Source of the DNA: a virus
DNA length: 64,000 nucleotides
Reading direction: 5' to 3' (one strand)
Virus record (IMG/VR): IMGVR_UViG_3300044815_000165
Coordinates: 1 to 64,000 of that record
In this document: in pieces, positions 1 through 64,000 of the stretch
Layout: each line of letters begins with the position of its first letter
Numbering within the stretch: position 1 is the first letter of the stretch
Notes under the pieces: model-generated
What the model was told of the DNA's origin: nothing
Seen by the model: the letters and a program-made list of their open reading frames with translations, nothing else
The model's database searches: none
Program-made: the position numbers and the translations under genes

Positions 1-93
1 CTTCCAGTGCTCGTCGGCACCACCACCCTCATCGCGGCGACTGCAGCTGTCGTCGTCTCGTTCACGGTGATCGCCGACAGCTCGGTCGGCTAA
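1..93 (+). CDS. 3' end of an unidentified head-region protein (partial)
   Basis: Only the last 30 codons are in the window. They encode a hydrophobic, Ala/Val/Thr-rich tail (ending VVSFTVIADSSVG) and stop with TAA. The next gene follows after 12 nt with a clear Shine-Dalgarno sequence, so the two are probably co-transcribed. By position it would be a small structural protein upstream of the scaffold and capsid genes. The fragment is too short to assign to a family. Confidence 0.6.
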   Translation, partial: LPVLVGTTTLIAATAAVVVSFTVIADSSVG

Positions 94-105
94 GGAGAAA
101 GACAG

Positions 106-495
106 ATGCAGAACGCTTCCATTCCGAACTTCGCGAACACGAACCAGTTCAAGGTGATGATCGGTGACGCCGCGTTCGTGGTGCCCGATTCCGTCGAGTC
201 CGTCTCGCCGGCAGGTGCACTCACGGGCGGCATCTCGTCGTCCGGCCTCTCGCCGGTCAACCTCTTCAACACGAAGCGCGCCACCATCGGCGGCTACCTC
301 TTCGTCGCGTTCAGCGACGCGGTCGGCCCGACGGCGCTCGACTTCCAGACGAAGATCAACCCGGGCGACTCGGTCGTCCTCACGGTCGCGGCGAGCGTCG
401 CCACCGTCCAGATCACCGACGTGAGCGGCGCCGTCCGCACGCCGTTCTCGTTCGCCTACACCGCGGTCGGTGGCATCCAGGGCTACTACGCGTAA
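106..495 (+). CDS. Small putative virion protein upstream of scaffold (129 aa)
   Basis: A 129-residue protein with no recognised family. It is rich in Ser, Val, Ala and Gly with alternating hydrophobic segments, as expected for an all-beta virion protein, and has almost no charged clusters. The start has AAGGAGAAA placed about 6 nt upstream. It lies directly before a scaffold-like gene and the major capsid gene, so a head decoration or minor capsid role is a positional guess only. Confidence 0.7.
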   Translation: MQNASIPNFANTNQFKVMIGDAAFVVPDSVESVSPAGALTGGISSSGLSPVNLFNTKRATIGGYLFVAFSDAVGPTALDFQTKINPGDSVVLTVAASVATVQITDVSGAVRTPFSFAYTAVGGIQGYYA

Positions 496-516
496 GTAGG
501 AACGGAGGAGAAAATC

Positions 517-1437
517 ATGCCGAGAACCAAGATCAAAGAGAGCAAGCTGCTCAAGGCTCTCGCCGAGCTGGAAGGCAAGGCGGACGAGCTGGAGAAGGGT
601 GACGCGCTCGAGAACGCGGATCCCGAGGGCGCCTTCGCGACCGAAGGTACGCCGCTCTCCAACAAGGCTCCGAGCGGCAAGTCCGACACCAAGAAGTCCG
701 ACGGCGATGACGACTCGGACGACGGCGACGACGGCTCTTCGATGGCCGCGAAGGCGTTCTCGGCATCGGACGCGGAGTCCGAAGCTCCGAAGAAGAAGAC
801 GAAGAAGCCGTTCCCGCCGAAGGGCAACGACGACTCGTCTTCGGACGACGACGACGCCGAGAAGTCGTTCCGCGAGACCGCGGATGGCGACGAGACGATG
901 GCGAAGGCCATCGAGGTCTCGGACTTCCTCGAAGCGATGGTCGATCAGATCAGCCTGACCATGCTGACCATGGGCAAGTCGATCTCGAAGTCGATCGGCG
1001 AACTCGAGAGCCGCCTCAACGCGCGGATCGACAACCGCGTGTCGAAGGGCATCGGACTCCAGCAGGAGTTCAACACGCGGCTCGCGAAGGCGATCACGGC
1101 GATCGGCACCTCGGTCGAAGACCAGGGTGATCTCGTCAAGTCGCTCGCGAACTCACCGGCGACCACCGCGCCGCGTGGCAAGGCAATCCTCTCGAAGGCA
1201 GAGGTCAACCAGCCGCCGTGGGGTGGCGGCAACAACACGCTCGCGGCGGGCAACGAGCCCGACGTCAGCGAACTCGGCAGCCTGGCACCCGACAAGATCG
1301 GTGACTGGCTGTTCGCGAAGTCTGCGACCAATCAGATCGACCCTCGCGTCATCATGGCGTGGGAAGCCGATCACTACGACCCCAAGACGCTGCCGGAGAA
1401 TATCCAAAAGGCAATCGTCAACGACCTCTGCAAGTAA
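517..1437 (+). CDS. Acidic scaffold-like / prohead protein
   Basis: A 306-residue protein. Residues about 15-130 are strongly charged and low-complexity (Asp/Ser runs alternating with Lys), predicted disordered. Residues about 130-210 look alpha-helical and coiled-coil-like, and the C-terminal 90 residues are more ordered. A charged helical protein immediately before the major capsid gene is the usual place and composition of a capsid scaffold in SPO1/Twort-type phages. No protease motif was seen. A GGAG sequence precedes the ATG. The scaffold role is inferred from position and composition, not from a recognised signature. Confidence 0.7.
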   Translation: MPRTKIKESKLLKALAELEGKADELEKGDALENADPEGAFATEGTPLSNKAPSGKSDTKKSDGDDDSDDGDDGSSMAAKAFSASDAESEAPKKKTKKPFPPKGNDDSSSDDDDAEKSFRETADGDETMAKAIEVSDFLEAMVDQISLTMLTMGKSISKSIGELESRLNARIDNRVSKGIGLQQEFNTRLAKAITAIGTSVEDQGDLVKSLANSPATTAPRGKAILSKAEVNQPPWGGGNNTLAAGNEPDVSELGSLAPDKIGDWLFAKSATNQIDPRVIMAWEADHYDPKTLPENIQKAIVNDLCK

Positions 1438-1452
1438 GGAAGGAGCCACGTT

Positions 1453-2853
1453 ATGATCAGAATGCAAGATTACGAGGGTTATCACGGCTTCGGCCAGCTC
1501 GCTCAGGGCGACGTCGACGAGCTGTCCAAGGCGCTCAGCGCCGGCTACCAGAATCCGCCCGTGTCGGGCTCGAACGCGCTGCGCGTCGAGTCCCTCGAGC
1601 AGACGCTGCGTGTGCTCACGTTCACGCAAGCACACGTGCAGTTCTGGCGGGACATCCCGAAGCTGCCCGCGTTCTCGACGGTCGAGGAGTACAACGTCCA
1701 GACGAGCTACGGCTCCGAGGGCGGCATGTTCACCAAGGCCGGCGAGCTGCCGCAGGTGCAGGACGCGTCGTACGAGCGCCGCACCGCGCTCGTGAAGTAC
1801 GTGACCACGCAGCGCGAGGTCGATCACCCGACGATGCTCGTCCGGCCCGCCCACGGCAACGTGGTCGCGCAGGAGACGCAGAACGGCGGCGTGTGGATCC
1901 TCGAGCGTGTCGAGCGCGCGCTGTACACCGGCCGCAGCGACGTGATCGCCGAGGCGTGGGACGGCATCGACACGCAGATCCGCAGCGACCCGTCCGCGTC
2001 GACCACGTCGATCATCGATCTCCGTGGCGGCATCCTCACCGAGGACAACATCGAGGATGCGACGAACCGCATCATCGAGAACTACGGCGTGCCGACGGAC
2101 CTCTACGCGGCGCCGAAGGCGCTGTCATCGATGGTGAAGCAGTTCTACCCGCGCGAGCGCTTCAGCATGCCCGCGCCGGTCGATGGCACGGTCGGCATGT
2201 CGGTGAACAAGGTCCGCACGCAGGCGGGCCTCATCAACCTGAAGGGGAACATCTTCCTCCGCTCGGGCAAGAATAACAGCGTCAAGAACGCGCCGGCATC
2301 GGCCAACGCGGTGCGCGCTCCGGTGCCGTCCTCGATCGCTGCCGCGAACGCCGCGGGTCCGCTCGCGACGTCGCTGTTCGCGGCCTCGGACGTCGGCGCA
2401 TGGCGCTACAAGGTGACCTCGGTCAACCGCTTCGGCGAGTCGGCCGCGAGCGCCGTGTCGATCGCCTCGGTCGCAGCTGCGGGTGACGGGATCACGCTGA
2501 CGATCACGAACAACGCCGACTCTTCGGACGTGACGACCGGGTACAACATCTACCGTTGCCCGATCGTCGGCGGCGTCGCCGGCACGGAGCAGTTCATGTG
2601 GCAGGTGCCCCGCATCGCGGGCTCTGCGACGACGGTGTTCGTCGACGTGAACCGCTACCTGCCGAACACGTCGAAGGCGTACCTGAAGCAGATGAACCTC
2701 CAGGCCATCAGCTTCCGGCAGCTCGCGCCGATGATGAAGATCCCGCTCGCGACGATCGCGCTGTCGGTGCGGTGGGCGATGCTCCTATATGGAATGCCCA
2801 TTGTTTATGCGACCCGAAAGTTCGTGATTTTCGATAACGTGGGCGACGAGTAA
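1453..2853 (+). CDS. Major capsid protein, SPO1/Twort type with Ig-like domain
   Basis: Forms the icosahedral shell. The 466-residue sequence follows the layout of the phage K/Twort capsid protein: an N-terminal segment with an ALRxESLEQTLRxLTF-like helix, then xxFWRDIPKLPAFSTVEEY and an exposed SYGSEGGMF loop. The C-terminus ends in LAPMMKIPLATIxxSVRWAMLLYG, matching the PMMKLPLAQ end of that family. Residues about 280-395 form an Ig/fibronectin-like insertion (WRYKVTSVNRFGES, GYNIYR), which the SPO1-type capsid also carries. The gene has AGGAG upstream of its ATG, and a strong terminator follows it. The family call is made by remembered similarity, without an alignment. Confidence 0.88.
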   Translation: MIRMQDYEGYHGFGQLAQGDVDELSKALSAGYQNPPVSGSNALRVESLEQTLRVLTFTQAHVQFWRDIPKLPAFSTVEEYNVQTSYGSEGGMFTKAGELPQVQDASYERRTALVKYVTTQREVDHPTMLVRPAHGNVVAQETQNGGVWILERVERALYTGRSDVIAEAWDGIDTQIRSDPSASTTSIIDLRGGILTEDNIEDATNRIIENYGVPTDLYAAPKALSSMVKQFYPRERFSMPAPVDGTVGMSVNKVRTQAGLINLKGNIFLRSGKNNSVKNAPASANAVRAPVPSSIAAANAAGPLATSLFAASDVGAWRYKVTSVNRFGESAASAVSIASVAAAGDGITLTITNNADSSDVTTGYNIYRCPIVGGVAGTEQFMWQVPRIAGSATTVFVDVNRYLPNTSKAYLKQMNLQAISFRQLAPMMKIPLATIALSVRWAMLLYGMPIVYATRKFVIFDNVGDE

Positions 2854-2892
2854 GACTCGGACTATCGTTGCCCGCCTAATGGTGGTAGAATT

Positions 2893-2924
2893 CTCCTCGG
2901 AGCTGACACTCCGGGGAGTTTTTT
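2893..2924 (+). terminator. Rho-independent terminator after the capsid gene
   Basis: A 10-bp stem (CTCCTCGGAG / CTCCGGGGAG, one G-T pair) closes a 6-nt loop (CTGACA) and runs straight into six T residues. It lies 39 nt after the capsid stop codon. The 3' arm contains GGGGAG, 12 nt before the ATG of the following HNH gene, so the hairpin may also hide that gene's ribosome-binding site. Confidence 0.88.
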
Positions 2925-2930
2925 CGTTTT

Positions 2931-3506
2931 ATGGCGCGTCCGCGAGTTCTGATTCCGATCAAGAAGAAGTGCGAAGGCTGCGGCGTGATGTTTCTCGCAA
3001 CAACCAGCTACGCGATCACGAAGCAACGCTGGTGCAGTCGAACTTGCTCACTACCTGTGGTTCAAGCTGCGAAGCGCGTCCCGAAGGTCAAGCGAAGTTG
3101 CGAGCAGTGCAGCAAGGCCATCAAGCGTGTGCCGTCACATTTCGCGAACCGCGATCACGTGTTCTGCTCGAACGCTTGCCGAGGACAGTGGCGCTCTGAT
3201 CATGGGGATTTGTTCGGAGAGAACAACGCACAGTGGAAGGGCGGCTCCGCAACATGGTGGAAGCAGCGAGCGCGCGAGCGCGACGACTTCACCTGCCAGG
3301 TCGACGGCTGCGACGTGCGAGACGAAGGCAAGGGGACGCACGCGCACCACAAGCTCCCTCGCGAGGCTGGCGGAGACGACGCGCTCGACAACCTCGTCAC
3401 GCTCTGCGATCACCACCACCAGGTTGCCGAGCGTCAGCTCATCCTCCGCGTGTTCGAGCTAGCTCCCGACATTGTCCGCCGCGCGATCACCGAGATGTAT
3501 GGCTGA
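2931..3506 (+). CDS. HNH endonuclease with zinc-binding CxxC repeats
   Basis: A 191-residue free-standing HNH nuclease. The N-terminal half carries four paired-Cys knuckles (C14/C17, C35/C39, C57/C60, C79/C83), suggesting two zinc ribbons for DNA recognition. The C-terminal half has the HNH core: HAHHKLP at about 138-143, then DNLVTLCDHHH at about 153-163, with structural cysteines C122 and C127. Such genes are typically mobile or homing nucleases, and here it sits between the capsid terminator and the neck operon. The ATG begins 6 nt after the terminator T-run, so it may be poorly expressed except by read-through. Confidence 0.85.
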   Translation: MARPRVLIPIKKKCEGCGVMFLATTSYAITKQRWCSRTCSLPVVQAAKRVPKVKRSCEQCSKAIKRVPSHFANRDHVFCSNACRGQWRSDHGDLFGENNAQWKGGSATWWKQRARERDDFTCQVDGCDVRDEGKGTHAHHKLPREAGGDDALDNLVTLCDHHHQVAERQLILRVFELAPDIVRRAITEMYG

Positions 3507-3514
3507 CGGCGGTG

Positions 3515-3520
3515 TATGCT
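3515..3520 (+). promoter_or_regulatory. TATGCT -10 box, leaderless-type promoter
   Basis: TATGCT stands 6 nt before the ATG at 3527, and there is no Shine-Dalgarno sequence. Transcription starting about 7 nt downstream of the box would begin at the start codon. No good -35 is visible. The same geometry recurs many times in this window. Confidence 0.45.
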
Positions 3521-3526
3521 CTGGTC

Positions 3527-3811
3527 ATGGCGAAAGTGAAAGCGAAGCTCCGCGACCTCAGCCTCCGCGGTGACACGGTGAACACGCGGTGGGGTGCCGT
3601 GTCATTCGACAAGGACGGCCTGGCCGAGCTGGAGGTCGACGAGGACGATCTCCCCATGCTCCGCGACACCAAGCCTCATCCGTGGCTCGTCGAGGAGGCT
3701 CCGGTCGAGGCTCCGAAGAGCAAGGGCAAGGACGCCGGCTCCGACGAGGACGACGACAAGGACCCGAAGACGAAGCACGACCACAAGAACGACAAGCATG
3801 GCAAGAAGTAA
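3527..3811 (+). CDS. Small acidic protein (94 aa), function unknown
   Basis: Starts with MAKVKAKLRDLSLRGD and ends in a highly charged Asp/Lys/His tail. The middle contains WGAVSFDKDGLAELEVDEDDLPMLRD, reminiscent of small phage proteins found between capsid and neck genes. The ATG was chosen because it follows the HNH stop by 20 nt and has a -10-like box at leaderless distance. It precedes the first neck protein by only 3 nt, so it belongs to the connector operon. No family was recognised. Confidence 0.72.
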   Translation: MAKVKAKLRDLSLRGDTVNTRWGAVSFDKDGLAELEVDEDDLPMLRDTKPHPWLVEEAPVEAPKSKGKDAGSDEDDDKDPKTKHDHKNDKHGKK

Positions 3812-3814
3812 CGC

Positions 3815-4657
3815 GTGAGTGCATCCAGCATCTCGGCAACCGCGACCGCGACCGTCAAGCAGACGCCGTCGCGGTTCTCGGTGTTGTTCTCGCTGGACGA
3901 TCTCACCGCGCAGTATCTCAAGGACAACTACCTCACGGGGTTCACCTTCAAGGATCGCTGCGAGCAGCCGCTGCCCGACCTCTTCTTCGAGGACAAGATC
4001 GCGAACGCGATCGCGCGGCTCGAGGACATCACGCACATCGACATCCTGCAGCGCGAGGTCACGGGCGAGGTCCACGACTACATGGTCACGGACTACCTGA
4101 ACTACGCGTTCATGCAGCTCTACCGGATCCCGGCGCAGAGCGTCTCGCAGGTGCGCGCGGTGTACCCGACCGGCACGACGGTGCAGGTGTTCCCGCAGGA
4201 GTGGGTGCGGCTCACTGTCGAGCACAGCCAGTTCCACCTCGTGCCGACCGCCGGCACGCTCGCGCAGGTCCTCATGGGGAGCGGCGCTGGATACCTGCCG
4301 TTCATCTTCGCCGGCGTCGGATCCATGCCGAGCTTGTGGGAGGTCGACTATGTCTCCGGGTTCAAGCCGGACGCGATCCCGCGCGACATCATCTCCACGA
4401 TCTGCAAGCTCGCCGCGATCGAGGTCCTCACGCTGATGAGCAACCTCATCGGACCTCTCGGCATCGCGTCGCAGAGCCTCGGGATCGACGGCATGTCGCA
4501 GAGCACCTCGCGTCAGCTTCCCGCGTTCAAGGCGCAGATCGACGCGTACAAGCTCGACCTCGGTCTTCCCGGTCCGGGCTCCGACGGCAAGTTCAGCACG
4601 GGCGAGATCGGACAACTGCGTCGCACGTACATCGGCATGGTCGTGGCCTCGCTGTGA
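3815..4657 (+). CDS. Neck/adaptor protein 1
   Basis: A 280-residue protein starting at GTG directly after the previous stop. It is mostly helical with an internal beta region (VFPQEWVRLTVEHSQFHLVP). It is the first of four consecutive medium-size genes between capsid and tail sheath, the position held by head-tail adaptor and neck proteins in SPO1/K-type phages. The connector role rests mainly on synteny. It ends in the GTGA overlap that starts the next gene. Confidence 0.75.
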   Translation: MSASSISATATATVKQTPSRFSVLFSLDDLTAQYLKDNYLTGFTFKDRCEQPLPDLFFEDKIANAIARLEDITHIDILQREVTGEVHDYMVTDYLNYAFMQLYRIPAQSVSQVRAVYPTGTTVQVFPQEWVRLTVEHSQFHLVPTAGTLAQVLMGSGAGYLPFIFAGVGSMPSLWEVDYVSGFKPDAIPRDIISTICKLAAIEVLTLMSNLIGPLGIASQSLGIDGMSQSTSRQLPAFKAQIDAYKLDLGLPGPGSDGKFSTGEIGQLRRTYIGMVVASL

Positions 4658-5472
4658 GCGGCGGGATGGTCACGCGCGAGGGCAGCGTCTCGATCGGTGG
4701 AGGCATCCGGCTGCCGTCGCCGGCGGGTGGGTGGGATCCGCAGCTCACCGACGGCACCGTCGACTTCGACCGCGACGCGTTCACGCGCTTCATCGCCGAC
4801 AAGGGCTACGACGTCACGTGGGAGAAGGCGGTGCTCTGCCCGAACACGCCGGGCAACGGGCTCGCACCGGGTGATCACGCGATCAACTGCACGGTGTGCG
4901 ACCACGGGCTCGGCTTCATCTACATCGACCCCATCGAGACGAAGATGCTCATGCAGGGCTTCAAGCTCAACCAGAGCTTCTACGCGTTCGGACGCTGGGA
5001 CGCGGGCAACCAGCTCGTCACCGCCGAGCCCGAGTTCCGCATCGGTCCGTGGGATCGCCTGACCCTCGGCAACGGCGTCGGCAGGTTCACTCAGCGCATC
5101 ACGCGCCAGTCGGGCACGACGCTCGACAAGCTCAAGTACAGCCCGCTGTGTGTCGTCTACGTCGGGTGGGTGGATCGATCGGGCGCGCTCGTGACCTTCA
5201 CGGCTGACGAAGAGTTCCAGGTCTCGGCGGACGGTGGGTCGCTCGAGTGGATCAGCGACGCGCAGCCGGACGCCGGCGCGCGCTACAGCATCCTGTACGA
5301 CTACCGGCCGCGCTACGTCGTGCAGGACCTGGTGCACCACCACCGCGACTCGACCATCAAGGGTGTCCACTACCAGTTCCCGGTGCAGGCGGTCGCGAAG
5401 CTCGACTTCATGATCCGTGATCAGAGCACCGACCCGCAGCAAGTCGTCGACGTGAATCCGTTCCCACGGTAG
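4654..5472 (+). CDS. Neck/connector protein 2 with Cys cluster
   Basis: About 272 residues from the GTG that overlaps the previous stop (GTGA); an ATG at 4666 is the alternative. A cluster near residues 60-80 (C-x15-CxxCDHG) could bind zinc. The rest is beta-rich with many Tyr and Asp residues (LYDYRPRYVVQDL, YQFPVQAVAKLDFMIRDQ). By position it is a neck or head-completion protein of the SPO1-like order, and it must act at the head-tail interface if so. No catalytic motif was seen. Confidence 0.75.
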   Translation: MSGGMVTREGSVSIGGGIRLPSPAGGWDPQLTDGTVDFDRDAFTRFIADKGYDVTWEKAVLCPNTPGNGLAPGDHAINCTVCDHGLGFIYIDPIETKMLMQGFKLNQSFYAFGRWDAGNQLVTAEPEFRIGPWDRLTLGNGVGRFTQRITRQSGTTLDKLKYSPLCVVYVGWVDRSGALVTFTADEEFQVSADGGSLEWISDAQPDAGARYSILYDYRPRYVVQDLVHHHRDSTIKGVHYQFPVQAVAKLDFMIRDQSTDPQQVVDVNPFPR

Positions 5473-5481
5473 GAGGCGTTG

Positions 5482-6240
5482 ATGAAGATGGTGATGACGG
5501 TCGCGTCGCCGAAGGCTGCCGGCGCGAAGCTGGGCAAGGTGTACAAGAACGCGCTCCGCGAGGCGCGGCCGAGGATCGCCGCGCTCATCCGCGAGCGCGT
5601 CGGCGCCGAGGCCAAGAAGCACTTCAAGACGCTCGCGCCGCTCTACATCAAGGCGATCGAGAAGCCGAGCGCGATCAAGATGACCGACGACGGCATCGAG
5701 GTCACGCTCGGCTCGAAGATCGCGCAAGCACTCGAGGGCGGCGCGAGCGCGTACGACATGAAGAACGCGCTGCTCAAGCACGCGAAGAAGACGTCGAAGT
5801 CGGGCGTCGCGTACGTCGACGTGCCGTTCACGCACACGACCGCGGGCGCTGCCGGCACGACGAAGATCCCGTTCATGATGAAGCGCGCGATCAACAAGCT
5901 GACGCTGAACACCGCGGGCACCGCGCGCCTCGATCAGAAGACGGCGGGTCGCAAGGTGAAGAAGACCTTCTACCAGAAGGCAACCGACGGCGGCATGTCG
6001 AAGACCAAGCAGGTCGTGCAGCACAAGCGCGGGCTCCACGACGGGCTGACCCGTACGAAGACGGCGCAGGGCTCGCGCTACTCGACCGTCCGGCGCATCT
6101 CCGCGAACAGCGACCCGTCGTCGTGGATGCACCCAGGGTTCAAGGGATCGCACATCCTCAAGAACACGCTCCCCAAGCTGCGGCGTGACATCGAGCAGAT
6201 CGTGAAGGAAGCTGTCGGCAAGACGAAGGGAAGAGGATGA
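5482..6240 (+). CDS. Neck protein 3, HK97 gp10-like candidate
   Basis: About 252 residues. The ATG at 5482 is preferred because AGGAGG lies 5 nt upstream; a TTG at 5479 would be too close to it. The protein is strongly basic (many Lys and Arg) with a helical N-terminus and a central strand-rich part (AYVDVPFTHTT). The size and basic character resemble HK97 gp10-type tail-completion proteins, but this is a weak resemblance supported by position. It overlaps the next gene by ATGA. Confidence 0.72.
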   Translation: MKMVMTVASPKAAGAKLGKVYKNALREARPRIAALIRERVGAEAKKHFKTLAPLYIKAIEKPSAIKMTDDGIEVTLGSKIAQALEGGASAYDMKNALLKHAKKTSKSGVAYVDVPFTHTTAGAAGTTKIPFMMKRAINKLTLNTAGTARLDQKTAGRKVKKTFYQKATDGGMSKTKQVVQHKRGLHDGLTRTKTAQGSRYSTVRRISANSDPSSWMHPGFKGSHILKNTLPKLRRDIEQIVKEAVGKTKGRG

Positions 6241-6983
6241 GCATCGACCCGAAGAACCCGGACACGCGCGACGTCGGCGATCCGTCCAACAACTACACCG
6301 TCCCGCAGAACCAACCGGCGGGGATGCGGATCCCGGAGTTCATCTTCCGACAGCTCATCAGCTGGTCGATCCAGCAGGTGCGCAACAACGTCGACATGCC
6401 GAAGAACAACCTCGTCGACGAGCTGTTCGCGATGGCCGGCGCCGACGTGATCAAGCAGATCAAGGACTGGCTGCGAGGCCACGCCAACTTGTTCATCGAC
6501 ACGAGCTGGCCGAAGGACGACGCGACGCTGCCAGCGATCGTGATCGAGAATCAGGGCGAGCAGGAGGACACGAGCAACGCGCTGCTCGGCGACGTCGCCG
6601 GCATGATGAGCTACGGACGGTTCGGCGGCGCGGAGACGTCGCGCATGCATTTCGCCGTCCCCGAGCAGCACGTCACGAACATCTACATCGCGACGACAGA
6701 CGACCGACTTACGCAGTTCCTGTACACGCTCGTGAAGTTCATCCTGCTGAGCAACAAGGACCAGCTGACGCAGTGGTACGACATCCACAATCTCGTGCTC
6801 AGCGGGCAGGTCCTGGATCACGACCCGGAGCGGTTCCCGACGTTCACGTACTTCAGGATGCTGACGGCGAACTACCTCTGCCTGTTCGATTTCAACGGAT
6901 CGGAGGAGGCTGCCAAGATCGTCTCCCTCGAGCTGATGGTCGACGCCGCGCAGGGGGACGTCATCGTTCCACGAGAGGACTAG
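6237..6983 (+). CDS. Tail terminator/completion protein candidate
   Basis: A 248-residue protein starting in an ATGA overlap. The N-terminal helix (RIPEFIFRQLISWSIQQVR) is followed by an alpha/beta body with VTNIYIATTDDRLTQFLYTL and LELMVDAAQGD near the end. In SPO1/K-type phages the gene just before the tail sheath encodes the neck or tail-terminator protein that caps the tube and sheath. The role is assigned by this position and size. Confidence 0.72.
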   Translation: MSIDPKNPDTRDVGDPSNNYTVPQNQPAGMRIPEFIFRQLISWSIQQVRNNVDMPKNNLVDELFAMAGADVIKQIKDWLRGHANLFIDTSWPKDDATLPAIVIENQGEQEDTSNALLGDVAGMMSYGRFGGAETSRMHFAVPEQHVTNIYIATTDDRLTQFLYTLVKFILLSNKDQLTQWYDIHNLVLSGQVLDHDPERFPTFTYFRMLTANYLCLFDFNGSEEAAKIVSLELMVDAAQGDVIVPRED

Positions 6984-7005
6984 CTCCGCGGGGCAATACG
7001 TGTTG

Positions 7006-7011
7006 TACAAT
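7006..7011 (+). promoter_or_regulatory. TACAAT -10-like box before the sheath operon
   Basis: TACAAT lies 9 nt before the ATG at 7021 and overlaps the alternative GTG start at 7000. It is one of the AT-rich boxes that stand out in otherwise GC-rich sequence just upstream of start codons. No clear -35 is visible. Confidence 0.35.
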
Positions 7012-7020
7012 GACGCGGAG

Positions 7021-7266
7021 ATGACCGCCGAAGGCAAGGGCAAGACGTACCGCGGACAGCCGTTCGTTCCGGTGAAGTCTCCGGGCGACGTACAGGAGCA
7101 GCTCGACGCTGACGCCGTGTACGCCAAGGAAGGCACCGTCTCGATCGAGACGTACTTCGCGGTCGCGGGTGTCCGCGATCCGGTCATGAAGGCGAGCATG
7201 CTCGCGTTCACCCTCGTCCGTCACGCGACGGTCGAGGATTGGGCGAAGATCTTCGCGAAACACTAG
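7021..7266 (+). CDS. Small protein before the tail sheath (81-88 aa)
   Basis: Reads MTAEGKGKTYRGQPFVPVKSP and continues with an acidic, helical C-terminus (VEDWAKIFAKH). The ATG at 7021 is favoured by a TACAAT box 9 nt upstream; an in-frame GTG at 7000 would add seven residues. It ends 10 nt before the sheath gene, so it belongs to the tail operon. No family was recognised. Confidence 0.65.
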   Translation: MTAEGKGKTYRGQPFVPVKSPGDVQEQLDADAVYAKEGTVSIETYFAVAGVRDPVMKASMLAFTLVRHATVEDWAKIFAKH

Positions 7267-7276
7267 GAGACCAACG

Positions 7277-9097
7277 ATGTCCATGCGCGTCCTTTTCAAT
7301 GGTGCCGTTCTCGTCCGCCCCGGCGCGTCGACGAAGATCGACGCGTCGCAGTTCCAGAACATCGTGCTCAATGGGCTCGGCACCGTCGGGTTGATCGGCG
7401 AGGCGGAGAGCGGCGCGCCGCACGTCCTCGGCATCTGGACGAGCCCCGAGGACGTCAAGGCCGAGTTCGTGTCCGGTGACCTCGTCGACGCCGCCGCGAT
7501 CGTCGCGGCACCCGGCAACGACCCGCGCATCCCCGCCGGCGCCGCGACGATCGTCACCTACAAGGTGAACGCATCGACGCAGGCGCTGTACGCGCACCCG
7601 GTCTCGCCGAACACGATCCACACCTTCAAGTCGAAGAAGTACGGGTTCGCCGCGAACATGCTCTCGGTCGCGCTCGCGGTCGGCGGCAGCGCGAACGAGC
7701 GCGTCATCACGATCACCGGGCCGGACGACTTCGGCGTGCTGCAGTCGGAGGTGTCGCCGTCGCTCGGCGCGACCGGCAAGTTCACGATGCAGTACACGGG
7801 CGCGTCGACCGCGTGCACGGTGACGATCACCGCGACGACGCTCACGACCACGACAGCGTCACCGAACACGCCGGCGGAGGATCTCAATCTCACCCTCTCC
7901 GACTTCGCGTCGCTCAACGATCTCGTCGTGTACATCAACAACCTCGCCTCGTACTCGGCGACGGCGCTCGTCACGAACGCGGTCTCGTTCAACCCGCTCG
8001 ATCTCGACGCAGTGGTCGCGCTCAACGTGAAGACGCTGGCGACGTTGTTCTCGCTGAACTTCGACCTCGCGAACTGGGTCAACCTGAACAGCTCGTTCAT
8101 CACCGACACGCTCACGCGGGGCAAGGTCGGCCCGGCGGCGATTCTCACGACCACGCCGTTGGCGGGCGGCACGCGCGGCACGTCGGCGAACTCCGACTGG
8201 GTCGCCGCGTTCCTCGCGATGCGCAGCGTCCGCATCAACCAGATGGTGCCGCTCGCGTCCGAGAACGCGCTCGGCGCGACACCGGCTGGCGGCGCCGGCC
8301 GGATCGGCGACACGTACACGTACGCGTCGATCCTCGCGTCCGCCGTCGCGCACGCGAAGTTCGTCTCGTCGACCGCCGGCCGCAACGAGTGCCAGGCGTG
8401 GTCCGGCATGAAGGGCACGAAGACGGAGATCATCGCCGCAGCAAACGGTCAGAACTCCGAGCACCTCTGCCTCGTCGGGCAGAAGCTCGTTCGCCAGCGC
8501 GCGAGCGACGCCGAGATCGCCACGCTGCCCGAGTGGGCGACCGCGTGCGCGCTCGCGGGCATGCGCGCCGGAGCGCAGCTCGGCGAGCCGCTGACGTGGA
8601 AGTACCTCCTCGCGACGGGCGTCACCTCCGATCCTTCGTGGAAGGAGACGGACAACGACGACTGCACGGACATGGCGCTCAACGGCGTCATGGTGATCAA
8701 CTCGAAGACCAACAAGGGCTTCCGCCTCGACAAGGGCATCACCACGTTCACGAAGCTCGACAACGACGCGTACACCGAGGAGACCGTCGTCCAGATCTGG
8801 AAGGCGATCGGCTACGACCTCCGCACGGCGCTCGAGGACGCGTTCGTCGGCACCGGCGGCACGCTCGACAAGGTGCAGACCGCACCCGCGGTCATGAAGC
8901 GCGTGCTCGAGCCGCAGCGCCAGGCGGGCGCGATCACCGACTCGCTCATCGACGGCGTGCGCACGCCGGCGTACCGCAACATGACGGCGAAGCTCTCCGG
9001 CGACGTGTTGTCGGCCGGCGTCACGATCACGCCCACCCCGGGCATCAACTTCGTGCTGAACACCATCGTTCTGGTGCCGGCTGCGAGCAGCACGTAA
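7277..9097 (+). CDS. Tail sheath protein
   Basis: The contractile sheath subunit, 606 residues, close to the usual size in SPO1/K-type phages. The N-terminus has the family pattern: a basic start, then IVLNGLGTVGLIGEAESG, then SPEDVKAEFVSGDLVDAA, then IVTYKVNAST. The C-terminus carries the typical sheath end (TPAYRNMTAKLSGDVLSAG, then a beta strand FVLNTIVLVPA). The middle holds a Thr/Ala-rich variable insertion. AGGAGA lies 6 nt before the ATG. The tube gene follows directly, as expected for a myovirus. Confidence 0.9.
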   Translation: MSMRVLFNGAVLVRPGASTKIDASQFQNIVLNGLGTVGLIGEAESGAPHVLGIWTSPEDVKAEFVSGDLVDAAAIVAAPGNDPRIPAGAATIVTYKVNASTQALYAHPVSPNTIHTFKSKKYGFAANMLSVALAVGGSANERVITITGPDDFGVLQSEVSPSLGATGKFTMQYTGASTACTVTITATTLTTTTASPNTPAEDLNLTLSDFASLNDLVVYINNLASYSATALVTNAVSFNPLDLDAVVALNVKTLATLFSLNFDLANWVNLNSSFITDTLTRGKVGPAAILTTTPLAGGTRGTSANSDWVAAFLAMRSVRINQMVPLASENALGATPAGGAGRIGDTYTYASILASAVAHAKFVSSTAGRNECQAWSGMKGTKTEIIAAANGQNSEHLCLVGQKLVRQRASDAEIATLPEWATACALAGMRAGAQLGEPLTWKYLLATGVTSDPSWKETDNDDCTDMALNGVMVINSKTNKGFRLDKGITTFTKLDNDAYTEETVVQIWKAIGYDLRTALEDAFVGTGGTLDKVQTAPAVMKRVLEPQRQAGAITDSLIDGVRTPAYRNMTAKLSGDVLSAGVTITPTPGINFVLNTIVLVPAASST

Positions 9098-9108
9098 GGA
9101 GCTGAACC

Positions 9109-9597
9109 ATGGGCCGCGGAGCACTTCCTCAGAACCAAGGCACGCACGTCTTCACCGGCGCGCGCGCCATCTTCAAGTTCAACGACTCGGTCGTCGGGTA
9201 CGCGTCGGGCGTGTCCGGATCCGAGGAGATCACGTACGAGGGTGTCGACACGCTCGACCACCTCGAAGTCCGCGAGCACGCGCCGACCGCGTACCGCGTG
9301 ACGTTCTCCGCGCAGATGTTTCGCACGATCGCCGTCGGTCCCTCGACCGACGAAGACGGGCCGGGTTCCATCAAGGAGCAGAACATCTTCCCGAAGTTCG
9401 ACGACATCCTCCGGATCCAGGGCGTCGACGCGCTGATCCAGGACAAGATCAGCGGGAAGATCCTCTTCCTCCTGCAGCAGGTGAAGACGTCGTCGTACAA
9501 CTTCAACGTCGGCGCGCGCAGCATCACCGGCCAGAACGTGTCGTTCGTCGCCATCCGCGCGTTCGACGAGTCCGAGCTTCCGACCGTCAGCCCGTAA
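9109..9597 (+). CDS. Tail tube protein
   Basis: 162 residues with a beta-rich composition (ARAIFKFNDSVVGYASGVSG, ITYEGVDTLDHLEVREHAP, VTFSAQMFRTIAVG). Immediately downstream of the sheath, its length and beta pattern fit the inner tube of a contractile tail. GGAG lies upstream of the ATG. The next gene, 6 nt after its stop, is the tail-assembly chaperone, which is the usual order. Confidence 0.87.
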   Translation: MGRGALPQNQGTHVFTGARAIFKFNDSVVGYASGVSGSEEITYEGVDTLDHLEVREHAPTAYRVTFSAQMFRTIAVGPSTDEDGPGSIKEQNIFPKFDDILRIQGVDALIQDKISGKILFLLQQVKTSSYNFNVGARSITGQNVSFVAIRAFDESELPTVSP

Positions 9598-9603
9598 GAA
9601 CAC

Positions 9604-10011
9604 ATGACCGACTCCAAAACCCAGGTCCGCGACATCAGCAAGTCCGAGCAGGCGAAGAAGCTCGAACTCACGAAGACGTTCAACATCGACCATCCGGGTG
9701 AGGACGGGGAACGCAAGCTCGGCGAGTTCACGATCCATCGCGCCACGATCGGCGACCTCATGCGCTACGGCGTCATCAAGGCGCGGCTGTGCGGCGGCGA
9801 GAACGTCGACACCGGGTGCGCGTGGATGGCGGAGATGGTCGCGCTCTGTCGCGTGTGCATCGACGACGCGCCGAAGTGGTGGAAGCCCGAGGACAGCTTT
9901 GACGAGGGGCTGCTCGCAGCTGTCTATGACCAGGTGAGGGAGTTCCAAAACTCCTTTCGAGACCGCAGCGTTCCAGAACTTCGGACAGCTCCTTCGGACG
10001 GAAGCACTTAG
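9604..10011 (+). CDS. Tail assembly chaperone, short (zero-frame) product
   Basis: 135 residues, located between tube and tape measure. The core reads KLGEFTIHRATIGDLMRYGVIKARLCGG and MAEMVALCRVCIDDAPKWW, typical of gpG-like tail chaperones that bind the tape measure during assembly. The C-terminal 20 codons after about 9957 become less protein-like (RDRSVPELRTAPSDGST). The +1 frame opens there into a convincing extension, suggesting a programmed frameshift that produces a longer form. Confidence 0.82.
   Translation: MTDSKTQVRDISKSEQAKKLELTKTFNIDHPGEDGERKLGEFTIHRATIGDLMRYGVIKARLCGGENVDTGCAWMAEMVALCRVCIDDAPKWWKPEDSFDEGLLAAVYDQVREFQNSFRDRSVPELRTAPSDGST
9952..9960 (+). other. Candidate +1 ribosomal frameshift site (TCC TTT CGA)
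   Basis: In the zero frame the codons are TCC-TTT-CGA. A Phe tRNA on TTT could slip forward by one to TTC and then read GAG in the +1 frame. The +1 frame is open from 9938 (after a TGA at 9935-9937) to 10408, so any shift must occur between 9938 and 10011. The exact slip codon is inferred; a -2 slip at CCAAAAC (9945-9951) would give the same frame. Confidence 0.5.
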
Positions 10012-10408
10012 ACGCGTCGAGGAGGACTGGCTCGAGCGGTGGTGGTGCAAGAAGTACAACCGTCCTCGCAAGGACCCGGTACTCTCCACGTACACCGTCG
10101 AGGAGCTGTTCGTGGAGTACATGGAGGACCGCATCGAACTCGATCCGTCCGAAGCGTACTCTCCGATCGAGGAAGAGAACGGGACCGTCACCTACGTGAC
10201 GGGTGACCCGCTCATCGACTCGATCGAGAAGCAGATCGCGGAGGGCAAGGACCCGACCGCCGACTTCGGTCCCGAGGTGACGGCGTGGCTCAAGAAGTCG
10301 AAGAAGAAGAACGCTAAGACCGCGAGCCCGACACCAGCTCCGCCACCGCCGGACGACGGCATGCCTCCTGACGAGGTAGACACGTACAAGGGAGGAAAGC
10401 GTGGCTAA
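9956..10408 (+). CDS. Frameshifted extension of the tail chaperone (gpGT-like)
   Basis: The +1 frame relative to 9604 encodes FETAAFQNFGQLLRTEALRR, a Trp/Lys/Tyr-rich stretch (DWLERWWCKKYNRP) and an acidic and then Lys/Pro-rich end. This is good protein sequence with no start codon until a GTG at 10112. Fusion at about 9957 would give a chaperone of about 267 residues. If the GTG at 10112 (preceded by GAGGAG) is used, a 98-residue separate protein is made instead. The tape measure start overlaps its end, so it is coupled to that gene. The pair matches the conserved frameshifted chaperones before tape measure genes. Confidence 0.7.
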   Translation, partial: FETAAFQNFGQLLRTEALRRVEEDWLERWWCKKYNRPRKDPVLSTYTVEELFVEYMEDRIELDPSEAYSPIEEENGTVTYVTGDPLIDSIEKQIAEGKDPTADFGPEVTAWLKKSKKKNAKTASPTPAPPPPDDGMPPDEVDTYKGGKRG

Positions 10409-12800
10409 CGACGACGTGAAGATCGGGCTGTCCGCGGATCTCTCGACAGCCCAGCGTGACGGCGAGGCGTACATGGACGCCTTCCTGAAGGGCGTGAAGT
10501 CGCGCACGAGCGCGAACCCGTTCACGCCGATGACGCTCGGCAACGGGATGCAGACGACCGGAGGTCCGTCGACGCAGGATCCGATCGCTGCGGTGCTCAG
10601 CAAGATCCTATCGACGCTGCAGATGGGGTTCGCGCAGGGACTGCCCGGAGCACCGGGGGCCGCCGGCGCCGGCGCGGCTCCACCCGGCGGGGCAGCGAAG
10701 CCGGCGTACGCGCCGTACACGCCGCCTGCCGGACGCTTCGGCAGCAACGAGGACGGCACCATCGACTGGAAGCGCATCGGTGGCGCCGTCAACCGCACAC
10801 CGATGCAGCAGATCGCGAACACGTATCAGGGCGGCGGATACCAGACCGACGTCGCCGGGCTCGCGTCCAACGTCGCCGGCAACATCCCGATCTTCGGTCC
10901 GGCGCTGAAGCAGTTCGGCGAGATGATCACCGGGACGCTCAAGCAGCGCGACGGCGCCCTCGAGCAATCGCTCGACATGTTCCGCAGCGGCGGCAAGCAG
11001 GCGTGGGGAAACTTCCGCAACATGATGACGGGCGGTCCCAACGACACGGGGCAAGCCGCCAACCACAGGATGATGTATTGGAGCGGGCTCTCGCACGGCG
11101 AGGTCGGCTCGCTGATGAAGCAGCAGAACTCCTACGGACGCACGGGCGGCGCGATGGAGGGCCTCGCAGGACTCCAGGGCTTCTACGGGCTCGGCAGCCA
11201 GGGCGCGAGCTACATGACGTCGCTCGTGCACGGCGGTGACTTCGTCGGACGCAAGGACACGGCGAAGGGTCAGGACGTCGAGAAGCGTGCGTTCGCCGAG
11301 GTGATGGCCGTCGCGATCGGCACGCAGCTCGATCGCGGTCGGTGGGGTGAGGCGTTCACCGCGATGACGCGCGCGGCAAGCTCGGTGACGACGGGCGATG
11401 TCGATCGTCACGCACTCCTTGCGCGCCAGCAGTTCATCGGGCAGATGGGCGATCGCTTCAAGGGCGACACCGCGTCGGCGCAGACGATGAACAACGTCAT
11501 GAGCGGTCTCCAAGGAGGACAGGGCGGCGGCGTCGCGAACATCTTCGCGTTGCAGACGGCCTTCCAACAAGGTGCGGGGAGCTACGGCGAGGCGAGCATG
11601 ATGGTGGCGCGCGGCCAGGCGAAGGGCGGCATCGATCTCAAGCTCCAACTCCAGCGCTTCGCGAAGATGCCGCTCGTGGCCGACTACCTGAATTCTCCGA
11701 TCGACTCGTCGAAGGCGCTCGGAGATGCGTCGTTGTACCTCTCGATGATGCTCCCCGGGTACAAGCGATCGGACATCGAGGCGCTCCTCCGAGGCATGCG
11801 CAAGGAGGGCGGCGGCGCGCGCTTCCCGGAACCGATCTCGGTCGACACCACGCGCGTGATGGAGGCCCAGCTCTCGATGAACGGACCTGGCGGTCAACGC
11901 CTTCCCGAGCGCGAGAGCGATCTCATCCGCAGCCAGATCGACAAGGGAGACATGTGGAACGAGAACGCGATCGGGCCGACGCGCGTCTCTGATCTGGGAC
12001 GCAGCGTCGAGAATCAAGACGAGGCCGATTACCGCGTGAGTGGTCTCGATGCAGCGCAACCCTCCAACCAGGGCGCGCGCCTGCGCGAGGTCGGCACGAA
12101 CAACTACAACGGATCCATTGAGCAGCGCGGAGCATCGTCGAGCGGAGACATGACGAGTCCCGACTTCATGAAGAAGTACACGCGCGCGGGTGGACGCTTC
12201 GGTGCCACGGGTGCGGATCGCAAGAACCCGCACGGCGGCGTCGATCTCGAGTTGGGCTCGCAGGCGTCGGTGTACTCGCCCGTCGACGGCACCGTGCGTG
12301 CGTCGCGCATCGGGACCGGGCAAGAGGTCGGGTTCGGTGTGACGATCGTCGCCGACGACACGGGCTACGAGCACGGCGTGTTCCATCTCGATCCCAAGAC
12401 CGTCGGACCGGGCATCAAGTCCGGCGCGCGCGTGCGCAAGGGGCAGTTCCTCGGGAAGCTCTTCAAGGGCAAGGCGTTCACGTCGGGCGTGCCGAACCAC
12501 ACCCACTACCAGGTGAAGGACAAGGACGGCCAGGTCATGGATCCGGGCAAGGTGCAGGACATGAGCGATCTGCAGAAGGCGTCGCCGGATCAGCCCGTCA
12601 TGACGCCAGCCGCAGCGCCGCAGAACGGCGCGCCGACGACGCAGGGTCCCGTCATGTCACCGACCGCGTCCGCCGGCGGCGGTGGTGTCGACGTCAACGT
12701 GTACGTGTACGACGGACGCATCTCCGTGCAGCGTGTCGCCGCGAATCGTCGACAGCACGGCGCGCCCGGGACGCTCGGCGGGAAGAAGCGGATCGGATGA
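10401..12800 (+). CDS. Tape measure protein with C-terminal M23 peptidase domain
   Basis: 799 residues starting at GTG, with GGAGGA 4 nt upstream. The first 560 residues are low in Cys and rich in Gly, Ala, Met and Gln with helical stretches, as in tape measure proteins that set tail length. Residues about 590-715 form an M23 (LytM-type) metallopeptidase. Zinc ligands are visible as H611-xxx-D615 (HGGVDLELGSQASVYSPVDG) and the HxH pair H700/H702 (NHTHYQV). The domain would cut peptidoglycan crosslinks during DNA entry. All key residues are present. It overlaps both the chaperone and the hub gene. Confidence 0.85.
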   Translation: MANDDVKIGLSADLSTAQRDGEAYMDAFLKGVKSRTSANPFTPMTLGNGMQTTGGPSTQDPIAAVLSKILSTLQMGFAQGLPGAPGAAGAGAAPPGGAAKPAYAPYTPPAGRFGSNEDGTIDWKRIGGAVNRTPMQQIANTYQGGGYQTDVAGLASNVAGNIPIFGPALKQFGEMITGTLKQRDGALEQSLDMFRSGGKQAWGNFRNMMTGGPNDTGQAANHRMMYWSGLSHGEVGSLMKQQNSYGRTGGAMEGLAGLQGFYGLGSQGASYMTSLVHGGDFVGRKDTAKGQDVEKRAFAEVMAVAIGTQLDRGRWGEAFTAMTRAASSVTTGDVDRHALLARQQFIGQMGDRFKGDTASAQTMNNVMSGLQGGQGGGVANIFALQTAFQQGAGSYGEASMMVARGQAKGGIDLKLQLQRFAKMPLVADYLNSPIDSSKALGDASLYLSMMLPGYKRSDIEALLRGMRKEGGGARFPEPISVDTTRVMEAQLSMNGPGGQRLPERESDLIRSQIDKGDMWNENAIGPTRVSDLGRSVENQDEADYRVSGLDAAQPSNQGARLREVGTNNYNGSIEQRGASSSGDMTSPDFMKKYTRAGGRFGATGADRKNPHGGVDLELGSQASVYSPVDGTVRASRIGTGQEVGFGVTIVADDTGYEHGVFHLDPKTVGPGIKSGARVRKGQFLGKLFKGKAFTSGVPNHTHYQVKDKDGQVMDPGKVQDMSDLQKASPDQPVMTPAAAPQNGAPTTQGPVMSPTASAGGGGVDVNVYVYDGRISVQRVAANRRQHGAPGTLGGKKRIG

Positions 12801-14515
12801 CCACGCGAAACGTCAGCACGTCGTGCGACGTCCTGTGGGTGTCGCGCACGATCGACAACCAGGTCGCGGCGCTCCTCGACGACAAGCAGCGGCCCGCGGT
12901 GAACATTCGCGACGTGACCCAACGTCTCGTGCAAGCCGGCGCGCACTGGCTGTCGAGCGACTCGCTGGAGTCGGAGCGGAGCGCGCTCGCGCTCTACCCG
13001 AACGGTTCCGCGTACAGCGACATCGTGCAGGCGTCGTGGAGCAAGGACACGAGTTCGCCCGCCGGCGTGTTCACGGCGCAGCTCGTGCCGCGCCTGCCGT
13101 TCGACGAGATCATCGCGCCGGGCGATCTTCTCGTCATCTTCATGGACAACGATCACAGGTTCTTCGAGTCCGAGCGCGAGCACGGCACGCTCATCACGTT
13201 CGCGATCGTGGATCGCGTGTCGGCGTCGACGAGCGCCGGCGGAGCTGGCGAGACGACGGACACGTACTCGCTCACGAGTCGTGACCTCGGCGTCATCTTC
13301 CAGAAGACCGAGACGGTGTGGGACAAGGCATTCGCTCAGATCGACCAGCTGTACTTCGACGCCGCGTACGTCAAGCGCATCTCAGACATCGGTGCGGCGT
13401 CGCTCGGACCATCCGAGTCGGTCCTCACGTTGCTCGACCTGATCTTCAACCAGAACGCGACCAACTCGACCATCGTCGGCGCGCAGTGGTCGTTCCCTCG
13501 CGGCACGAACGGCAGCGGACGTCCGCTCTCGCTGCTGTCGCTCCTCGACGTCTCCTCCTACGTGCAGACGCCGATGTTCGGTTTCACGCTCGCCAACTCG
13601 CCCGGCATCGTGCAGGCAGGCAACGCGTGGTCGCTGCTCGAGGGCTATGCGAATCGCGTGGTGAACGAGTTCTTCGTCGACGTGCGCGACCGCGAGTCGC
13701 AGGACGAGGAGCTGTACGATCACCTCGAGTCGATCGCCGCGTCGTTCTGTTCTCCCGGCGACGTCCTGCGACAGAACGCGCTGAAGAAGCACCTCGCGCA
13801 GTCCGGCGCGTTCAACCGCAGCGTCCTCAACACGATCGACACCGACCGCGCGCCGGTCATGGCGCTCATCCACCGGCAGCTGCCGTACGACCACGACGCG
13901 TTCATGCGACTGCCCGTGGTCGACCTCGACCACACCGAGGTGTTCGACGTCGAGACAGCCACCTCGAGCCACGACGTCGCCAACTTCTTCAAGATCCGAT
14001 TCCCCGATCTCGAGGAAGCCGCGCAGGAACTGATCTACGGCGTGAAGCTCAACATCGACTCGATCCGGAGGCACGGCGTCTGCCGCATGGAGGTCGAGTC
14101 GCGCTTCATGTTCACGACGTCGCTGCTCGGCGATGCATACGCGAACGGGACCGGCATCCCCGTGTTCGGCGACGTGTTCGACTACTACATCGAGCTGCTG
14201 TCGACGTGGTACGCCGCGAACGACTTCCTGAGAGCCGGCAGCATCGCGTGCCGCTACCGTCCCGACATTCGCTGCGGCACGCGCCTCCGCTACCAGTCGG
14301 TGCGCGGCGTCGAGCTGAACTACTACATCCAGGGCGTGAACCACACGTTCGGGCGCGGCGAGGGCCAGAGCCAGTCGATGCTCACCGTGGTGCGCGGATT
14401 CCAGAGCGGGCTCGGTGGCGTCGCCAACAACCTCTTCTGGGGCGGGAAAGCCGGCAACCGGATCCCACCGAACCTGGCGAAGTTCATCACCATCAACCCG
14501 CTGCGAGGTGACTGA
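12797..14515 (+). CDS. Baseplate hub protein candidate
   Basis: 572 residues, starting in an ATGA overlap with the tape measure. A central segment (FTAQLVPRLPFDEIIAPGDLL, then VIFMDNDHRF and TYSLTSRDLGVIFQKTETVW) resembles gp27/gpD-type hub proteins, in which short beta strands form the tube-like hub domains. The position between the tape measure and the OB-fold spike supports a hub at the centre of the baseplate. No enzymatic motif was seen. Confidence 0.75.
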   Translation: MTTRNVSTSCDVLWVSRTIDNQVAALLDDKQRPAVNIRDVTQRLVQAGAHWLSSDSLESERSALALYPNGSAYSDIVQASWSKDTSSPAGVFTAQLVPRLPFDEIIAPGDLLVIFMDNDHRFFESEREHGTLITFAIVDRVSASTSAGGAGETTDTYSLTSRDLGVIFQKTETVWDKAFAQIDQLYFDAAYVKRISDIGAASLGPSESVLTLLDLIFNQNATNSTIVGAQWSFPRGTNGSGRPLSLLSLLDVSSYVQTPMFGFTLANSPGIVQAGNAWSLLEGYANRVVNEFFVDVRDRESQDEELYDHLESIAASFCSPGDVLRQNALKKHLAQSGAFNRSVLNTIDTDRAPVMALIHRQLPYDHDAFMRLPVVDLDHTEVFDVETATSSHDVANFFKIRFPDLEEAAQELIYGVKLNIDSIRRHGVCRMEVESRFMFTTSLLGDAYANGTGIPVFGDVFDYYIELLSTWYAANDFLRAGSIACRYRPDIRCGTRLRYQSVRGVELNYYIQGVNHTFGRGEGQSQSMLTVVRGFQSGLGGVANNLFWGGKAGNRIPPNLAKFITINPLRGD

Positions 14516-15354
14516 TGAGCGACGACACCGCGTACGACGGCACGCCTCTTCAGGCGGGCATGATGGAGCAGCAGCTGACTGGACACGATCCCGGCTACAG
14601 CATCGCCGGGCTGCGCGAGATGGTCGTGGTCGAGCGCTACTTCGTCGGATCGCCGGGCAACCGATCGCGCTCCTACGTCGAGTACGCGTGCCGCGACATC
14701 AAGTCCGGCGACGTGATCCCGGGATGCCGCCGCCTGGACGTGATGAACGGACTCGACAACGGCGACGACAACGTGCTCCACCCGGCGACCAAGCTTCGCG
14801 TCGGTGCACCGGGTAAGTTCACGCGGCAGACGCCGGCCAACGACACCGACGGAGACCGCGTGCTCGTCGGGTTCGTCGAGGGTTCGCGCAACCGCCCCAT
14901 CATCCTCGGGGTGCTGCGCCCCAACGGGTCGACGTACGGCGCGAAGCTGATCGACGGAGAGCGGCGCCTGACCAAGCACCAGGGCACGACCATCGAGATC
15001 AAGAGCGACGGCGCGTACGTGGTCACAGGATCTGATGTCGTGAAGATCGCTGGCCAACACGTAGACGTCGAGGGCTCCGCGTTCGCGCACGTGAGCAGCG
15101 ATCAAGAGGTCCAGCTCGAGGCTCCGCAGGTGAAGCTCGGCGCGAACGCCGTCCAGCCCGTGATCCGCGCGCTCGACTTCGACGCCAACGTGCTCGTGCC
15201 GATCGGTGCCGCCGCTGCTGCATTTCAGATCGCGCTTCTGACGGCAGTCACGCCCGCCAACATCATCGCCGGATTGAACACCTTCCTGCAGGCGATCCAG
15301 ACATCGGTCGGGCAGTTCTCCACCGCCGTGTCGACCAAGGTGAACGTAGAATAG
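14515..15354 (+). CDS. Baseplate spike/OB-fold protein (gp5/gpV-like)
   Basis: 279 residues. Residues about 40-145 form the OB-fold of tail spike hubs, ending with the diagnostic GDRVLVGFVEGSRNRPIILG. They are followed by short beta-helix-like repeats (VDVEGSAFAHVSSDQEVQLE) at about 180-230. The C-terminal 50 residues are hydrophobic and helical. It would sit below the hub and puncture the cell envelope. No lysozyme domain is inserted, unlike T4 gp5. The order hub, spike, wedge is conserved in myoviruses. Confidence 0.8.
   Translation: MSDDTAYDGTPLQAGMMEQQLTGHDPGYSIAGLREMVVVERYFVGSPGNRSRSYVEYACRDIKSGDVIPGCRRLDVMNGLDNGDDNVLHPATKLRVGAPGKFTRQTPANDTDGDRVLVGFVEGSRNRPIILGVLRPNGSTYGAKLIDGERRLTKHQGTTIEIKSDGAYVVTGSDVVKIAGQHVDVEGSAFAHVSSDQEVQLEAPQVKLGANAVQPVIRALDFDANVLVPIGAAAAAFQIALLTAVTPANIIAGLNTFLQAIQTSVGQFSTAVSTKVNVE
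15347..15352 (+). promoter_or_regulatory. TAGAAT -10-like box
   Basis: TAGAAT overlaps the end of the spike gene and stands 8 nt before the ATG at 15361. The geometry matches the other leaderless-type boxes. There is no strong Shine-Dalgarno sequence; AGAAG is weak. Confidence 0.35.
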
Positions 15355-15360
15355 AAGACC

Positions 15361-17547
15361 ATGGCCCCCCGACGTCCGACACAGCCTGACCTCGAGTTCG
15401 CGAAGCGCTTCGCGAAGTCGTCTCGCTACGCGTTCTACATGCGTCGTGACGCCGGGCCTGACGGCGTCGAGGACATCCAGCAGATCGACTCCGAGCGCTT
15501 CGTGGTGCTCGACCTCAACCCGCAGCAGATCAGCATGCGCGAGCCGAAGGCGACGGCGATCCGCATGACGCAGGGTGGCGGTAAGATCGTCGAGAAGCGC
15601 GGCAACCTCCTCAAGCCCATGACCATCTCCGGCACCACCGGATGGACGCCGCTGCCCGAGGGTCACAGCCTTCATGCTTCGATCGGCCGTGCGACCGACA
15701 GGATCGTCAGCCCTTCGGGCGCGCTGCGTCGCGGATCGCTCGTCCCGCTCAACGTCGCGCAGCTGGACACCGTGCTCGCGCAGCGCTCTGGCTTCTGGGC
15801 GTTCCACCGCCTGCGTCACCTCTTCCGGCTCTACGACTGGTACGCGGAGCAGGGCGACACGACCTACACGTTCAACTACATCGACACGAAGAACGACGAG
15901 TATTGGCGCATCGAGCCGAGCGACTTCGTGCTGCAGCGTTCGTCGAAGAAGCCGTTCGCGTACGACTACCAGATCAACTTCCAGTGCATCGAGCTGTCCA
16001 CCTCGACGAGCCGCAGCCTCGACGAGATCTCGCTCGCGTTCCTCGGCCTCAGCAACACGAGCGTCACCGACCCGAGCGTGCTGCAGACGGTGCGGCGTCT
16101 CGACGAGCTGCATGGTTCGGGGCTCGACTACCTCAAGCACATCTCCGGCAAGGCGCAGATCGCGTTCCAGGGAACGCTCGCGAAGGTGAACGCAGTCGTC
16201 GGACACATCGAGGACGTGGACGACGGGATCCGCACCATCGGCAACACGGCGCTCGTCCTCCTCTCCCAGCTCGACAACTCGCTCTCGGGCATGGCCGACG
16301 TCATCGGGCAGCTCGCCGAGGACATCGCCGCGGGCAAGCAGTTCATCCTCGACGGCAGCATGATCGGAGACCTCAACGAGTGGCACGTCGAGACGCGCAA
16401 GCTCACCGACTTCCTGCTCAACGACCTCAGCCGCATCGCCGGGACGACGTGGAACTCAGGCATCGGGACGATCGTGACGGCGTTCTCTGCCGGCGCCGGC
16501 AAGCTCGGCACGGCGACGTCGCTCATGCGCACCACCGAGGGAGCCATCGGATCGCCTGACGCCGATCCGTATCTCGGTCGGAGCGGGCTCGGTCTCGTCA
16601 CCAACATGAAGAAGCTGACGTCGCTCACGTCGACCGCGATCGTCACGGTGAACTACGGCGAGAACATCTTCTCCTTCGCGCAGCGGGTGCTCGGCGACGC
16701 GCAGCGCTTCGTCGACATCGTCCTGATCAACAACCTGAGCGCGCCGTACATCGTCGCGAACGGCGTGACCAAGCCGAGCGGCACGGTCGCGTGGGGTGAG
16801 ACCCTCACCGTTCCCGCGGTCGACTCCGATTCGCTCGTCAACCCTGGGTCCACCACCGACACGACGTCGTCGTTCTCGAGCACCGTCACGTCGACGGGAA
16901 CCTCGTTCGAGGTCATCGACACGCGCGCGATCGACGACGGGCTTCCTGGTTGGAGCATCGACCAGTGGATCGGTTTCACGGTGACGATCACGGTCGGCGG
17001 CATCTCGGAGTCGCGCCTCGTCACGAGCAACACCGCGAGCGCGCTGATCACCAACCTGCCGTGGACGACGGCGCCTGACGTCGGCGACGAGTACAGCATC
17101 GACCTCGTGCTGTTCGATGCGCGCCGTCCGCGCACTTCGGCGGATCGCGTGTTCGGCACCGACCTCCTCCTGCGGTGGCAACCCGCCGCGGGCGGGTCGT
17201 CCTCCAACCTGCTCGCCGACATCGTCATCAACGCTTCGCGCGACCTCGCGCTCGCGCGCGGCGAGGACAACTACCTCCAGGCGATGAACATCCGCATGCG
17301 GACCGAGCAAGGGATGCTCCTGATGCACCCGTCGTTCGGGGTCCAGATGCCCGTCGGACGTCCGTGGTCGGAGGACATCGCGATCTTGTACATCTTCAAC
17401 GCCAAGCAGTCGCTGCTCGAGGATCCTCGGACCGCCGAGGTCACCAACACGGCCATCACCCTCGAAGGCAGCGCGTACACCTTCTCCGCGACGGTGCGTC
17501 CCGTGAACGTGAAGAACTCTCGACCTGTCTCTGTTACGGTACCGTGA
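15361..17547 (+). CDS. Baseplate protein fusing hub-like, LysM and gp25-like domains
   Basis: 728 residues. The N-terminal 250 residues are a hub- or circulation-like part (FVVLDLNPQQISMREPKATA). At about 430-490 there is a LysM-like module (NYGENIFSFAQRVLGDAQRF ... INNLSAPYI). From about 600 to the end is a GPW/gp25 domain: LARGEDNYLQAMNIRMRTEQ, the MHPSFGVQMP loop, LLEDPRTAEV and terminal strands. gp25 normally is a separate protein of about 130 residues that nucleates the sheath at the wedge. Fusion to hub and LysM parts would tie hub and wedge together. Domain calls are by motif recognition. Confidence 0.78.
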   Translation: MAPRRPTQPDLEFAKRFAKSSRYAFYMRRDAGPDGVEDIQQIDSERFVVLDLNPQQISMREPKATAIRMTQGGGKIVEKRGNLLKPMTISGTTGWTPLPEGHSLHASIGRATDRIVSPSGALRRGSLVPLNVAQLDTVLAQRSGFWAFHRLRHLFRLYDWYAEQGDTTYTFNYIDTKNDEYWRIEPSDFVLQRSSKKPFAYDYQINFQCIELSTSTSRSLDEISLAFLGLSNTSVTDPSVLQTVRRLDELHGSGLDYLKHISGKAQIAFQGTLAKVNAVVGHIEDVDDGIRTIGNTALVLLSQLDNSLSGMADVIGQLAEDIAAGKQFILDGSMIGDLNEWHVETRKLTDFLLNDLSRIAGTTWNSGIGTIVTAFSAGAGKLGTATSLMRTTEGAIGSPDADPYLGRSGLGLVTNMKKLTSLTSTAIVTVNYGENIFSFAQRVLGDAQRFVDIVLINNLSAPYIVANGVTKPSGTVAWGETLTVPAVDSDSLVNPGSTTDTTSSFSSTVTSTGTSFEVIDTRAIDDGLPGWSIDQWIGFTVTITVGGISESRLVTSNTASALITNLPWTTAPDVGDEYSIDLVLFDARRPRTSADRVFGTDLLLRWQPAAGGSSSNLLADIVINASRDLALARGEDNYLQAMNIRMRTEQGMLLMHPSFGVQMPVGRPWSEDIAILYIFNAKQSLLEDPRTAEVTNTAITLEGSAYTFSATVRPVNVKNSRPVSVTVP

Positions 17548-17556
17548 GGATCACCG

Positions 17557-19656
17557 ATGACGACTGCATTCAGACTCAAGACGTCGCCAGAGATCCTGGC
17601 AACGATGGTCGCGCGGGCTCGTGTCCTCTGGCGTCTTCGCAACGGTGACGACGCGTTCGACCTCAACATCGGGTCGACCTTCCGCACCGTCCTCGAGAGC
17701 GCCGCCCTCAGCGACGCCGAGCAGTACATCCAGATCGGCAAGCTCCTCGCGCTGCGCTCGCTCGACGACGCGATGGACGACGACCTCGACGAGCTGGCGA
17801 AGCAGTTCGGGGCGGACATCTTCCCGCCGCTGAAGCGCCGGCCTCCGCGCACGTCCATCTCGAACGTCTCCGCCGGCGACGGCACGCTCGCCGCGTTCGG
17901 CCTGCTCGCGGTGGGCGCGTCCATCGGCGACACGGTCGTCACCCTATCGGACGGGTCGGAATTCAAGTCGTCCGGGGCTGTCACAATCGACGCAGGAACG
18001 GCGCAGGCCGAGACGATCATCTACACGCGCGCGGGCGACGTGCTCACGATCGTCTACCCGACGACGGGGCTCGCGACCTCGCACCAGGTCAACGCCGCCG
18101 TCAGGTTCATCTCCACGCGCAGCCAGCTGGCGTCGGGTGTGGCGATCGCCGCGACGTCCATCCCGCTCAAGCCGGGCACCGGAGCCGCGTGGGACCCGAC
18201 CGGTAGCGTGGTCCTCGATCGCGGCGCCGTGAACGAGGAGAAGCTCGCCTTCACGCGCACCGGCGACACCCTCACGGTCACGCCGACCACGTTCGCGCAC
18301 GCGATCGACACGTTCGCGTACCAGGCGACGAGCTTGTCGGGCAACCGCGTGGTGTCGGCAGGATCCGTGTGCTTCGTGCCCGCGACCGACGCGAGCAAGC
18401 AGATCAACTACCGCACCACGCTGAGCGGCGTGCTGCTCGACGGCGACATCGTTTCCGACCTCATCCCGGTGGAGTCGGTCGAGGCCGGCGTGCAGACGCT
18501 CGCGGGATCGAACTCCATCACGCGGTGGAGCGCCGCGCCGTTCACCGGCGCGACCGTCACCAACCCGATCGCGGCGACGCGCGGCGCGGACCGCGAGAAG
18601 AATGAGCCCTACCGCCAGCGCATCAAGGACTTCATCCAGAGCCTGTCGCGCGGCACGCCGCTCGCGATCGTCACGGGCATCAGCGGGCTCGAGGACCCGT
18701 CGACCGGACAGGTCGTCGCGTACGCGTCCATCATCGAGCCCGTCTCGCCGGGTCTCTCGTACGTCTACGTCACCGACGGCACCGCGACGTTCTCGCTCAC
18801 GCAGGTCCCGTTCATCGGTCGCGACGTCATCATCAGCGACGCCGAGGTCGGCGACGCGCGTGGGCGTCTCGGACAATACGGCCCGTTCAGCGTCGGCACG
18901 ACGCCGATCACGCCTCGCCTGTTCCGCTCGATCGAACGCGGCGCCGCCACGGACACGGGCGCGAACTACCTGGAGGACACGTCGCAGGCGATGGGCATCA
19001 ACGCCTACGCTGGCAAGTTCCTCAAGTCCGACGATGACCAGTTCTATCCGATCGTGTCGAACACCGCGATCCGCTTCATCGTGACCGCCGGCGGCGGCAC
19101 GCCTTCGCTCGGCAGCTACTCGGTGCATGACTTCACAACGTCGCCGCTTACGCCGGGCGTCGACTTCGACTTCAACGAGTCGAACGGCGACCTCGAGCTG
19201 ACCACGCCGCTGCTCGCGCACGACTCGCTCGTCGCCGCGAGCGACGGTGCCGGCGTCGGTGTCGGCGCGTACACGTACACGACCGGGCTCGGCGCCTACG
19301 TCCAGCGCGTCATCAACGGCGATCCGACGAACTTCACCGACTTCCCCGGGATCCGATCGTCCGGCACGAAGGTCGTCGTGCGCGCGCCGACCGTCGTGTC
19401 GCCGACCATCACCTTCCAGGTGGTCGCGGCGCGCGGCTTCACGGACGACCAGCTCCGTCCGTCCGTGACGACGGCGATGGTGGTGTCGGTCAACGCGGGC
19501 GGGCTCGGCGACAACATCGTCCTGTCGGAACTCATCCGTCAGGTCAAGGAGCTGCCCGGCGTGTTCGACGTGAAGCCGATCCTGCCGACCAGCAACATCG
19601 TCATCGGGAAGGACCAGATCGCACGCGTCACCTCCGACGACGTGGTGATCGCCTGA
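17557..19656 (+). CDS. Baseplate wedge protein, gpJ/gp6-like
   Basis: 699 residues. The N-terminus (ILATMVARARVLWRLRNGDD, then STFRTVLESAALSDAEQYIQ and DELAKQFG) is the typical baseplate-J start. The characteristic NPIAATRGADREKNEPYRQR, FIQSLSRGT and IVTGISGLEDP region follows at about 325-380. C-terminal strands and ELIRQVKELPGVFDVK complete the family pattern. It is longer than phage P2 gpJ because of a beta insertion around 100-260 and another at 430-560. GAGG precedes the ATG. Confidence 0.85.
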   Translation: MTTAFRLKTSPEILATMVARARVLWRLRNGDDAFDLNIGSTFRTVLESAALSDAEQYIQIGKLLALRSLDDAMDDDLDELAKQFGADIFPPLKRRPPRTSISNVSAGDGTLAAFGLLAVGASIGDTVVTLSDGSEFKSSGAVTIDAGTAQAETIIYTRAGDVLTIVYPTTGLATSHQVNAAVRFISTRSQLASGVAIAATSIPLKPGTGAAWDPTGSVVLDRGAVNEEKLAFTRTGDTLTVTPTTFAHAIDTFAYQATSLSGNRVVSAGSVCFVPATDASKQINYRTTLSGVLLDGDIVSDLIPVESVEAGVQTLAGSNSITRWSAAPFTGATVTNPIAATRGADREKNEPYRQRIKDFIQSLSRGTPLAIVTGISGLEDPSTGQVVAYASIIEPVSPGLSYVYVTDGTATFSLTQVPFIGRDVIISDAEVGDARGRLGQYGPFSVGTTPITPRLFRSIERGAATDTGANYLEDTSQAMGINAYAGKFLKSDDDQFYPIVSNTAIRFIVTAGGGTPSLGSYSVHDFTTSPLTPGVDFDFNESNGDLELTTPLLAHDSLVAASDGAGVGVGAYTYTTGLGAYVQRVINGDPTNFTDFPGIRSSGTKVVVRAPTVVSPTITFQVVAARGFTDDQLRPSVTTAMVVSVNAGGLGDNIVLSELIRQVKELPGVFDVKPILPTSNIVIGKDQIARVTSDDVVIA

Positions 19657-19657
19657 C

Positions 19658-20545
19658 GTGCTGGAGTTCGTCGAGATCCACACGACGTCGGCCATCACGA
19701 ATGGTTCCGGCATCGACGGCACGCTCACCTTCGGGCTGACGCTCGACGCGCTGGAGTTCGTCGAGAAGGGTGATCTCGCGTTCGCCTTCATCGCTGTCTA
19801 CGATCACGTCGCCGAGGCGAACACGCTGTCGCTCCCCGACGAGTGGGCGCTCGTCGGACCAAGCGTCACGCAGGGGCTCGCGCGCGTGTTCGTCGCGTTC
19901 AAATGGATCACGGACGACGAGCCGACGGGCTACGACTTCGAGTACACCGCGGCGCGCGGGGTGGTCTGCACCACCGCTGCCTACCGCGGCGCGCTTCGTG
20001 ACTTCGACTTCGACGTGGTGAACTACCCGTGGGGTTTCTTCGTCACCACGAGCCAGGGTCAGACCGTCAACGGCAGCAGCTCCACCCTCACGCAGGTCGC
20101 TGCCGGCCTGCCTTCGACCAGCGTGAGCAACACGACGATCCTCTCGCACTTCATGCAAGCCGATGCGGCGGCGACGCCCGAGCTGGATGATGTCGTGCCG
20201 TTCGAGGCGATGCGCTCCACGATCCGGATCGCGAAGGCTGCGGCGATGTTCGTCGAGGCGACGTATCCGAACGTCACCGCGAGCGTGGCGGCGATGACGG
20301 TGCGTAGCTCGCTCAGCGATCCATGGATCGTCACGTCGGTCGCGGTCGAGCCGAGCGATCCCAACAACACCAACTTGGACAGCTACAAGGCAAAGATCCT
20401 GCGCAGCATGATGCCGAGCCCACCTTACGACACCCGTCTCAAGGCGAACCTCGGTAAGCTGCTCACGGTGATCGGCAACAGCGACAATGACATCGGGGGT
20501 CGCTTCGGCGACGACGACTTCCTTCCTGACGAGGACCTGGAGTAA
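19658..20545 (+). CDS. Tail protein with GDxxFAF beta domain (fibre adaptor candidate)
   Basis: 295 residues from a GTG lying 1 nt after the baseplate-J stop. The first 210 residues are a beta-sandwich-like domain (KGDLAFAFIAVYDH, LPDEWALVG, ARVFVAFKWITDDEPTGYDF, VVCTTAAYRG). A related domain occurs again in the next gene. The C-terminal 70 residues (SYKAKILRSMMPSPPYDTRL ... GNSDNDIGGRFGDDDFLPDED) look like an attachment segment. The position between wedge and fibre suggests an adaptor; this is inferred. Confidence 0.68.
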   Translation: MLEFVEIHTTSAITNGSGIDGTLTFGLTLDALEFVEKGDLAFAFIAVYDHVAEANTLSLPDEWALVGPSVTQGLARVFVAFKWITDDEPTGYDFEYTAARGVVCTTAAYRGALRDFDFDVVNYPWGFFVTTSQGQTVNGSSSTLTQVAAGLPSTSVSNTTILSHFMQADAAATPELDDVVPFEAMRSTIRIAKAAAMFVEATYPNVTASVAAMTVRSSLSDPWIVTSVAVEPSDPNNTNLDSYKAKILRSMMPSPPYDTRLKANLGKLLTVIGNSDNDIGGRFGDDDFLPDEDLE

Positions 20546-20548
20546 ACG

Positions 20549-23500
20549 ATGACGCGCACGCTACCCACGTTCCTCGGCGCGAAGGCAGCGTCGGGCAGCG
20601 ACGAGCCGATCAGCATCACCGGCGTCGGCACGCCGGCCACGCTCACGCCGTCCGCGTTCAGCATCCGTGACATCCAGGACAACACCGCTCTCGGATTCGA
20701 CTTCGGCAGCGGTGGCGCATACGGGCGCACGCTCGGTGCGTTCGGCGGTGCCGTGTCTCCGGTCACCTTCAACTGGTCGACCTTCCCCGGCGTCACGACC
20801 GTCAAGGTCACGCTGATCGGTGCCGGCGGCTACGAGGACTCGTCGTCGGCCACGCGCGGGTCCGGCGGTGGTGGCGGTGGTGCCAGTTCGGTGAGCAATG
20901 CCGTGCCCGTCTCGCATCCCGAGTCGGTGCCTTGTTGGGCGGGCTTCTTGTTCGGCGACTCTTACGCGTACTTCCGTGACCTCGCCACGGCCAAGGCTGC
21001 CGGCGGATCGCCGAGTCCGGCAGCCGGAGTCACCGGGCTCGGAGGTGCGGGCGGACTCGCATCAGCCTCGGTCGGTGACGTGAAGTTCAACGGTGGCAAC
21101 GGAGGCGTCGGTCTGGTCATCGGATCCGGAGGGTTCGGCGGCGGCGGTGGTGGTTCGGCCGGCGGCGCAGGCGCAGGCGGCAATGCTTCCGGCACGACGG
21201 CGGGCGTTGCTGGTGTGCCGTACGGCGGACCAGGTGCTACGAACCCAGACGTCGGATCGTCGCTCGATCCATTTCCCGGCGGCGGTTCGTCCGGCGAGAC
21301 CGCTCCGGGATCCAACCATACCGACGGTGCCGGCAGCGGATACATCCGCGTCGAGGCGGTCGGGCAGTGGGATCCCTCGTTCGCATCGCGCACGCCACCT
21401 GCCGTCGGGCAGACGTTCCACCTCACGATGTACGTCGATCTGAGCGACCCGTCGAACACCGTCGAGGTGCGCGACAACCAGAGCTACGTCGCGGGTTCGT
21501 GGGTCGCGGATCCTGACGGCGTCGGTGTCCTCATCCTCGGTTACGTGCGAGGACTCGACGTCGAGGTCGCGATCGACTCGAGCGCCCTCATCACGGTGAC
21601 TGCCAGCGCCGCGCGTGTTCAGTGCACGTTCGTCGACACCGGCGGGTCCACCCTCAGCGAAGACTTCACGGGCGGCACGTTCGGCGTCGACGCACTCGAG
21701 GGAGACCTCGGGGTCGTCGTGGTCGACGTCGTCCACCCGGGCAGTCCGCCGACCGCCATCACCGTGTCGACAGCCTACAACCAGTGGGAGGTCATCCGGC
21801 ATGACGCTGGTGTTGAGGTCCTCAACGTCGGCGACTACTACCGCCAGATGTACGCGGCGCCCGCCTACTACAACGGATCGGAATGGGCCTTCCGCTTCGA
21901 CGCCGACAACACGCCGGACGAGTTCAAGGCGCAGCTCCTCATGTTCCGCGGGTGCGCACCGCTGCAGTTCGTGGCGAATCCGGCGCTCGATGACGGACGC
22001 TGGTACTCGAACACCACGACGGAGACGCAGGCCGTCGCCGTCTCCGGTGATTACACGAGCACCGTGACCATCGACGCACTCTCCGGCAGCGACGTCGTCC
22101 TGATCTCTCCCGAGGTCACCGACATGGTGGTTGCTGTCGTCGGGCAGGCGGCGCCGTCGAACGTCGTCGAGGATCCTGCTGTGCCGTCCTCGCCATACAT
22201 CGGCATCACGATGCGATCGGATGACACGACCGATCAGTGGCAGGTTCGGTCGTACACCGCGCCGGCGCCGACCGTCGCGCTCGGCGGAATCCCGACCGGC
22301 AACTTCGACATCGAGTTGAACAACGCCGACAACAACGGGCAGTGGGACACGATGTGCACCGCGCTCGTCCTGCGCGGCAAGATCGTTGACACGCGCGTGC
22401 CCTACGTCGTGCAGGCGTGCTCGGGTACAGGCTTCGAGCCCGACGACGACGGCATCGACTTCGACATCAACGTGAGCAACGCGCGCGTCGGTGACATCGT
22501 GTTGCTCGCCTTCGACTTCGTGTCCGAGACAGCGGGGACGTTCACGCCGACGCTTCCCGGCGCGGACGGCACGCTCGTGCTCGTGAGCACTGCGCGCTCT
22601 GCACGGCACGCGCGTTACATGTACCGCTTCACGGCCCTGCGTCAGGCGTGGAGTGTGGACGTCTCCGCAGCTGGTTGGGGTGCCGACGCGCGTTGCACAT
22701 ACAGCTGGATCACGGTCGCCGACGCCGATCGCACGGACCCGATCGTCTCGTCTGCATTCGACACCGATGCACAGCATGGCGTCGACCTCGAGTCCGACGG
22801 CGTGTTCGTGCCGGACATCTCGGGATCGGCATCGGCCGCGACCGACCTGATGGTCGCCTTCGCGTGCTACTCGTCGCAGCCGGCGGAGAACCTGGACGAT
22901 CCTCTGCCGAGCAACTCACGCCCTGTTCGCTCGCAGACGTACCCGGACCTCGAGCCGTGGAACGGCGACTACGACAACCTCGGCGACTCGGACGGAAGCA
23001 TCCGCACGATCCCGTACGACGGGCCGGTGCCTGCTGCCGGGTCGCTCGCCGCCGGCGCGTTCGTTTGGCAGCATCCGGGTCCGCCGTTCGTCGCCAACGA
23101 CGACACGTCCGACGTCGCGTTGACCATGTCGACCGTCGTGCTGCGTTCAATGGGTAGCGGCGGTGGAGGCGGCGGAGGCACGCCGCCCACCATCTCCACG
23201 CCGTCGCCGTCGACGACGTCTCCGCTCACGCGGTATCAGCCCGTCACGCTCGGCGTGCGGGACGACGTCGGACTCGCGCTCGTCGTCGTGTACGCGAGCT
23301 ACGCGGGGCAGCCGAACATCTGGGAGATCGTCCACGACAACTACAGCTGGGGTCCGAGCTTCGTCGGCAGCACGAACCAGAAGATGACCGTCGACGGAGG
23401 ATTCGACTTCATCCTCCTGCGTGACGGTGGGTGGCCCGGCGTGCCGCGCATCCGCGTCGTCGCCGTGAACACGTCTGGCCTGGTAGCTTCCTACCCATGA
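20549..23500 (+). CDS. Glycine-rich tail fibre / receptor-binding candidate
   Basis: 983 residues. Residues about 80-250 hold a glycine-rich domain (VTLIGAGG, GSGGGGGGASS, SGGFGGGGGGSAGGAGAGG) of the kind found in fibre tips made of polyglycine helices. Further on are repeated beta domains, including a second GDIVLLAFDF module like that in the previous gene. A Gly linker (MGSGGGGGGGTPP) near residue 870 leads into an Ig-like C-terminal domain (YQPVTLGVRDDVGLALVVVY, WEIVHDNYSWGP, GGWPGVPRIRVVAV). GGAG precedes the ATG. A host-binding role is inferred from architecture and position. Confidence 0.72.
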   Translation: MTRTLPTFLGAKAASGSDEPISITGVGTPATLTPSAFSIRDIQDNTALGFDFGSGGAYGRTLGAFGGAVSPVTFNWSTFPGVTTVKVTLIGAGGYEDSSSATRGSGGGGGGASSVSNAVPVSHPESVPCWAGFLFGDSYAYFRDLATAKAAGGSPSPAAGVTGLGGAGGLASASVGDVKFNGGNGGVGLVIGSGGFGGGGGGSAGGAGAGGNASGTTAGVAGVPYGGPGATNPDVGSSLDPFPGGGSSGETAPGSNHTDGAGSGYIRVEAVGQWDPSFASRTPPAVGQTFHLTMYVDLSDPSNTVEVRDNQSYVAGSWVADPDGVGVLILGYVRGLDVEVAIDSSALITVTASAARVQCTFVDTGGSTLSEDFTGGTFGVDALEGDLGVVVVDVVHPGSPPTAITVSTAYNQWEVIRHDAGVEVLNVGDYYRQMYAAPAYYNGSEWAFRFDADNTPDEFKAQLLMFRGCAPLQFVANPALDDGRWYSNTTTETQAVAVSGDYTSTVTIDALSGSDVVLISPEVTDMVVAVVGQAAPSNVVEDPAVPSSPYIGITMRSDDTTDQWQVRSYTAPAPTVALGGIPTGNFDIELNNADNNGQWDTMCTALVLRGKIVDTRVPYVVQACSGTGFEPDDDGIDFDINVSNARVGDIVLLAFDFVSETAGTFTPTLPGADGTLVLVSTARSARHARYMYRFTALRQAWSVDVSAAGWGADARCTYSWITVADADRTDPIVSSAFDTDAQHGVDLESDGVFVPDISGSASAATDLMVAFACYSSQPAENLDDPLPSNSRPVRSQTYPDLEPWNGDYDNLGDSDGSIRTIPYDGPVPAAGSLAAGAFVWQHPGPPFVANDDTSDVALTMSTVVLRSMGSGGGGGGGTPPTISTPSPSTTSPLTRYQPVTLGVRDDVGLALVVVYASYAGQPNIWEIVHDNYSWGPSFVGSTNQKMTVDGGFDFILLRDGGWPGVPRIRVVAVNTSGLVASYP
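23484..23489 (+). promoter_or_regulatory. TAGCTT box with TGg extension
   Basis: TGGTAGCTT lies inside the end of the fibre gene, 7 nt before the ATG at 23497. It has an extended -10 form (TGn). The downstream gene also overlaps by ATGA, so translational coupling could replace promoter use. Confidence 0.3.
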
Positions 23501-24579
23501 CGACGCCCGTCTTCACCTGGCCGTGGATCGGTCCCGTCCACCCGGCGTTCGGCGTGACCATCGAGAAGGACCACAGCGCGATCCAACGCGCGCGGTTCTC
23601 GATGCTCGTGTCGACGGCGGAGGCGGAGTTCCTGTCGATCCTCGGGCAGAACGTCGGCGTGCCACGTCCGCCGGTGGACGGCAGCGACGACGAGCTGATG
23701 CGCCGCCTGCTGCAGGTGTTGTCGTGGCAGCCGAAGACGATCCTGTTCACGCTGTACGCGCTCATGACCGCGGTGTTCGGGTCGCAGGAGTCGTACGCCG
23801 TCGACGATCGCCGTCCGTGGCGGATCTACGAGTTCACGAACGAGATCGTGATCGAGTTGCCGTTTGCGCTCATCGGCACGAGCAACGAGAACGCGAGCTT
23901 CCTCCATGGCTTCAGCGGGTACGGGTTCGTCACGGGCGGGCCGTCGAACACGTTCACTGCGAAGGGCAACGCTCCCGAGGCAAGCGCGACCACGCTCGTC
24001 GGCAAGAACCTTCGCTTCAACACGGCACCGAACACGTGGACCGACTACACGATCGCCACCGTGTCGTACAACGCGGGCACCGACGTCACCACGTTCACGG
24101 CGAGCGCGGCGACGCTTCCCGATGGTGGCGGGTACTTCTACATCGAGATCCCCGGCGACAACGCCTCGAGCTACCGCGGCGACTACCTCGCCTCGAGCGG
24201 GTTCGTGACGTCGTACTCGACCGCCGCCGGCCCTCCGACCAGCTCGCTGAAGCTGCTCGGCGACGTCACGCAGCATCTCACCGCGCTCGACACCGTCACG
24301 TTGAACAACGGCACGGCGATCATCACCACCACCGTGGCGACGCTCAGCGCGTACGATCCGTCGACGAACACCACGCCGCTCACGATCGCCGTGACCGTTC
24401 CCGGCGGGCTCGCTGGCGAGACCATCGCGCGCGAGATCGACGTGAGCGACACGTCCACCACGCCAGATCACGACGATCGCGTGTACCTGACCGGACAGGG
24501 TCTCTACGAGGTGGTCTCGTTCTACTTGGACCTCCTCGTCCGCGCAGCTGGTATCGTCGTCCGTCTCGAACTGATCTGA
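23497..24579 (+). CDS. Tail/baseplate-associated protein (360 aa)
   Basis: The N-terminal 110 residues are helical (IEKDHSAIQRARFSMLVSTA, MRRLLQVLSWQPKTILFTLY) and the rest is beta-rich with Thr/Ser/Gly repeats (SATTLVGKNLRF, LPDGGGYFYIEIPGD, LDTVTLNNGTAIITTTVAT). The helical N-terminus with a beta body would fit a protein that bridges baseplate and fibre. The start ATG overlaps the previous stop. No family was recognised. Confidence 0.7.
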   Translation: MTTPVFTWPWIGPVHPAFGVTIEKDHSAIQRARFSMLVSTAEAEFLSILGQNVGVPRPPVDGSDDELMRRLLQVLSWQPKTILFTLYALMTAVFGSQESYAVDDRRPWRIYEFTNEIVIELPFALIGTSNENASFLHGFSGYGFVTGGPSNTFTAKGNAPEASATTLVGKNLRFNTAPNTWTDYTIATVSYNAGTDVTTFTASAATLPDGGGYFYIEIPGDNASSYRGDYLASSGFVTSYSTAAGPPTSSLKLLGDVTQHLTALDTVTLNNGTAIITTTVATLSAYDPSTNTTPLTIAVTVPGGLAGETIAREIDVSDTSTTPDHDDRVYLTGQGLYEVVSFYLDLLVRAAGIVVRLELI

Positions 24580-24589
24580 AGGAGCTGTC

Positions 24590-27500
24590 ATGGCCGGTAC
24601 CCTCAACAACGCGAAGCGCCCGCGCTACCAATCGAACGAGCGGTTCGACACCGTCGACGCCGACGGGGCGAGCCGCGCGCCGCGCGAGAACAACACCGCG
24701 GCGAATCGATCGCTGCTCAGCACGCCGCGCGCGACCGCCGCTGCTCCGGTGGGTCTCATCGTCAGCGGATTCTCGCTGACGCTCAACCCGGTCGGGCCAA
24801 CCGATAACAAGGTCCGCATCAACACGGAGGCCGGCGTCGCGCTCGACGCGGACGGCGGGCTCATCATCAAGCCTGCCGGCACCACCTTCGACGTGACCAT
24901 CCCCGTCGGCACGTACCAGGTCTACGTCTACTTTCAGGAGGTGTCCGGCGACAACGCGAAGCGTCGCTTCCTCCCGCCCAACACGCCGTTCACCGAGTTC
25001 ACGCGCGCGATCGACACGACCTTCCAGGGCTCGTTCAACGTCTACATCAGGGCGGGCAACGCGACGACGATCGTCGCCGAGGACAACGTCAACGGACGCA
25101 CGACGCCGCTCGTGTGCATCGGCGTCGTGACGAACACCGCCGGCGGATGCACGATGGCGGGACGCCCCGACAACGCCGCCGTCGCCACCATCCCGAACGG
25201 CACCGACATCACGAACCGCCTCAGCGCGGCGATCGCGCCGAGCACGCCGCCGACGACGCCGTACTTCAACGGTTCGATCCGCACGCTGCACGAGATGGTG
25301 CAGAACCTCGCGTACCAGATCGGCGAGGCCGCGTGGAAGGGCAGCACCAACCTGATCGCGTACACCGGATCCTCGTCCGGCGTCGGCGCCGGGACGTTGA
25401 CCGACGCGTCCAAGACGTTCGTCGTGAACGAGCTGACCGGCGGCGTCTTGAAGGACTCCACGGGCGCGCTGTTCCCCATCAGCAGCAACACCGCGACCAT
25501 CATCAGCGTCACGGGGAACCCGACGGCTGGCACGTACGTGGTCTACGCCGCCGTGGTGCTCAACAACTACGGCGCGTACAACGTGCCCGCCGGCGGCGTC
25601 GACGCGGCGTTTCGCGGTCTGCCCGGGTACGTGACGATCGGCAACGGCACGACCATCTTCGGCGACTTCGACACCACGAGCTACGCGAACGCGAACCTCC
25701 TGCTCACCGCTGCGATCGCGGCGCTGCCCGCCGCGGGCGGAACGATCATCCTCAAGCGCGGCGTCCAGCTCGCAGGATTCAACGCCGCGTTGGTCGCCGT
25801 CGGGCACGCGCGCGTCGAGATCGTCGGCGACTACTACGAGCACGAGGACTACCCGCAGCTCACCTTCGTCGCCAGCGAGGCGCTCCACGTCACCTCGGGT
25901 CAGCTCTGCCTGCGTCGGATCCACGTCGAGTTCGTCGGCAACGCCATCACCATCGACAGCGGCGCCAAGCTCGAGATCCGCGAGTGCAAGTTCGAGTGCA
26001 CGGGCGCCACGTTCGTCGGGGCTGCGATCGAGGGCGTCGACGTCAGCTACGTCGACATCGACGGGATGCTCCTGACCACCAACCTCGGGTCGCATTCCGC
26101 CAACGGGATGGCGCTCCGCATCACCGGCGTCGCGCGCAACATCCGCACGAACCGCGTGACGCACGAGTATCTGGGTGACGAGGCAGGTGTCATCGACATC
26201 GCGGACGGGCGCTCCGACATCGTCTTGCTCGAGACGACCGCTCTCGAGTTGGGAACGCCGTTCTCGTCTCTCGTGCGCCCGGCTGCCGTCAAGGTCAGCA
26301 CGACCGACAACACGACTGCTACCGAGATCCGCAACCGCCACATCTCTGGGATCTACGTGACCGGCACGGCGATGGACGGCCTCAACTACGGCGACATGGG
26401 GCATCTCGACGTCGAGCGCATCATCACGACATCGGCGCGTCGCGGTGTGCTGACCACGACGGCTGCGCTCGGTCCCGTCGTCTTCAGGAACTGCGAGTTC
26501 GGCGCGCTCGTGGTCATTCACGGAGACATCGACGACCTCACGTTCCAGTCGTGCACGTTCAAGAAGGGTCACACGATCGGCATCGACGGAGACGACATCG
26601 GTTCGCTGCGCTTCCTCGATTGCACGTACGACGGCGTCGCGCCGAACACGAGCGACGTCAAGGCGCACACGATCCGCATGCTGCGCGTGAACCGTTGCCA
26701 GATCCGCGACGTCTCGCTGGCCACGTCGAACGACTTCGCCGTGATCCGCGTGATGGGTGACACCAACGCCAACTTCGACGTCCTCGACTTCTCCGACAAC
26801 GACATCCGCAACATCCAGTCGACCATCGCCTTCACGGGCGACCTGCTCACGCGTCCTCGCATCTTCGAGGTCGACGCGTACATCACCCACGACGTCATCT
26901 GCGAGCGCAACAAGGGTGCGCGGTGGATGGCAAACACGTCGGGCAACTCGCGCTACGGCGTGACGCTCCTCAACATCGACAGCGTCGACCGCTTCACCGA
27001 CTCAGTCGGCTTCGTCGAGCGCATCGTCGTGAAGGACAACGTCATCGGCGGACTCTTCGGATCCTCCATCGACTGCTGTCAGCTCCTCGAGCTGAATCGT
27101 CAGAACCCGGACGTCATCGACGTCTCCGACAACCACATCGCTCCGCGGTGGAACGACAACGCGAACAACCCGCGGTTCTTCAACCTGGTCCACATCTCCA
27201 GCCCGGCCACCGTCGTCTCGCAGATCAGCATCAATAACAACAAGGTCATGTTGCTCAACGCGTCGATCTCGCCGTTCACGAAGAACTTCGTCTCGATCGG
27301 CATCGCCGGCAGCCTCTACAGCATGACGTTCGCCGGCAACGAGGTCTCGCAGGTGGGCACCACGCAGCCTTTCGACTTTGCTACCGCGTGGGGTTTCGTG
27401 TGCTCCGCGCTTGGCGTCAACGGCATCGTGAACCTCACCGTCAAGGACAACACGGCAAGCTGGCAGAGCACCTCGGCGACCGCGTGGTTCGAGACCAAGT

Positions 27501-27592
27501 TCACAGGTGCTGTCACGCGCTCTAATCCATCTGGAGGTGTTCCTGGTGCTGGCGTCGCGTGGGGACAGAACATCCAGATCTTCGGTGGGTGA
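24590..27592 (+). CDS. Tail fibre/spike with right-handed beta-helix
   Basis: 1000 residues. The N-terminal 240 residues look like a virion-attachment part: a disordered basic start and then beta sandwiches (YQVYVYFQEVSGDNAKRRFL). Residues about 350-950 show the pectate-lyase-like parallel beta-helix pattern: a NLLLTAAIAALPAAGGTIIL entry followed by repeated short strands with Asn ladders (VSDNHIAPRWNDN, INNNKVMLLN, VKDNTASWQ). Such spikes bind or cut surface polysaccharide. No catalytic acid pair could be assigned. AAGGAG lies 7 nt before the ATG. Confidence 0.77.
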   Translation: MAGTLNNAKRPRYQSNERFDTVDADGASRAPRENNTAANRSLLSTPRATAAAPVGLIVSGFSLTLNPVGPTDNKVRINTEAGVALDADGGLIIKPAGTTFDVTIPVGTYQVYVYFQEVSGDNAKRRFLPPNTPFTEFTRAIDTTFQGSFNVYIRAGNATTIVAEDNVNGRTTPLVCIGVVTNTAGGCTMAGRPDNAAVATIPNGTDITNRLSAAIAPSTPPTTPYFNGSIRTLHEMVQNLAYQIGEAAWKGSTNLIAYTGSSSGVGAGTLTDASKTFVVNELTGGVLKDSTGALFPISSNTATIISVTGNPTAGTYVVYAAVVLNNYGAYNVPAGGVDAAFRGLPGYVTIGNGTTIFGDFDTTSYANANLLLTAAIAALPAAGGTIILKRGVQLAGFNAALVAVGHARVEIVGDYYEHEDYPQLTFVASEALHVTSGQLCLRRIHVEFVGNAITIDSGAKLEIRECKFECTGATFVGAAIEGVDVSYVDIDGMLLTTNLGSHSANGMALRITGVARNIRTNRVTHEYLGDEAGVIDIADGRSDIVLLETTALELGTPFSSLVRPAAVKVSTTDNTTATEIRNRHISGIYVTGTAMDGLNYGDMGHLDVERIITTSARRGVLTTTAALGPVVFRNCEFGALVVIHGDIDDLTFQSCTFKKGHTIGIDGDDIGSLRFLDCTYDGVAPNTSDVKAHTIRMLRVNRCQIRDVSLATSNDFAVIRVMGDTNANFDVLDFSDNDIRNIQSTIAFTGDLLTRPRIFEVDAYITHDVICERNKGARWMANTSGNSRYGVTLLNIDSVDRFTDSVGFVERIVVKDNVIGGLFGSSIDCCQLLELNRQNPDVIDVSDNHIAPRWNDNANNPRFFNLVHISSPATVVSQISINNNKVMLLNASISPFTKNFVSIGIAGSLYSMTFAGNEVSQVGTTQPFDFATAWGFVCSALGVNGIVNLTVKDNTASWQSTSATAWFETKFTGAVTRSNPSGGVPGAGVAWGQNIQIFGG

Positions 27593-27594
27593 TG

Positions 27595-27600
27595 TAATAT
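27595..27600 (+). promoter_or_regulatory. TAATAT -10 box, leaderless-type promoter
   Basis: TAATAT begins 2 nt after the beta-helix fibre gene and stands 7 nt before the ATG at 27608, with no Shine-Dalgarno sequence between. It is the closest to the sigma70 consensus of all the boxes in the window. No -35 is visible. Confidence 0.5.
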
Positions 27601-27607
27601 CCCTCTC

Positions 27608-27889
27608 ATGCTGCAAGGAGAACCGAACACCATGGAGGGGCCGGCAACCACATCGTGGGTGCGGCTCTATGTCACAAACCGACGCGGGGACAAATCGTTC
27701 GCTCGTCAGGTCGTCTTCACCTGTACAGACGCTGCCAACGACCTGTGGGTGAGCTTCGACGGTGGAACGACCAAGATGATCGTTCGGCACCTGGGTGAGA
27801 GCCTGGTGCTGCCGGGGCCGGTGAAAAGCTTCTCGGTGCGCGCCAGCGCCGCCACGGCTGCGTGGTCGGCAGCCCTCACGGTGGCCTGA
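27608..27889 (+). CDS. Small beta-rich protein after the fibre (93 aa)
   Basis: Starts MLQGEPNTMEG and contains WVRLYVTNRRGDKSFARQVV, LWVSFDGGTTKMIVRHLGES and a C-terminal strand region, so a small beta-sandwich is likely. The ATG at 27608 fits a leaderless transcript from the TAATAT box; an in-frame ATG at 27632 is the alternative. It lies between the fibre and accessory genes and may be a small virion or fibre-associated protein. No family was recognised. Confidence 0.65.
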   Translation: MLQGEPNTMEGPATTSWVRLYVTNRRGDKSFARQVVFTCTDAANDLWVSFDGGTTKMIVRHLGESLVLPGPVKSFSVRASAATAAWSAALTVA

Positions 27890-27897
27890 TCGAGGCT

Positions 27898-27913
27898 GGT
27901 GGAAAAGTCCACC
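27898..27913 (+). terminator. Perfect hairpin after the small fibre-linked gene
   Basis: GGTGGA-AAAG-TCCACC forms a perfect 6-bp stem with a 4-nt loop, 9 nt after the stop at 27889. No T-run follows, so it is a weak terminator or an mRNA-stabilising hairpin at best. Confidence 0.35.
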
Positions 27914-27959
27914 CCACGGGAAGCCTTGCACTTATCTTGCACCCGAGGATGATCAAGTT

Positions 27960-28199
27960 ATGGAAGAAGAGATCAAGAAGCTCCGCGACCAGCTCGCAGC
28001 GTCCGAGAGACGTGAGGTGGAGCTGATGCGCGAGGCGCAGGGTCTCCGCGCTGCCATCGGTGTGTGCCGCTCGAACTGCACAGACTTCGGGACGCGCCGT
28101 AACGCGCTGACGGCCATCCGTTCACGCTCAGATGTGGCGCGCGATCCACTCGATCAGAGCGATGACGCCAGCACCGCCTGCACCGCCACCAGCGACTAA
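27960..28199 (+). CDS. Small coiled-coil protein, convergent with the reverse-strand gene
   Basis: 79 residues. The first 35 (MEEEIKKLRDQLAASERREV and on) form a convincing heptad coiled coil. The rest (GTRRNALTAIRSRSDV and a Ser/Thr/Asp tail) is less protein-like. Its final 72 nt overlap the end of the convergent reverse-strand gene, so the C-terminus may be fortuitous. GAGG lies 11 nt upstream of the ATG. The coiled-coil start supports a real gene. Confidence 0.5.
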   Translation: MEEEIKKLRDQLAASERREVELMREAQGLRAAIGVCRSNCTDFGTRRNALTAIRSRSDVARDPLDQSDDASTACTATSD

Positions 28200-28883
28200 C
28201 GCCGTCGCGCGCGTCTGCTTCTGACGCTCGGACGCCTCGAACGGCTTCAGGCGCTCCTCGAGTTCCTTCACGGCCTTGTCACGCGCCGCGTTCGACGCAG
28301 CCAGCGAGTTCGTAAGCTCCGAGACCTTGCTCGTCAGCTCGTCGATCTCTTCCTCGTGACGGCGGTCGCGATCGTCGCGGTGCTCGCCGTCCTTGCGGAA
28401 CGCCACCGCCGTCGTCGCTGTCTCGCGATCGATCGTGGCGACCATCTGCGCGAGGTGCGCGAGGTGCTTGTCGAGGTCGGCGAACCGCCGGTCGTGGTTC
28501 GTGATGTCCTTCGAGTTCGACTGGCTCGACTCGAACGCGGCGTGTGCCGTGCCGGTGATCGACTTCGCGTTCGGGAGGAGGAACGTCTCCACGATCGCCG
28601 CCGTGCGCGCGCTCTCGCGCGAGAGCGCGTTGACGATGTCTTCGACATGGTCGAGACGGTCGGGCTCGTGGCGCAGCGCCCACACGCGCTCGCGGATGTC
28701 CTTGATGACGGTGACGACCGGCTGCGGCAGGTCGAGCGGCAGCTCGAGGGCCGGGATCGGCGTCTCGTCTCCGTCGACGTGCTGCGGGATGACATCGCGA
28801 TCACGCTCGCGATCGCGCTTCGCGGCGGCGCCTTCGATGTCGCGCTCCGTCTGGGTCTGGTGACGTTTCTTAGGGCCGCTCAC
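28128..28883 (-). CDS. Reverse-strand coiled-coil protein with C-terminal membrane anchor
   Basis: 251 residues on the minus strand from a GTG. The N-terminal 40 residues are very charged (KKRHQTQTERDIEG, KRDRERDRDV). Residues about 95-220 are coiled-coil-like (FADLDKHLAHLAQMVATIDR, EEEIDELTSKVSELTNSLAA). The last 25 residues (ALVAGGGAGGAGVIALIEWI) form a probable transmembrane anchor. The plus-strand reading of the same DNA is Arg-rich and unnatural, so this strand is the real one. A TAGAGT box 6 nt before the GTG and a nearby 12-bp palindrome give it its own promoter. A tail-anchored coiled coil could be a holin-like or superinfection factor, but no function is established. Confidence 0.72.
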   Translation of the reverse strand: MSGPKKRHQTQTERDIEGAAAKRDRERDRDVIPQHVDGDETPIPALELPLDLPQPVVTVIKDIRERVWALRHEPDRLDHVEDIVNALSRESARTAAIVETFLLPNAKSITGTAHAAFESSQSNSKDITNHDRRFADLDKHLAHLAQMVATIDRETATTAVAFRKDGEHRDDRDRRHEEEIDELTSKVSELTNSLAASNAARDKAVKELEERLKPFEASERQKQTRATALVAGGGAGGAGVIALIEWIARHI

Positions 28884-28889
28884 CCGGAG

Positions 28890-28895
28890 ACTCTA
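28890..28895 (-). promoter_or_regulatory. TAGAGT -10 box of the reverse-strand gene
   Basis: On the minus strand TAGAGT is followed by 6 nt (CTCCGG) and then the GTG start at 28883. This is the same leaderless geometry as on the plus strand. A 12-bp palindrome lies about 10 nt further upstream. Confidence 0.45.
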
Positions 28896-28904
28896 CAGCT
28901 AGTC

Positions 28905-28916
28905 CCTGACGTCAGG
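28905..28916. promoter_or_regulatory. 12-bp palindrome CCTGACGTCAGG (operator candidate)
   Basis: A perfect palindrome in the 136-nt gap between the divergent genes at 28883 (minus) and 29020 (plus). It sits where a repressor or activator could act on the minus-strand promoter. No second copy was noticed in the window. Confidence 0.4.
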
Positions 28917-28995
28917 ACAGATCGTAGATCCGACGGTGCTCGACGAGGTAGAGCGCGGGCGCACGGAAGCCATGGGGTCGGGGGCCGAGGTGATG

Positions 28996-29001
28996 TACGA
29001 T
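28996..29001 (+). promoter_or_regulatory. TACGAT -10-like box upstream of the accessory virion operon
   Basis: TACGAT lies 18 nt before the ATG at 29020, with CTGGAGA between as a possible ribosome-binding site. It would drive the operon that runs through the four paralogues. No good -35 is visible. Confidence 0.35.
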
Positions 29002-29019
29002 GCAGCTGGAGATCAACCC

Positions 29020-29553
29020 ATGGCAGCAACCGTCCTTATTCGCGAGTGGAACGGCACCACGGGTGTCCCCACGCAGACCGACAAGACATCGGGAACCATC
29101 CGCTACAAGCAGGCGAACGACTCGACGGTCGACGCGATCAACCCGCTCGTCAAGCCGGCGGCGGGCTCGCAGCGCAGCTTCGAGAAGTGGATGCAGCTCA
29201 GGATCGGGGCGACGCCGCCGACGGGGTCGATCACGAACCTGCAGTGGTACACCGACGGGTCGAACAACTACGGCACCGGCATCACCGCCTTCATCCGCAC
29301 GACCAACATCGCGAGCGGCGCGTTCGTCACGCCGACGACGCCGGCGAACGACGCGGCGGGCACGAGCCAGTTCTCGTTCGCCACCGGGTCGCGCAAGAAC
29401 ATGGACGCGGTGACGGCCGGCGCGCCGTACTCCGCGGCCAACACGGACATCGGCGACTTCGGCATCCTGTGGATGACGATCGACAGCACCGTGTCGGCGC
29501 CGCAGAACCCGACGTCGTCGGAGACGCTGACCTGGTCCTACGACGAGACCTAG
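29020..29553 (+). CDS. Putative virion protein (177 aa)
   Basis: 177 residues of Thr/Ser/Ala/Asn-rich beta-type sequence (MAATVLIREWNGTTGVPTQT, LQWYTDGSNNYGTGITAFIR, GDFGILWMTIDSTV, LTWSYDET). The ATG at 29020 was chosen because it has CTGGAGA about 7 nt upstream. Composition resembles small phage head or tail surface proteins. First gene of the accessory virion operon; no family recognised. Confidence 0.7.
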   Translation: MAATVLIREWNGTTGVPTQTDKTSGTIRYKQANDSTVDAINPLVKPAAGSQRSFEKWMQLRIGATPPTGSITNLQWYTDGSNNYGTGITAFIRTTNIASGAFVTPTTPANDAAGTSQFSFATGSRKNMDAVTAGAPYSAANTDIGDFGILWMTIDSTVSAPQNPTSSETLTWSYDET

Positions 29554-29562
29554 GAGATCACG

Positions 29563-30015
29563 ATGACCAAACAACGAGAAAAGATGACCATCGCCATCGA
29601 GGATGTCGCCACCATCGACGCGCCTTCGATCGGAAACGCACGTCCCCGCACGCTGCACTTCGACGAGCTGAAGATCGGCATGCGCGTCGCGTTCGTCGAC
29701 GACACGCTCAACAAGTTCCCGCGCTCGCACGTGCCGGTACCGCACGAGTCGAACGAGGCGATCGCAGGTCGCGTGCTGCTCGTCGTCGGGCTCGACGCGG
29801 TCACGCCGGGCAAGACGGTCGGCGTCTACTGCAAGGAACCCATCCCAGGCGGTCACAGCTGCGACGGGCGCGTGCCGGACGGTCATGGCTTGTACCTGCT
29901 GCCGGACCATCTCTACACGATCGCCGCTCTCACCGAGCACCAGCGGATGGCCGAGCACGCCGTCGTCGAGCATCGCGCCATCGCCTCGATGATCGAAGAG
30001 TTCGACGCGGGATGA
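29563..30015 (+). CDS. Hypothetical protein (150 aa)
   Basis: Contains LHFDELKIGMRVAFVDDTLN, a short SH3-like barrel hint (GMRVAFVDD ... VLLVVGLDAVTPGKTVGVYC) and a helical His-rich C-terminus (LTEHQRMAEHAVVEHRAIAS). AGGAGA precedes the ATG. It overlaps the next gene by ATGA. The opening (IKIGMRVxFVD) is like small phage proteins that bind partners through a beta barrel, but no function is assigned. Confidence 0.7.
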   Translation: MTKQREKMTIAIEDVATIDAPSIGNARPRTLHFDELKIGMRVAFVDDTLNKFPRSHVPVPHESNEAIAGRVLLVVGLDAVTPGKTVGVYCKEPIPGGHSCDGRVPDGHGLYLLPDHLYTIAALTEHQRMAEHAVVEHRAIASMIEEFDAG

Positions 30016-30497
30016 CCGAGCTGACCCCATCGCAGCGGCAGAGCATGATCGCCGCCGGCGGGTGCGTGCACACGCCGAACCCGTTCGTCGGGTGTGACAC
30101 GTGCGAGCGTCCGCCGATCACGGTGCCGACCGAGGGTGTCATCGCGTACAGCTTCGTCGCGCAGACCATCGACGGCACCGTGATCACGCGATCGGACTCG
30201 CCTTCTGTCGAGGACCTCCCGCTCGAGACGGTTCGCCAGCTCGTCATCCTCACCGACTCGCCGCGCATCCCGCGCGTGATCGTCTGCTGCGATCCCGACA
30301 AGGGCGAGCGCGTGTTTCGCTTTCGCCGCAACATCCAGAAGATGTCGGCGATCGCGGATGACGGTCCGATGAAGGTGAAGTCGCGGCTGCAGGTCGAGGT
30401 GATCGAGATCCGCGACCTCGGCACCGGCAAGGCTACGCGCCTCTACCTGCACCCGACGCTCGGTCCGATCTTCTCGTCGCAAGACCACTACTGGTAG
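30012..30497 (+). CDS. Hypothetical protein with N-terminal Cys/His motif (161 aa)
   Basis: The N-terminus reads GGCVHTPNPFVGCDTCERPP, a possible zinc site (C18, H20, C28, C31). The rest is alternating strands (IAYSFVAQTIDGTVITRSD, RVIVCCDPDKGERVFRFRR, VEVIEIRDLGTGKATRLYLH). It starts in an ATGA overlap and ends 6 nt before the first of the four paralogues. Its role is unknown. Confidence 0.7.
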   Translation: MTELTPSQRQSMIAAGGCVHTPNPFVGCDTCERPPITVPTEGVIAYSFVAQTIDGTVITRSDSPSVEDLPLETVRQLVILTDSPRIPRVIVCCDPDKGERVFRFRRNIQKMSAIADDGPMKVKSRLQVEVIEIRDLGTGKATRLYLHPTLGPIFSSQDHYW

Positions 30498-30503
30498 GAG
30501 ACC

Positions 30504-31703
30504 ATGCAGCTCGAACACGTCCGCTCACCACATGTGCAGGGCGTCGCGCCGCGGTCGGTGTACGGCGCTGGCGAAGACGCGCGAGCCATCGCCATCGCGC
30601 GCGAGGCTGCGAAGGGCAACATCCGGCCGCTGCCAGTGATCGCGGCGCGTCGCGTGATCGGCGTGGTCGGCGGACGCGAGGCATTCTCGGACGAGACCCA
30701 GTTCACGCCGCTCCGCCACGGTGCGCGCATGAGCGAGTTGCGCAGAACGATCGCTGACATGATCGACGTCCAGCGCGACGACTCCATCTGGCGCGCGCGG
30801 CAGCATCAGGAGCTGATGCCGGTCACCGACGCGAACCAGATCAGCGACTCGATGTCGAACGGCAAGAGCGGGGCGACCTTCTTCTCGAAGACGCCGTCCG
30901 CCGCGATGATCGCGAACAACTGGTACGATTACTGGCCGCTCGCGGGATCGCCGAACGCCGGCGGCATCGCCGGCACGGCGCGCACGGCACAGCGCTGGGA
31001 CGACACGAGCACTGGGGCACTCAATCACCGTGGCAACGTGTCGACCGACACGAAGCACACGGCGAGCCTCATGATGATCAACCAGGCGAATACGCCGTTG
31101 ACGATGCCGTACGACCGCGTCGGGTCGTGGGACGCGTGCTCCTTCACGACGTCGAACCAGACGTTCACGAACACGCTCTCGCCGCAACGCTACAACGCCG
31201 GTGCACCTGGTTTGCTGCCTGTGATGGTGACGAACACCGTCCTCAGCGCAACTGCCACGAACCTTATGCGCTTCGCGTACACCGACCAGGGCGGCACGAC
31301 CGCGCAGCTCATGCCGACGGGCACGACCGTCTCCGCGATCGTGTCGGCGGCGGCACCGACGACCACGCTCGGGGCTCGCGTGATCGCGCCGAGCACGAGC
31401 GCGAACACGTTCCCGTGGATCTTCCACCTGCCGCTCGCGTCCGGCGACAGCGGCATGCGCGTGCCCGAGGACTACACGTGGTCCGCAGCCAACACGGGCA
31501 CGTTCACGCTGATCGGCATGTACCCGTTCGGATACATCCTCAACCCGGTCGCGGCGATCCCGGCGGAGAAGGACTTCATCTACCAGATGCCAGCCCTCGA
31601 GCGCATGTACGACGGCGCGTGCGTCTCGTTCATGGCCTTCGTGCCCGCAGCCACGGCGATCGCGATCGCGCAGGGGCGCCTCTCCTTCCTCTGGCATTCA
31701 TGA
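30504..31703 (+). CDS. Tandem paralogue 1 of 4, putative virion protein
   Basis: 399 residues. The N-terminal 100 are basic and helical with an RRVIGVVGGR unit. The body has the shared blocks of this local family: NWYDYWPLAGSPNAGG followed by GTA; then WDACSFTTSNQTF with an aromatic-D-x-C motif; then SGDSGMRVPEDYTWSAANTG; and the end YDGACVSFMAFVPA leading to a final strand. The three following long genes share these blocks at low identity. AGGAG precedes the ATG. No known domain was recognised; repeated beta sequence and location suggest a surface virion protein. Confidence 0.72.
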   Translation: MQLEHVRSPHVQGVAPRSVYGAGEDARAIAIAREAAKGNIRPLPVIAARRVIGVVGGREAFSDETQFTPLRHGARMSELRRTIADMIDVQRDDSIWRARQHQELMPVTDANQISDSMSNGKSGATFFSKTPSAAMIANNWYDYWPLAGSPNAGGIAGTARTAQRWDDTSTGALNHRGNVSTDTKHTASLMMINQANTPLTMPYDRVGSWDACSFTTSNQTFTNTLSPQRYNAGAPGLLPVMVTNTVLSATATNLMRFAYTDQGGTTAQLMPTGTTVSAIVSAAAPTTTLGARVIAPSTSANTFPWIFHLPLASGDSGMRVPEDYTWSAANTGTFTLIGMYPFGYILNPVAAIPAEKDFIYQMPALERMYDGACVSFMAFVPAATAIAIAQGRLSFLWHS

Positions 31704-32806
31704 ACCTCGAAACGGCGCCAGCGATCCGCACGCGACGCAAGGCTCGTCAGAGCGAGCTGGACGAGGCGCGCGCGATCGAACGCGCGGCGTGGTTGTGGCG
31801 CGGTGTGCCGTTCCCGATCCCCGTGGTGTCGCACGGCAAGTACCTCGGCGTGGTGTGCGGCGACCGCGTCACGGAGGAGCCGACGTTCGTCGACGCGCTC
31901 CACGCGATGCCGATCTCGAGCACGTACGACGGTCACGTCGAACGCAACTGGGGCCGCAAGCAGCACCGCTTCACCTGGTCGGTACGGTTCGGCAACGGCG
32001 TGCTCGGCAACTGGTACTCGCTGTGGCCGTGCCTCGGCGATCCGGGGCCTGGCTTGTACACAGGCACGGCACGCGCCGCGGTCTCGTACACGCGCGCGAG
32101 CCCTGGCGCGATGCGCCTCGGCAAGGCCGTCACGCCGTCGCTGCGCTACGCGCGTCGCTGCACGGAGTTTCCGAGCGTCGACGCGGCGCACGGCTACGTC
32201 GTCGTCGATCGCGCCATCGCTTACAACGCATGCACGATGAGCGCGTCGTTGCAGTCGACGAACAACACCGTCACCGCGACGCGCAACATCAGCGCGGGCG
32301 AGCGCGGCTATCAGATCTTCGGCGTCGCCGACACCGTGCACAACGCGACCGCCGCATCCATGAGCGCGATGATCTACACCAACCAGGCAGGCACTGGATC
32401 GCGCAACGTCGACACGACCGTGACGCTCACCAAGATCGTGTCGCTCGCTGCACCGACCAACACGAACGGTGCGCGCAACCTCTTCCAGACACCCGGAGCC
32501 GCGACGCGTGGTCCTGCGACGCCGTGGATCTCGCTGCAGGCTGGTGATCGCGGCGTGCGGCAGATCGACAGCTACACGTTCTCCGCGGCGCCGACCGGAA
32601 CGTGCTGCTTCGAGCTGGACTTCCCGATCTACTTGTCACCCGACGGCTACCGCGGCGGCGCGGCGACCGACTACGAGATGATCTCCGGGATCGAGGCGCT
32701 GTACGGCGCGCGCCTCTACGACGATGCTTGCCTCACCGTGATCGGGTTCGGCACGACGGCGACCGACAAGATCATTCACGGAGCCATCGCAGTAGGCTGG
32801 ACCTGA
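31700..32806 (+). CDS. Tandem paralogue 2 of 4, putative virion protein
   Basis: 368 residues, starting in an ATGA overlap with paralogue 1. It has a basic helical start (PAIRTRRKARQSELDEARAI) and GKYLGVVCGDRVTEEP. The shared blocks follow: NWYSLWPCLGDPGPG with GTA, YNACTMSASLQSTNN, GDRGVRQIDSYTFSAAPTG and YDDACLTVIGFG, with a final beta strand ending GWT. Identity to the neighbours is low overall but the block order is the same, so duplication was followed by strong divergence. Confidence 0.72.
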   Translation: MNLETAPAIRTRRKARQSELDEARAIERAAWLWRGVPFPIPVVSHGKYLGVVCGDRVTEEPTFVDALHAMPISSTYDGHVERNWGRKQHRFTWSVRFGNGVLGNWYSLWPCLGDPGPGLYTGTARAAVSYTRASPGAMRLGKAVTPSLRYARRCTEFPSVDAAHGYVVVDRAIAYNACTMSASLQSTNNTVTATRNISAGERGYQIFGVADTVHNATAASMSAMIYTNQAGTGSRNVDTTVTLTKIVSLAAPTNTNGARNLFQTPGAATRGPATPWISLQAGDRGVRQIDSYTFSAAPTGTCCFELDFPIYLSPDGYRGGAATDYEMISGIEALYGARLYDDACLTVIGFGTTATDKIIHGAIAVGWT

Positions 32807-33921
32807 TGCTGGCGATCCACACCGAGAGCAAGACGCGGTTCCACCCGTCGCTCGTTTCGCACGTGCTGCGTCGCGCGGCGCGAAACATCGTCGGGACGGA
32901 GAGCACCGTCGGCGTCTACGCGGACGAGCGCTGCGTGGGGCTCGTGCGCGGCGAGAGCGGCAGTCGTCGCGTGCGGGTCAAGCCGATCACCCACAAGCAG
33001 TGGTGCGGCTTCAACGACCAGGCGGCGATCGAGGCGGCGGTGCGCGCCGGCAAGATCATCGAGCCCGTCTTCAACAAGGTGGCCAACGCCTTCAACTCGG
33101 TGAACGTGTGGGGCGACCTCTGGCCCGTCGGCTTCTACCCGCAGCAGGGTACGTACGGCGGCACAGCTGCGACGGCGCGACAGCTGGACCAGACCACGCC
33201 GGGCGCTTTCGAGATCCGCCACAAGACGCCGGGGGCCGGCGAGACGCGCCATTTCATGGGCGCGCACCAGGTCTCTCTTCAGAGCGGCGCTTCGACGGCA
33301 ATCGCGCAGGAGCAATGGCTCTACGACCGCACGCTCCAATACGACGGCTGCACGATCACCACGTCGACGACGACGATGACCAACACGATCACCGCCGCGC
33401 GCCACATCAGCGCGGGCGAGGACGGGTTGCAGATCTGCGTCACCGGCGTCGCCGCGCTCGGCGCGACGGCGAGCAACCTGACGAGCGTCGTGATCGTCGA
33501 CAACGCCGGCAACACGGCGGTGTCGCTCACGCCGGGCTACACGATGCCCTGGTGGACGAACGGTCTCGCCGGCGCATCCAACGCGCTCGCGCCCGTCGTC
33601 GTGCCACACGACAACGGCAACACGACCACGATCGCGCCGTGGCTGCCGATGCCTCCCGGCGTGCGCGGCTGCCGGTCGGTCACGAGCTTCGCGTCGTCGG
33701 CCAACAACACCGGAACCGTCGCGGTCACGCTCATCAAGCCGATCGCCTTCATGTGGACGTCGGCCGGATCGATCGTCCACAACCACGACAGCTCGCGCCT
33801 CGGCTTCCAGATGGGACGCGTCTACGACAGCGCGTGCCTGAACCTCCTGTTGCGGAGCTTCTTCAACAACGGCGGTGCCACGTTCACCAACTTCGGACAG
33901 ATCCGACTCGTCCACGGGTGA
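32806..33921 (+). CDS. Tandem paralogue 3 of 4, putative virion protein
   Basis: 371 residues from the ATG in a TGATG overlap. It shows the family order: CVGLVRGESGSRRVRV in the N-terminal part, WGDLWPVGFYPQQGTYGGTA, YDGCTITTSTTTMTNTITAA, PPGVRGCRSVTSFASSANNT and YDSACLNLLLRSF. The ISAGE segment (RHISAGEDGLQI) closely matches paralogue 2 (RNISAGERGYQI), making these two the closest pair. Function is unknown. Confidence 0.72.
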   Translation: MLAIHTESKTRFHPSLVSHVLRRAARNIVGTESTVGVYADERCVGLVRGESGSRRVRVKPITHKQWCGFNDQAAIEAAVRAGKIIEPVFNKVANAFNSVNVWGDLWPVGFYPQQGTYGGTAATARQLDQTTPGAFEIRHKTPGAGETRHFMGAHQVSLQSGASTAIAQEQWLYDRTLQYDGCTITTSTTTMTNTITAARHISAGEDGLQICVTGVAALGATASNLTSVVIVDNAGNTAVSLTPGYTMPWWTNGLAGASNALAPVVVPHDNGNTTTIAPWLPMPPGVRGCRSVTSFASSANNTGTVAVTLIKPIAFMWTSAGSIVHNHDSSRLGFQMGRVYDSACLNLLLRSFFNNGGATFTNFGQIRLVHG

Positions 33922-33927
33922 TACGGT
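33922..33927 (+). promoter_or_regulatory. TGATACGGT extended -10 box
   Basis: The TGA stop of paralogue 3 supplies the TG of an extended -10 (TGa TACGGT), placed 7 nt before the ATG at 33935. No Shine-Dalgarno sequence is present. The same arrangement occurs at 51861-51869. Confidence 0.4.
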
Positions 33928-33934
33928 GAGCGTC

Positions 33935-34261
33935 ATGAGCGTCGAGCAGCACGCGGCTTTCCTCTTCGAGAAGCATCCGAGACTTCTCCAGATCCAGATC
34001 GAGGAGACCGGCGAGACGCGCTTCTGGTTCGGGATCGGGTTGTCGTCGCCGCTACTCGTCGTCGACGACTCCTCGTACATCAACGCGCCGGCCTCGATGT
34101 GGTTCACCGACGCGCTCGACACGCACGACGAGCGCATCGAAGCCTCTGGTCTCGTCGACATGCGCGACGCCGTCCTCGTGTTTCGTGACGAAGCCACTGC
34201 CGCAGGTGTGGTCCTGCCGCAAGTCTGGCACCGGACGATGGTCGAAGAACCTGCCGAATGA
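33935..34261 (+). CDS. Small protein between paralogues 3 and 4 (108 aa)
   Basis: MSVEQHAAFLFEKHPRLLQI opens a compact alpha/beta protein (IEETGETRFWFGIGLSSPLL, DALDTHDERIEASGLVDMRD, LVFRDEATAAGVVLPQVW). The ATG at 33935 follows an extended -10 at leaderless distance; an in-frame GTG at 33926 would add three residues. It interrupts the paralogue cluster and shares no blocks with it. No family was recognised. Confidence 0.68.
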   Translation: MSVEQHAAFLFEKHPRLLQIQIEETGETRFWFGIGLSSPLLVVDDSSYINAPASMWFTDALDTHDERIEASGLVDMRDAVLVFRDEATAAGVVLPQVWHRTMVEEPAE

Positions 34262-34280
34262 CCCGGGCTTCGTGATCCTG

Positions 34281-34286
34281 TAAAAC
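34281..34286 (+). promoter_or_regulatory. Weak TAAAAC -10-like box
   Basis: TGTAAAAC is an AT-rich island ending 6 nt before the ATG at 34293, in a 31-nt gap without a Shine-Dalgarno sequence. The last base is C instead of T, so the call is weak. Confidence 0.3.
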
Positions 34287-34292
34287 GTAGGG

Positions 34293-35435
34293 ATGCACCT
34301 GCAACAGGCGCCGTCGGTCCGAACTCGCTCCAAGACGCGCGAGTCCGACCACGACCGCGAGCGCGCCATCTGGCAGGCGCTGCAGGGTGCACGCTGCTCC
34401 GGCAACGACCGCCTCCTGCCCGTCTACTTCCGTGGACGCCGCATCGCTTGGGTCGCGAGCGATCTCGAGCGCTACGTCGTCCTCCGTCACGAGTCGTGGA
34501 TGGACAAGCACGTCGACCGCGTCGGTCGCCTCTTCGGGTGGACGCGGATCGATCACATCATTCGCGACTCGACACAGTTCGGCCAGGCGTGCGTGCGGAT
34601 GTGGTCGAAGAACATCTACAACTCCGGGCTGCTGACACCTCGGTGGCATCACCTCCACGGCGTCGCCGGCAACCCGGGCGCGAACACGTTCGCGGGCACA
34701 GCACTGCAGTCGAAACGTCACAGCGACGCACTCGACATGGGCATCGACCACGGCGGCAACGTCTCGCCAATGGTGAAGTTCCTGCTTGGCGGTGGTGCAC
34801 GCATCGGTGCTACCGGCACGTTCGCCGAGACCGCGCTGTTCCTGCTCTACGATCTCGTCGTGAGCTACGACCAGTGCGGGTTCGTCGCGGGCTCGCAGTC
34901 GATGTCGACGACCGCCGGCGTGAACGACGCGCTCCGCTACGTCGGCACGAACGATCCTGGCCTCGTCATCATGCCGATGACGACCGCCGCGAACGGCAAC
35001 ATCGCGTACACGTCGCTCGCGTACACGAGCGACACTGGAACCGCGCCCGAGGGCGCCGCCGCGGTGACGACCTCGCTACAGACCGTCTTCACGTCGGCTG
35101 CACCGACCGCGGGGGACCAGTGGGTCAGCGCGATCGAGTACAGCGGATCGCACTCGATGCTCAGCATCCCGCTCCGTGCTGGCGACACCGGCGTGAAGCA
35201 GATCGACAGCTTCACGATGGGTACCACCGTCGCCGGTCAGATCGCATTCCTCCTAGGCGGTCCGCTCGGCTGGTTCCCGGTACACGGTGGCGACTATTAC
35301 CATCCGATGGACTTCGTGAAGATCACTACCGAGGAGCCCGTGATCCTCGATGGTGCGTGCCTCACGTGGGTCATGCACAGCGTGTCCCTCAACCAGGTGT
35401 TCAGCGGTCACCTCAACTTCGCGTGGGGCTCATGA
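34293..35435 (+). CDS. Tandem paralogue 4 of 4, putative virion protein
   Basis: 380 residues. It has a basic helical start (SVRTRSKTRESDHDRERAIW) and FRGRRIAWVASDLERYV. The shared blocks are LHGVAGNPGANTFAGTA, YDQCGFVAGSQSMSTTAGVN, AGDTGVKQIDSFTMGTTVAG (very close to paralogue 2) and LDGACLTWVMHSVSLNQVF, with a final beta strand ending NFAWGS. It overlaps the repeat-protein gene by ATGA. It is the last member of the tandem family. Confidence 0.72.
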   Translation: MHLQQAPSVRTRSKTRESDHDRERAIWQALQGARCSGNDRLLPVYFRGRRIAWVASDLERYVVLRHESWMDKHVDRVGRLFGWTRIDHIIRDSTQFGQACVRMWSKNIYNSGLLTPRWHHLHGVAGNPGANTFAGTALQSKRHSDALDMGIDHGGNVSPMVKFLLGGGARIGATGTFAETALFLLYDLVVSYDQCGFVAGSQSMSTTAGVNDALRYVGTNDPGLVIMPMTTAANGNIAYTSLAYTSDTGTAPEGAAAVTTSLQTVFTSAAPTAGDQWVSAIEYSGSHSMLSIPLRAGDTGVKQIDSFTMGTTVAGQIAFLLGGPLGWFPVHGGDYYHPMDFVKITTEEPVILDGACLTWVMHSVSLNQVFSGHLNFAWGS

Positions 35436-37276
35436 ACCTCTGGAACCGGCCAGGCTTCGCCTACGGTCATCTCTACGGCAACCAGGTTGCCGTCGCGTGG
35501 CCTGGTCAGGAGTGGTGCGACCGCGGTCCGCTGATCTCGATGACGGTCGGCATGCCGCCGGACACGCTCACGGTGACCGGCGGCATGACGTGGATCATCC
35601 CGCAGAGCGTCGGCTCGTACACGCTCACCGCGACGGCGAACGCGGTCATCGGCGCGTCGCGCACGATCACCACCATCGCGAACGCGGTCATCAAGGCGCA
35701 GCAGGCGATCTCCGCGATCGCGAACGCGGTCATCGGGACGAGCTTCACCGACACCACCGTCGCGAACGCAGTGATCAAGGCTGCGCAGAGCATCACCGCG
35801 AGCGCGAACGCGGTCCTGCAAGGACATCAGTCGGTGACGGCGAACGCGAACGCGGTCGTGCAGGCGGCTCAGTCGGCGACGGCGAACGCGAACGCCGTGA
35901 TCAAGGCAGCGCAGACGCTCTCCGCATCTGCCGACGCCGTCATCGCTCAGAGCCACACCGTCACGTCGTCGGCCAACGCGGTGATCCAGGCAGCGCAGAC
36001 GATCTCCGCCGCAGCGAACGCTGTCGTGCTCGCGCAGCAGCTCGTCACCGCGAGCGCGAACGCCGTGATCGCGCAAACCCACACCGACACCGCGAGCGCG
36101 AACTCCGTGATCGAGGCACAGCAAGCCGTGTCCGCGGTGGCGAACGCCGTCATCGAGGCGCAGCAATCGTTGACAGCGTCAGCCGACGCGATCATCGCGA
36201 ACCGCCTCGCCGACACCGTCTCCGCCGATGCAGTGATCCAGGCAAAGCAGATCGTCACGGTCGCGGCCGACGCGGTGATCCAGGCCGCGCAAGGTGTCGT
36301 CGCGCAGGCGAACGCCGTCATCATCAACGTCGGCGGCACGCAAGTGTTCGTGGGTGCCGACGCCGTGATCCGGGCCGCGCAGATCGTCATCGCGCAGGCG
36401 AGCGCTGTCGTGCAGGCATCACAGATGATCACGGCGAGCGCGAACGCCGTCATCGGTGCCGAGCTGCTCCGAACCGTCGCCGCGAACGCCGTGATCAAGA
36501 CGAGCTTCTCCGACACCGCGAGCGCGAATGCAGAGATCGCGTTGACGTCCGTGGTCGTCGCGAGCGCGAGCGCCGTGTTGCAGCTGCGTTCGACGATCGC
36601 CGCGAGCGCGAGCGCGGTCATCCAGGCGCATCTCGACGGGACGGCGAACGCGAACGCGGTCGTGCAGGGGCATCAATCCGTTGCAGACGTGGCGAACGCC
36701 GTCATCGCTCTCCGTCACCAGATCCAGTCCTCCGCCGATGCAGTAGTCCGCGCAGCACAGAGCTTCAGCGCAAATGCCGACGCGATCGTGCGCTCCACCA
36801 TCAACCTCGTCGCGTTCGCGAACGCAGTCGTGCAGGCACATCAGGTCGTACCCGCAACTGCCGACGCCGTGATCCAGGCTGCGCAGTCGCACACAGCTGC
36901 GGCCGATGCCGAGATCGCGAACGCCATCTACCTCAGCCTCAACGCCGACGCGATCGTCAAGGCGCTGCAGACGGTGGGTGTCGACGGCAACGCGGTGATC
37001 CAGGGCAACATCCTCCAACAGCTCAGCGCGAACGCCTTCGTCGCACAACCAGAGATGCAGACGGCGAACGCGAACGCCGTCATCATCCTGCCGTACCCGG
37101 TGATCATCGGCCTCCTCAGCAGCGTCGGAGACCTGCTCGCGTCGCTCGCGCTTGGTCTCGAGATGGACGCCAGCATCACGTCGCGCAACGACCTCGCGAG
37201 CGACATCATCGAGGATGACGGTGCGCTCGGTGGTACGATCACGGTCCGCGATGACCTGGATGGAGACCTGACATGA
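35432..37276 (+). CDS. Giant 14-residue-repeat protein
   Basis: 614 residues from the ATG overlapping the previous stop. Residues 1-65 are a short non-repeat head with WNRPGFAYGHLYGNQ. From residue 66 to about 554 the chain is some 35 consecutive 14-residue units of consensus T-x-S-A-N-A-V-I-Q-A-A-Q-x-V; the ANAV/ADAV core is nearly invariant and the second half varies. The strict period and alternating small/hydrophobic residues suggest a beta-solenoid or a long rod. The last 60 residues are hydrophobic and then acidic (PVIIGLLSSVGDLLASLALG, RNDLASDIIEDD). It could be a fibre shaft or spacer; no homologue family was recognised. Confidence 0.8.
   Translation: MNLWNRPGFAYGHLYGNQVAVAWPGQEWCDRGPLISMTVGMPPDTLTVTGGMTWIIPQSVGSYTLTATANAVIGASRTITTIANAVIKAQQAISAIANAVIGTSFTDTTVANAVIKAAQSITASANAVLQGHQSVTANANAVVQAAQSATANANAVIKAAQTLSASADAVIAQSHTVTSSANAVIQAAQTISAAANAVVLAQQLVTASANAVIAQTHTDTASANSVIEAQQAVSAVANAVIEAQQSLTASADAIIANRLADTVSADAVIQAKQIVTVAADAVIQAAQGVVAQANAVIINVGGTQVFVGADAVIRAAQIVIAQASAVVQASQMITASANAVIGAELLRTVAANAVIKTSFSDTASANAEIALTSVVVASASAVLQLRSTIAASASAVIQAHLDGTANANAVVQGHQSVADVANAVIALRHQIQSSADAVVRAAQSFSANADAIVRSTINLVAFANAVVQAHQVVPATADAVIQAAQSHTAAADAEIANAIYLSLNADAIVKALQTVGVDGNAVIQGNILQQLSANAFVAQPEMQTANANAVIILPYPVIIGLLSSVGDLLASLALGLEMDASITSRNDLASDIIEDDGALGGTITVRDDLDGDLT
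35627..37092 (+). repeat. About 35 tandem coding repeats of 42 bp
   Basis: Each unit encodes one 14-residue repeat with a core such as GCGAACGCCGTGATC. Units are contiguous and diverged, and only one is irregular (around VINVGGTQVFVGADAV, with a 17/13 split). The 1.47-kb length divided by 42 agrees with 35 units. Protein-level conservation with varied codons indicates an old array under selection. Confidence 0.85.
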
Positions 37277-37713
37277 GCTGCACGAACGGGTGCGACAACA
37301 ACGCGTGCGTCACGTGTGGAGGCAGCGGTCCGCCCGTCTGCGTCATGCAGGGCGAGACGAAGACGTTCCTCCTGCTGGTGAAGGTGCTCGCCACGAAGGT
37401 GCCGCAGAACCTCGATCTCGTGAAGATCTACTTCACGGTCAAGGAGCGCGTCGACGACATCGCGCCGTTCATCCTGAAGCGCACCGTGGACGCCGGTGGC
37501 GCAGTCGGCGAGATCGTCATCGCGACGCCACAGGCGACGGCTGCGAACACGGGGCGCGCGACGATCACCCTCACGTCGGACGACACGAAGCTATTCAGGC
37601 CGGGCGTCGCGTACTGGTTCGACGTGTGGGTCGTCCTGCCAACCGGGGAAGAGCGTCCGGTGATCCGCCGGCGCCAGATCGCCGTCGACACCCGCATCAC
37701 CATCATCCCGTAG
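37273..37713 (+). CDS. Virion-associated beta protein with Cys-rich N-terminus (146 aa)
   Basis: Starts MSCTNGCDNNACVTCGGSG with five Cys in the first 15 residues, a possible metal site or disulfide cap. The following domain (METKTFLLLVKVLATKVPQN-like strands, KIYFTVKERVDDIAPFILKR, AYWFDVWVVLPTGEERPVIR) resembles the Ig-like domains of phage fibre and upper-baseplate proteins. ATGA overlap with the repeat protein and a GGAGA upstream of the start suggest co-expression and perhaps assembly with it. Confidence 0.7.
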   Translation: MSCTNGCDNNACVTCGGSGPPVCVMQGETKTFLLLVKVLATKVPQNLDLVKIYFTVKERVDDIAPFILKRTVDAGGAVGEIVIATPQATAANTGRATITLTSDDTKLFRPGVAYWFDVWVVLPTGEERPVIRRRQIAVDTRITIIP

Positions 37714-37721
37714 GAGACCTC

Positions 37722-38102
37722 GTGAACGACACCCTCAAGATCGCAGCTCGGCTCAGCATCCACCCGTCTCCGTCGGCCGTCTCATCGTCCGGCCGGCCGT
37801 CGACCGACGTCGAGATCGTCGAGGGCTTCGCCGTCGTGAAGAAGCTCGACACGATGTACACGCTCGACGCCGCGCCCGCCGTCACCATCGGGATGGGCGA
37901 TCTCGACGGCGCGAACTTCATCTTCATCTACTCGGACGAGTCGGTGACGGTCGAGGTGACCAGCGCGCTCGGCACGGCGCAGACCCTGCCGGGAAGGATC
38001 GTGTTGCTGATCGACCCGGCCGAGTCCGTGACGCTCATCCGCCTGACGCAGAAGAACGGCGTGACCGCGAACGTGCGGATCGTCCTGGGGCAGCTCGCGT
38101 AG
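37722..38102 (+). CDS. Small beta-rich virion protein (126 aa)
   Basis: GTG start with AGGAGA upstream. The sequence is alternating strands (GFAVVKKLDTMYTLDAAPAV, ANFIFIYSDESVTVEVTSAL, RIVLLIDPAESVTLIRLTQK) and ends VRIVLGQLA. It looks like a jelly-roll-type minor virion protein. It is the last gene of the late structural block; the next gene starts a new transcription unit with its own strong promoter. No family was recognised. Confidence 0.7.
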   Translation: MNDTLKIAARLSIHPSPSAVSSSGRPSTDVEIVEGFAVVKKLDTMYTLDAAPAVTIGMGDLDGANFIFIYSDESVTVEVTSALGTAQTLPGRIVLLIDPAESVTLIRLTQKNGVTANVRIVLGQLA

Positions 38103-38109
38103 CGTTTGC

Positions 38110-38140
38110 GTTGACATTGTCAACGATAAACGTGTAGATT
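38110..38140 (+). promoter_or_regulatory. Strong promoter with palindromic operator (copy 1)
   Basis: TTGACA (38111-38116), 18-nt spacer, TAGATT (38135-38140), then 6 nt to the GTG at 38147. The -35 box lies inside a perfect 15-bp palindrome GTTGACATTGTCAAC (38110-38124). Closely matching copies occur at 44458 and 52894. Confidence 0.8.
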
Positions 38141-38146
38141 CCACAG

Positions 38147-39613
38147 GTGACGGAACGTCGTGCCACCGTGACCATGCTCAGCAACGTGCGGTGCGTGGTC
38201 GACTTCAAGTACCCGGGGTTGGAAGCGAAGGCAGCGGAGAAGGAGCGCACGCGGATCGTCAACCTGCTCGACGACGCGCTCGCGATCGAGAACAAGGGTG
38301 CGCACTTCAACCCGACCGTCCAGAAGGGTCTCTGGGACGGCCGGCGTCACATGTTCTACAAGGACGGCTGCACCTTCGCGAAGGGTCTCATGCCTCGCCT
38401 GAAGAGCCTGTTGCGCGACGCGGGCTACAAGATCATGAAGACGAAGGACGAGCGCAAGAACGTCCCGACGGAGGTCGACCTCTCCATCGTGCAGCCCGAC
38501 ATGCTCGCGACGATCACGCTGCGCCCGGACCAGCTCCGCGTGATCAAGACGGCGCTGCGCAAGGGCTGCGGTCTTCTCCACGTCGCGACGGGCGGTGGCA
38601 AGAGCGCCGACGCGACCGCGATCATCAAGACCCTGATCGACAAGCGAAGCCTGTTCCTGGTCCACACGAAGCAGCTCCTCGGTCAGGCACGCAAGGAGAT
38701 CGCGAAGTTCCTCGGCACGATCGAGGAGTACATCGGCATCATCGGCGACGGCAACTTCAACCCGAAGCACATCACGGTCGCCACCGTGCAGAGCTTGTCG
38801 CGCGTCACGCGTGCCGATCAGAAGAAGATCATCGCGAAGTACCTCAAGACGATCGAGGTGCTCATCCTCGACGAGTGCCACCACTCGTCGGCGAAGTCGT
38901 TCTACAAGCTCCTGCAGCGGATCGACGCGCCGTGGCGCTACGGCTTGTCCGGCACGCCGTTCGGGCTCGCTGACGGCAAGGGGCTGATGGTGGAGGCCGC
39001 GTTCGGGCCGGTGTTCGAGCGCGTCACGAACGACGAACTGATCCAGCTCGGCATCAACGCCAAGCCGACGATCCGGATGATCGAGTCGAGCGTGCCGAAG
39101 CTCGACTCCGGGCTCGACTGGCAGAGCGTCTACAAGGAGGGGATCGTCCTCAACACCGCGCGGAACATCCTCGTCGCCAACCACGCCGCCGCGTTCGCGA
39201 AGAAGAAGTGGCCGACGCTCGTGATCGTCCGCGAGCTGTGGCACGGCGACAACCTGGCCGAGCTGCTCCGTGATCGCAGCGTCGCGCACGCGTTCGTTCA
39301 CGGACAGATGTCGACCACCGAGGTCGAGCGTCAGAAGGTGAGGCTGACCGAGGGCAAGATCCACGTGCTCATCGCGTCGCCGATCTTCGGCGAGGGTGTC
39401 GACATCCCGTCGGTGCGCGCGCTCATCGTGGCAGACGGCGGGCAGTCGACCGCGGCGGTGCTGCAGAAGGTTGGACGTGGTCTCCGATCGAAGAAGGGTG
39501 ACAACCGTCTCGACGTCATCGACTTCGCAGACACCACGCACAAGTGGTTAGCCAAGCACAGCCAGGAACGGATCGCACTCTACGAAGGCGAAGGTTTTGA
39601 AGTCTTGATGTGA
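38147..39613 (+). CDS. SF2 DNA helicase (UvsW-like)
   Basis: 488 residues. An ATP-dependent helicase with Walker A HVATGGGKSA (about 145-154), motif Ia/Ib (LFLVHTKQL), DECH box VLILDECHHS (about 238-247), motif III SGTPF (about 269) and the C-terminal helicase lobe ending in VLQKVGRGLRSKKGD. A T4 UvsW-like role in recombination, branch migration or replication restart is likely. The N-terminal 110 residues (FNPTVQKGLWDGRRHMF) match the DNA-binding start of UvsW-type proteins. GTG start 6 nt after the -10 box, leaderless. First gene of the replication region. Confidence 0.85.
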   Translation: MTERRATVTMLSNVRCVVDFKYPGLEAKAAEKERTRIVNLLDDALAIENKGAHFNPTVQKGLWDGRRHMFYKDGCTFAKGLMPRLKSLLRDAGYKIMKTKDERKNVPTEVDLSIVQPDMLATITLRPDQLRVIKTALRKGCGLLHVATGGGKSADATAIIKTLIDKRSLFLVHTKQLLGQARKEIAKFLGTIEEYIGIIGDGNFNPKHITVATVQSLSRVTRADQKKIIAKYLKTIEVLILDECHHSSAKSFYKLLQRIDAPWRYGLSGTPFGLADGKGLMVEAAFGPVFERVTNDELIQLGINAKPTIRMIESSVPKLDSGLDWQSVYKEGIVLNTARNILVANHAAAFAKKKWPTLVIVRELWHGDNLAELLRDRSVAHAFVHGQMSTTEVERQKVRLTEGKIHVLIASPIFGEGVDIPSVRALIVADGGQSTAAVLQKVGRGLRSKKGDNRLDVIDFADTTHKWLAKHSQERIALYEGEGFEVLM

Positions 39614-39656
39614 TCTCTCGCGCGAACGAATCAGCAGAACCTGGCTTGCAAGCATC

Positions 39657-39686
39657 TTGACCTTCGTTGCTCTGCCGCGCTAAAAG
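39657..39686 (+). promoter_or_regulatory. Promoter TTGACC-18-TAAAAG
   Basis: TTGACC (39657-39662), an 18-nt spacer and TAAAAG (39681-39686) lie in the 82-nt gap before the ATG at 39696. AAGGGA close to the ATG can act as ribosome-binding site. The palindrome of the other replication promoters is absent here. Confidence 0.5.
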
Positions 39687-39695
39687 GGACGTTCG

Positions 39696-40268
39696 ATGGT
39701 CACGCGCTCCAAGGTATCTGAGAAGCGCACCGTAGCCCAAGATCTCTGTGTCCTCTACCACGAGGCAGTTCGCAGCGTAGTTGCCCGCGAGACGAAGGCG
39801 AGCGCGACGCGCATCATGCCGACGCGCACTCTCGACGAGGTCGATGCTTCCGCGCGGAAGGCATTCCTCTCCGCCGCAACCATCTGCATCGAACTCGGTG
39901 CTGATGCGCGCGACTTCATCGCCGCGCAGTTCGCGTTGTGGCGCGAGGCATCGGCCTTCCACAAGAGGTTGCTGATGCCGTCGCCGCAGCACATGGCGAC
40001 GCTCGCCGCGCGCGTGCGCTACCTCCAGCATCAGGCACGCGAACAGATCCGCGTCTCGCGCGTGATCACACGCGACGACGACGGCGGAGACTCCACGAAG
40101 AAGTGGTTCGTCGAGGAGCGCCGATTGAAGGGTCTCGCACGCATGCAGCGGCGCGATCCACTCGAGGTGCTGACCGAGCAGCCGGAGCAGTTCTCGCGTG
40201 AGTTCCTGAAGTACAAGGATGTCTGGAACGTCGTGAAGGACGTCTGGGAAGAGCGAGAGCACTCGTGA
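39696..40268 (+). CDS. Hypothetical helical protein of the replication block (190 aa)
   Basis: Mostly alpha-helical and charged (TRTLDEVDASARKAFLSAAT, FIAAQFALWREASAFHKRLL, ATLAARVRYLQHQAREQIRV), with a C-terminal KYKDVWNVVKDVWEE. It has its own promoter and overlaps the UDG-like gene by GTGA. Its place between helicases suggests an accessory replication factor such as a helicase loader, but there is no signature to prove this. Confidence 0.65.
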   Translation: MVTRSKVSEKRTVAQDLCVLYHEAVRSVVARETKASATRIMPTRTLDEVDASARKAFLSAATICIELGADARDFIAAQFALWREASAFHKRLLMPSPQHMATLAARVRYLQHQAREQIRVSRVITRDDDGGDSTKKWFVEERRLKGLARMQRRDPLEVLTEQPEQFSREFLKYKDVWNVVKDVWEEREHS

Positions 40269-40834
40269 AGGAAATCAACAAGCGACACCTCGCGGCGTGG
40301 AACGTCGGGAAGAAGATCTTCGGGTACACCGGAGATCTGCCGAAGCCTCGCGGACTCCTGATCGGTGAAGCGCCGGGACCGAACACGAACGCGAAGCTCC
40401 CGCTGTTTCCGAGCCCTGCAGGCAGCGCCGCCGGCAGACTTCTCAGCTACGCGAACATCCACGCGATGGAGTGGATGGGGAAGCTCGTGCGCGTCAACCA
40501 GTGTGGAGACGAGCAGTGGTCGAGCCGTGCCGCGTGCGCCGGCCGCGTCGCGGCGACATCGTTCTTTCTCGATCCGAAGAACTTCCACGACGGCAAGCCG
40601 CTGCGTGTGCTCCTCCTCGGCGCGGATGTCGCGCGCGCATGGTCTTGCTACGGACCCTTCGGGAAGGTGACCTGGATCTTCTCCGACAAGGGAGACATGA
40701 CGGATGCCGTTCGTGTCGAGGTCGCGTGGATCCCGCACCCGTCGGGACGAAACCTGATCTACAACGAGCGCAAGAACCAGCTGCGTGCTGGTCGCGCCGT
40801 TCGGTGGGCGATCGGAGAGCGTGATCAACCGTGA
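40265..40834 (+). CDS. Uracil-DNA glycosylase superfamily-like protein
   Basis: 189 residues from a GTG in a GTGA overlap. It contains the two UDG-family landmarks: RGLLIGEAPGPNT with GEAPG at 34-38 (water-activating and binding loop), and VAWIPHPSGRN at about 154-163 (the HPSxxN motif). The interior (FFLDPKNFHDGKPLRVLLLG) fits the family core. It may remove uracil or act on modified bases, or be a catalytically altered relative. Location before the helicase and primase supports a DNA-metabolism role. Confidence 0.72.
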   Translation: MKEINKRHLAAWNVGKKIFGYTGDLPKPRGLLIGEAPGPNTNAKLPLFPSPAGSAAGRLLSYANIHAMEWMGKLVRVNQCGDEQWSSRAACAGRVAATSFFLDPKNFHDGKPLRVLLLGADVARAWSCYGPFGKVTWIFSDKGDMTDAVRVEVAWIPHPSGRNLIYNERKNQLRAGRAVRWAIGERDQP

Positions 40835-41340
40835 AGCAACGATCTCAGTTTGACGCGGTCGCCGAGGAGGTCACTGCGGCGCCTTCGTGGAAGGTCATCC
40901 AACGATTCTGGTCAAGGATCAACAAAAACGGACCGAAGCAACCGCACATGAAGACGTGTTGTTGGATTTGGACTGCTGGAACCGCAAACGGGTATGGCGT
41001 GATCTGGTGCAACGGTCAGACTCGACGTGCAACGCATCTCGCATTCTTCCTATCACATGGACGATGGCCGAATCCATGCGCACTGCATCGCTGCGATGTT
41101 CCAGCATGCGTGCGGCACATTTTTGAAGGAACTCGACAAGAAAATATGGTCGACATGATCCGCAAGGGTCGCGATCGCAAGGCTGTTGGAGAGCGCGCAT
41201 CACGCACCAAGTTGACAACGGCGCAGGTGAAGGCGATCCGCCAAGAACGTGGATCATCTCGAGCGGTCGGCAAGAAATTTGGGGTTTCCCACACCGCAGT
41301 GGTTTTGATCCGTAATGGATCAACATGGAGTCATGTGTGA
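40831..41340 (+). CDS. HNH homing-type endonuclease (NUMOD-like)
   Basis: 169 residues with a GTG start inside the previous stop. It matches the HNH_3/intron-endonuclease pattern: CCWIWTAGTANGYGVIW, ATHLAFFLSHGRWPNPCALH, RCDVPAC, GTRQENMVDMIRKGRD. It ends with a DNA-binding helix region (SRTKLTTAQVKAIRQERGSS, KKFGVSHTAV). The usual Asn-Pro-x-His after CDVPAC is shortened to RHIFEGT, so activity is uncertain. The gene is noticeably more AT-rich than its neighbours, a sign of recent acquisition. It separates the UDG-like gene from the helicase. Confidence 0.8.
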   Translation: MKQRSQFDAVAEEVTAAPSWKVIQRFWSRINKNGPKQPHMKTCCWIWTAGTANGYGVIWCNGQTRRATHLAFFLSHGRWPNPCALHRCDVPACVRHIFEGTRQENMVDMIRKGRDRKAVGERASRTKLTTAQVKAIRQERGSSRAVGKKFGVSHTAVVLIRNGSTWSHV

Positions 41341-42650
41341 TCGACGACGAAGTCAAGAAACCTTCGTGGTCGATCGACTACGGCAAGGACTTCGAGCGGC
41401 GGATGCTTCGCGTGCTCTACGCGGACCAGGAGTTCGCGACGACGACCGGCCTGCATCTCAGCCACGAGCACTTCAGCACGCCGGGGCTGCGCTGGCTCGC
41501 GCAGAAGATCGTTGGGTACGTCAAGGAGCACGGCGTCGGCATCTCGAAGGACGCGCTCAACATCGAGCTGGACCGTGACGTCAAGATCGGACGCCTCACC
41601 AAGGCGAACGTCGAGAACGCGCGAGCGCTGGTCGACTCGGTCGACGTCGAGGTCAAGGATCGCAGCTACGTCCGCGGCGAGCTGTTCAAGTTCATCAAGA
41701 ACCAGACGGTAGACCGCGCGATCCGCGCGAGCATCGATCACCTCGACGCGCAGGACTTCGAGTCCGTCGATCGCGAGCTGCAGAAGGTTCTTGACGTCCA
41801 GACGTCGGCGATGAACGGGCTCGGGCACTTCTTCGTCCGCGATCGCGGGATCCGACGCGAGCGCCGCAAGGAGTACAAGTTCGACGGGATCTCGACGGGG
41901 CTGTTCCTGGACGAGAAACTCAAGCCCAAGGGGATCCCGCCGAAGTCGCTGCTGACCGTGGTCGCACCGTCCGGCGTCGGCAAGAGTTCGACCCTGATGT
42001 ACATGGCGCGCAGCGCGGTCATGAACAGCGAGGCGAAGGTCCTCTACATCACCACCGAGCTGTCCGAGGAGGTGGTCTGCGATCGCCTCGACGCGTCGTT
42101 CACCGGCATCTCGATCGGCATGCTCGAGAAGGAGCGCAAGCTCGTCAGCGGCAAGGTCCGCAACCTCGGCAAGAAGTTCGGCGAGTTCCTGGTGGTGAAG
42201 GAGTTCCCACCGGGCATGCTCACGCCGAACGGGCTGCACGCGTACATCCGGCAGCTGGAACGTGTGCCGTTCTACCCGGACGTCATCTACGTCGACTCGG
42301 CCGACGACATGGTCCCGGACAACCCGGGCCGCGAGCGCGACTCGTACGAGGACTATGGCTCCGTGTGGCGTGGTCTGCGCAAGCTCAGCTACGACGTCCG
42401 CGCGCCCGTGGCGACGGCCTCGCAGACGGGACGCGGCGCGCTCAACAAGGAGCACGTGGACTGGGACCAGATCGCAGATTCGGCAAAGAAGGTGATGGTG
42501 AGCGACGTGGTACTCATCCTCCAGCAGACGCGCGAGGAACACCGTCAGAAAGTTGGTCGTTTCTACATCGCCAAGAACAGGTTCGGTTCAGCGAAGTCCG
42601 AGTGGAAGGTTAGACTAGACTGGGGTCTGGTCGACATCAGGAACATCTAG
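41337..42650 (+). CDS. Replicative DNA helicase, DnaB-like
   Basis: 437 residues from GTG 41337, which overlaps the HNH stop (GTGA) and has GGAG 4 nt upstream; an ATG at 41325 would add four residues. Walker A is APSGVGKSS (about 210-218), Walker B is VIYVDSADD, and downstream motifs ATASQTGRGALN and VVLILQQTRE match RecA-fold DnaB/gp41 helicases. The N-terminal 180 residues are helical, as in the DnaB N-domain. It would unwind the replication fork together with the primase two genes downstream. Confidence 0.85.
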   Translation: MIDDEVKKPSWSIDYGKDFERRMLRVLYADQEFATTTGLHLSHEHFSTPGLRWLAQKIVGYVKEHGVGISKDALNIELDRDVKIGRLTKANVENARALVDSVDVEVKDRSYVRGELFKFIKNQTVDRAIRASIDHLDAQDFESVDRELQKVLDVQTSAMNGLGHFFVRDRGIRRERRKEYKFDGISTGLFLDEKLKPKGIPPKSLLTVVAPSGVGKSSTLMYMARSAVMNSEAKVLYITTELSEEVVCDRLDASFTGISIGMLEKERKLVSGKVRNLGKKFGEFLVVKEFPPGMLTPNGLHAYIRQLERVPFYPDVIYVDSADDMVPDNPGRERDSYEDYGSVWRGLRKLSYDVRAPVATASQTGRGALNKEHVDWDQIADSAKKVMVSDVVLILQQTREEHRQKVGRFYIAKNRFGSAKSEWKVRLDWGLVDIRNI

Positions 42651-42661
42651 AGGAGTTGAAG

Positions 42662-43309
42662 ATGAACAAGAAGAAGAAAACTACCAAGCTGCAGGTCACG
42701 CCTGCCGTTCAACAAGATCACGTTTCCATCTCGCTCCAAGAATTCCACGCCTTCCAGGCGCGCGAGGGCGCCTTCGCGCACGCGACGGAGGCCAACATCA
42801 AGCTCGAGATGGAACGGAAGATCCTCTCGGACACGGTGTCGAACCAGCTGCAGTTGCTCACCGTGAAGGACCTGAAGGTGCTGCACCTCGAGCGCGTCGC
42901 GCTCCTGCAGGATGCACTCCTCGAGCACTTCAAGGACACGACGAAGGTCATGGAGATGGCCGAGATGTCGGAGTTCTGGAAGCAGTGGCAGATCCAGACG
43001 AAGAAGGCGACCGACTCCGGCACGCCGGTCGAGGCGATCGCGAAGATCACGCCGAACATCTTCAAGACCTGGGAGATCTGGCTGCGCGACGCCGGCAAGG
43101 TCGACCGCTCCATGACCACGTCTGGTTCGCGTGCCGAACGTGATAACACCAAGCCGCAGACGCAGGGCGAGATGCAGGCGCACACCATCCGCCGTCTGCG
43201 CGAGGACAACTTCAATCTCGAGCGTCGCGCGGAGCAGCTCCACACCGAGCTGGAAGCGATCAAGGAACAGCTGCTCGCGAACGCCAAGTCGGACGACGCG
43301 AAGACCTGA
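42662..43309 (+). CDS. Coiled-coil protein between helicase and primase (215 aa)
   Basis: Starts MNKKKKTTKLQVTPAVQQDH. The central part is helical with a W-rich segment (EMSEFWKQWQIQTKKATDSG), and the last 60 residues are a long charged coiled coil (TIRRLREDNFNLERRAEQLH, TELEAIKEQLLANAKSDD). AGGAG lies 6 nt before the ATG. Position suggests a helicase- or primase-associated factor; no family is recognised. Confidence 0.7.
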   Translation: MNKKKKTTKLQVTPAVQQDHVSISLQEFHAFQAREGAFAHATEANIKLEMERKILSDTVSNQLQLLTVKDLKVLHLERVALLQDALLEHFKDTTKVMEMAEMSEFWKQWQIQTKKATDSGTPVEAIAKITPNIFKTWEIWLRDAGKVDRSMTTSGSRAERDNTKPQTQGEMQAHTIRRLREDNFNLERRAEQLHTELEAIKEQLLANAKSDDAKT

Positions 43310-44322
43310 TGAACCTCCGCGCCATCGATCGAGCGTTCGACACCGAGCGCTACGTGCTCGACACGTTCCCCGATGCGCAGCGCAGCGGTGGCAACCTCGT
43401 GTGCATCTGCCCCGCGTGCGAGAAGCCGAAGCTCTGGGTGCTCGTCGTGGACCGCGACGACATCCGTGCACCAGCGTGGCAGTGCTTCGGCTGCGGCGAC
43501 GCGGGACGCACGGCGGTGTCCCTGGTGCGGCGTGTCGAGGACTGCGACATGTTCCGCGCGTTCGAGCTGATCGTGCAGTTCAAGAAGGGCAACGAGCCTC
43601 TCATCGACCTCCGCCGGCTCGTGGAAGAGCGCCTGCTCGGCGAACCCGAGGCATGGACGGCCGAGCCTGCTAAGGTCCCGCTCCCCGACGAGTTCATCGC
43701 CTGCCAGCGCGGGTACACGCGATCCGACCTGCCTCGCTACTTCACCGAGCGCGGCATCGGTCCGAAGAAGGCGTACCGCTACGGGCTCGGGTGGTGCGAC
43801 GACGGGTACTTCAAGAAGCGCATGGTGATCCCCGTGACCGCTGCCGGCGAAGTCCAGTTCTTCGTCGCGCGGTACATGAAGGCGAAGCCGCCGGAGGGTG
43901 TCAAGAAGACGCTCTATCCGAAGGGCGCGAAGCCCGGACGGTACCTGTACAACTACGAGCGCGCGAAGCACTGCGATACGATCCGCGTGGTCGAGGGCGT
44001 GCTCGACGCGATCCACGTCGGCAAGTCGGCGGTTGCCACCTTCGGCACCTCCCTCAGCCAGTACCAGCTCGAGCTGCTCATGCACACGGGTGCGCGCGAG
44101 ATCGTCATCATGTGGGACCGCGACGCGATCGGAAAGGCGAAGCAGCTCGCCGACCGCCTCGCTGACCTGTGGAGCATCCGCGTGGTCGAGCTGCCAGATG
44201 CCCGCGATCCAGACGAGCACACGATGGAGGACCTGATGGAGATGGAGCAACGCGCCACCGTGCTCGACACGTCGGGCGCGCGCCGCGCGTACGTGATCAG
44301 CCGACTCGAGAGGCACGCGTGA
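43309..44322 (+). CDS. DNA primase (DnaG/gp61-like) with TOPRIM domain
   Basis: 337 residues. An N-terminal zinc ribbon (C32/C34/C37 in VCICPAC; C59/C62 in CFGC) is followed by the RNA-polymerase core and a TOPRIM fold. The TOPRIM Glu is in IRVVEGVLDAI (E229) and the metal Asp pair is in IVIMWDRDAIGKAKQLADRL (D270, D272). GTSLSQYQ is the family glycine turn. It would make RNA primers at the fork with the DnaB-like helicase. Shorter than bacterial DnaG, as usual in phages. TGATG overlap with the coiled-coil gene. Confidence 0.85.
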   Translation: MNLRAIDRAFDTERYVLDTFPDAQRSGGNLVCICPACEKPKLWVLVVDRDDIRAPAWQCFGCGDAGRTAVSLVRRVEDCDMFRAFELIVQFKKGNEPLIDLRRLVEERLLGEPEAWTAEPAKVPLPDEFIACQRGYTRSDLPRYFTERGIGPKKAYRYGLGWCDDGYFKKRMVIPVTAAGEVQFFVARYMKAKPPEGVKKTLYPKGAKPGRYLYNYERAKHCDTIRVVEGVLDAIHVGKSAVATFGTSLSQYQLELLMHTGAREIVIMWDRDAIGKAKQLADRLADLWSIRVVELPDARDPDEHTMEDLMEMEQRATVLDTSGARRAYVISRLERHA

Positions 44323-44447
44323 AGCCCGACGACGTGCGCCGCATCCTCCAGCAGGAAGACGACGTGTCAGAGCCTCCGCTTATGCTGCTCGTGGTCCTGG
44401 CGGTGATCGCGGTGGTCCTCGTTGCATACGCGATGATGACGACGTGA
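44319..44447 (+). CDS. Small single-span membrane protein (42 aa)
   Basis: MKPDDVRRILQQEDDVSEPP is followed by one strong transmembrane helix (LMLLVVLAVIAVVLVAYAMM). It starts in a GTGA overlap with the primase. The topology (charged N-terminus, C-terminal anchor) would suit a small regulator at the membrane. Very short, so the function cannot be assigned. Confidence 0.65.
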   Translation: MKPDDVRRILQQEDDVSEPPLMLLVVLAVIAVVLVAYAMMTT

Positions 44448-44457
44448 GGCATTTCGT

Positions 44458-44487
44458 GTTGACAATGTCACCTAAAACCTGTAGGGT
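44458..44487 (+). promoter_or_regulatory. Strong promoter with imperfect operator (copy 2)
   Basis: TTGACA (44459-44464), 17-nt spacer, TAGGGT (44482-44487), 8 nt before the GTG at 44496. The palindrome is GTTGACAATGTCACC, one base off the perfect GTTGACATTGTCAAC of the other two copies in its right arm and one at the centre. Confidence 0.75.
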
Positions 44488-44495
44488 CGCGTCTT

Positions 44496-44687
44496 GTGTC
44501 AGAGAACAGCGATATCGAGACGGAGCAGTCGTCGTACGGGTTGAAGACTCGGGAACAAGCTGAGTCGATCCAAGCCCTGACCGAGCGCGGCCTCAAGCTA
44601 CGAGGTCAGCTCGGCAGCTACAGCTTCCGCATCGTCGAGCGATCGGACGGTCTCTTCGACCTCATCGTCTCCAAACGCGTCAACTAG
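44496..44687 (+). CDS. Small protein after operator copy 2 (63 aa)
   Basis: MSENSDIETEQSSYGLKTRE opens an acidic then amphipathic protein ending in LGSYSFRIVERSDGLFDLIV. GTG start 8 nt from the -10 box and no Shine-Dalgarno sequence, so leaderless translation is likely. AGGAG for the next gene overlaps its stop. Location after a strong regulated promoter points to a role in early or middle infection. Confidence 0.68.
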   Translation: MSENSDIETEQSSYGLKTREQAESIQALTERGLKLRGQLGSYSFRIVERSDGLFDLIVSKRVN

Positions 44688-44696
44688 GAGCACAAC

Positions 44697-45554
44697 GTGA
44701 AAGCCAAGAAGAACAAGAAGACGGCGGCGAAGAAGACCAAGGCGAAGAAGCCGGCGACGCCGCCGAAGAAGACGAAGCCAGTTGCGAAGCCAGCGTCGGA
44801 GGACAAGGTCGCCAAGATGGCGCCGAAGAGCAATGCGGCGAAGGTGATCGCCGATGCCAAGAAGGCTGCACCGCCCAAGGAAAACGAGGATGAGATCATG
44901 GACCGCAGCGCGCTGAAGGCGATCGTCTCCCAGCTCAAAGAGATGGGCAGCGACATCAAGGCTCTCAAGAGCGACACCGACGAGATCCTCCAGAAGAAGG
45001 TGAACGAGGCGCTCCACGCGATGCCGAAGGAGGACGTGCTCAAGAAGCTCGAGAGCATCGTCCCGGACAAGCTCGTTACCATCCTCAAGCGCGACTGCCT
45101 CGGGATCTTCATCGACCTCTCTGACATCTCGTGCGTCCGCTGCAAGGACAACGTGACGTGCGCGCGCGAGTTCCTCAAGAACCTGAAGGGCGGGCTCGCG
45201 GACGTCACCAAGGCGCTGCCGGACGCGGTCGTCGAGAAGGAGCCGGAGAAGGCGAAGCTCTCCCCGGCCACGCGCTACGAGGCGAAGCGGTTGGTGTTCA
45301 TCCGCGACGTCCCGAACCCGAACCCGGTCGGCGACCCGATGCACGACATGCTGCAGGCGGTGCTCGACGAATCGCCCGACACGATGGGCGAGCTGCGCGA
45401 GATCGTGGAGCGCGACTTCGAGATCGAGTCCGACGCGGACTTCATGAAGTTCGTGACGAGCATGCGTGATCCCAAGGAGGGCATCATCAAGCTCGACGTC
45501 GACCTGAGCGAGAAGAACAAGGCCGAGCTGCGCGCAGCCGGCATCGACATCTGA
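44697..45554 (+). CDS. Protein with histone-H1-like Lys/Ala/Pro N-terminus (285 aa)
   Basis: Residues 1-65 are Lys/Ala/Pro/Thr-rich (KKNKKTAAKKTKAKKPATPP) like the tails of histone-H1-type DNA-binding proteins. A helical domain with coiled-coil potential follows (ALKAIVSQLKEMGSDIKALK). The C-terminal domain has two Cys pairs (SCVRCKDNVTCAREF, about 142-152) and an acidic end. It may coat or condense DNA, or link proteins to it; this is inferred from composition. GTG start with AGGAG 6 nt upstream. Confidence 0.7.
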   Translation: MKAKKNKKTAAKKTKAKKPATPPKKTKPVAKPASEDKVAKMAPKSNAAKVIADAKKAAPPKENEDEIMDRSALKAIVSQLKEMGSDIKALKSDTDEILQKKVNEALHAMPKEDVLKKLESIVPDKLVTILKRDCLGIFIDLSDISCVRCKDNVTCAREFLKNLKGGLADVTKALPDAVVEKEPEKAKLSPATRYEAKRLVFIRDVPNPNPVGDPMHDMLQAVLDESPDTMGELREIVERDFEIESDADFMKFVTSMRDPKEGIIKLDVDLSEKNKAELRAAGIDI

Positions 45555-45636
45555 TCAACATCTCTACCTGAACTCCGGTGAGCGGCGTCCAGGCGAACCT
45601 GTCACAGATAACCAAAAGACAATCAGGAGAACGAAG

Positions 45637-46119
45637 ATGGCTAAGAAGACTCTGTTCACAGTGACGTTGCCGGCGACCGTGTCCGTGCTCGTCGAGGCTG
45701 GCGACGAGAAGGATGCCGTGACGGCGGCGATCGAGAAGGCGAAGGCCATCCTCGGTGCCTCGGCCGGCATCCTCAGCATCGTCGGTGACGCCAAGGCGAT
45801 CGCCGTCGGCGGTGGTGGCAAGAAGAAGGCGGACGACGCCGATGACGAGCCTGCTCCGAAGAAGAAGAAGGCGGTCGTCGAGGAAGAGCCGGAGGAGGAA
45901 GAGGAAGAAGAGGAGGAGGAAGAGGAAGAAGAGGAGGCTCCCAAGAAGAAGAAGAAAGCCGCCGCCGAGGAGGAAGAGGGAGAGGAAGAAGAAGAGGAGG
46001 AAGAGGAAGAAGAGGAGGAGGAGGAGCCGGCGCCCAAGAAGAAGAAGAAGACCGACGACGACGATGACGAGAAGAAGCCGGCGGGTAAGACCAAGATCAA
46101 GCTGAAGCTCAAGGGCTGA
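45637..46119 (+). CDS. Small beta domain with poly-Glu/poly-Lys tail (160 aa)
   Basis: The first 55 residues (LFTVTLPATVSVLVEAGDEK, DAVTAAIEKAKAI) look like a compact alpha/beta domain. The remainder is alternating blocks of Glu (runs of 15 and more) and Lys/Ala/Pro (APKKKKKAA), ending GKTKIKLKLKG. Alternating charged blocks could bind polymerase, clamp or basic partners through phase-separating or bridging contacts. AGGAG precedes the ATG. It lies just before DNA polymerase. Function unknown. Confidence 0.7.
   Translation: MAKKTLFTVTLPATVSVLVEAGDEKDAVTAAIEKAKAILGASAGILSIVGDAKAIAVGGGGKKKADDADDEPAPKKKKAVVEEEPEEEEEEEEEEEEEEEAPKKKKKAAAEEEEGEEEEEEEEEEEEEEEPAPKKKKKTDDDDDEKKPAGKTKIKLKLKG
45879..46054 (+). 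repeat. Purine-rich GAG/GAA low-complexity tract
   Basis: Two long stretches of GAG/GAA codons (about 45888-45936 and 45970-46025) separated by AAG-rich Lys codons. The strand bias is nearly all purine and might form triplex structures. It is the DNA basis of the poly-Glu/poly-Lys tail. Confidence 0.8.
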
Positions 46120-46150
46120 TCTCGACACGTAGGAAAGCGAGACTCTGAAA

Positions 46151-48403
46151 ATGCGACCGCCGGTAATCTTCGCTGAGACCAACAAGCAAGCTCGGAAGCT
46201 CCTCGACGAGGTCTACCGAGAAGCCTACCTCGAAGGGAAGATTACGGCGGTCGACACCGAGTTCGTGCCCGTCTCGCACGAGCCAGTTCTCATGTCTCTG
46301 TCTTGGGGTCGCGGGATCCGCCGCGTCATCCGCGCCGAGCTGGTGAAGGAACACCTCGCGGAGTGGCTCACCGATCCCGAGACCAAGCTCGCGTGGCAGA
46401 ACTTCAAGGAGGACGCCGAGACCTGCGAGGCGCTCGGCATCCCGACTGCAGAGTTGGCGCGGAGCTTCTACATCGACGTCATGGTCGCCGGCGTGCTCCG
46501 CGACGAGACGCTGATGAAGCATGGCCTCAAGGCGCAGATGCTCCACTGGTTGAAGTGGTTCCGCCACGAGTACGGCCAGACGTTCGCCTACGTGCCACCG
46601 GGCCTGAAGAAGGCGATCGTCATGGACCCGCGCCAGGTGATGGATGACCTGCCGGCGGACGCGCTCATCGGCGCCGTCACGAAGTGGGGCAGCGCGAAGG
46701 GCGGGCACAAGACCGGCCCACGCACCCTCGAAGAGTGGATCCAGGCGATGCTGGACTACGCGGGCGACGACGCCGAGGGCACCCAGCTGCTCGCCGTCGA
46801 CCATCGGAAGTACCTCAAGAAGACCGACTACTGGGACAAGTACGTCTCGGTCGATCGGCCGTTCACGCTCACCCTCATGCAGTGCGAGAGCGCCGGCGCG
46901 TACATCGACCAGCCGATCCTCCGCAAGATCCTCCGCAAGCAGGAGATCCGCATCCTCCGCGCCGAGCACTGCTTCCGCGCCGCCTCCGGCAACCCGAAGC
47001 TGAACCTGCGGTCGGGACCGCAGATGCGGAAGCTGCTGCTCGAGGAGTGGGAGTGGCCACCGCATCCTGACAACGTGAGCGACAAGACCGGCGAGTCCTC
47101 CATGGACAAGGAGGTGCTCACCTGGTGGCTGCAGAAGCATCACCTCGAGATGGCCGAGGTGAAGATGGCCTTCAACAACGCGAGCACGATGAAGGGCACC
47201 TTCCTCCAGGGCCTGCTCGACGGCGTCAGCGAGGATGGGCGGCTGCGCTCCGACCTCAACCAGATCGGCGCGAAGACCAGCGGTCGGATCTCGTCGCGCA
47301 AGTTCGACGTGCTCGTGGAGGAGACGTACATCCTCAAGCGCACGGGACTCGTCAAGACGCGCATCAAGAAGAAGAAGGCCGGCGCGAACCTCCAGAACAT
47401 CCCCGCTCGCAAGGAGAAGGACCCGGACGGGATCCGCGGCGCGTTCCGCGCACCCAACGCCGGCGAGACCACCGCGCGCGGCACGATCGCGGAGGAGCCG
47501 TACAAGCTCCTCATCGCCGACTACGCGGGCTTCCACCTGATGCTCGTCATCCACTTCTGCTCGAAGCTCACCAAGCAGTCGGCGATGCTGGACGTGATGA
47601 AGAAGTACGGCACGCCGAGCGCCGTGCACGTGTACACGACGATCCAGATGTTCAAGAACACGAAGCCGCATTTCTGCGACGACTCGTCGTTCTCACCGTG
47701 CAAGAAGAACGGGAAGTGGAAGGAGTTCCACGGGCCGGGCAAGAGCTACTCGCTGAAGGAGTTCACGATGGACGACTGGAAGATGGTGAAGCCCATCTTC
47801 CCGGACCAGTACACGTACTCCAAGAACACGAACTTCGCGCTCATCTTCCTCGGGTCGCCGTGGACGCTCGCCTACAACACGGGCCGCGATCCCGGCATCG
47901 AGGAGCAGCTCGAGGAGTGCAAGCGCCACTACGACGATTGGTACGACCTGTACCCGGAGATCCCAGTCTACCAGAACCACATGATCGACCACGGCTACGA
48001 GCACGGCTGGGTGCCGACGCTCGGCGGTCGCCGCGGACACGTGCAGCGCATGCTCGAGGGTCGCGACCGCGCGGGCCGCTACATCGAAGACGAAGAAGCG
48101 CGCAAGAAGATGATCAAGCACGGCGAGCGCGTGTGCACGAACACGCCCGCGCAGGGCAGCGAGGCGGACATCGTCAAGATGGCGCTCAACCTCATCGCCA
48201 ACAGCCCGAAGCTGAAGAAGCTCCGCGTGGAGCCGCTGTTCCCGGTCCACGACGAGGTCGTCTGCGAGGGTCCCGAGAGCACGAGCGTGCCGGGTCTCGA
48301 GGAGCAGATCCGGTTGATGAAGATCCCGTACCGCGAGCTGATGGATTTCGAGTTGACGGTCGAAGGCGGCATCGGTTCCGACTGGCTTTCCGGTAAACCA
48401 TGA
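46151..48403 (+). CDS. DNA polymerase, family A, with proofreading domain
   Basis: 750 residues. The 3'-5' exonuclease motifs are VDTEF (D35/E37), QNFKEDAE and YAGDDAEG. Polymerase motif A is LLIADYAGFHLM, with catalytic D457 but a His where E. coli Pol I has the steric-gate Glu710. Motif B (YTYSKNTNFALIF) keeps the Lys (558) and Phe of the O helix but lacks the first Arg and has Phe for Tyr766. Motif C is FPVHDEVV (H700, D701). The gap between motifs A and B is about 50 residues longer than in E. coli Pol I and contains a Cys pair (CDDSSFSPC). It is the replicative polymerase of this phage. Preceded by a weak SD. Confidence 0.87.
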   Translation: MRPPVIFAETNKQARKLLDEVYREAYLEGKITAVDTEFVPVSHEPVLMSLSWGRGIRRVIRAELVKEHLAEWLTDPETKLAWQNFKEDAETCEALGIPTAELARSFYIDVMVAGVLRDETLMKHGLKAQMLHWLKWFRHEYGQTFAYVPPGLKKAIVMDPRQVMDDLPADALIGAVTKWGSAKGGHKTGPRTLEEWIQAMLDYAGDDAEGTQLLAVDHRKYLKKTDYWDKYVSVDRPFTLTLMQCESAGAYIDQPILRKILRKQEIRILRAEHCFRAASGNPKLNLRSGPQMRKLLLEEWEWPPHPDNVSDKTGESSMDKEVLTWWLQKHHLEMAEVKMAFNNASTMKGTFLQGLLDGVSEDGRLRSDLNQIGAKTSGRISSRKFDVLVEETYILKRTGLVKTRIKKKKAGANLQNIPARKEKDPDGIRGAFRAPNAGETTARGTIAEEPYKLLIADYAGFHLMLVIHFCSKLTKQSAMLDVMKKYGTPSAVHVYTTIQMFKNTKPHFCDDSSFSPCKKNGKWKEFHGPGKSYSLKEFTMDDWKMVKPIFPDQYTYSKNTNFALIFLGSPWTLAYNTGRDPGIEEQLEECKRHYDDWYDLYPEIPVYQNHMIDHGYEHGWVPTLGGRRGHVQRMLEGRDRAGRYIEDEEARKKMIKHGERVCTNTPAQGSEADIVKMALNLIANSPKLKKLRVEPLFPVHDEVVCEGPESTSVPGLEEQIRLMKIPYRELMDFELTVEGGIGSDWLSGKP

Positions 48404-48405
48404 AG

Positions 48406-48411
48406 TACAAT
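48406..48411 (+). promoter_or_regulatory. TACAAT -10-like box
   Basis: TACAAT just after the polymerase stop, with AGAGGAG between it and the ATG at 48433, giving a short leader. An in-frame ATG at 48400 lies upstream of the box and is less likely. Confidence 0.35.
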
Positions 48412-48432
48412 GTATCCATCAGAGGAGATGTA

Positions 48433-48663
48433 ATGCCATCATTCCAAAAATTCCTCCTCATCTTCGGCACGTCGGAACTGATCATGAGCGCCGCGCACTG
48501 GGTCATGAACAACCAGCCGCTCGCGATCATCCACGGGGCGCTCGCTACCATGTCCGGCTTGGGAGCCGCCGCCATCCGCGCGAAGTTGCATCGGGATCGT
48601 GAAGAGATCCCGGCTGCGCGCGTCGTGTCAGACGGGCGGCGTATCGTCTCGGAGAAGAAGTGA
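48433..48663 (+). CDS. Small membrane protein (76 aa)
   Basis: MPSFQKFLLIFGTSELIMSA starts a protein with one or two hydrophobic helices (residues about 6-25 and 30-50, including LAIIHGALATMSGLGAAAI) and a basic C-terminus (LHRDREEIPAARVVSDGR). AGAGGAG lies 5 nt before this ATG. It could be a holin-like or other membrane factor; without a partner gene beside it this is a guess. Confidence 0.62.
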   Translation: MPSFQKFLLIFGTSELIMSAAHWVMNNQPLAIIHGALATMSGLGAAAIRAKLHRDREEIPAARVVSDGRRIVSEKK

Positions 48664-49112
48664 TGTTCTGGGAACGCCGCACCACCGGACCGATCAAGGC
48701 GATCCACCCGGCGACCAAGAAGATCATCGAGGTCGACCCGCAGAAGGACGCCCGCATCGGGTCGGACCTCGACGCCGAGCTGCGCCGCCTCCCGGCCGTC
48801 CTGAGCTGGTACCTCTCGCTGCGCGACACCGCCGAGGAGCACCTCCGCAACATGCGCCACGAGGAGCACAACGCGGAGGAGGACCTCTACGAGGAGATGC
48901 GCGCGAACTCGCCGAAGGGCACCGAGACGTCCATCAAGATGTCCGTGAAGAAGCACCCGCGCATGCGCAAGGCGTTCCGCGCCCGCATGGACGCGCAGGA
49001 CATGCACCAGAAGCTGAAGAGCCAGGTCGGCGCGATCGAGGAGAAGCGCTGGTCGCTGATGGGGCTCGTGAAGTCCGCGCTGATGGAGCGCGGCACCAGA
49101 GACAACGCCTGA
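48663..49112 (+). CDS. Helical protein after polymerase (149 aa)
   Basis: MFWERRTTGPIKAIHPATKK, then a long helical body (LDAELRRLPAVLSWYLSLRD, AEEHLRNMRHEEHNAEEDLY). The ATG lies in a TGATG overlap; an in-frame GTG at 48660 is the alternative. Its length, helicity and place between polymerase and the ssDNA-binding protein resemble a UvsY-like recombination mediator position in T4-type order, but there is no sequence proof. Confidence 0.65.
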   Translation: MFWERRTTGPIKAIHPATKKIIEVDPQKDARIGSDLDAELRRLPAVLSWYLSLRDTAEEHLRNMRHEEHNAEEDLYEEMRANSPKGTETSIKMSVKKHPRMRKAFRARMDAQDMHQKLKSQVGAIEEKRWSLMGLVKSALMERGTRDNA

Positions 49113-49172
49113 TCTGAGAGCCAATTCTGGCCTGACGATCTTGAACACACCTGAACGACCGAGGAGCTACCG

Positions 49173-50084
49173 ATGACGGACAAGAGCAAGAACACCGACA
49201 AGAAGAAGAGCACCGAAGACCTCGACGACATGCGCGAGGCGTTCCGCAAGCACAAGGAGCGCGCCGCGGGCGGCGGCGGTAAGAACGACTGGGACAAGCT
49301 CGGCGACGGCAAGAACATGCGCCGCGTCCTCCCGCGTCCGGGCGAGCGGAAGTTCTACACGGAGGGCTGGACGCACTTCAACGTCGGCCCGAACAACCGC
49401 GCGATGCGCTGCATCGACGAGGCGAACATCGACGACGAGCGCGGGCTCCCCAAGTCGGAGACGAAGTGCCCGCTGTGCAAGAAGTTCCTCCGCGAGCAGT
49501 CGCGCATCAACAGCGAGTACAAGAAGGGCGACAAGGACGGGCACGCGGAGTGGAAGGTCGCGAAGGACAAGTACGTCCCGCGGCACCAGTTCTACGCGAA
49601 CGTGCTCGTGCCCGGTGACGACGACGAGGGCGACGTCGAGATCAAGATCCTCGCGTTCGGTCCGCAGGTGTGGAGCCAGCTGATGAACTTCTACCTCGGC
49701 GACGACACCTCGATCGGCGACTTCACCAAGCCGAAGAGCGGCCGGTGGATGAACATCAAGAAGGAGAAGAAGGGCGGACGCGACCGCCGCAACATCGAGT
49801 ACAAGGTGTACCCGGCGAGCGACTCCGACGACATCTCTGAGGCGTGGGACGCGATCCTCGCTGGCCTCCACGACCTCGACGCCGCGGTCGGCAAGGCGTC
49901 GTCCAAGGACGAGATGATCGCCGTGATGAAGGGCGTCGACCTCAACAAGGGCTCCGACGACGACAGCGGCGACGACGAGAGCAGCGGCAAGAAGAAGAGC
50001 CGGGACGATGACGACGAGGAAGAGGAGCGTCCCTCCAAGAAGTCGAAGCTCGGCTCGAAGATGAAGCGCCGCGACGACGACTGA
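49173..50084 (+). CDS. Single-stranded DNA-binding protein, gp32-like
   Basis: 303 residues. The basic N-terminus is followed by MRRVLPRPGERKFYTEGWTH and a zinc-type pair in KCPLCKKF near residue 97, then an OB-fold core (FYANVLVPGDDDEGDVEIKI, QVWSQLMNFYLGDD). The C-terminal 40 residues are Asp/Ser/Lys-rich and acidic (SGDDESSGKKKSRDDDDEEE), the usual partner-binding tail. These features match T4 gp32-like proteins that cover the lagging strand. GAGGAG precedes the ATG. The OB-fold assignment is by pattern. Confidence 0.82.
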   Translation: MTDKSKNTDKKKSTEDLDDMREAFRKHKERAAGGGGKNDWDKLGDGKNMRRVLPRPGERKFYTEGWTHFNVGPNNRAMRCIDEANIDDERGLPKSETKCPLCKKFLREQSRINSEYKKGDKDGHAEWKVAKDKYVPRHQFYANVLVPGDDDEGDVEIKILAFGPQVWSQLMNFYLGDDTSIGDFTKPKSGRWMNIKKEKKGGRDRRNIEYKVYPASDSDDISEAWDAILAGLHDLDAAVGKASSKDEMIAVMKGVDLNKGSDDDSGDDESSGKKKSRDDDDEEEERPSKKSKLGSKMKRRDDD

Positions 50085-50089
50085 AGACC

Positions 50090-50240
50090 GTTGAGATGGC
50101 GGAAGTAGGTAGACGCGCCAGCCTAGACGTGACCCGATAACGGGCGCGTCGAAGCGGGTGTCTGGTAGCCAACGGGTTGCGCTGCAGCCGCGCTCGTTGC
50201 GTTCGCATCGGACTTGCTGGTTCGAGTCCAGCTCTCAACA
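50090..50240 (+). tRNA. tRNA-Leu-like element with unexplained internal expansion
   Basis: A perfect 7-bp acceptor stem (50090-50096 with 50233-50239), discriminator A, a Leu-type D arm (TGGCGGAAGTAGGTAGACGC, 50097-50116) and a T arm (GCTGG-TTCGAGT-CCAGC, 50216-50232) are all intact. The total is 151 nt, about 65 nt longer than a normal tRNA-Leu. The anticodon stem CCAG (50118-50121) finds its partner CTGG only at 50162-50165, and the variable region is about 50 nt. Hairpins CCCG-ATAA-CGGG (50133-50144) and GGTTGC-GCT-GCAGCC (50175-50189) lie inside. No anticodon can be assigned. The 3' end is 1 nt from the recA ribosome-binding site. It may be an intron-bearing, decayed or decoy tRNA. Confidence 0.6.
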
Positions 50241-50249
50241 CGAGGACAC

Positions 50250-51326
50250 ATGCCGAAGAAGCAAGACAAAGACAGAGCCCACGAGATCCGCGTTATGCGA
50301 TCGACGCACAGCGAGATCACACGCATCAACGCGAAGGCAGACGTGCTTCTCAAGAACGTCATCGACCTCGGCGTTGTCCGTCCTCCTCCGAAGATCGACA
50401 AGGAGAAGGAGAAGAAGCTCACCAAGCTCTTCGCGAAGCTCAAGAAGAAGTACGACGATGTCGACGTGGTGACCACGATCGCCAACGGCTCGCGGAGCGC
50501 CACCAAGATCAGCACCATCCCGTCCGGGTGGCAGGAGATGGACGACCTCATCACCGGCGAGACCGACTCCGAGGCGCGCACCATCCCGGGCACGGGGCTC
50601 GGCTGGCCGCGCGGGCGGATCATCGAGGTCTACGGCGACGAGGGTGTCGGCAAGACGTCCCTCTCGCTGCAGATCATCGCGGCGTTCCAGAAGGCTGGCG
50701 AGGAAGTCGCGTTCGTCGACGCCGAGCACTCGCTCGACGTCCGCTACGCGAAGAAGCTCGGTGTCGACCTGACGCGGCTCAAGATCGCGCAACCGGACGA
50801 CGGCGGCGAGCGCGCCCTCTCCGTGGTTGCCGAGCTGTGCGAGAGCGGGCTGTTCGGCTGCATCGTGGTCGACTCGGTGGCCGCGCTCACGCCGGCGTCC
50901 GAGCTGGAGGCCGACTTCGAGGACACCATGCAGCCGGCGCGGCAGGCCGCGCTGATGTCGCGCGCGCTGCGCAAGCTCTCCGGCATCGTCTCGAAGAGCA
51001 ACACGCTGCTCGTCTTCACGAACCAGCAGCGCATCAAGATTGGTGTCCGGTTCGGCAACCCGAAGACGACGCCGGGCGGGCAGGCGCTGAAGTTCTACGC
51101 GTCGATCCGCATCGAGCTGGTGATGATCAAGACCGTCCGCAAGGGCGACCGTGTCGTCCTGCGCCGCACGCGCGTGCGCACCGTCAAGAACAAGGTGGCG
51201 CCGCCGTTCCGCGACGTGTTCGTCGACGTCGTCCCGAACCAGGGCTTCGCCGCGGTGTACTCGGATCCCGACTTCGGCGGGAAGAGCACCAAGAAGAAAG
51301 ACGAGGACGACGATGGCGGCGAGTAA
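50250..51326 (+). CDS. recA: RecA-type recombinase
   Basis: 358 residues. A basic N-terminus (PKKQDKDRAHEIR) precedes the ATPase core: Walker A GDEGVGKTS (129-137), AEHSLDVRYAKKLGVD, Walker B CIVVDSVAAL (D208), and the RecA signature LVFTNQQRIKIGVRFGNPKT leading to GGQALKFYASIRIEL. It promotes strand exchange in phage recombination and repair. It is RecA-like rather than UvsX-like. A charged tail ends with DEDDDGGE. GAGGA precedes the ATG, starting right after the tRNA-like element, which may therefore influence translation. Confidence 0.9.
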   Translation: MPKKQDKDRAHEIRVMRSTHSEITRINAKADVLLKNVIDLGVVRPPPKIDKEKEKKLTKLFAKLKKKYDDVDVVTTIANGSRSATKISTIPSGWQEMDDLITGETDSEARTIPGTGLGWPRGRIIEVYGDEGVGKTSLSLQIIAAFQKAGEEVAFVDAEHSLDVRYAKKLGVDLTRLKIAQPDDGGERALSVVAELCESGLFGCIVVDSVAALTPASELEADFEDTMQPARQAALMSRALRKLSGIVSKSNTLLVFTNQQRIKIGVRFGNPKTTPGGQALKFYASIRIELVMIKTVRKGDRVVLRRTRVRTVKNKVAPPFRDVFVDVVPNQGFAAVYSDPDFGGKSTKKKDEDDDGGE

Positions 51327-51612
51327 CAGCATCGCGGCGCTCTGCGGGAAGACGGCACACGTCATCGTGTCGCGCATCGCGTGCGAGGCGTGCCAGGAGA
51401 ACACGGCGCGCTACATCTCGATCGATGACGAGGCCATCGCATTCACGTGCGGCACGTGCCCGGTCAAGCACGGCTGGGAGTCGATCAGGATCTCCGACCT
51501 CGCGCCGCTGTTCGATGTCGTCATCAAGCTAGTTCGCGCCGAGCGCGTGACGGCACTCGGCAGCTCAGCTGCGATCGACGAGTTGCGATCGATCCTCGGG
51601 AGGAAGCCATGA
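51313..51612 (+). CDS. Small zinc-ribbon protein (99 aa)
   Basis: Contains RIACEACQENTARYISIDDE and FTCGTCPVKHG, two CxxC knuckles with about 20 residues between (C24/C27 and C46/C49), a typical zinc ribbon. The C-terminal half is helical. It overlaps the end of recA by 14 nt and the next gene by ATGA. Function unknown; a partner of DNA or of RecA is conceivable. Confidence 0.68.
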   Translation: MAASNSIAALCGKTAHVIVSRIACEACQENTARYISIDDEAIAFTCGTCPVKHGWESIRISDLAPLFDVVIKLVRAERVTALGSSAAIDELRSILGRKP

Positions 51613-51863
51613 GCGCGCTGAAGATCGGCGACATCGTTCATCTCAAGTCGGGTAGCGGCATGATGACGGTCGAGAACATCCACCACCAGGAAACGCAGAT
51701 CGACGTCGTGTGGTGCTCGTCTTCGCGCGGACTCGAGCGCGCCACGTTGCCTATCGCGTGCATCAAAGAAGGTGCGATGCACGATCGCCTCAACAAGGAC
51801 GGCGTTCCTCCGCCACGACCACGTCGATCCAAACCGGATTACGGAGACAACGGCGAGAAGTGA
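51609..51863 (+). CDS. DUF2158-like small protein (84 aa)
   Basis: MSALKIGDIVHLKSGSGMMTVEN matches the start of small YodC/DUF2158-type proteins (FKIGDVVxLKSGGPxMTV), with VVWCSSSRGLERATLPIACI as the second half. The C-terminus is a Pro/Arg-rich disordered extension. Such proteins are common small beta barrels in phages and bacteria with unknown role. ATGA overlap upstream. Confidence 0.72.
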   Translation: MSALKIGDIVHLKSGSGMMTVENIHHQETQIDVVWCSSSRGLERATLPIACIKEGAMHDRLNKDGVPPPRPRRSKPDYGDNGEK

Positions 51864-51869
51864 TAGGTT
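51864..51869 (+). promoter_or_regulatory. TGATAGGTT extended -10 box
   Basis: The TGA stop at 51861-51863 supplies the TG of an extended -10 (TGa TAGGTT), 7 nt before the ATG at 51877. The arrangement is the same as at 33922. No Shine-Dalgarno sequence is present. Confidence 0.45.
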
Positions 51870-51876
51870 CCGCTCC

Positions 51877-52398
51877 ATGCTCAACCTGATCATCGCCTGG
51901 CTCGTCAGCAGCATCGTCTCAACACGCGCGCAGAGCCTCCCTGACGTCGAGCCTCCGCGGCTCGCGAGGTTCCTGACGGCGCTGCAGCACGAAGCGGTGG
52001 ACGACGTCCCGACGTCGCTCGTCGTGTACCTCGCGTGGGCGGAGTCGCGGTTCGATCCCGACGCGAAGCCCGGGTGCGGCGTGCTGCAGGTGTTCCCGCG
52101 CGACATCTACCAGCCACCGAGCCGGTGCAAGCTGTGGCGCTCCGACCAGCGCCTCGCGATCCGTGCCGGTGTGCGTGAGCTGCGGATGCTCATGAGCGAG
52201 CCGCGCGTGCACGGCGACCTGTGGATCGCCCTGATGTACCGCGCGTGCGGCAACGTCTACTTCGATGGTGCGTGTGATGCGGCTAAGAGTCGGTGGGTGG
52301 AGTTCGCCCTGCGCGGCGCATGGATGCTGAACCCGCTCAGCCTGGACGTCGCGACGGCGTTGCTCCGCGCCTCGCTCGAGAAGGTGAGGGAGTCGTGA
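51877..52398 (+). CDS. Lytic transglycosylase (SLT-like) with signal-like N-terminus
   Basis: 173 residues. The N-terminus (MLNLIIAWLVSSIVSTRAQS) resembles a signal sequence with a possible cleavage site after RAQS. The SLT/goose-lysozyme-like core has the catalytic Glu in LAWAESRFDPDA (E56), then KPGCGVLQVFPRD, and AYRACGNVYFDG-like later segments with Cys pairs. It would cleave the glycan strands of peptidoglycan, as an endolysin or export-dependent lysin. No holin is adjacent; small membrane proteins are elsewhere in the window. Leaderless-type promoter upstream. Confidence 0.72.
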   Translation: MLNLIIAWLVSSIVSTRAQSLPDVEPPRLARFLTALQHEAVDDVPTSLVVYLAWAESRFDPDAKPGCGVLQVFPRDIYQPPSRCKLWRSDQRLAIRAGVRELRMLMSEPRVHGDLWIALMYRACGNVYFDGACDAAKSRWVEFALRGAWMLNPLSLDVATALLRASLEKVRES

Positions 52399-52670
52399 GG
52401 CACCTCGGCATCACCGACAGCGAGATCATCGAGGCGATCGGCTTCGAGCTTACGGGACGCGCCTCGCCCTCGTACAGCAGCCAGGTGGGTGTGCTCGAGG
52501 TCGTCTTCAAGGCCGCGCCGAACATGATCTACCGCTACGAGGACGTCACGGTCGACGACTTCGTTGCGCTCGTCACGTCCGATCGCATCGGTAAGCTGTT
52601 CATCGAGAAGTTCAAGAAGACGAAGCACCCGTTCGTGAAGAGCGAACGCCCGCTGCTCAAGAAGGCATGA
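52395..52670 (+). CDS. KTSC-domain-like small protein (91 aa)
   Basis: GTG start in a GTGA overlap. The sequence SSQVGVLEVVFKAAPNMIYR YEDVTVDDFVALVTSDRIGK LFIEKFKKTKHPF shows the KTSC pattern (a strand LxVxF, aromatic YxYxxV, then a helix with F..S.S/G.F). KTSC proteins are often linked to DNA or RNA metabolism, but no activity is known. Basic C-terminus (KSERPLLKKA). Confidence 0.72.
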   Translation: MRHLGITDSEIIEAIGFELTGRASPSYSSQVGVLEVVFKAAPNMIYRYEDVTVDDFVALVTSDRIGKLFIEKFKKTKHPFVKSERPLLKKA

Positions 52671-52918
52671 AGCCGACGCGCGAAGCCACCGTGAACGCGA
52701 ACCAGCTCGCCGAGCTGCGTTGGTTGGTTGGATCGGAGACGCCGAAGTCGGCGGCAGCTGCGAAAGCTCTCCACCGTCGTGGTCTCGTCTACGTCGTCGA
52801 CCAATGCGGAGCTGGCTGCTGTCGGCGTTATCGGCTGACAGAATTCGGTCGTCACTTCTATCGATTCACGAAGGAGATCTCCGCACCGTTGCTGTTGACA
52901 TTGTCAACGCTAACGTAG
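52667..52918 (+). CDS. Winged-helix-like regulator candidate (83 aa)
   Basis: NANQLAELRWLVGSETPKSA AAAKALHRRGLVYVVD looks like an HTH with a recognition helix, followed by a wing with CGAGCCRRYRLTEFGRHFYR. LTEFGRHF is a typical end-of-domain sequence of MarR/winged-helix proteins. Its last 25 nt contain the operator and -35 box of the next operon, so autoregulation is possible. ATGA overlap upstream. Function inferred. Confidence 0.55.
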   Translation: MKPTREATVNANQLAELRWLVGSETPKSAAAAKALHRRGLVYVVDQCGAGCCRRYRLTEFGRHFYRFTKEISAPLLLTLSTLT

Positions 52919-52924
52919 TAGTAT
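52894..52924 (+). promoter_or_regulatory. Strong promoter with palindromic operator (copy 3)
   Basis: TTGACA (52895-52900), 18-nt spacer, TAGTAT (52919-52924), 10 nt before the ATG at 52935. The -35 box is inside the perfect palindrome GTTGACATTGTCAAC (52894-52908), identical to the copy at 38110. It overlaps the 3' end of the preceding gene. Confidence 0.8.
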
Positions 52925-52934
52925 CCGCTTTGTC

Positions 52935-53147
52935 ATGAACGTCTACAAGGTCACGTACGATTTACGGACCTCCGAGGGATGGCTGGGCGGAGCTGGCGCG
53001 CTCGACAGCGTCAACGTCCTCTCGAGAGGAGACGTCTTGGATGCCTGTACCAAGATCCAAAAGCGTCTCGTCAAATCCAAGCGATTCGGCGCCGTGCTCG
53101 AGGTGATGATCATGTCCGTCGAGTGCCTCGCCCGAGGTGCCGTTTGA
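52935..53147 (+). CDS. Small protein at the head of the SbcD/SbcC operon (70 aa)
   Basis: MNVYKVTYDLRTSEGWLGGA opens a small alpha/beta protein (VLDACTKIQKRLVKSKRFGA, VLEVMIMSVECLARG). It starts 10 nt after the operator-type promoter and overlaps the SbcD gene by TTGA. The N-terminal VYKVTYD is common in small phage proteins; no function is known. Confidence 0.7.
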   Translation: MNVYKVTYDLRTSEGWLGGAGALDSVNVLSRGDVLDACTKIQKRLVKSKRFGAVLEVMIMSVECLARGAV

Positions 53148-54271
53148 AAATCATCATCTTCTCCGACCTGCACGTTCACGCGTGGGGTGAGCACGCGCGA
53201 GACGTCGGCGGCGTGCCCTCTCGACTCGACCACTGCGTCAGCGTCTTGCGGCAGATCCGCGAGTACGCTACCAAGCACGAGATCACGAACGTCTTGTTCG
53301 GTGGGGATCTCTTCCACAAGCGCGGCGTGCTCTACACGCTCCCCTACAACCTCGTGGTCGCCGAGCTGGCGCGGTGGCGCGACGCTGGGCTGCAGCTCTA
53401 CGCGAACGTCGGCAACCACGACGCGGCCGATCGCCTCGCGAAGGTCCACGCGCTCTCCGCGCTCGAGAGCGCCGGCCTGCTGAAGACGGTCGGAGCCGAC
53501 GGGTGGACGAACTGGATCCTAGAAGACGCCGTGGACAATTCTGATCTCGACGTGCTCGTGACGGCGGTCGCGTACTGCTCGGAGGCAGCCGAGCTGCGCC
53601 GGCGGACGGACGTCGCCCTCTCCGAGATCGATAACCGCGACATCCTCAAGCGCTGCGGGTTCACCATCGGGCTGTTCCATCACGGGTTCCACGGCGCGCG
53701 CGTCGGCACCTCGCTGGAGTACGTGGTGAAGGAGGACGCCGACCCGGACGAGTACGCGAAGTCGTTCGACGTGATGTACAGCGGTCACTACCACGCGCAC
53801 CAGGAGGTCGGCGTGGCCGGCAACGCCTGGTACGTGGGATCGCCGATGGAGTTCGTGCGCGGCGAGACGTCGCCGAAGGGTTTCATCGTGCTCGACACGC
53901 GGGAGGCCGAGTTCGAGCGCATCACCCTCGACCTGCCGCGCTTCGTGAAGCTCACGCGCGCGGAGATCATCGACAAGGCGTTCGACATGGCGGCGCACGT
54001 GAAGGGGAACTTCGTCGACGTCGTGTTCGACGAGCTGCCGATGTCGTGGGAGGCGATCGACGGCGTGCTCACCAAGCTCGGCGCCGCCGGCGTCAAGGCG
54101 TGCCCGACGCGCGCGGAAGAGACGTCGAGCAGCACGCGGCTGAAGCTCGACCTCTCGCTCGGCGACAAGCACCTCCTGGAGCAGTACATGAGCCACGTCG
54201 AAGTCGATGAACCGAACCGCGCTGAACTGCTGCAGGTCGGGCTCTCGCTGATCGAGGAAGCCTCCAAGTGA
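53144..54271 (+). CDS. SbcD/Mre11-type nuclease (T4 gp47-like)
   Basis: 375 residues from TTG 53144 in a TTGA overlap, with GAGG upstream. The calcineurin-type phosphoesterase motifs are all visible: FSDLHVH (D8, H10), GGDLFHKRG, NVGNHDAAD, a FHHGFHG segment and SGHYHAHQ. It forms the nuclease of a Mre11-Rad50-type complex with the SbcC gene downstream, processing DNA ends for recombination. The operon from 52935 through 58435 carries both subunits separated by small genes. Confidence 0.87.
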   Translation: MKIIIFSDLHVHAWGEHARDVGGVPSRLDHCVSVLRQIREYATKHEITNVLFGGDLFHKRGVLYTLPYNLVVAELARWRDAGLQLYANVGNHDAADRLAKVHALSALESAGLLKTVGADGWTNWILEDAVDNSDLDVLVTAVAYCSEAAELRRRTDVALSEIDNRDILKRCGFTIGLFHHGFHGARVGTSLEYVVKEDADPDEYAKSFDVMYSGHYHAHQEVGVAGNAWYVGSPMEFVRGETSPKGFIVLDTREAEFERITLDLPRFVKLTRAEIIDKAFDMAAHVKGNFVDVVFDELPMSWEAIDGVLTKLGAAGVKACPTRAEETSSSTRLKLDLSLGDKHLLEQYMSHVEVDEPNRAELLQVGLSLIEEASK

Positions 54272-54480
54272 GCGGACGCGTGAAGCTGTCACCGCTCGGC
54301 AGGGCGATGCTGGCGATCGAGGCGATGGCATCGGTCCTGCCGCCACACCTCGTCGGGCTCAAGCGCGAACTCAACGAGGTGCTCGGTCTGCTGCAGGAGA
54401 CCGCGCTCGGCATCGACACAAGCGACAAGCCGGCGAAGAAGACGATCACCAAGAAGCGGAAGAAGAAAGGTACCAAGTAG
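54268..54480 (+). CDS. Small protein with basic tail (70 aa)
   Basis: GTG start in a GTGA overlap with the SbcD gene. Residues 1-48 are helical (GRAMLAIEAMASVLPPHLVG, LKRELNEVLGLLQETALG) and the last 20 are Lys-rich (KPAKKTITKKRKKKGTK), suggesting nucleic-acid contact. The next gene starts immediately after its stop. No family was recognised. Confidence 0.65.
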   Translation: MSGRVKLSPLGRAMLAIEAMASVLPPHLVGLKRELNEVLGLLQETALGIDTSDKPAKKTITKKRKKKGTK

Positions 54481-55206
54481 ATGGCGTACAAGAGCAAGCG
54501 ACTCCTGCTGGAGGCTGTCACCAAGGAGATGGATGCGATCCGCAAGCTGCTCACGCAGCTCGGCACCGACGTGGTGAACAACGCGCAGTTCATGATGTCG
54601 CAGCGCGTGAGCGACGCGCAGGAGTCGCTGAATGACTTGCGCAAGCTGTTCGACGAGGTCACCGAGCGGCTCGAGAAGCCATCGATCAACGATCTCGAAA
54701 ACATGGAGCCGTCCGACTACGTCACCACCATGATGCCGCTGGTGACCCAGTACCACCGGCGGCTCATGATCGCGGACCGCCTCACCTCGTGCATCTGCAC
54801 CGATCTCGGCGCGGCGGGTGCGGTCATCATCTTGATCGGCGAGGGCTCCACCTCCGTCAAGACCGCGTACGACCCTGCACGCCCGGACGTCGCACTGGCG
54901 ATCGAGGCGATCCTAGCCGCGCTCGACAACAACACGAAGCAGGTCCTCACGGAGGGCGTCGCCGAGGCTGAGAAGCAGTTCGGGATCGCCGACTATCCGG
55001 TGAGCGAGATCCCGGAGGACTCCGACCTGCGCATTCGCTACGGCGACCCGATCCAGGAGCAGGACCTCGAGCGCAACCGGAAGGCTGCGTTCGTCATCAA
55101 CGCGAGCAACGTAGTCATCAAGGATCGCAACGGTCCGACGCCGCGTGGCGCTACCGAGGAGGAGATCGACAGCTGTCTCCTCGTCAAGGAACCCGGCGAC
55201 GAGTGA
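54481..55206 (+). CDS. Hypothetical helical protein (241 aa)
   Basis: MAYKSKRLLLEAVTKEMDAI begins a helical N-terminal half (ESLNDLRKLFDEVTERLEKP). The middle has a hydrophobic LGAAGAVIILIGEGSTSVKT segment that might span a membrane or form a core strand pair. The C-terminal half is mixed. ATG right after the previous stop. No family was recognised. Confidence 0.68.
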   Translation: MAYKSKRLLLEAVTKEMDAIRKLLTQLGTDVVNNAQFMMSQRVSDAQESLNDLRKLFDEVTERLEKPSINDLENMEPSDYVTTMMPLVTQYHRRLMIADRLTSCICTDLGAAGAVIILIGEGSTSVKTAYDPARPDVALAIEAILAALDNNTKQVLTEGVAEAEKQFGIADYPVSEIPEDSDLRIRYGDPIQEQDLERNRKAAFVINASNVVIKDRNGPTPRGATEEEIDSCLLVKEPGDE

Positions 55207-55652
55207 CGAAGAACCGTTTCGACACGCGCAACCGCGGCGCCGACGAGGTGTTCTACGACCTCCGCATGATGCGCGCGGACGCGAAGAGTTCGGTCGTGCT
55301 CGCCGTGTTCGGATCGAACAGCGTAGACCCACGTGGGCTCGCGCGCGCTCTCAACGCGCAGTGGTCGGCGGTCGTCACGCTCGTCGGGTTCCAGCCTCAG
55401 CGCGTGATGACGAGCTGCCGCGACGTCGGCACGGAGAAGGCCGTGAGGCTCGCCGCCAAGGACGTCACCGGCAAGCTCGCCGTGATCGTCCACCGCGCCG
55501 AGATGACCTACGGGATCAAGCAGGCCGACGAGATGTGCTGCAACCTGGTCTCGCGCGAGGCGGACGCGCTCCTCATGATCGGCGGTGGGAGCAAGTTCCT
55601 CCGCGATCGATTCGCCGGTTGGTACAAACCCATTCACGAGGTGGATTTCTAA
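55203..55652 (+). CDS. SLOG/DUF2493-like Rossmann protein (149 aa)
   Basis: GTG start in an overlap. SVVLAVFGSNSVDPRGLARA and ADALLMIGGGSKFLRDRFAG look like the nucleotide-binding strand-turn units of SLOG/YspA-type proteins, with a His/Thr-rich middle. Such proteins may bind nucleotides or sense NAD. Function in the phage is unknown. Confidence 0.62.
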   Translation: MTKNRFDTRNRGADEVFYDLRMMRADAKSSVVLAVFGSNSVDPRGLARALNAQWSAVVTLVGFQPQRVMTSCRDVGTEKAVRLAAKDVTGKLAVIVHRAEMTYGIKQADEMCCNLVSREADALLMIGGGSKFLRDRFAGWYKPIHEVDF

Positions 55653-55858
55653 TGCTGCTCGACAACGTGGTTCTGAAGACGATCCTGGACAAGTACGCGC
55701 CCGGCGTCGACGTCGAAGGTGATGGCATCTACCAGATGCAGTGGCGGAGCACGGAGACGTTCTATCGGCACACGGAGGAGTACGTGCCGCCGGAGAGTCG
55801 GCCCGCGTTCAAGTTCGCGCTCGAGATCGCATTCCCCGGCAAGAAGGGTGCGCTCTAG
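55652..55858 (+). CDS. Small protein (68 aa)
   Basis: MLLDNVVLKTILDKYAPGVD, EGDGIYQMQWRSTETFYRHT and a KFALEIAFPGKKGAL end describe a compact alpha/beta protein. Start in a TAATG overlap with the previous stop. No family was recognised. Confidence 0.62.
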   Translation: MLLDNVVLKTILDKYAPGVDVEGDGIYQMQWRSTETFYRHTEEYVPPESRPAFKFALEIAFPGKKGAL

Positions 55859-55861
55859 ACC

Positions 55862-56038
55862 ATGTCGCGCCGCCGCAAGCTGATCGTCGGCATGATCCTG
55901 GGTGCGGTGCCTGTCGGCATCCTGTGGATCTTCGCGGCGCTCGATGCTGGAGACTACGAAACGATGCGTCTCCGCATGCGTCTCGTCGGGTGCGTCATCT
56001 TCCTGGGAGCCTTCCTGCTCCTCATGGAGAAGACGTGA
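55862..56038 (+). CDS. Small two-span membrane protein (58 aa)
   Basis: Reads MSRRRKLIVGMILGAVPVGI, then LWIFAALDAGDYETMRLRMR, then LVGCVIFLGAFLLLMEKT: a basic start, two hydrophobic helices (about 7-27 and 40-55) and a short loop. The ATG follows the previous stop by 3 nt and the next gene starts in a TGATG overlap. It could be a holin-like or small membrane regulator. Confidence 0.68.
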   Translation: MSRRRKLIVGMILGAVPVGILWIFAALDAGDYETMRLRMRLVGCVIFLGAFLLLMEKT

Positions 56039-56238
56039 TGGCCGTGCAGGCGGACCTACGCGAGCTGTGGAACGCCGTCGATAAGTGGCGGACCACGAAG
56101 TGCAGCTACCCGCGCGGCGCTCGTCTCATGGGCGTAGAGGACTCGCAGTATTGCGATGGCGAGAATCACCAAGAGAACTGTGACGCCGAGATCGCTCGCC
56201 AGGATCTGCTCGCAACCCACAACCGGATCAAGCTGTGA
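56038..56238 (+). CDS. Small Cys-containing protein (66 aa)
   Basis: MAVQADLRELWNAVDKWRTT, KCSYPRGARLMGVEDSQYCD and GENHQENCDAEIARQDLLAT. Three Cys and two His (C22, C40, H43, C48 region) might bind a metal. It sits in the SbcC operon between a membrane protein and an HTH regulator. No family was recognised. Confidence 0.6.
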   Translation: MAVQADLRELWNAVDKWRTTKCSYPRGARLMGVEDSQYCDGENHQENCDAEIARQDLLATHNRIKL

Positions 56239-56591
56239 AGCCCAAGAACCGAGCGAAGCTGGCGCGCCGCAACGCGGGCCTATCGATCGGGCAAGCTGCG
56301 AGGTTGCTCCGGCTCACCACGGACGACGTCGTCTCGATCGAGGAGACAAACGCGGCGTTCAGCATGGCTGACCACGCGAAGCTCGCCGACGTGTACGGCG
56401 TGAACATCCCGTGGTTGAAGGGCGAGGTTCCGCAGCACGACTACGACACGATGAATAGCGTCGACGGGTTCGACAAGGTCACACCCAACGACCAGGCCGT
56501 GCTCGCCGAGTTCGCGGCATCGATGCCTCGACAAGGCAAAACTGCGGCTGAGCGGCTGGCCAACATCCTCAAGAAGAAAGATCCCACGTGA
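56235..56591 (+). CDS. XRE-type HTH transcriptional regulator (118 aa)
   Basis: GTG start in a GTGA overlap. Residues about 5-60 form a helix-turn-helix of the Cro/C1 type (KLARRNAGLSIGQAARLLRL, TTDDVVSIEETNAAFSMADH, AKLADVYGVNIPWLKGEVP). The C-terminal 50 residues are a helical, charged tail (FAASMPRQGKTAAERLANIL). It is the clearest DNA-binding regulator in the window and a candidate to bind the 15-bp palindromes at 38110, 44458 and 52894; that link is inferred. Confidence 0.75.
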   Translation: MKPKNRAKLARRNAGLSIGQAARLLRLTTDDVVSIEETNAAFSMADHAKLADVYGVNIPWLKGEVPQHDYDTMNSVDGFDKVTPNDQAVLAEFAASMPRQGKTAAERLANILKKKDPT

Positions 56592-58435
56592 AGATCGTCT
56601 CGATCGCGATCCAGAATTTCTTGAGCTTCGGCGACGCCGTGATCGGGCTCGGCGGTGCCGGGCTCACGCTCGTCGAGGGCGAGAACCGCGACGACAAGAG
56701 TGCGCACTCGAACGGCAGCGGCAAGAGCGCCATCTTCGACGCGCTCGTGTGGTGCCTGTTCGGGACCACGCTGCGCGGCTACGAGAACGACGAGGTGATC
56801 CACCGCAAGGTCGGCTCGGACTGCCTGGTCAGCGTGTCGCTCGAGACCGACGACGGTGACATGTACATGGTCATGCGCGCGCGCCGCCACAGGGAGTTCA
56901 AGAACTCGCTTCGCGTCAAGTACGTCAACTTCGACGAGGACATGAGCGCAGGAAGCAATGCTGACACGCAGCTCGTCGTGGAGAAGCTCCTCGGATGCAC
57001 GCTGCGGACGTTCCTGTCGAGCGTCGTGTTCGGACAGGATCGCGCGTACAGGTTCTCGTCGCTCACCGACAAGGAGCAGAAGGAGATCCTGGACGAGGTG
57101 CTCGGCGTCGAGCGCTTCGCCGAGGCGTGCACGATCGCGCGCGCTCGCGTCGCGTCGCTCAACACCTCCATCGCGACGATCTCGAAGAGCCTCGATCGCG
57201 CGCGCGAGCTGATGGAGGAGGACGAGACGGAGGTCGACGATCTCCGCGAGAAGGACAAGGGCTTCGAGACGGACCGCACGGCGCGCGTGCTGGACGAGCA
57301 CGAGAAGATGCGCAAGCTCAAGGACCAGATCAAGAAGACGGACCGGACGCTCAACCCGCAGATGCACACCACGCACGCCGCGCTCACCAAGGAGGTGTCC
57401 GTGCTGGACGCCGAGGTGTCCAACGCGCGCGACGTCGTCGCCAAGTCGCATGCCTCGCTCACGCACGCCGACGACGTGGTCTCCTCGATCCAGCGGAAGC
57501 TGAAACAACACGAGACGCGCGGCGGCGTCTGCGGCGCGTGCAAGCGCCCGCTGGACGACGCGGTCGACCACGCGAACATGATCGCGTCCGTGAAGAAGGA
57601 GCTGAAGGCTGCCGAGAAGGTCGCAGCTGCAGCGAAGCTCCTGGCGGAGGCGCACGACACCGCGCTCACCGGCGCGAAGCACAAGCTTCAGAAGAAGCGC
57701 GTGGAGCTGGAAGCACTCGGCAAGTCGGTCATCGCAGCTGCGCAGGCCGAGGCGAACGTGAAGGAGTGGACGCAGCGCCTGACGATCCACGAGGAGCGCG
57801 CCGCGGAGATCGAGGCCGAGACGAACGCCTACGCGGCGCTCATCAAGAAGGTCGAGCTGCGCTACGCGAAGCACTCCGCCGAGGTCGACCTGTTCGACGC
57901 GCAGCTCGCCGCCGAGGAGGCACAGCTGAAGCTCGTCGATTTCTGGGTCAAGGCGTTCGGCGCGCGCGGCCTGCGGTCGCTGCTGCTCGACAGCTCCATG
58001 CCACTCCTCAACGCGGAAGCGGCGCGCGTGTCGCGCGCGATCACCGGCGGTGCGATCAAGGTGCGCTTCTCCGTGACGAGCGACCTTAAGTCCGGCAAGA
58101 CGGTGGACCGCTTCGAGGTCCAGGTCGACAACAAGCACGGCGCCGGCACCTACGCGGGATGCAGCGCCGGCGAGCGCGCCAAGGTCGACCTCTGCGTGGG
58201 GCTCGCGCTGCAGAGCCTAGTCGCGTCGCGCTCTTCAGCGACGTTCAACGTCGTCGCGTTCGACGAGGCGTTCGACCACCTCGACTCGGCGGCGCACGAG
58301 CGCGTCATCGACGTCCTGTCAGAGATCGACAAGGAGAGCGTCTTCGTCATCAGCCACGACGAGGACCTGAAGGCATGGTTCCCGGCCTCGCTGCGCGTGG
58401 TGAAGAAGAATGGCTTCTCCACGGTCGAGACGTAG
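56588..58435 (+). CDS. SbcC/Rad50-type ATPase (T4 gp46-like)
   Basis: 615 residues. Walker A is NGSGKSA (42-48). A long coiled coil runs to the zinc hook VCGACKRPL (C315/C318) and back, from about residue 165 to 470. The C-terminal head has the ABC signature YAGCSAGERAKVDL and Walker B FNVVAFDEAFDHLD near residue 560, with the switch His region VFVISHDEDL. It is the SMC-like partner of the SbcD nuclease. GTG start in a GTGA overlap with the HTH regulator. All functional motifs are present. Confidence 0.88.
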   Translation: MKIVSIAIQNFLSFGDAVIGLGGAGLTLVEGENRDDKSAHSNGSGKSAIFDALVWCLFGTTLRGYENDEVIHRKVGSDCLVSVSLETDDGDMYMVMRARRHREFKNSLRVKYVNFDEDMSAGSNADTQLVVEKLLGCTLRTFLSSVVFGQDRAYRFSSLTDKEQKEILDEVLGVERFAEACTIARARVASLNTSIATISKSLDRARELMEEDETEVDDLREKDKGFETDRTARVLDEHEKMRKLKDQIKKTDRTLNPQMHTTHAALTKEVSVLDAEVSNARDVVAKSHASLTHADDVVSSIQRKLKQHETRGGVCGACKRPLDDAVDHANMIASVKKELKAAEKVAAAAKLLAEAHDTALTGAKHKLQKKRVELEALGKSVIAAAQAEANVKEWTQRLTIHEERAAEIEAETNAYAALIKKVELRYAKHSAEVDLFDAQLAAEEAQLKLVDFWVKAFGARGLRSLLLDSSMPLLNAEAARVSRAITGGAIKVRFSVTSDLKSGKTVDRFEVQVDNKHGAGTYAGCSAGERAKVDLCVGLALQSLVASRSSATFNVVAFDEAFDHLDSAAHERVIDVLSEIDKESVFVISHDEDLKAWFPASLRVVKKNGFSTVET

Positions 58436-58438
58436 ACC

Positions 58439-59002
58439 ATGTCGACGCGTCTCGATTCCATTCGCGGGATGCGCGCGACGCACTCGATCCGATCTCGCGC
58501 GACGCAACCGATCACGGGTCCGTGGTCGTTCCGCGACATCTGCGAGCACGAGGACGGGTGGAAGGAAGTCGGCGCGCATTGGCTCCAGTGCAAGCGCTGC
58601 TGGTGGTGCAAGCCGAAGCTCGGGAAGCCGCCGAGGCTCGAGAGGTTGCCGGCGATCCTCGAGCGCTGCGTGCTGCCGCCGCTGACCGGGAAGATCGACC
58701 TGAGCAAGGTTTTCAGGAATGCTGGCTTTATGCTCGACGATGATCGTGACTCCGTGTTATCGATTGTTCGTGTTCATGTCGTACAACACGTCTTCGTTGA
58801 GGACCCACTCATTCGCAGGTGCGGTGTCGACGTCCGGTTCAACGAGTTCGGCTGGCACTCGGCCGCGCTCTTCAACGAGACCGCGCTCTACGTGCTGCTA
58901 GACGTCGTCGCGAAGGCCGAGCCGCGCAAGCCCCGCGCGCTCTGGTTGGCGATCCAGGCCGCGTTCTCCAAGGGGTGGAAGAAGCCGTGGGAGAGGTCAT
59001 GA
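58439..59002 (+). CDS. Hypothetical protein with Cys pair (187 aa)
   Basis: Starts MSTRLDSIRGMRATHSIRSR. HWLQCKRCWWCKPKLGKP gives a CxxCxxC metal-binding hint near residue 50. The later part (VHVVQHVFVEDPLIRRCGVD, FNEFGWHSAALFNETALYVL) is alpha/beta. Its middle (about 58710-58800) is visibly more AT-rich than the flanks, so it may be of foreign origin. No family was recognised. Confidence 0.62.
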   Translation: MSTRLDSIRGMRATHSIRSRATQPITGPWSFRDICEHEDGWKEVGAHWLQCKRCWWCKPKLGKPPRLERLPAILERCVLPPLTGKIDLSKVFRNAGFMLDDDRDSVLSIVRVHVVQHVFVEDPLIRRCGVDVRFNEFGWHSAALFNETALYVLLDVVAKAEPRKPRALWLAIQAAFSKGWKKPWERS

Positions 59003-59484
59003 GCATCATCGAAGTTTTCAAGCCAACGTTCGACAATTTCCAGGAGACGCCGATCGTCATCTGGCGCGAGAACAACGGACCGATTCGGATCGCTGTCAAC
59101 ATCCTCGACCAGTACCGGAAGTGGAAGGCATCGCAAGCGCTGCCGCTCGCGCGCAAACCGGAACCGGAACCATTTTTCTGGGAGTCCCATGGTCCGGCGA
59201 TCTGTCGCGCCCTCGAACATTGTGGAGCCATGGCGCTCATCATCGAGGGCGCGTCAGATCGCAAGGTCAAGTATCGCTGGTTCCGCAAGAGTCAGAAGGA
59301 GCATCACAGCGGTGACTGGTATTGTATCTCGAGCGTCTACGCCGAGGGCAACAGCGGATCGACCGCTACGCATGTCCGCGTGACGATGCCGACTGACGAA
59401 GACATCGACTTCACCTTCTCGCCCGTGATGATGAAGGAGTGGCTCAAGCCGAAGCCGGCGAGTCCTGATGGTGTGGAGATCTGA
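58999..59484 (+). CDS. Hypothetical protein before the methyltransferase (161 aa)
   Basis: MSIIEVFKPTFDNFQETPIV, an FWESHGPAICRALEHCGAMA segment and a Trp-rich part (VKYRWFRKSQKEHHSGDWYC) describe a soluble alpha/beta protein. It is translationally coupled to the MT-A70 gene by TGATG. No family was recognised. Confidence 0.65.
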   Translation: MSIIEVFKPTFDNFQETPIVIWRENNGPIRIAVNILDQYRKWKASQALPLARKPEPEPFFWESHGPAICRALEHCGAMALIIEGASDRKVKYRWFRKSQKEHHSGDWYCISSVYAEGNSGSTATHVRVTMPTDEDIDFTFSPVMMKEWLKPKPASPDGVEI

Positions 59485-60179
59485 TGCAGCACGCACAGGT
59501 CAGTGCGCTCGCGCGCCTCTTCGCGTTGGAAGCGGGGAAACCGTTCCGTCGTGATCTTCCGTGCAGGGTGCTCACGGCTGATCCCGCGTGGATGTTCAAC
59601 GATCCGCTTCCCGGTGCCGGGCGCGGAGCGGCGAAGAACTATCGCACCCAGTACATCGACGACATCATCTACCGACGCGGCTTCGAGTTCGACTGGCCGG
59701 CGATCGCTGACGATGCGATCCTCGTCCTGTGGCGCGTCGCCTCGCAGGTCGAGGACGCCTACCGCGTGATGCGCGGCTGGGAGTTCGAGCCGAAGAGCGA
59801 GTTCGTCTGGAACAAGCTCACCAAGAACGGCAAGAAGTGGATGGGCATGGGACGCACAGGGCGTCAGGCCCACGAGATCGCCATCATCGGCACGCGCGGG
59901 CGATCCGCGCTCGTGATGAAGGACCTCGGCGTCCGCTCCACCTTCGAGGCGCGGGTGCCCGTCTACGAGGCGAATCATCCGTACGTGCTCGAGGGCAGGG
60001 TGAAGGCGGGCAGCTACGTCCACAGCGGCAAACCAGAAGAGTTCCGGATCATGCTAGAGCAGATGTGCAAGGGTCCGTTCGTCGAGCTGTTCGGACGACG
60101 CACGCGTCCGGGTTGGAGCGTGCGAGGCAACCAAGTATGGGACGGCGTGAGCGACCACGTCCGTGTCGTGAGGAACTGA
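59484..60179 (+). CDS. MT-A70 family N6-adenine methyltransferase
   Basis: 231 residues. The catalytic motif is ADPAWMF (D33-P-A-W36), the DPPW of MT-A70 with Ala for the second Pro. Other family motifs are VLWRVASQVEDAYRVMRGWE, EFVWNKLTKNGKKWMGMGRT, AHEIAIIGTRGR, and the C-terminal KPEEFRIMLEQMC ... FVELFGRRTRPGWSVRGNQ that closes the cofactor site. It probably methylates adenine in phage DNA, perhaps to evade host restriction. Whether the Ala substitution is tolerated is not known. Confidence 0.82.
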   Translation: MQHAQVSALARLFALEAGKPFRRDLPCRVLTADPAWMFNDPLPGAGRGAAKNYRTQYIDDIIYRRGFEFDWPAIADDAILVLWRVASQVEDAYRVMRGWEFEPKSEFVWNKLTKNGKKWMGMGRTGRQAHEIAIIGTRGRSALVMKDLGVRSTFEARVPVYEANHPYVLEGRVKAGSYVHSGKPEEFRIMLEQMCKGPFVELFGRRTRPGWSVRGNQVWDGVSDHVRVVRN

Positions 60180-60610
60180 TGGCGCTCACCTACCCCAACG
60201 AAGTTACGATCCAGATGACCTTCGTGGTCTGCTGCCACGCGGGCTGCGGCGTCACCTTCGGGATGCCGCAACGCATGTCCGACGATCGCCGCAAGGACCA
60301 CCAGCTGTTCTACTGCCCCAACGGGCACTCGCAGCACTTCAACACCAAGTCCGAGGCCGAGCTGCTCAAGGACAAGGTCGCGCAGCTCGAGAAGGACAAG
60401 CAGAGCCTCATCAAGAAGCGCGAGTGGGCGGACGAGTCCGCACGCAAGGCGACCCACGATGCGAAGACGGCCCGCTCGCACGCGAAGCGTGCCATCACGA
60501 TCTCGCGGAAGCTCCGTCAACGTCTCAAGACGGGGCTGTGTCCGTGCTGCGAGGTGAAGTTCGACAACCTCGAAGCGCACATGTCCGAAGTCCACCCCAA
60601 GTACCGCTGA
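60179..60610 (+). CDS. Zinc-finger protein with coiled coil (143 aa)
   Basis: N-terminal CCHAGCGVTFGMP and FYCPNGHSQHF form a zinc ribbon. A charged coiled coil runs from about 58 to 110 (ELLKDKVAQLEKDKQSLIKK). The C-terminus LCPCCEVKFDNLEAHMSEVH is C2H2-like. TGATG start with the methyltransferase gene suggests joint expression. The same architecture occurs in many phage proteins of unknown function. Confidence 0.72.
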   Translation: MALTYPNEVTIQMTFVVCCHAGCGVTFGMPQRMSDDRRKDHQLFYCPNGHSQHFNTKSEAELLKDKVAQLEKDKQSLIKKREWADESARKATHDAKTARSHAKRAITISRKLRQRLKTGLCPCCEVKFDNLEAHMSEVHPKYR

Positions 60611-60622
60611 AGGAGCTACCAG

Positions 60623-60961
60623 ATGAATGACACGAGCAACGCGAGCAACGACCTCGCGACCTTGATGACGAACGCGCAGAAGCAACTCGACGAGCACGCC
60701 GCGTGGCTCGCCGCCGAGATCACCAACCTCACACCGGAGCAGGCCGCGCCGTTCATGCGGTCGATGCTCGTCATCCAGACGAAGCAGATCAAGCTCCGCA
60801 TGGCGCGCGCCGATAAAGACAGCGTGTCGGTCGTGTGGGACTACCCGGACGAGCTGGGTGAGTTCCTCAGGGAACGCGCACCGGATCACCTCCGCGCGTC
60901 GCTCGCCGGTGGTCACCTCGTGGAGATCGACGCGCCGTCGGTGCGTCCGGTGTCCGCGTGA
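60623..60961 (+). CDS. Hypothetical helical protein (112 aa)
   Basis: MNDTSNASNDLATLMTNAQK is followed by a helical body (LDEHAAWLAAEITNLTPEQA, MRSMLVIQTKQIKLRMARAD) and a short mixed C-terminus (LGEFLRERAPDHLRASLAGG). AAGGAG lies upstream of the ATG. No family was recognised. Confidence 0.66.
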   Translation: MNDTSNASNDLATLMTNAQKQLDEHAAWLAAEITNLTPEQAAPFMRSMLVIQTKQIKLRMARADKDSVSVVWDYPDELGEFLRERAPDHLRASLAGGHLVEIDAPSVRPVSA

Positions 60962-61140
60962 AGATCGACGTCGACAAGGTCCGCGCGATCCAACGAACGG
61001 CGTCCAGCCAGCTCGCGGGCATGCAGGCGCCTGTCGAGGTGCGGACCGCGGTGGACCTGCTCGACATCTTGCTCGACGAGCTGGTCGAGCGCGACGCCGC
61101 CGCCGAGACGCTCGCCGCGTCGATGACGTACGCGCAGTAG
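60958..61140 (+). CDS. Small helical protein (60 aa)
   Basis: GTG start in a GTGA overlap. MKIDVDKVRAIQRTASSQLA and VEVRTAVDLLDILLDELVER form a helical hairpin. It ends just before the convergent reverse-strand gene at 61143. No family was recognised. Confidence 0.62.
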   Translation: MKIDVDKVRAIQRTASSQLAGMQAPVEVRTAVDLLDILLDELVERDAAAETLAASMTYAQ

Positions 61141-61142
61141 AT

Positions 61143-61286
61143 CTAGCGGCCGAGAGGTAGCGCTCGCAACAGCTCGATCACGCAGAGGAGCAGGATCGGC
61201 ACCCACGCCGGGCACTTCCCGAGCGCCGATGCGATGGTGCAGATGAACGCGGCGATGGCGATGATCAGAAAGACGGTGAGAGGCAT
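61143..61286 (-). CDS. Small reverse-strand two-span membrane protein (47 aa)
   Basis: On the minus strand MPLTVFLIIAIAAFICTIAS then ALGKCPAWVPILLLCVIELL RALPLGR: two hydrophobic helices separated by a Lys/Pro turn. It exactly fills the 144-nt gap between two plus-strand genes. A TACTCT box lies 6 nt before the ATG on the minus strand, the same leaderless geometry as elsewhere. Function unknown; holin-like or membrane regulator are possibilities. Confidence 0.68.
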   Translation of the reverse strand: MPLTVFLIIAIAAFICTIASALGKCPAWVPILLLCVIELLRALPLGR

Positions 61287-61920
61287 GCCCGAAGAGTACC
61301 CGACGCAGGACATGAAGAGCAGATTGCGCACCGCAAGCGGTAAGCGCCCGAGCGTCCACAAGGCACAGCGCGCTCCCGTCACGTCGATCGCCAAGGTCCT
61401 GTCGAACCGCACGCGAAAGAACAGCCGCCGCAAGGGCAACCGCAACGAGCTGGACATCGCGAAGGTGTTCTCGAATTGGAGCGGTGAGCTGGTGCGTCGC
61501 ACGCCGGGCTCCGGCGGATGGTCGACCGAGAAGTTCGGCGTGACTGCCGACCTCGTGTGTCCGAAGAAGGCGTTCCCGTTCCACGTCGAGGTGAAGAACC
61601 GCCAGGGGTGGTTCCTCGATGACCTCGTCACCGGCGCGCGCGACGACCACGACAAGAGCATCGTGCAGTGGTGGATCCAGTGCACGACGTCGTGCCCCGC
61701 GAAGAAGATCCCGCTGCTCGTGTTCCGGCGCAGCCGCCAGCCGTGGCTCGTCATGATCGCTACGACGTCTCTCCCGGGCATCTACATGCTGCCGAACGTC
61801 ATCGCCACGACGATGGGAGGCGAGGTCGGCGACACTGTCCGCGACGTCAGCGTGGTGTTGCTGAGCACGTTCCTCGGCGCCGCGTCCGTCCCCAAGGGTT
61901 TGCGAAACTACAACAAGTAG
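61285..61920 (+). CDS. PD-(D/E)XK nuclease (Hjc/RecB-like fold)
   Basis: 211 residues from ATG 61285 (alternatives at 61312). The catalytic core is visible: KGNRNELDIAKVFSNWSGEL with an early acidic residue, GVTADLVCP for the Asp, and FHVEVKNRQGW for the E-x-K. Two CxxxC segments follow. Such proteins resolve Holliday junctions or cut branched DNA. The N-terminal 40 residues are basic. Its start overlaps, base for base, the start of the reverse-strand gene at 61286 in a GCATGC palindrome. Confidence 0.75.
   Translation: MPEEYPTQDMKSRLRTASGKRPSVHKAQRAPVTSIAKVLSNRTRKNSRRKGNRNELDIAKVFSNWSGELVRRTPGSGGWSTEKFGVTADLVCPKKAFPFHVEVKNRQGWFLDDLVTGARDDHDKSIVQWWIQCTTSCPAKKIPLLVFRRSRQPWLVMIATTSLPGIYMLPNVIATTMGGEVGDTVRDVSVVLLSTFLGAASVPKGLRNYNK
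61293..61298 (-). promoter_or_regulatory. TACTCT -10 box of the reverse-strand membrane gene
   Basis: On the minus strand TACTCT is separated by 6 nt (TTCGGG) from the ATG at 61286. It lies inside the coding start of the plus-strand nuclease, so expression of the two could exclude each other. Confidence 0.4.
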
Positions 61921-61929
61921 AGGATGTCG

Positions 61930-62379
61930 ATGGAGAAGCTAGTCAGCGGATTGTTCAAGATCGTGTGCGCAACGTGTCCCGCGCACGCCGTGATCCACGA
62001 GTCCGTGAGGTACCAGGACGGGCTCCTCGTCCACTACGAGTGCCACGACAAGGAGTACCTGGTCGCGATGTACCCACACTTGACGCGCGCCATCGTCCAC
62101 AAGGACGGCGGTCGGTGGTTGTACGCGTTCAACGTGGTCAAGCCAGACGTCAGCTGTCTGCACGAGCCGATCGAGTGCGTCTACGTCCTCGACACCGAGC
62201 TGGAACCGATGAGCCCGGAGAGAATCGCCGAGATGCACAAGCACCTCTCCGAGAGCCTACCCATCGCGGAGGTCTCGGGACGGCCGAGCTTCTGCGAGAC
62301 CGAAGAGGCGTGGATCGACCTCCTCGCGGAGGGACGCAAGACGCTGGCGCTGCTGGCGCGTTTCGTGGGGAAGACGTGA
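61930..62379 (+). CDS. Hypothetical Cys-rich protein (149 aa)
   Basis: ATG 61930 is favoured because AGAGG lies 6 nt upstream; an ATG at 61924 directly abuts it. MEKLVSGLFKIVCATCPAHA and LLVHYECHDKEYLVAMYPHL carry Cys and His pairs (VCATC, YECH) that may bind zinc. The C-terminal half is helical and acidic. No family was recognised. Confidence 0.68.
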   Translation: MEKLVSGLFKIVCATCPAHAVIHESVRYQDGLLVHYECHDKEYLVAMYPHLTRAIVHKDGGRWLYAFNVVKPDVSCLHEPIECVYVLDTELEPMSPERIAEMHKHLSESLPIAEVSGRPSFCETEEAWIDLLAEGRKTLALLARFVGKT

Positions 62380-62585
62380 AGCGTTTCCTCTTCGTCGACT
62401 CGGTCTTCTCGGGCGTGTTCCACTTCTTCGACCTCAACGAGTACCTCGCGTTCGAGCGCGGCTTCTCGGTGGCGATAGAGCGCTACGCCTCGCGCGTGTC
62501 GTTCAAGTTCTGGGATCCCGAAGACCCGGATCTCGATGTCATCGAGTCCCAGTCCGAGGTAGAGAAAGCCAGGAGGAAAACATGA
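62376..62585 (+). CDS. Small hypothetical protein (69 aa)
   Basis: GTG start in a GTGA overlap. MKRFLFVDSVFSGVFHFFDL NEYLAFERGFSVAIERYASR is a hydrophobic and aromatic alpha/beta core, followed by an acidic helical end. It overlaps the next gene by ATGA. No family was recognised. Confidence 0.65.
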   Translation: MKRFLFVDSVFSGVFHFFDLNEYLAFERGFSVAIERYASRVSFKFWDPEDPDLDVIESQSEVEKARRKT

Positions 62586-62953
62586 GACGTCCACGCCATC
62601 TAGATTTCGAGTGCGGCACCTGCGGGTTCATCGGCGAGGTGTTCGTGGAGACGAATGACGACAACACGCCGCTGGAAGAGCAGCACTGCGCGCAGCCCGT
62701 CACGGATCTATCGGAGGCTGCCGAGACCTGCGGCGCGACTTGCGGCGCCGTCCTCGAGCAGCGCGACACCGTCTTCAACGGCTACATGAAGACCATCGTG
62801 AAGGGCAGCCACGACTACAACGACCGCGAGCGCGAGCGCCTCGAGAAGCGCAGCGACGAGCACTGGAAGCGTGAAGGTCGCCACGAGGCGATCGAGCGCG
62901 AGCGTTCCATGCTCAAGAAGAACGGCATGGAGGGTGCCGGCGGCGTGCGGTGA
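62582..62953 (+). CDS. Zinc-ribbon protein, FmdB-like (123 aa)
   Basis: MRRPRHLDFECGTCGFIGEV and AAETCGATCGAVLEQR supply two CxxC knuckles (C11/C14 and about C49/C53), typical of a zinc ribbon. The second half is a highly charged helix (HDYNDRERERLEKRSDEHWK). ATGA overlap upstream and GTGA downstream. It may interact with DNA or RNA; function unknown. Confidence 0.7.
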   Translation: MRRPRHLDFECGTCGFIGEVFVETNDDNTPLEEQHCAQPVTDLSEAAETCGATCGAVLEQRDTVFNGYMKTIVKGSHDYNDRERERLEKRSDEHWKREGRHEAIERERSMLKKNGMEGAGGVR

Positions 62954-63249
62954 AGGTCCTCATCGCTGTAGACGTCGCGGAGGACGAGACGAACAGGATC
63001 ACGATCACGTGCGAGAACTGCGGCGTCGAGATCGCCGACACACACGAGGGTCCGGCGATCATCAACATCAAGGGGAACATCCCGCAGGCCGCGTTCGAGG
63101 CGTTCAAGCGGCAGTGGCTCAAGGCCGTCGAGAGCGGGTCGCTCCGCCCGATGATCGTCAACGCCGAAGACGTGCAGCTCATCCAACCTGAACCATCACT
63201 ACGAGCGTTGGTCGTGTCGCACGCGAAGTCGTGCAAGAAGTCAGGCTGA
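62950..63249 (+). CDS. Hypothetical zinc-binding protein (99 aa)
   Basis: GTG start in an overlap. VDVAEDETNRITITCENCGV EIADTHEG shows a CxxC, with a basic C-terminus (SHAKSCKKSG). Middle section IPQAAFEAFKRQWLKAVESG is helical. It ends the operon; 118 nt of intergenic sequence follow. No family was recognised. Confidence 0.66.
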   Translation: MKVLIAVDVAEDETNRITITCENCGVEIADTHEGPAIINIKGNIPQAAFEAFKRQWLKAVESGSLRPMIVNAEDVQLIQPEPSLRALVVSHAKSCKKSG

Positions 63250-63259
63250 ACAGTTCGTC

Positions 63260-63274
63260 TGTACCACTGGTACA
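63260..63274. promoter_or_regulatory. 15-bp inverted repeat TGTACCA-C-TGGTACA
   Basis: Perfect 7-bp arms around one central base, 11 nt after the stop at 63249. It is a typical operator shape and lies about 60 nt upstream of the promoter for the terminase-like operon. Confidence 0.45.
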
Positions 63275-63295
63275 TGGATCGTCGCCGGGAGCCCG

Positions 63296-63316
63296 ATCGT
63301 GTGTCGTCAACACGAT
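63296..63316. promoter_or_regulatory. Inverted repeat ATCGTGT-N7-ACACGAT
   Basis: Seven-base arms (63296-63302, 63310-63316) with a 7-nt loop, between the 15-bp repeat and the -35 box. It could be a second operator or a hairpin; no T-run follows, so termination is not evident. Confidence 0.4.
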
Positions 63317-63332
63317 GTCCAGAACGGGGCGG

Positions 63333-63361
63333 TTGCACCTACCACCCGAGCTGCGTAGACT
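63333..63361 (+). promoter_or_regulatory. Promoter TTGCAC-17-TAGACT
   Basis: TTGCAC (63333-63338), 17-nt spacer, TAGACT (63356-63361) and 6 nt to the GTG at 63368. No Shine-Dalgarno sequence, so leaderless translation is likely. Two inverted repeats lie directly upstream. Confidence 0.65.
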
Positions 63362-63367
63362 GAACTG

Positions 63368-63631
63368 GTGCCCGGGGCTCGCCGTCGTCGCAAACCCGTC
63401 GTGAAGGTCGACCTCTTCGCCAAGGCGAAGTGGATGATCGGGCGCGGGATCCCGCCGTCCTACGTGGCCGAGAGGCTCAACGTTTCGCGTACCACGCTGT
63501 GGTCCTGGCGCCGACTGATGAACCACGACAGCACGTTCAAGGAGCTGCGTCGGCGCGTCTTGATGTTGCCGGCGCATCTGCGCGACCAGCTCGTCACCGA
63601 CCTGTCCGATGCCAGGAGAGCTGCAGCATGA
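63368..63631 (+). CDS. Small HTH protein before the terminase-like gene (87 aa)
   Basis: GTG start 6 nt after the -10 box. MPGARRRRKPVVKVDLFAKA is basic, followed by a helix-turn-helix (WMIGRGIPPSYVAERLNVSR TTLWSWRRLM). The C-terminus is helical (RRRVLMLPAHLRDQLVTDLS). A packaging-site recognition role is possible by position, but the HTH alone does not prove it. It overlaps the next gene by ATGA. Confidence 0.66.
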   Translation: MPGARRRRKPVVKVDLFAKAKWMIGRGIPPSYVAERLNVSRTTLWSWRRLMNHDSTFKELRRRVLMLPAHLRDQLVTDLSDARRAAA

Positions 63632-64000
63632 GCGAGTCCAAGACCGACCGATCTACCGCGCCGCGCGATGGCACCCGACGTAGCCGCGCGAAGCAGGCGC
63701 ACGATCGCAACATCAAGCCGCCGAAGGCGAAGCGCACCGCGGCGCGCAAGCCGAAGAAGGGCGCGCGCGTGATGGAGGCACAGCTCGCGAAGCAGCCGCC
63801 GCCGACCTCGCTGATCGAGCACGACGAGCCCGCGGAGACGCTGGCGGAGGTCGTGGTCGATCCGGACGAGGTGCCCGAGGTCAAGGATCCCTGGTGGACG
63901 GACGAGCGCGAGAAGGCGTTCGCGTTCGCGATGCAGGGCTTCCCGAAGTCGCAGATCGCGCGCGAGCTGGGTCGTGAGCGTCACGCGATCGCACGCTGGA
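63628..64000 (+). CDS. HTH protein, terminase small-subunit candidate (partial)
   Basis: The first 124 codons are in the window and the gene continues past 64000. The N-terminal 60 residues are basic and disordered (SESKTDRSTAPRDGTRRSRA), then an acidic part, then DPWWTDEREKAFAFAMQGFP KSQIARELGRERHAIARW, an HTH of the type found in small terminase subunits. Small terminases bind the packaging site and feed the large subunit, which would be expected just to the right. The role is inferred. Confidence 0.6.
   Translation, partial: MSESKTDRSTAPRDGTRRSRAKQAHDRNIKPPKAKRTAARKPKKGARVMEAQLAKQPPPTSLIEHDEPAETLAEVVVDPDEVPEVKDPWWTDEREKAFAFAMQGFPKSQIARELGRERHAIARW

Follow-up and report, generated by a model that had tools for sequence, protein, structure and literature searches.

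A tandem 14-residue repeat protein of a contractile-tailed phage belongs to a widespread viral family and is a candidate fibre shaft

What does a tailed phage build from a protein that consists almost entirely of one short repeat? This question is raised by a gene in the stretch of viral DNA analysed here, which is called the window in the following and comprises the first 64,000 nucleotides of the 89,133-base record IMGVR_UViG_3300044815_000165. Comparison with the PHROGs library identified a major head protein, tail sheath, tail assembly chaperone, baseplate and wedge proteins, followed by helicases and a DNA polymerase; judged by these profile matches, the inventory shows that the window virus is a contractile-tailed phage. 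Baseplate genes and further large late genes precede the repeat gene, and a DNA helicase gene at 38147 follows it at a short distance. The coordinates of the gene, its repeat array and its surroundings are compiled in Table 1.

Table 1. Positions of the repeat gene, its parts and the neighbouring genes in the window.
Feature	Position	Strand	Remarks
Small gene	29020..29553	+	ORF listed from 28936; relatives located close to the repeat genes of L074, L041 and L066
Paralogue 1	30504-31703	+	
Paralogue 2	31700-32806	+	
Paralogue 3	32803-33921	+	
Paralogue 4	34293..35435	+	ATGA overlap with the repeat gene
Repeat (proposed fibre-shaft) protein gene	35432..37276	+	614 aa, ~61.5 kDa, pI 4.5, ATG start
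N-terminal 68 residues, non-repetitive	35432..35635	+	
35 tandem units, consensus A-N/D-A-V-I-x-A-x-Q-x-V/I-T-A-S	35636..37111	+	
Unit 17	36308-36355	+	16 aa, the sole unit deviating from 14 aa
C-terminal tail (non-repetitive) and stop codon	37112..37276	+	
Next gene, proposed rod anchor or adaptor	37273..37713	+	146 aa; ATGA overlap; weak link to the BppU type

The array extends over residues 69-560 of the repeat protein and is composed of 34 units of 14 residues and a single unit of 16. The first-pass annotation had described about 35 tandem 14-residue repeats with a near-constant ANAV/ADAV core, located at 35627-37092 between a non-repetitive head and tail. The repeat number, the core and the two flanks were all confirmed, and the bounds of the array had to be shifted to those of Table 1. 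The core is conserved to a conspicuous degree: alanine occupies position 1 in 34 of the 35 units, asparagine or aspartate follows in 32 (serine in the other three), position 3 is again alanine in 34 and the subsequent residue is valine or isoleucine in 32, and position 5 is isoleucine, valine or leucine without exception (35/35). The identity at a lag of 14 residues within the array amounts to 0.40, compared with a maximum of 0.174 among 1000 shuffles of the same residues, and a DNA pattern of three spaced cores has 16 occurrences in the window and none in any of 100 dinucleotide shuffles. On the DNA level the units have diverged, with a mean identity of 0.53-0.55 between them (six lags tried), and the alanine at position 3 is encoded by GCC in 14 units, GCG in 13, GCA in five and GCT in two, the remaining unit having a serine. 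The core residues are hence kept via different codons, which shows that the repeat is maintained as protein; it looks like an old repeat under selection on the protein rather than a fresh DNA satellite.

This observation bears on another explanation of the locus, in which the array would be an artefact of low complexity or mistranslation, or the protein would not belong to the virion at all. The DNA does combine a high G+C content with repetitiveness, and parts of it have open antisense frames. Nevertheless, the conservation through different codons speaks against an artefact, and so does the coding-type composition of the gene, whose G+C content by codon position (0.64/0.48/0.87) resembles that of its coding neighbours. 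The repeat moreover recurs in viral loci that span a wide range of base composition and share recurring neighbours (see below), and we regard this explanation as very improbable.

The distribution of the repeat among other viruses was investigated with the DNA pattern for three spaced cores, which retrieved 103 stretches (loci) from IMG/VR, and with a four-unit protein profile that was built from 391 segments of these loci with the window left out. This window-free profile matches the window protein with E=1.3e-61 over 15 stretches; none of 500 shuffled window proteins was matched at E<=10 with filters off. At E<=1e-6 this profile detects the repeat in 62 of the 103 loci, located on 55 contigs, and its matches among these loci are not independent because it was built from segments of the same loci, a reservation that does not apply to the window. 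The 61 strongest loci have a G+C content of 41-68%, and the unit of this wider family reads A-[DN]-A-V-[IL]-x-x-T-Q-[ST]-G-S-[FL]-T. The repeat had initially been noticed in one protein, and its confinement to that protein is refuted by its wide distribution.

Searches of other kinds added little to this picture. A whole-protein search among ten pattern stretches confirmed no relative, and tblastn of the window protein and three relatives against 50,697 phage records retrieved nothing, with low-complexity sequence masked, so that cultured phages may still have the repeat. The relative L009 gave two matches to the phage records, one of which, in Rhodococcus phage Shagrat, overlaps the minor tail protein gene 22. 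The other, in Aeromonas phage BUCT552, runs antisense to an annotated gene and was dismissed as a chance match. A four-core pattern located at least 119 loci in genome contigs. Among those listed, L210 is a strong member according to the unit profile (E=1.3e-125); three weak loci (E 6e-9 to 3e-7) display a composition bias and were not counted, and the remaining listed loci have no unit-profile match at E<=1e-6. Most in-frame rows among the listed loci represent 7-residue or other tandem repeats. Over 5,257 bases, L210, whose label is that of a Diapherotrites archaeon, has the same sequence as L100, a viral contig with the repeat; the two accordingly represent one virus contig and no independent find. 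Their identity is a hint of a DPANN host, or else reflects a binning error.

Curated resources do not name the family. The repeat protein stays below the cut-off of every Pfam and NCBIfam model, and the PHROGs and NCBIfam libraries contain nothing that matches at E<=1. The best Pfam match is LbR_Ice_bind (E=0.0012), whose 19.3 bits stay below the cut-off of 30 bits; BAR_3 follows with E=0.58, and in the PDB a sequence match at E<=1 was obtained for the structure 3ult alone (E=0.78). The initial statement that the repeat belongs to no standard family thus holds for the curated libraries, which are without a match above cut-off. A literature search by titles and the beginnings of abstracts, with most subscription journals outside its scope, found no description of this 14-residue repeat. 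By the standard of sequence comparison, it is an unnamed family that is widespread among viruses and of which we found no description.

Structure prediction with AlphaFold2 points to a beta fold. For the full-length protein, aligned with 37 other rows (alignment A1: 37 of 42 stretches used, one overran its locus and four were left out without a test), the repeats were modelled as strands with a pLDDT of 67. A shorter construct of 238 residues, comprising units 1-16 and the 14 preceding residues as a single chain, was predicted with 68 other rows (alignment A3: 68 of 80 stretches used, 12 left out without a test); its best model is strand almost throughout and reaches a pLDDT of 89.5 and a pTM of 0.85, the other four models scoring 62-73, and all these values have to be read with the bias toward a regular answer that stems from the assembly of both alignments in register. 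In the VIA comparison, the best 238-residue model was superimposed on SufD with Z 15.2 and an rmsd of 3.8 Å over 219 residues, on an archaeal SMS complex protein with Z 13.3 and 3.5 Å over 220 residues, on UpaB with Z 10.5 and 3.4 Å over 192 residues, on the curli subunit CsgA with Z 16.9 and 7.7 Å over 193 residues and on the grass ice-binding protein (3ult) with Z 9.2 and 7.6 Å over 109 residues, where for repeats a Z below about 13 may reflect just a shared arrangement. We take all five to be beta-solenoids of either hand; the model has its lower rmsd values with those taken to be right-handed, which suggests a right-handed solenoid. The Foldseek searches of the PDB and BFVD remained without a match at E<=0.001, the best BFVD row (1.1e-3) being an uncharacterised protein of an uncultured phage, and a fold that is missing from these lists is not excluded thereby. 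Of the new solenoid or rod fold that had been envisaged for the repeat, the beta rod is supported by the prediction and the newness is not, given the resemblance of the better model to known beta-solenoids and the weak LbR_Ice_bind match.

A helical rod, in which 14 residues would correspond to two heptads of an alanine-rich coiled coil, is an alternative to the beta fold. The period equals 2 x 7, positions 1/8 and 4/11 could serve as d and a, and the BAR_3 match is likewise in its favour. The hydropathy of the window units has the same power (0.21) at period 2 and at period 3.5, and the Chou-Fasman averages of the family are 1.055 for helix and 1.043 for strand; hydropathy periodicity and Chou-Fasman values, as sequence-based measures, do not decide between strand and helix. 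When the coiled-coil frame is applied to the units, however, the most hydrophobic position 5, always isoleucine, valine or leucine, falls outside a and d, and position 8 is polar on average. The wider family favours glycine, serine, phenylalanine or leucine, and threonine at positions 11-14 and has a hydropathy power of 0.05 at period 3.5, and the repeats are strands in both AlphaFold2 runs. The coiled coil is improbable in our assessment. In the beta-solenoid that we favour, each 14-residue unit would form one coil whose interior would be lined by the conserved alanine, alanine, isoleucine and valine.

The comparison of relatives indicates how the array may change in length. In six pairs with about 60% identity or more, taken from the best 18 pairs among 28 sequences, 11 of the 13 gaps of at least 10 residues are multiples of 14, the two others measuring 151 and 10 residues; the pairs are not all independent, as L026 and L087 come from the same contig. 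The picture is noisier among more distant pairs, where numerous gaps deviate from multiples of 14 (e.g. 12, 32, 99 and 373 residues between L057 and L100). At the level of sequence, the whole-unit gaps fit a rod that grows or shrinks by complete coils, and rod length would accordingly evolve by their gain and loss.

The genomic environment of the repeat gene is fibre-like in several respects. The four genes immediately upstream, each encoding about 370-400 residues and interrupted by one small ORF between the third and the fourth, had been recorded as virion-type paralogues. Their paralogy is well documented, since all six pairs align with a best E per pair of 6e-29 to 2e-4, the weakest pair giving only 0.02 in the reverse direction. 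The designation as virion-type, in contrast, relies on their position and on a relative in L109 and on no named family: the four products have no match in the family libraries (the best being SnoaL_4 with E=0.14 for the third), and two relatives of the paralogues are adjacent in L109, ahead of a gene that appears fibre-like by eye. The reported ATGA overlap with the last paralogue is present, and we found a second one with the downstream gene at 37273-37276. Further upstream, the small gene of Table 1 encodes a product whose relatives were detected by blastp in L074, L041 and L066 (E=7e-21, 3.6e-7 and 5.6e-4).

Three observations from the region beyond the repeat gene are recorded here in their own right. 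The ORF at 40831-41340, which to us reads like an HNH homing endonuclease, has a third-position G+C content of 0.55 compared with 0.79-0.90 in its neighbours and is probably a recent insertion. The sole predicted tRNA of the window, a tRNA-Cys (gca) at 50148-50241, comprises 94 nt and is thus long for a tRNA-Cys; an intron, an odd variable arm or a false call are possible. Finally, the gene at 45637-46119, just ahead of the DNA polymerase gene, contains long GAG/GAA runs (21-bp tandem repeats) that encode a very acidic stretch.

A further feature of the relatives is the gene that follows the repeat gene. Among 8,397 listed ORFs of the 103 loci, we distinguished three small connector-like types, the BppU type having been grown from one seed that itself adjoins a repeat gene. 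The position directly 3' of a repeat ORF, with the frame opening within 250 nt, is taken by 20 of the 24 BppU-type ORFs, four of the five of the gp77 type and three of the four of a third type. Conversely, 48 loci are usable in the sense that the stop of the repeat ORF is present with more than 350 nt beyond, and in 26 of them a connector-like gene lies directly 3' on the strand of the repeat (BppU type 20, gp77 type 4, third type 2); none of the three types directly follows the repeat in the other 22. L041 is also connector-positive and falls outside the 48, because fewer than 350 nt follow its repeat ORF. One BppU-type neighbour scores 25.9 bits with the Pfam model BppU_N, above the cut-off of 23.1, and a gp77-type neighbour passes the model Gp77, "Podophage GP4 fiber-tail adaptor protein", with E=5.9e-25. 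BppU_N matches neither the third-type neighbours nor those of L005 and L076. In several relatives (e.g. L073 8910-10178, L009 131-1357) the BppU-type gene is followed by an ORF that is glycosyltransferase-like by eye and starts like 'AKVLWLGDAGCHTGFARVTH'; it may be part of the same cassette.

In the window, the next gene encodes a 146-residue product from 37273. This product is matched by phrog_1084, a family of unknown function (E=6.6e-4), which also matches BppU-type and third-type neighbours of the relatives (E=6.5e-4 and 3.6e-4), and phrog_1084 may therefore be a BppU_N-like connector family, as far as such profile matches indicate. A direct hhalign comparison with the BppU-type set yields P=32% and E=4.8e-4. 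Moreover, the product is 32% identical to a C-terminal domain in L107, and that domain aligns with the BppU-type set at P=92.5%. An HMM of 19 BppU-type neighbours scores the product with only 1.5 bits, and among the Pfam models, including BppU_N with its cut-off, none matches it at E<=1. Taken together, these comparisons link the window product weakly to the BppU type. BppU-like genes are also found directly after repetitive or LamG proteins in two cultured viruses, namely after gp57 of Roseobacter phage CRP-6 (L110 6733-8001) and gp7 of HRTV-25 (L111 2605-7314). The sequences of both proteins differ from the window repeat, which indicates that such a neighbour is not confined to the repeat, and a long fibre-like protein followed by a small BppU-like gene may represent a general layout.

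The predicted beta rod and the fibre-like gene setting, with connector-like neighbours in 26 of the 48 usable loci, lend partial support to the early comparison with fibre shafts. On balance, and with moderate confidence, we favour the reading that the repeat protein forms a surface-fibre shaft in this contractile-tailed phage. With one unit per solenoid coil, 35 coils at the rise of 4.8 Å per coil of the LPBR heads would form a rod of about 17 nm; the next gene would encode a BppU-like connector through which the rod, or its receptor-binding partner, is attached to the virion, and the fibre would presumably serve in host adsorption.

The same rod could in principle be mounted on the head, as a head fibre or capsid decoration, instead of the tail. 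By eye, the repeat gene of L041 lies downstream of a capsid-like ORF, and in HRTV-25 the LamG protein and the BppU_N gene are located shortly ahead of terminase and portal; this LamG protein, however, lacks the repeat as judged by eye. The position in the window argues for the tail, since the repeat gene follows tail sheath and baseplate genes and is separated by about 33 kb from the gene of the major head protein. Its equivalent in L061 follows long ORFs that resemble tape-measure and tail proteins by eye, and in phages with a known role for BppU or gp77 these proteins serve as tail connectors (PMC3893620; Pfam name for gp77). A location on the head is accordingly unlikely.

More tentatively, the window gene may exemplify a widespread class of viral fibre shafts, namely an alanine-lined beta-solenoid with 14-residue coils whose length varies by coils, which forms a cassette with a small connector gene and occurs in distantly related tailed viruses, the BppU-like or gp77-like connectors being exchangeable; we consider this generalisation conceivable, if doubtful. 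Phage fibres and their connectors help to set which cells are bound, and many fibre genes of uncultured phages are unannotated. With a recognisable 14-residue unit and an adjoining connector-like gene, such fibre genes would be findable by pattern, and the length of the rod would be readable from the sequence.

Among characterised proteins, the heads of the trimeric autotransporter adhesins YadA and BpaC invite comparison. According to PMC9543794, these LPBR heads have a rise of 4.8 Å per coil, and those of BpaC consist of 14-residue LPBR repeats. The repeat length (34 of 35 units in the window) and the predicted parallel beta-solenoid are shared, theirs being part of a surface adhesin, whereas the motif described there, GxNSVAIGAxSxAx with its conserved glycine at position 8, is absent from the window units, in which glycine attains at most 3/35 per listed position. 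The search of Pfam at E<=1 detected no trimeric-autotransporter stalk or membrane beta-barrel domain in the repeat protein. YadA-head, for which Pfam presumably has a model, also gave no match at E<=1. In structure, the LPBR left-handed beta-roll 7o23 is the top VIA row for the low-confidence full-length model (Z 12.1, rmsd 8.7 Å), whereas the 238-residue model is closer in rmsd to the solenoids taken to be right-handed. The grass ice-binding beta-roll has a repeat of similar length, and its relationship to the window protein consists of the sub-cut-off LbR_Ice_bind match and the VIA row reported above.

These likenesses raise the alternative that the repeat forms a flat surface of the LbR type, a left-handed beta-roll as in YadA heads or the grass protein, that chiefly binds ice, a glycan or another ligand instead of acting as a spacer. 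LbR_Ice_bind as the top Pfam match, 3ult as the sole PDB sequence match and a VIA row, the repeat length of the BpaC heads and the first rank of 7o23 for the full-length model are all in its favour. The score below the Pfam cut-off, the conserved LPBR glycine that is without a counterpart in the 35 units and the lower rmsd of the better model to presumably right-handed solenoids count against it, and we assign little probability to a primarily ligand-binding surface. A fibre shaft of a different architecture, the triple beta-spiral of adenovirus and reovirus, has a repeat of about 15 residues with a conserved Gly/Pro turn and forms a trimer; the window units have a period of 14 and show no conserved glycine or proline.

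The comparison with known phage connectors concerns the neighbours of the repeat protein, not the repeat protein itself. In TP901-1, 18 BppU link the Dit core to the receptor-binding proteins (PMC3893620). Of the 48 usable loci, 24 have a relative of BppU (20) or of gp77 from podophage GP4 (4) directly behind the repeat gene, the link of the window neighbour being the weak one described above. Within the ADAV repeat family, at least one relative (L049) has Laminin_G_3 domains, which the window protein lacks. The window units differ from the wider family in their end, which is V/I-T-A-S instead of [ST]-G-S-[FL]-T, with valine or isoleucine at position 11 and alanine in place of phenylalanine or leucine at position 13, whereas the length of 14 residues and the core A-[DN]-A-V-[IL] are the same.
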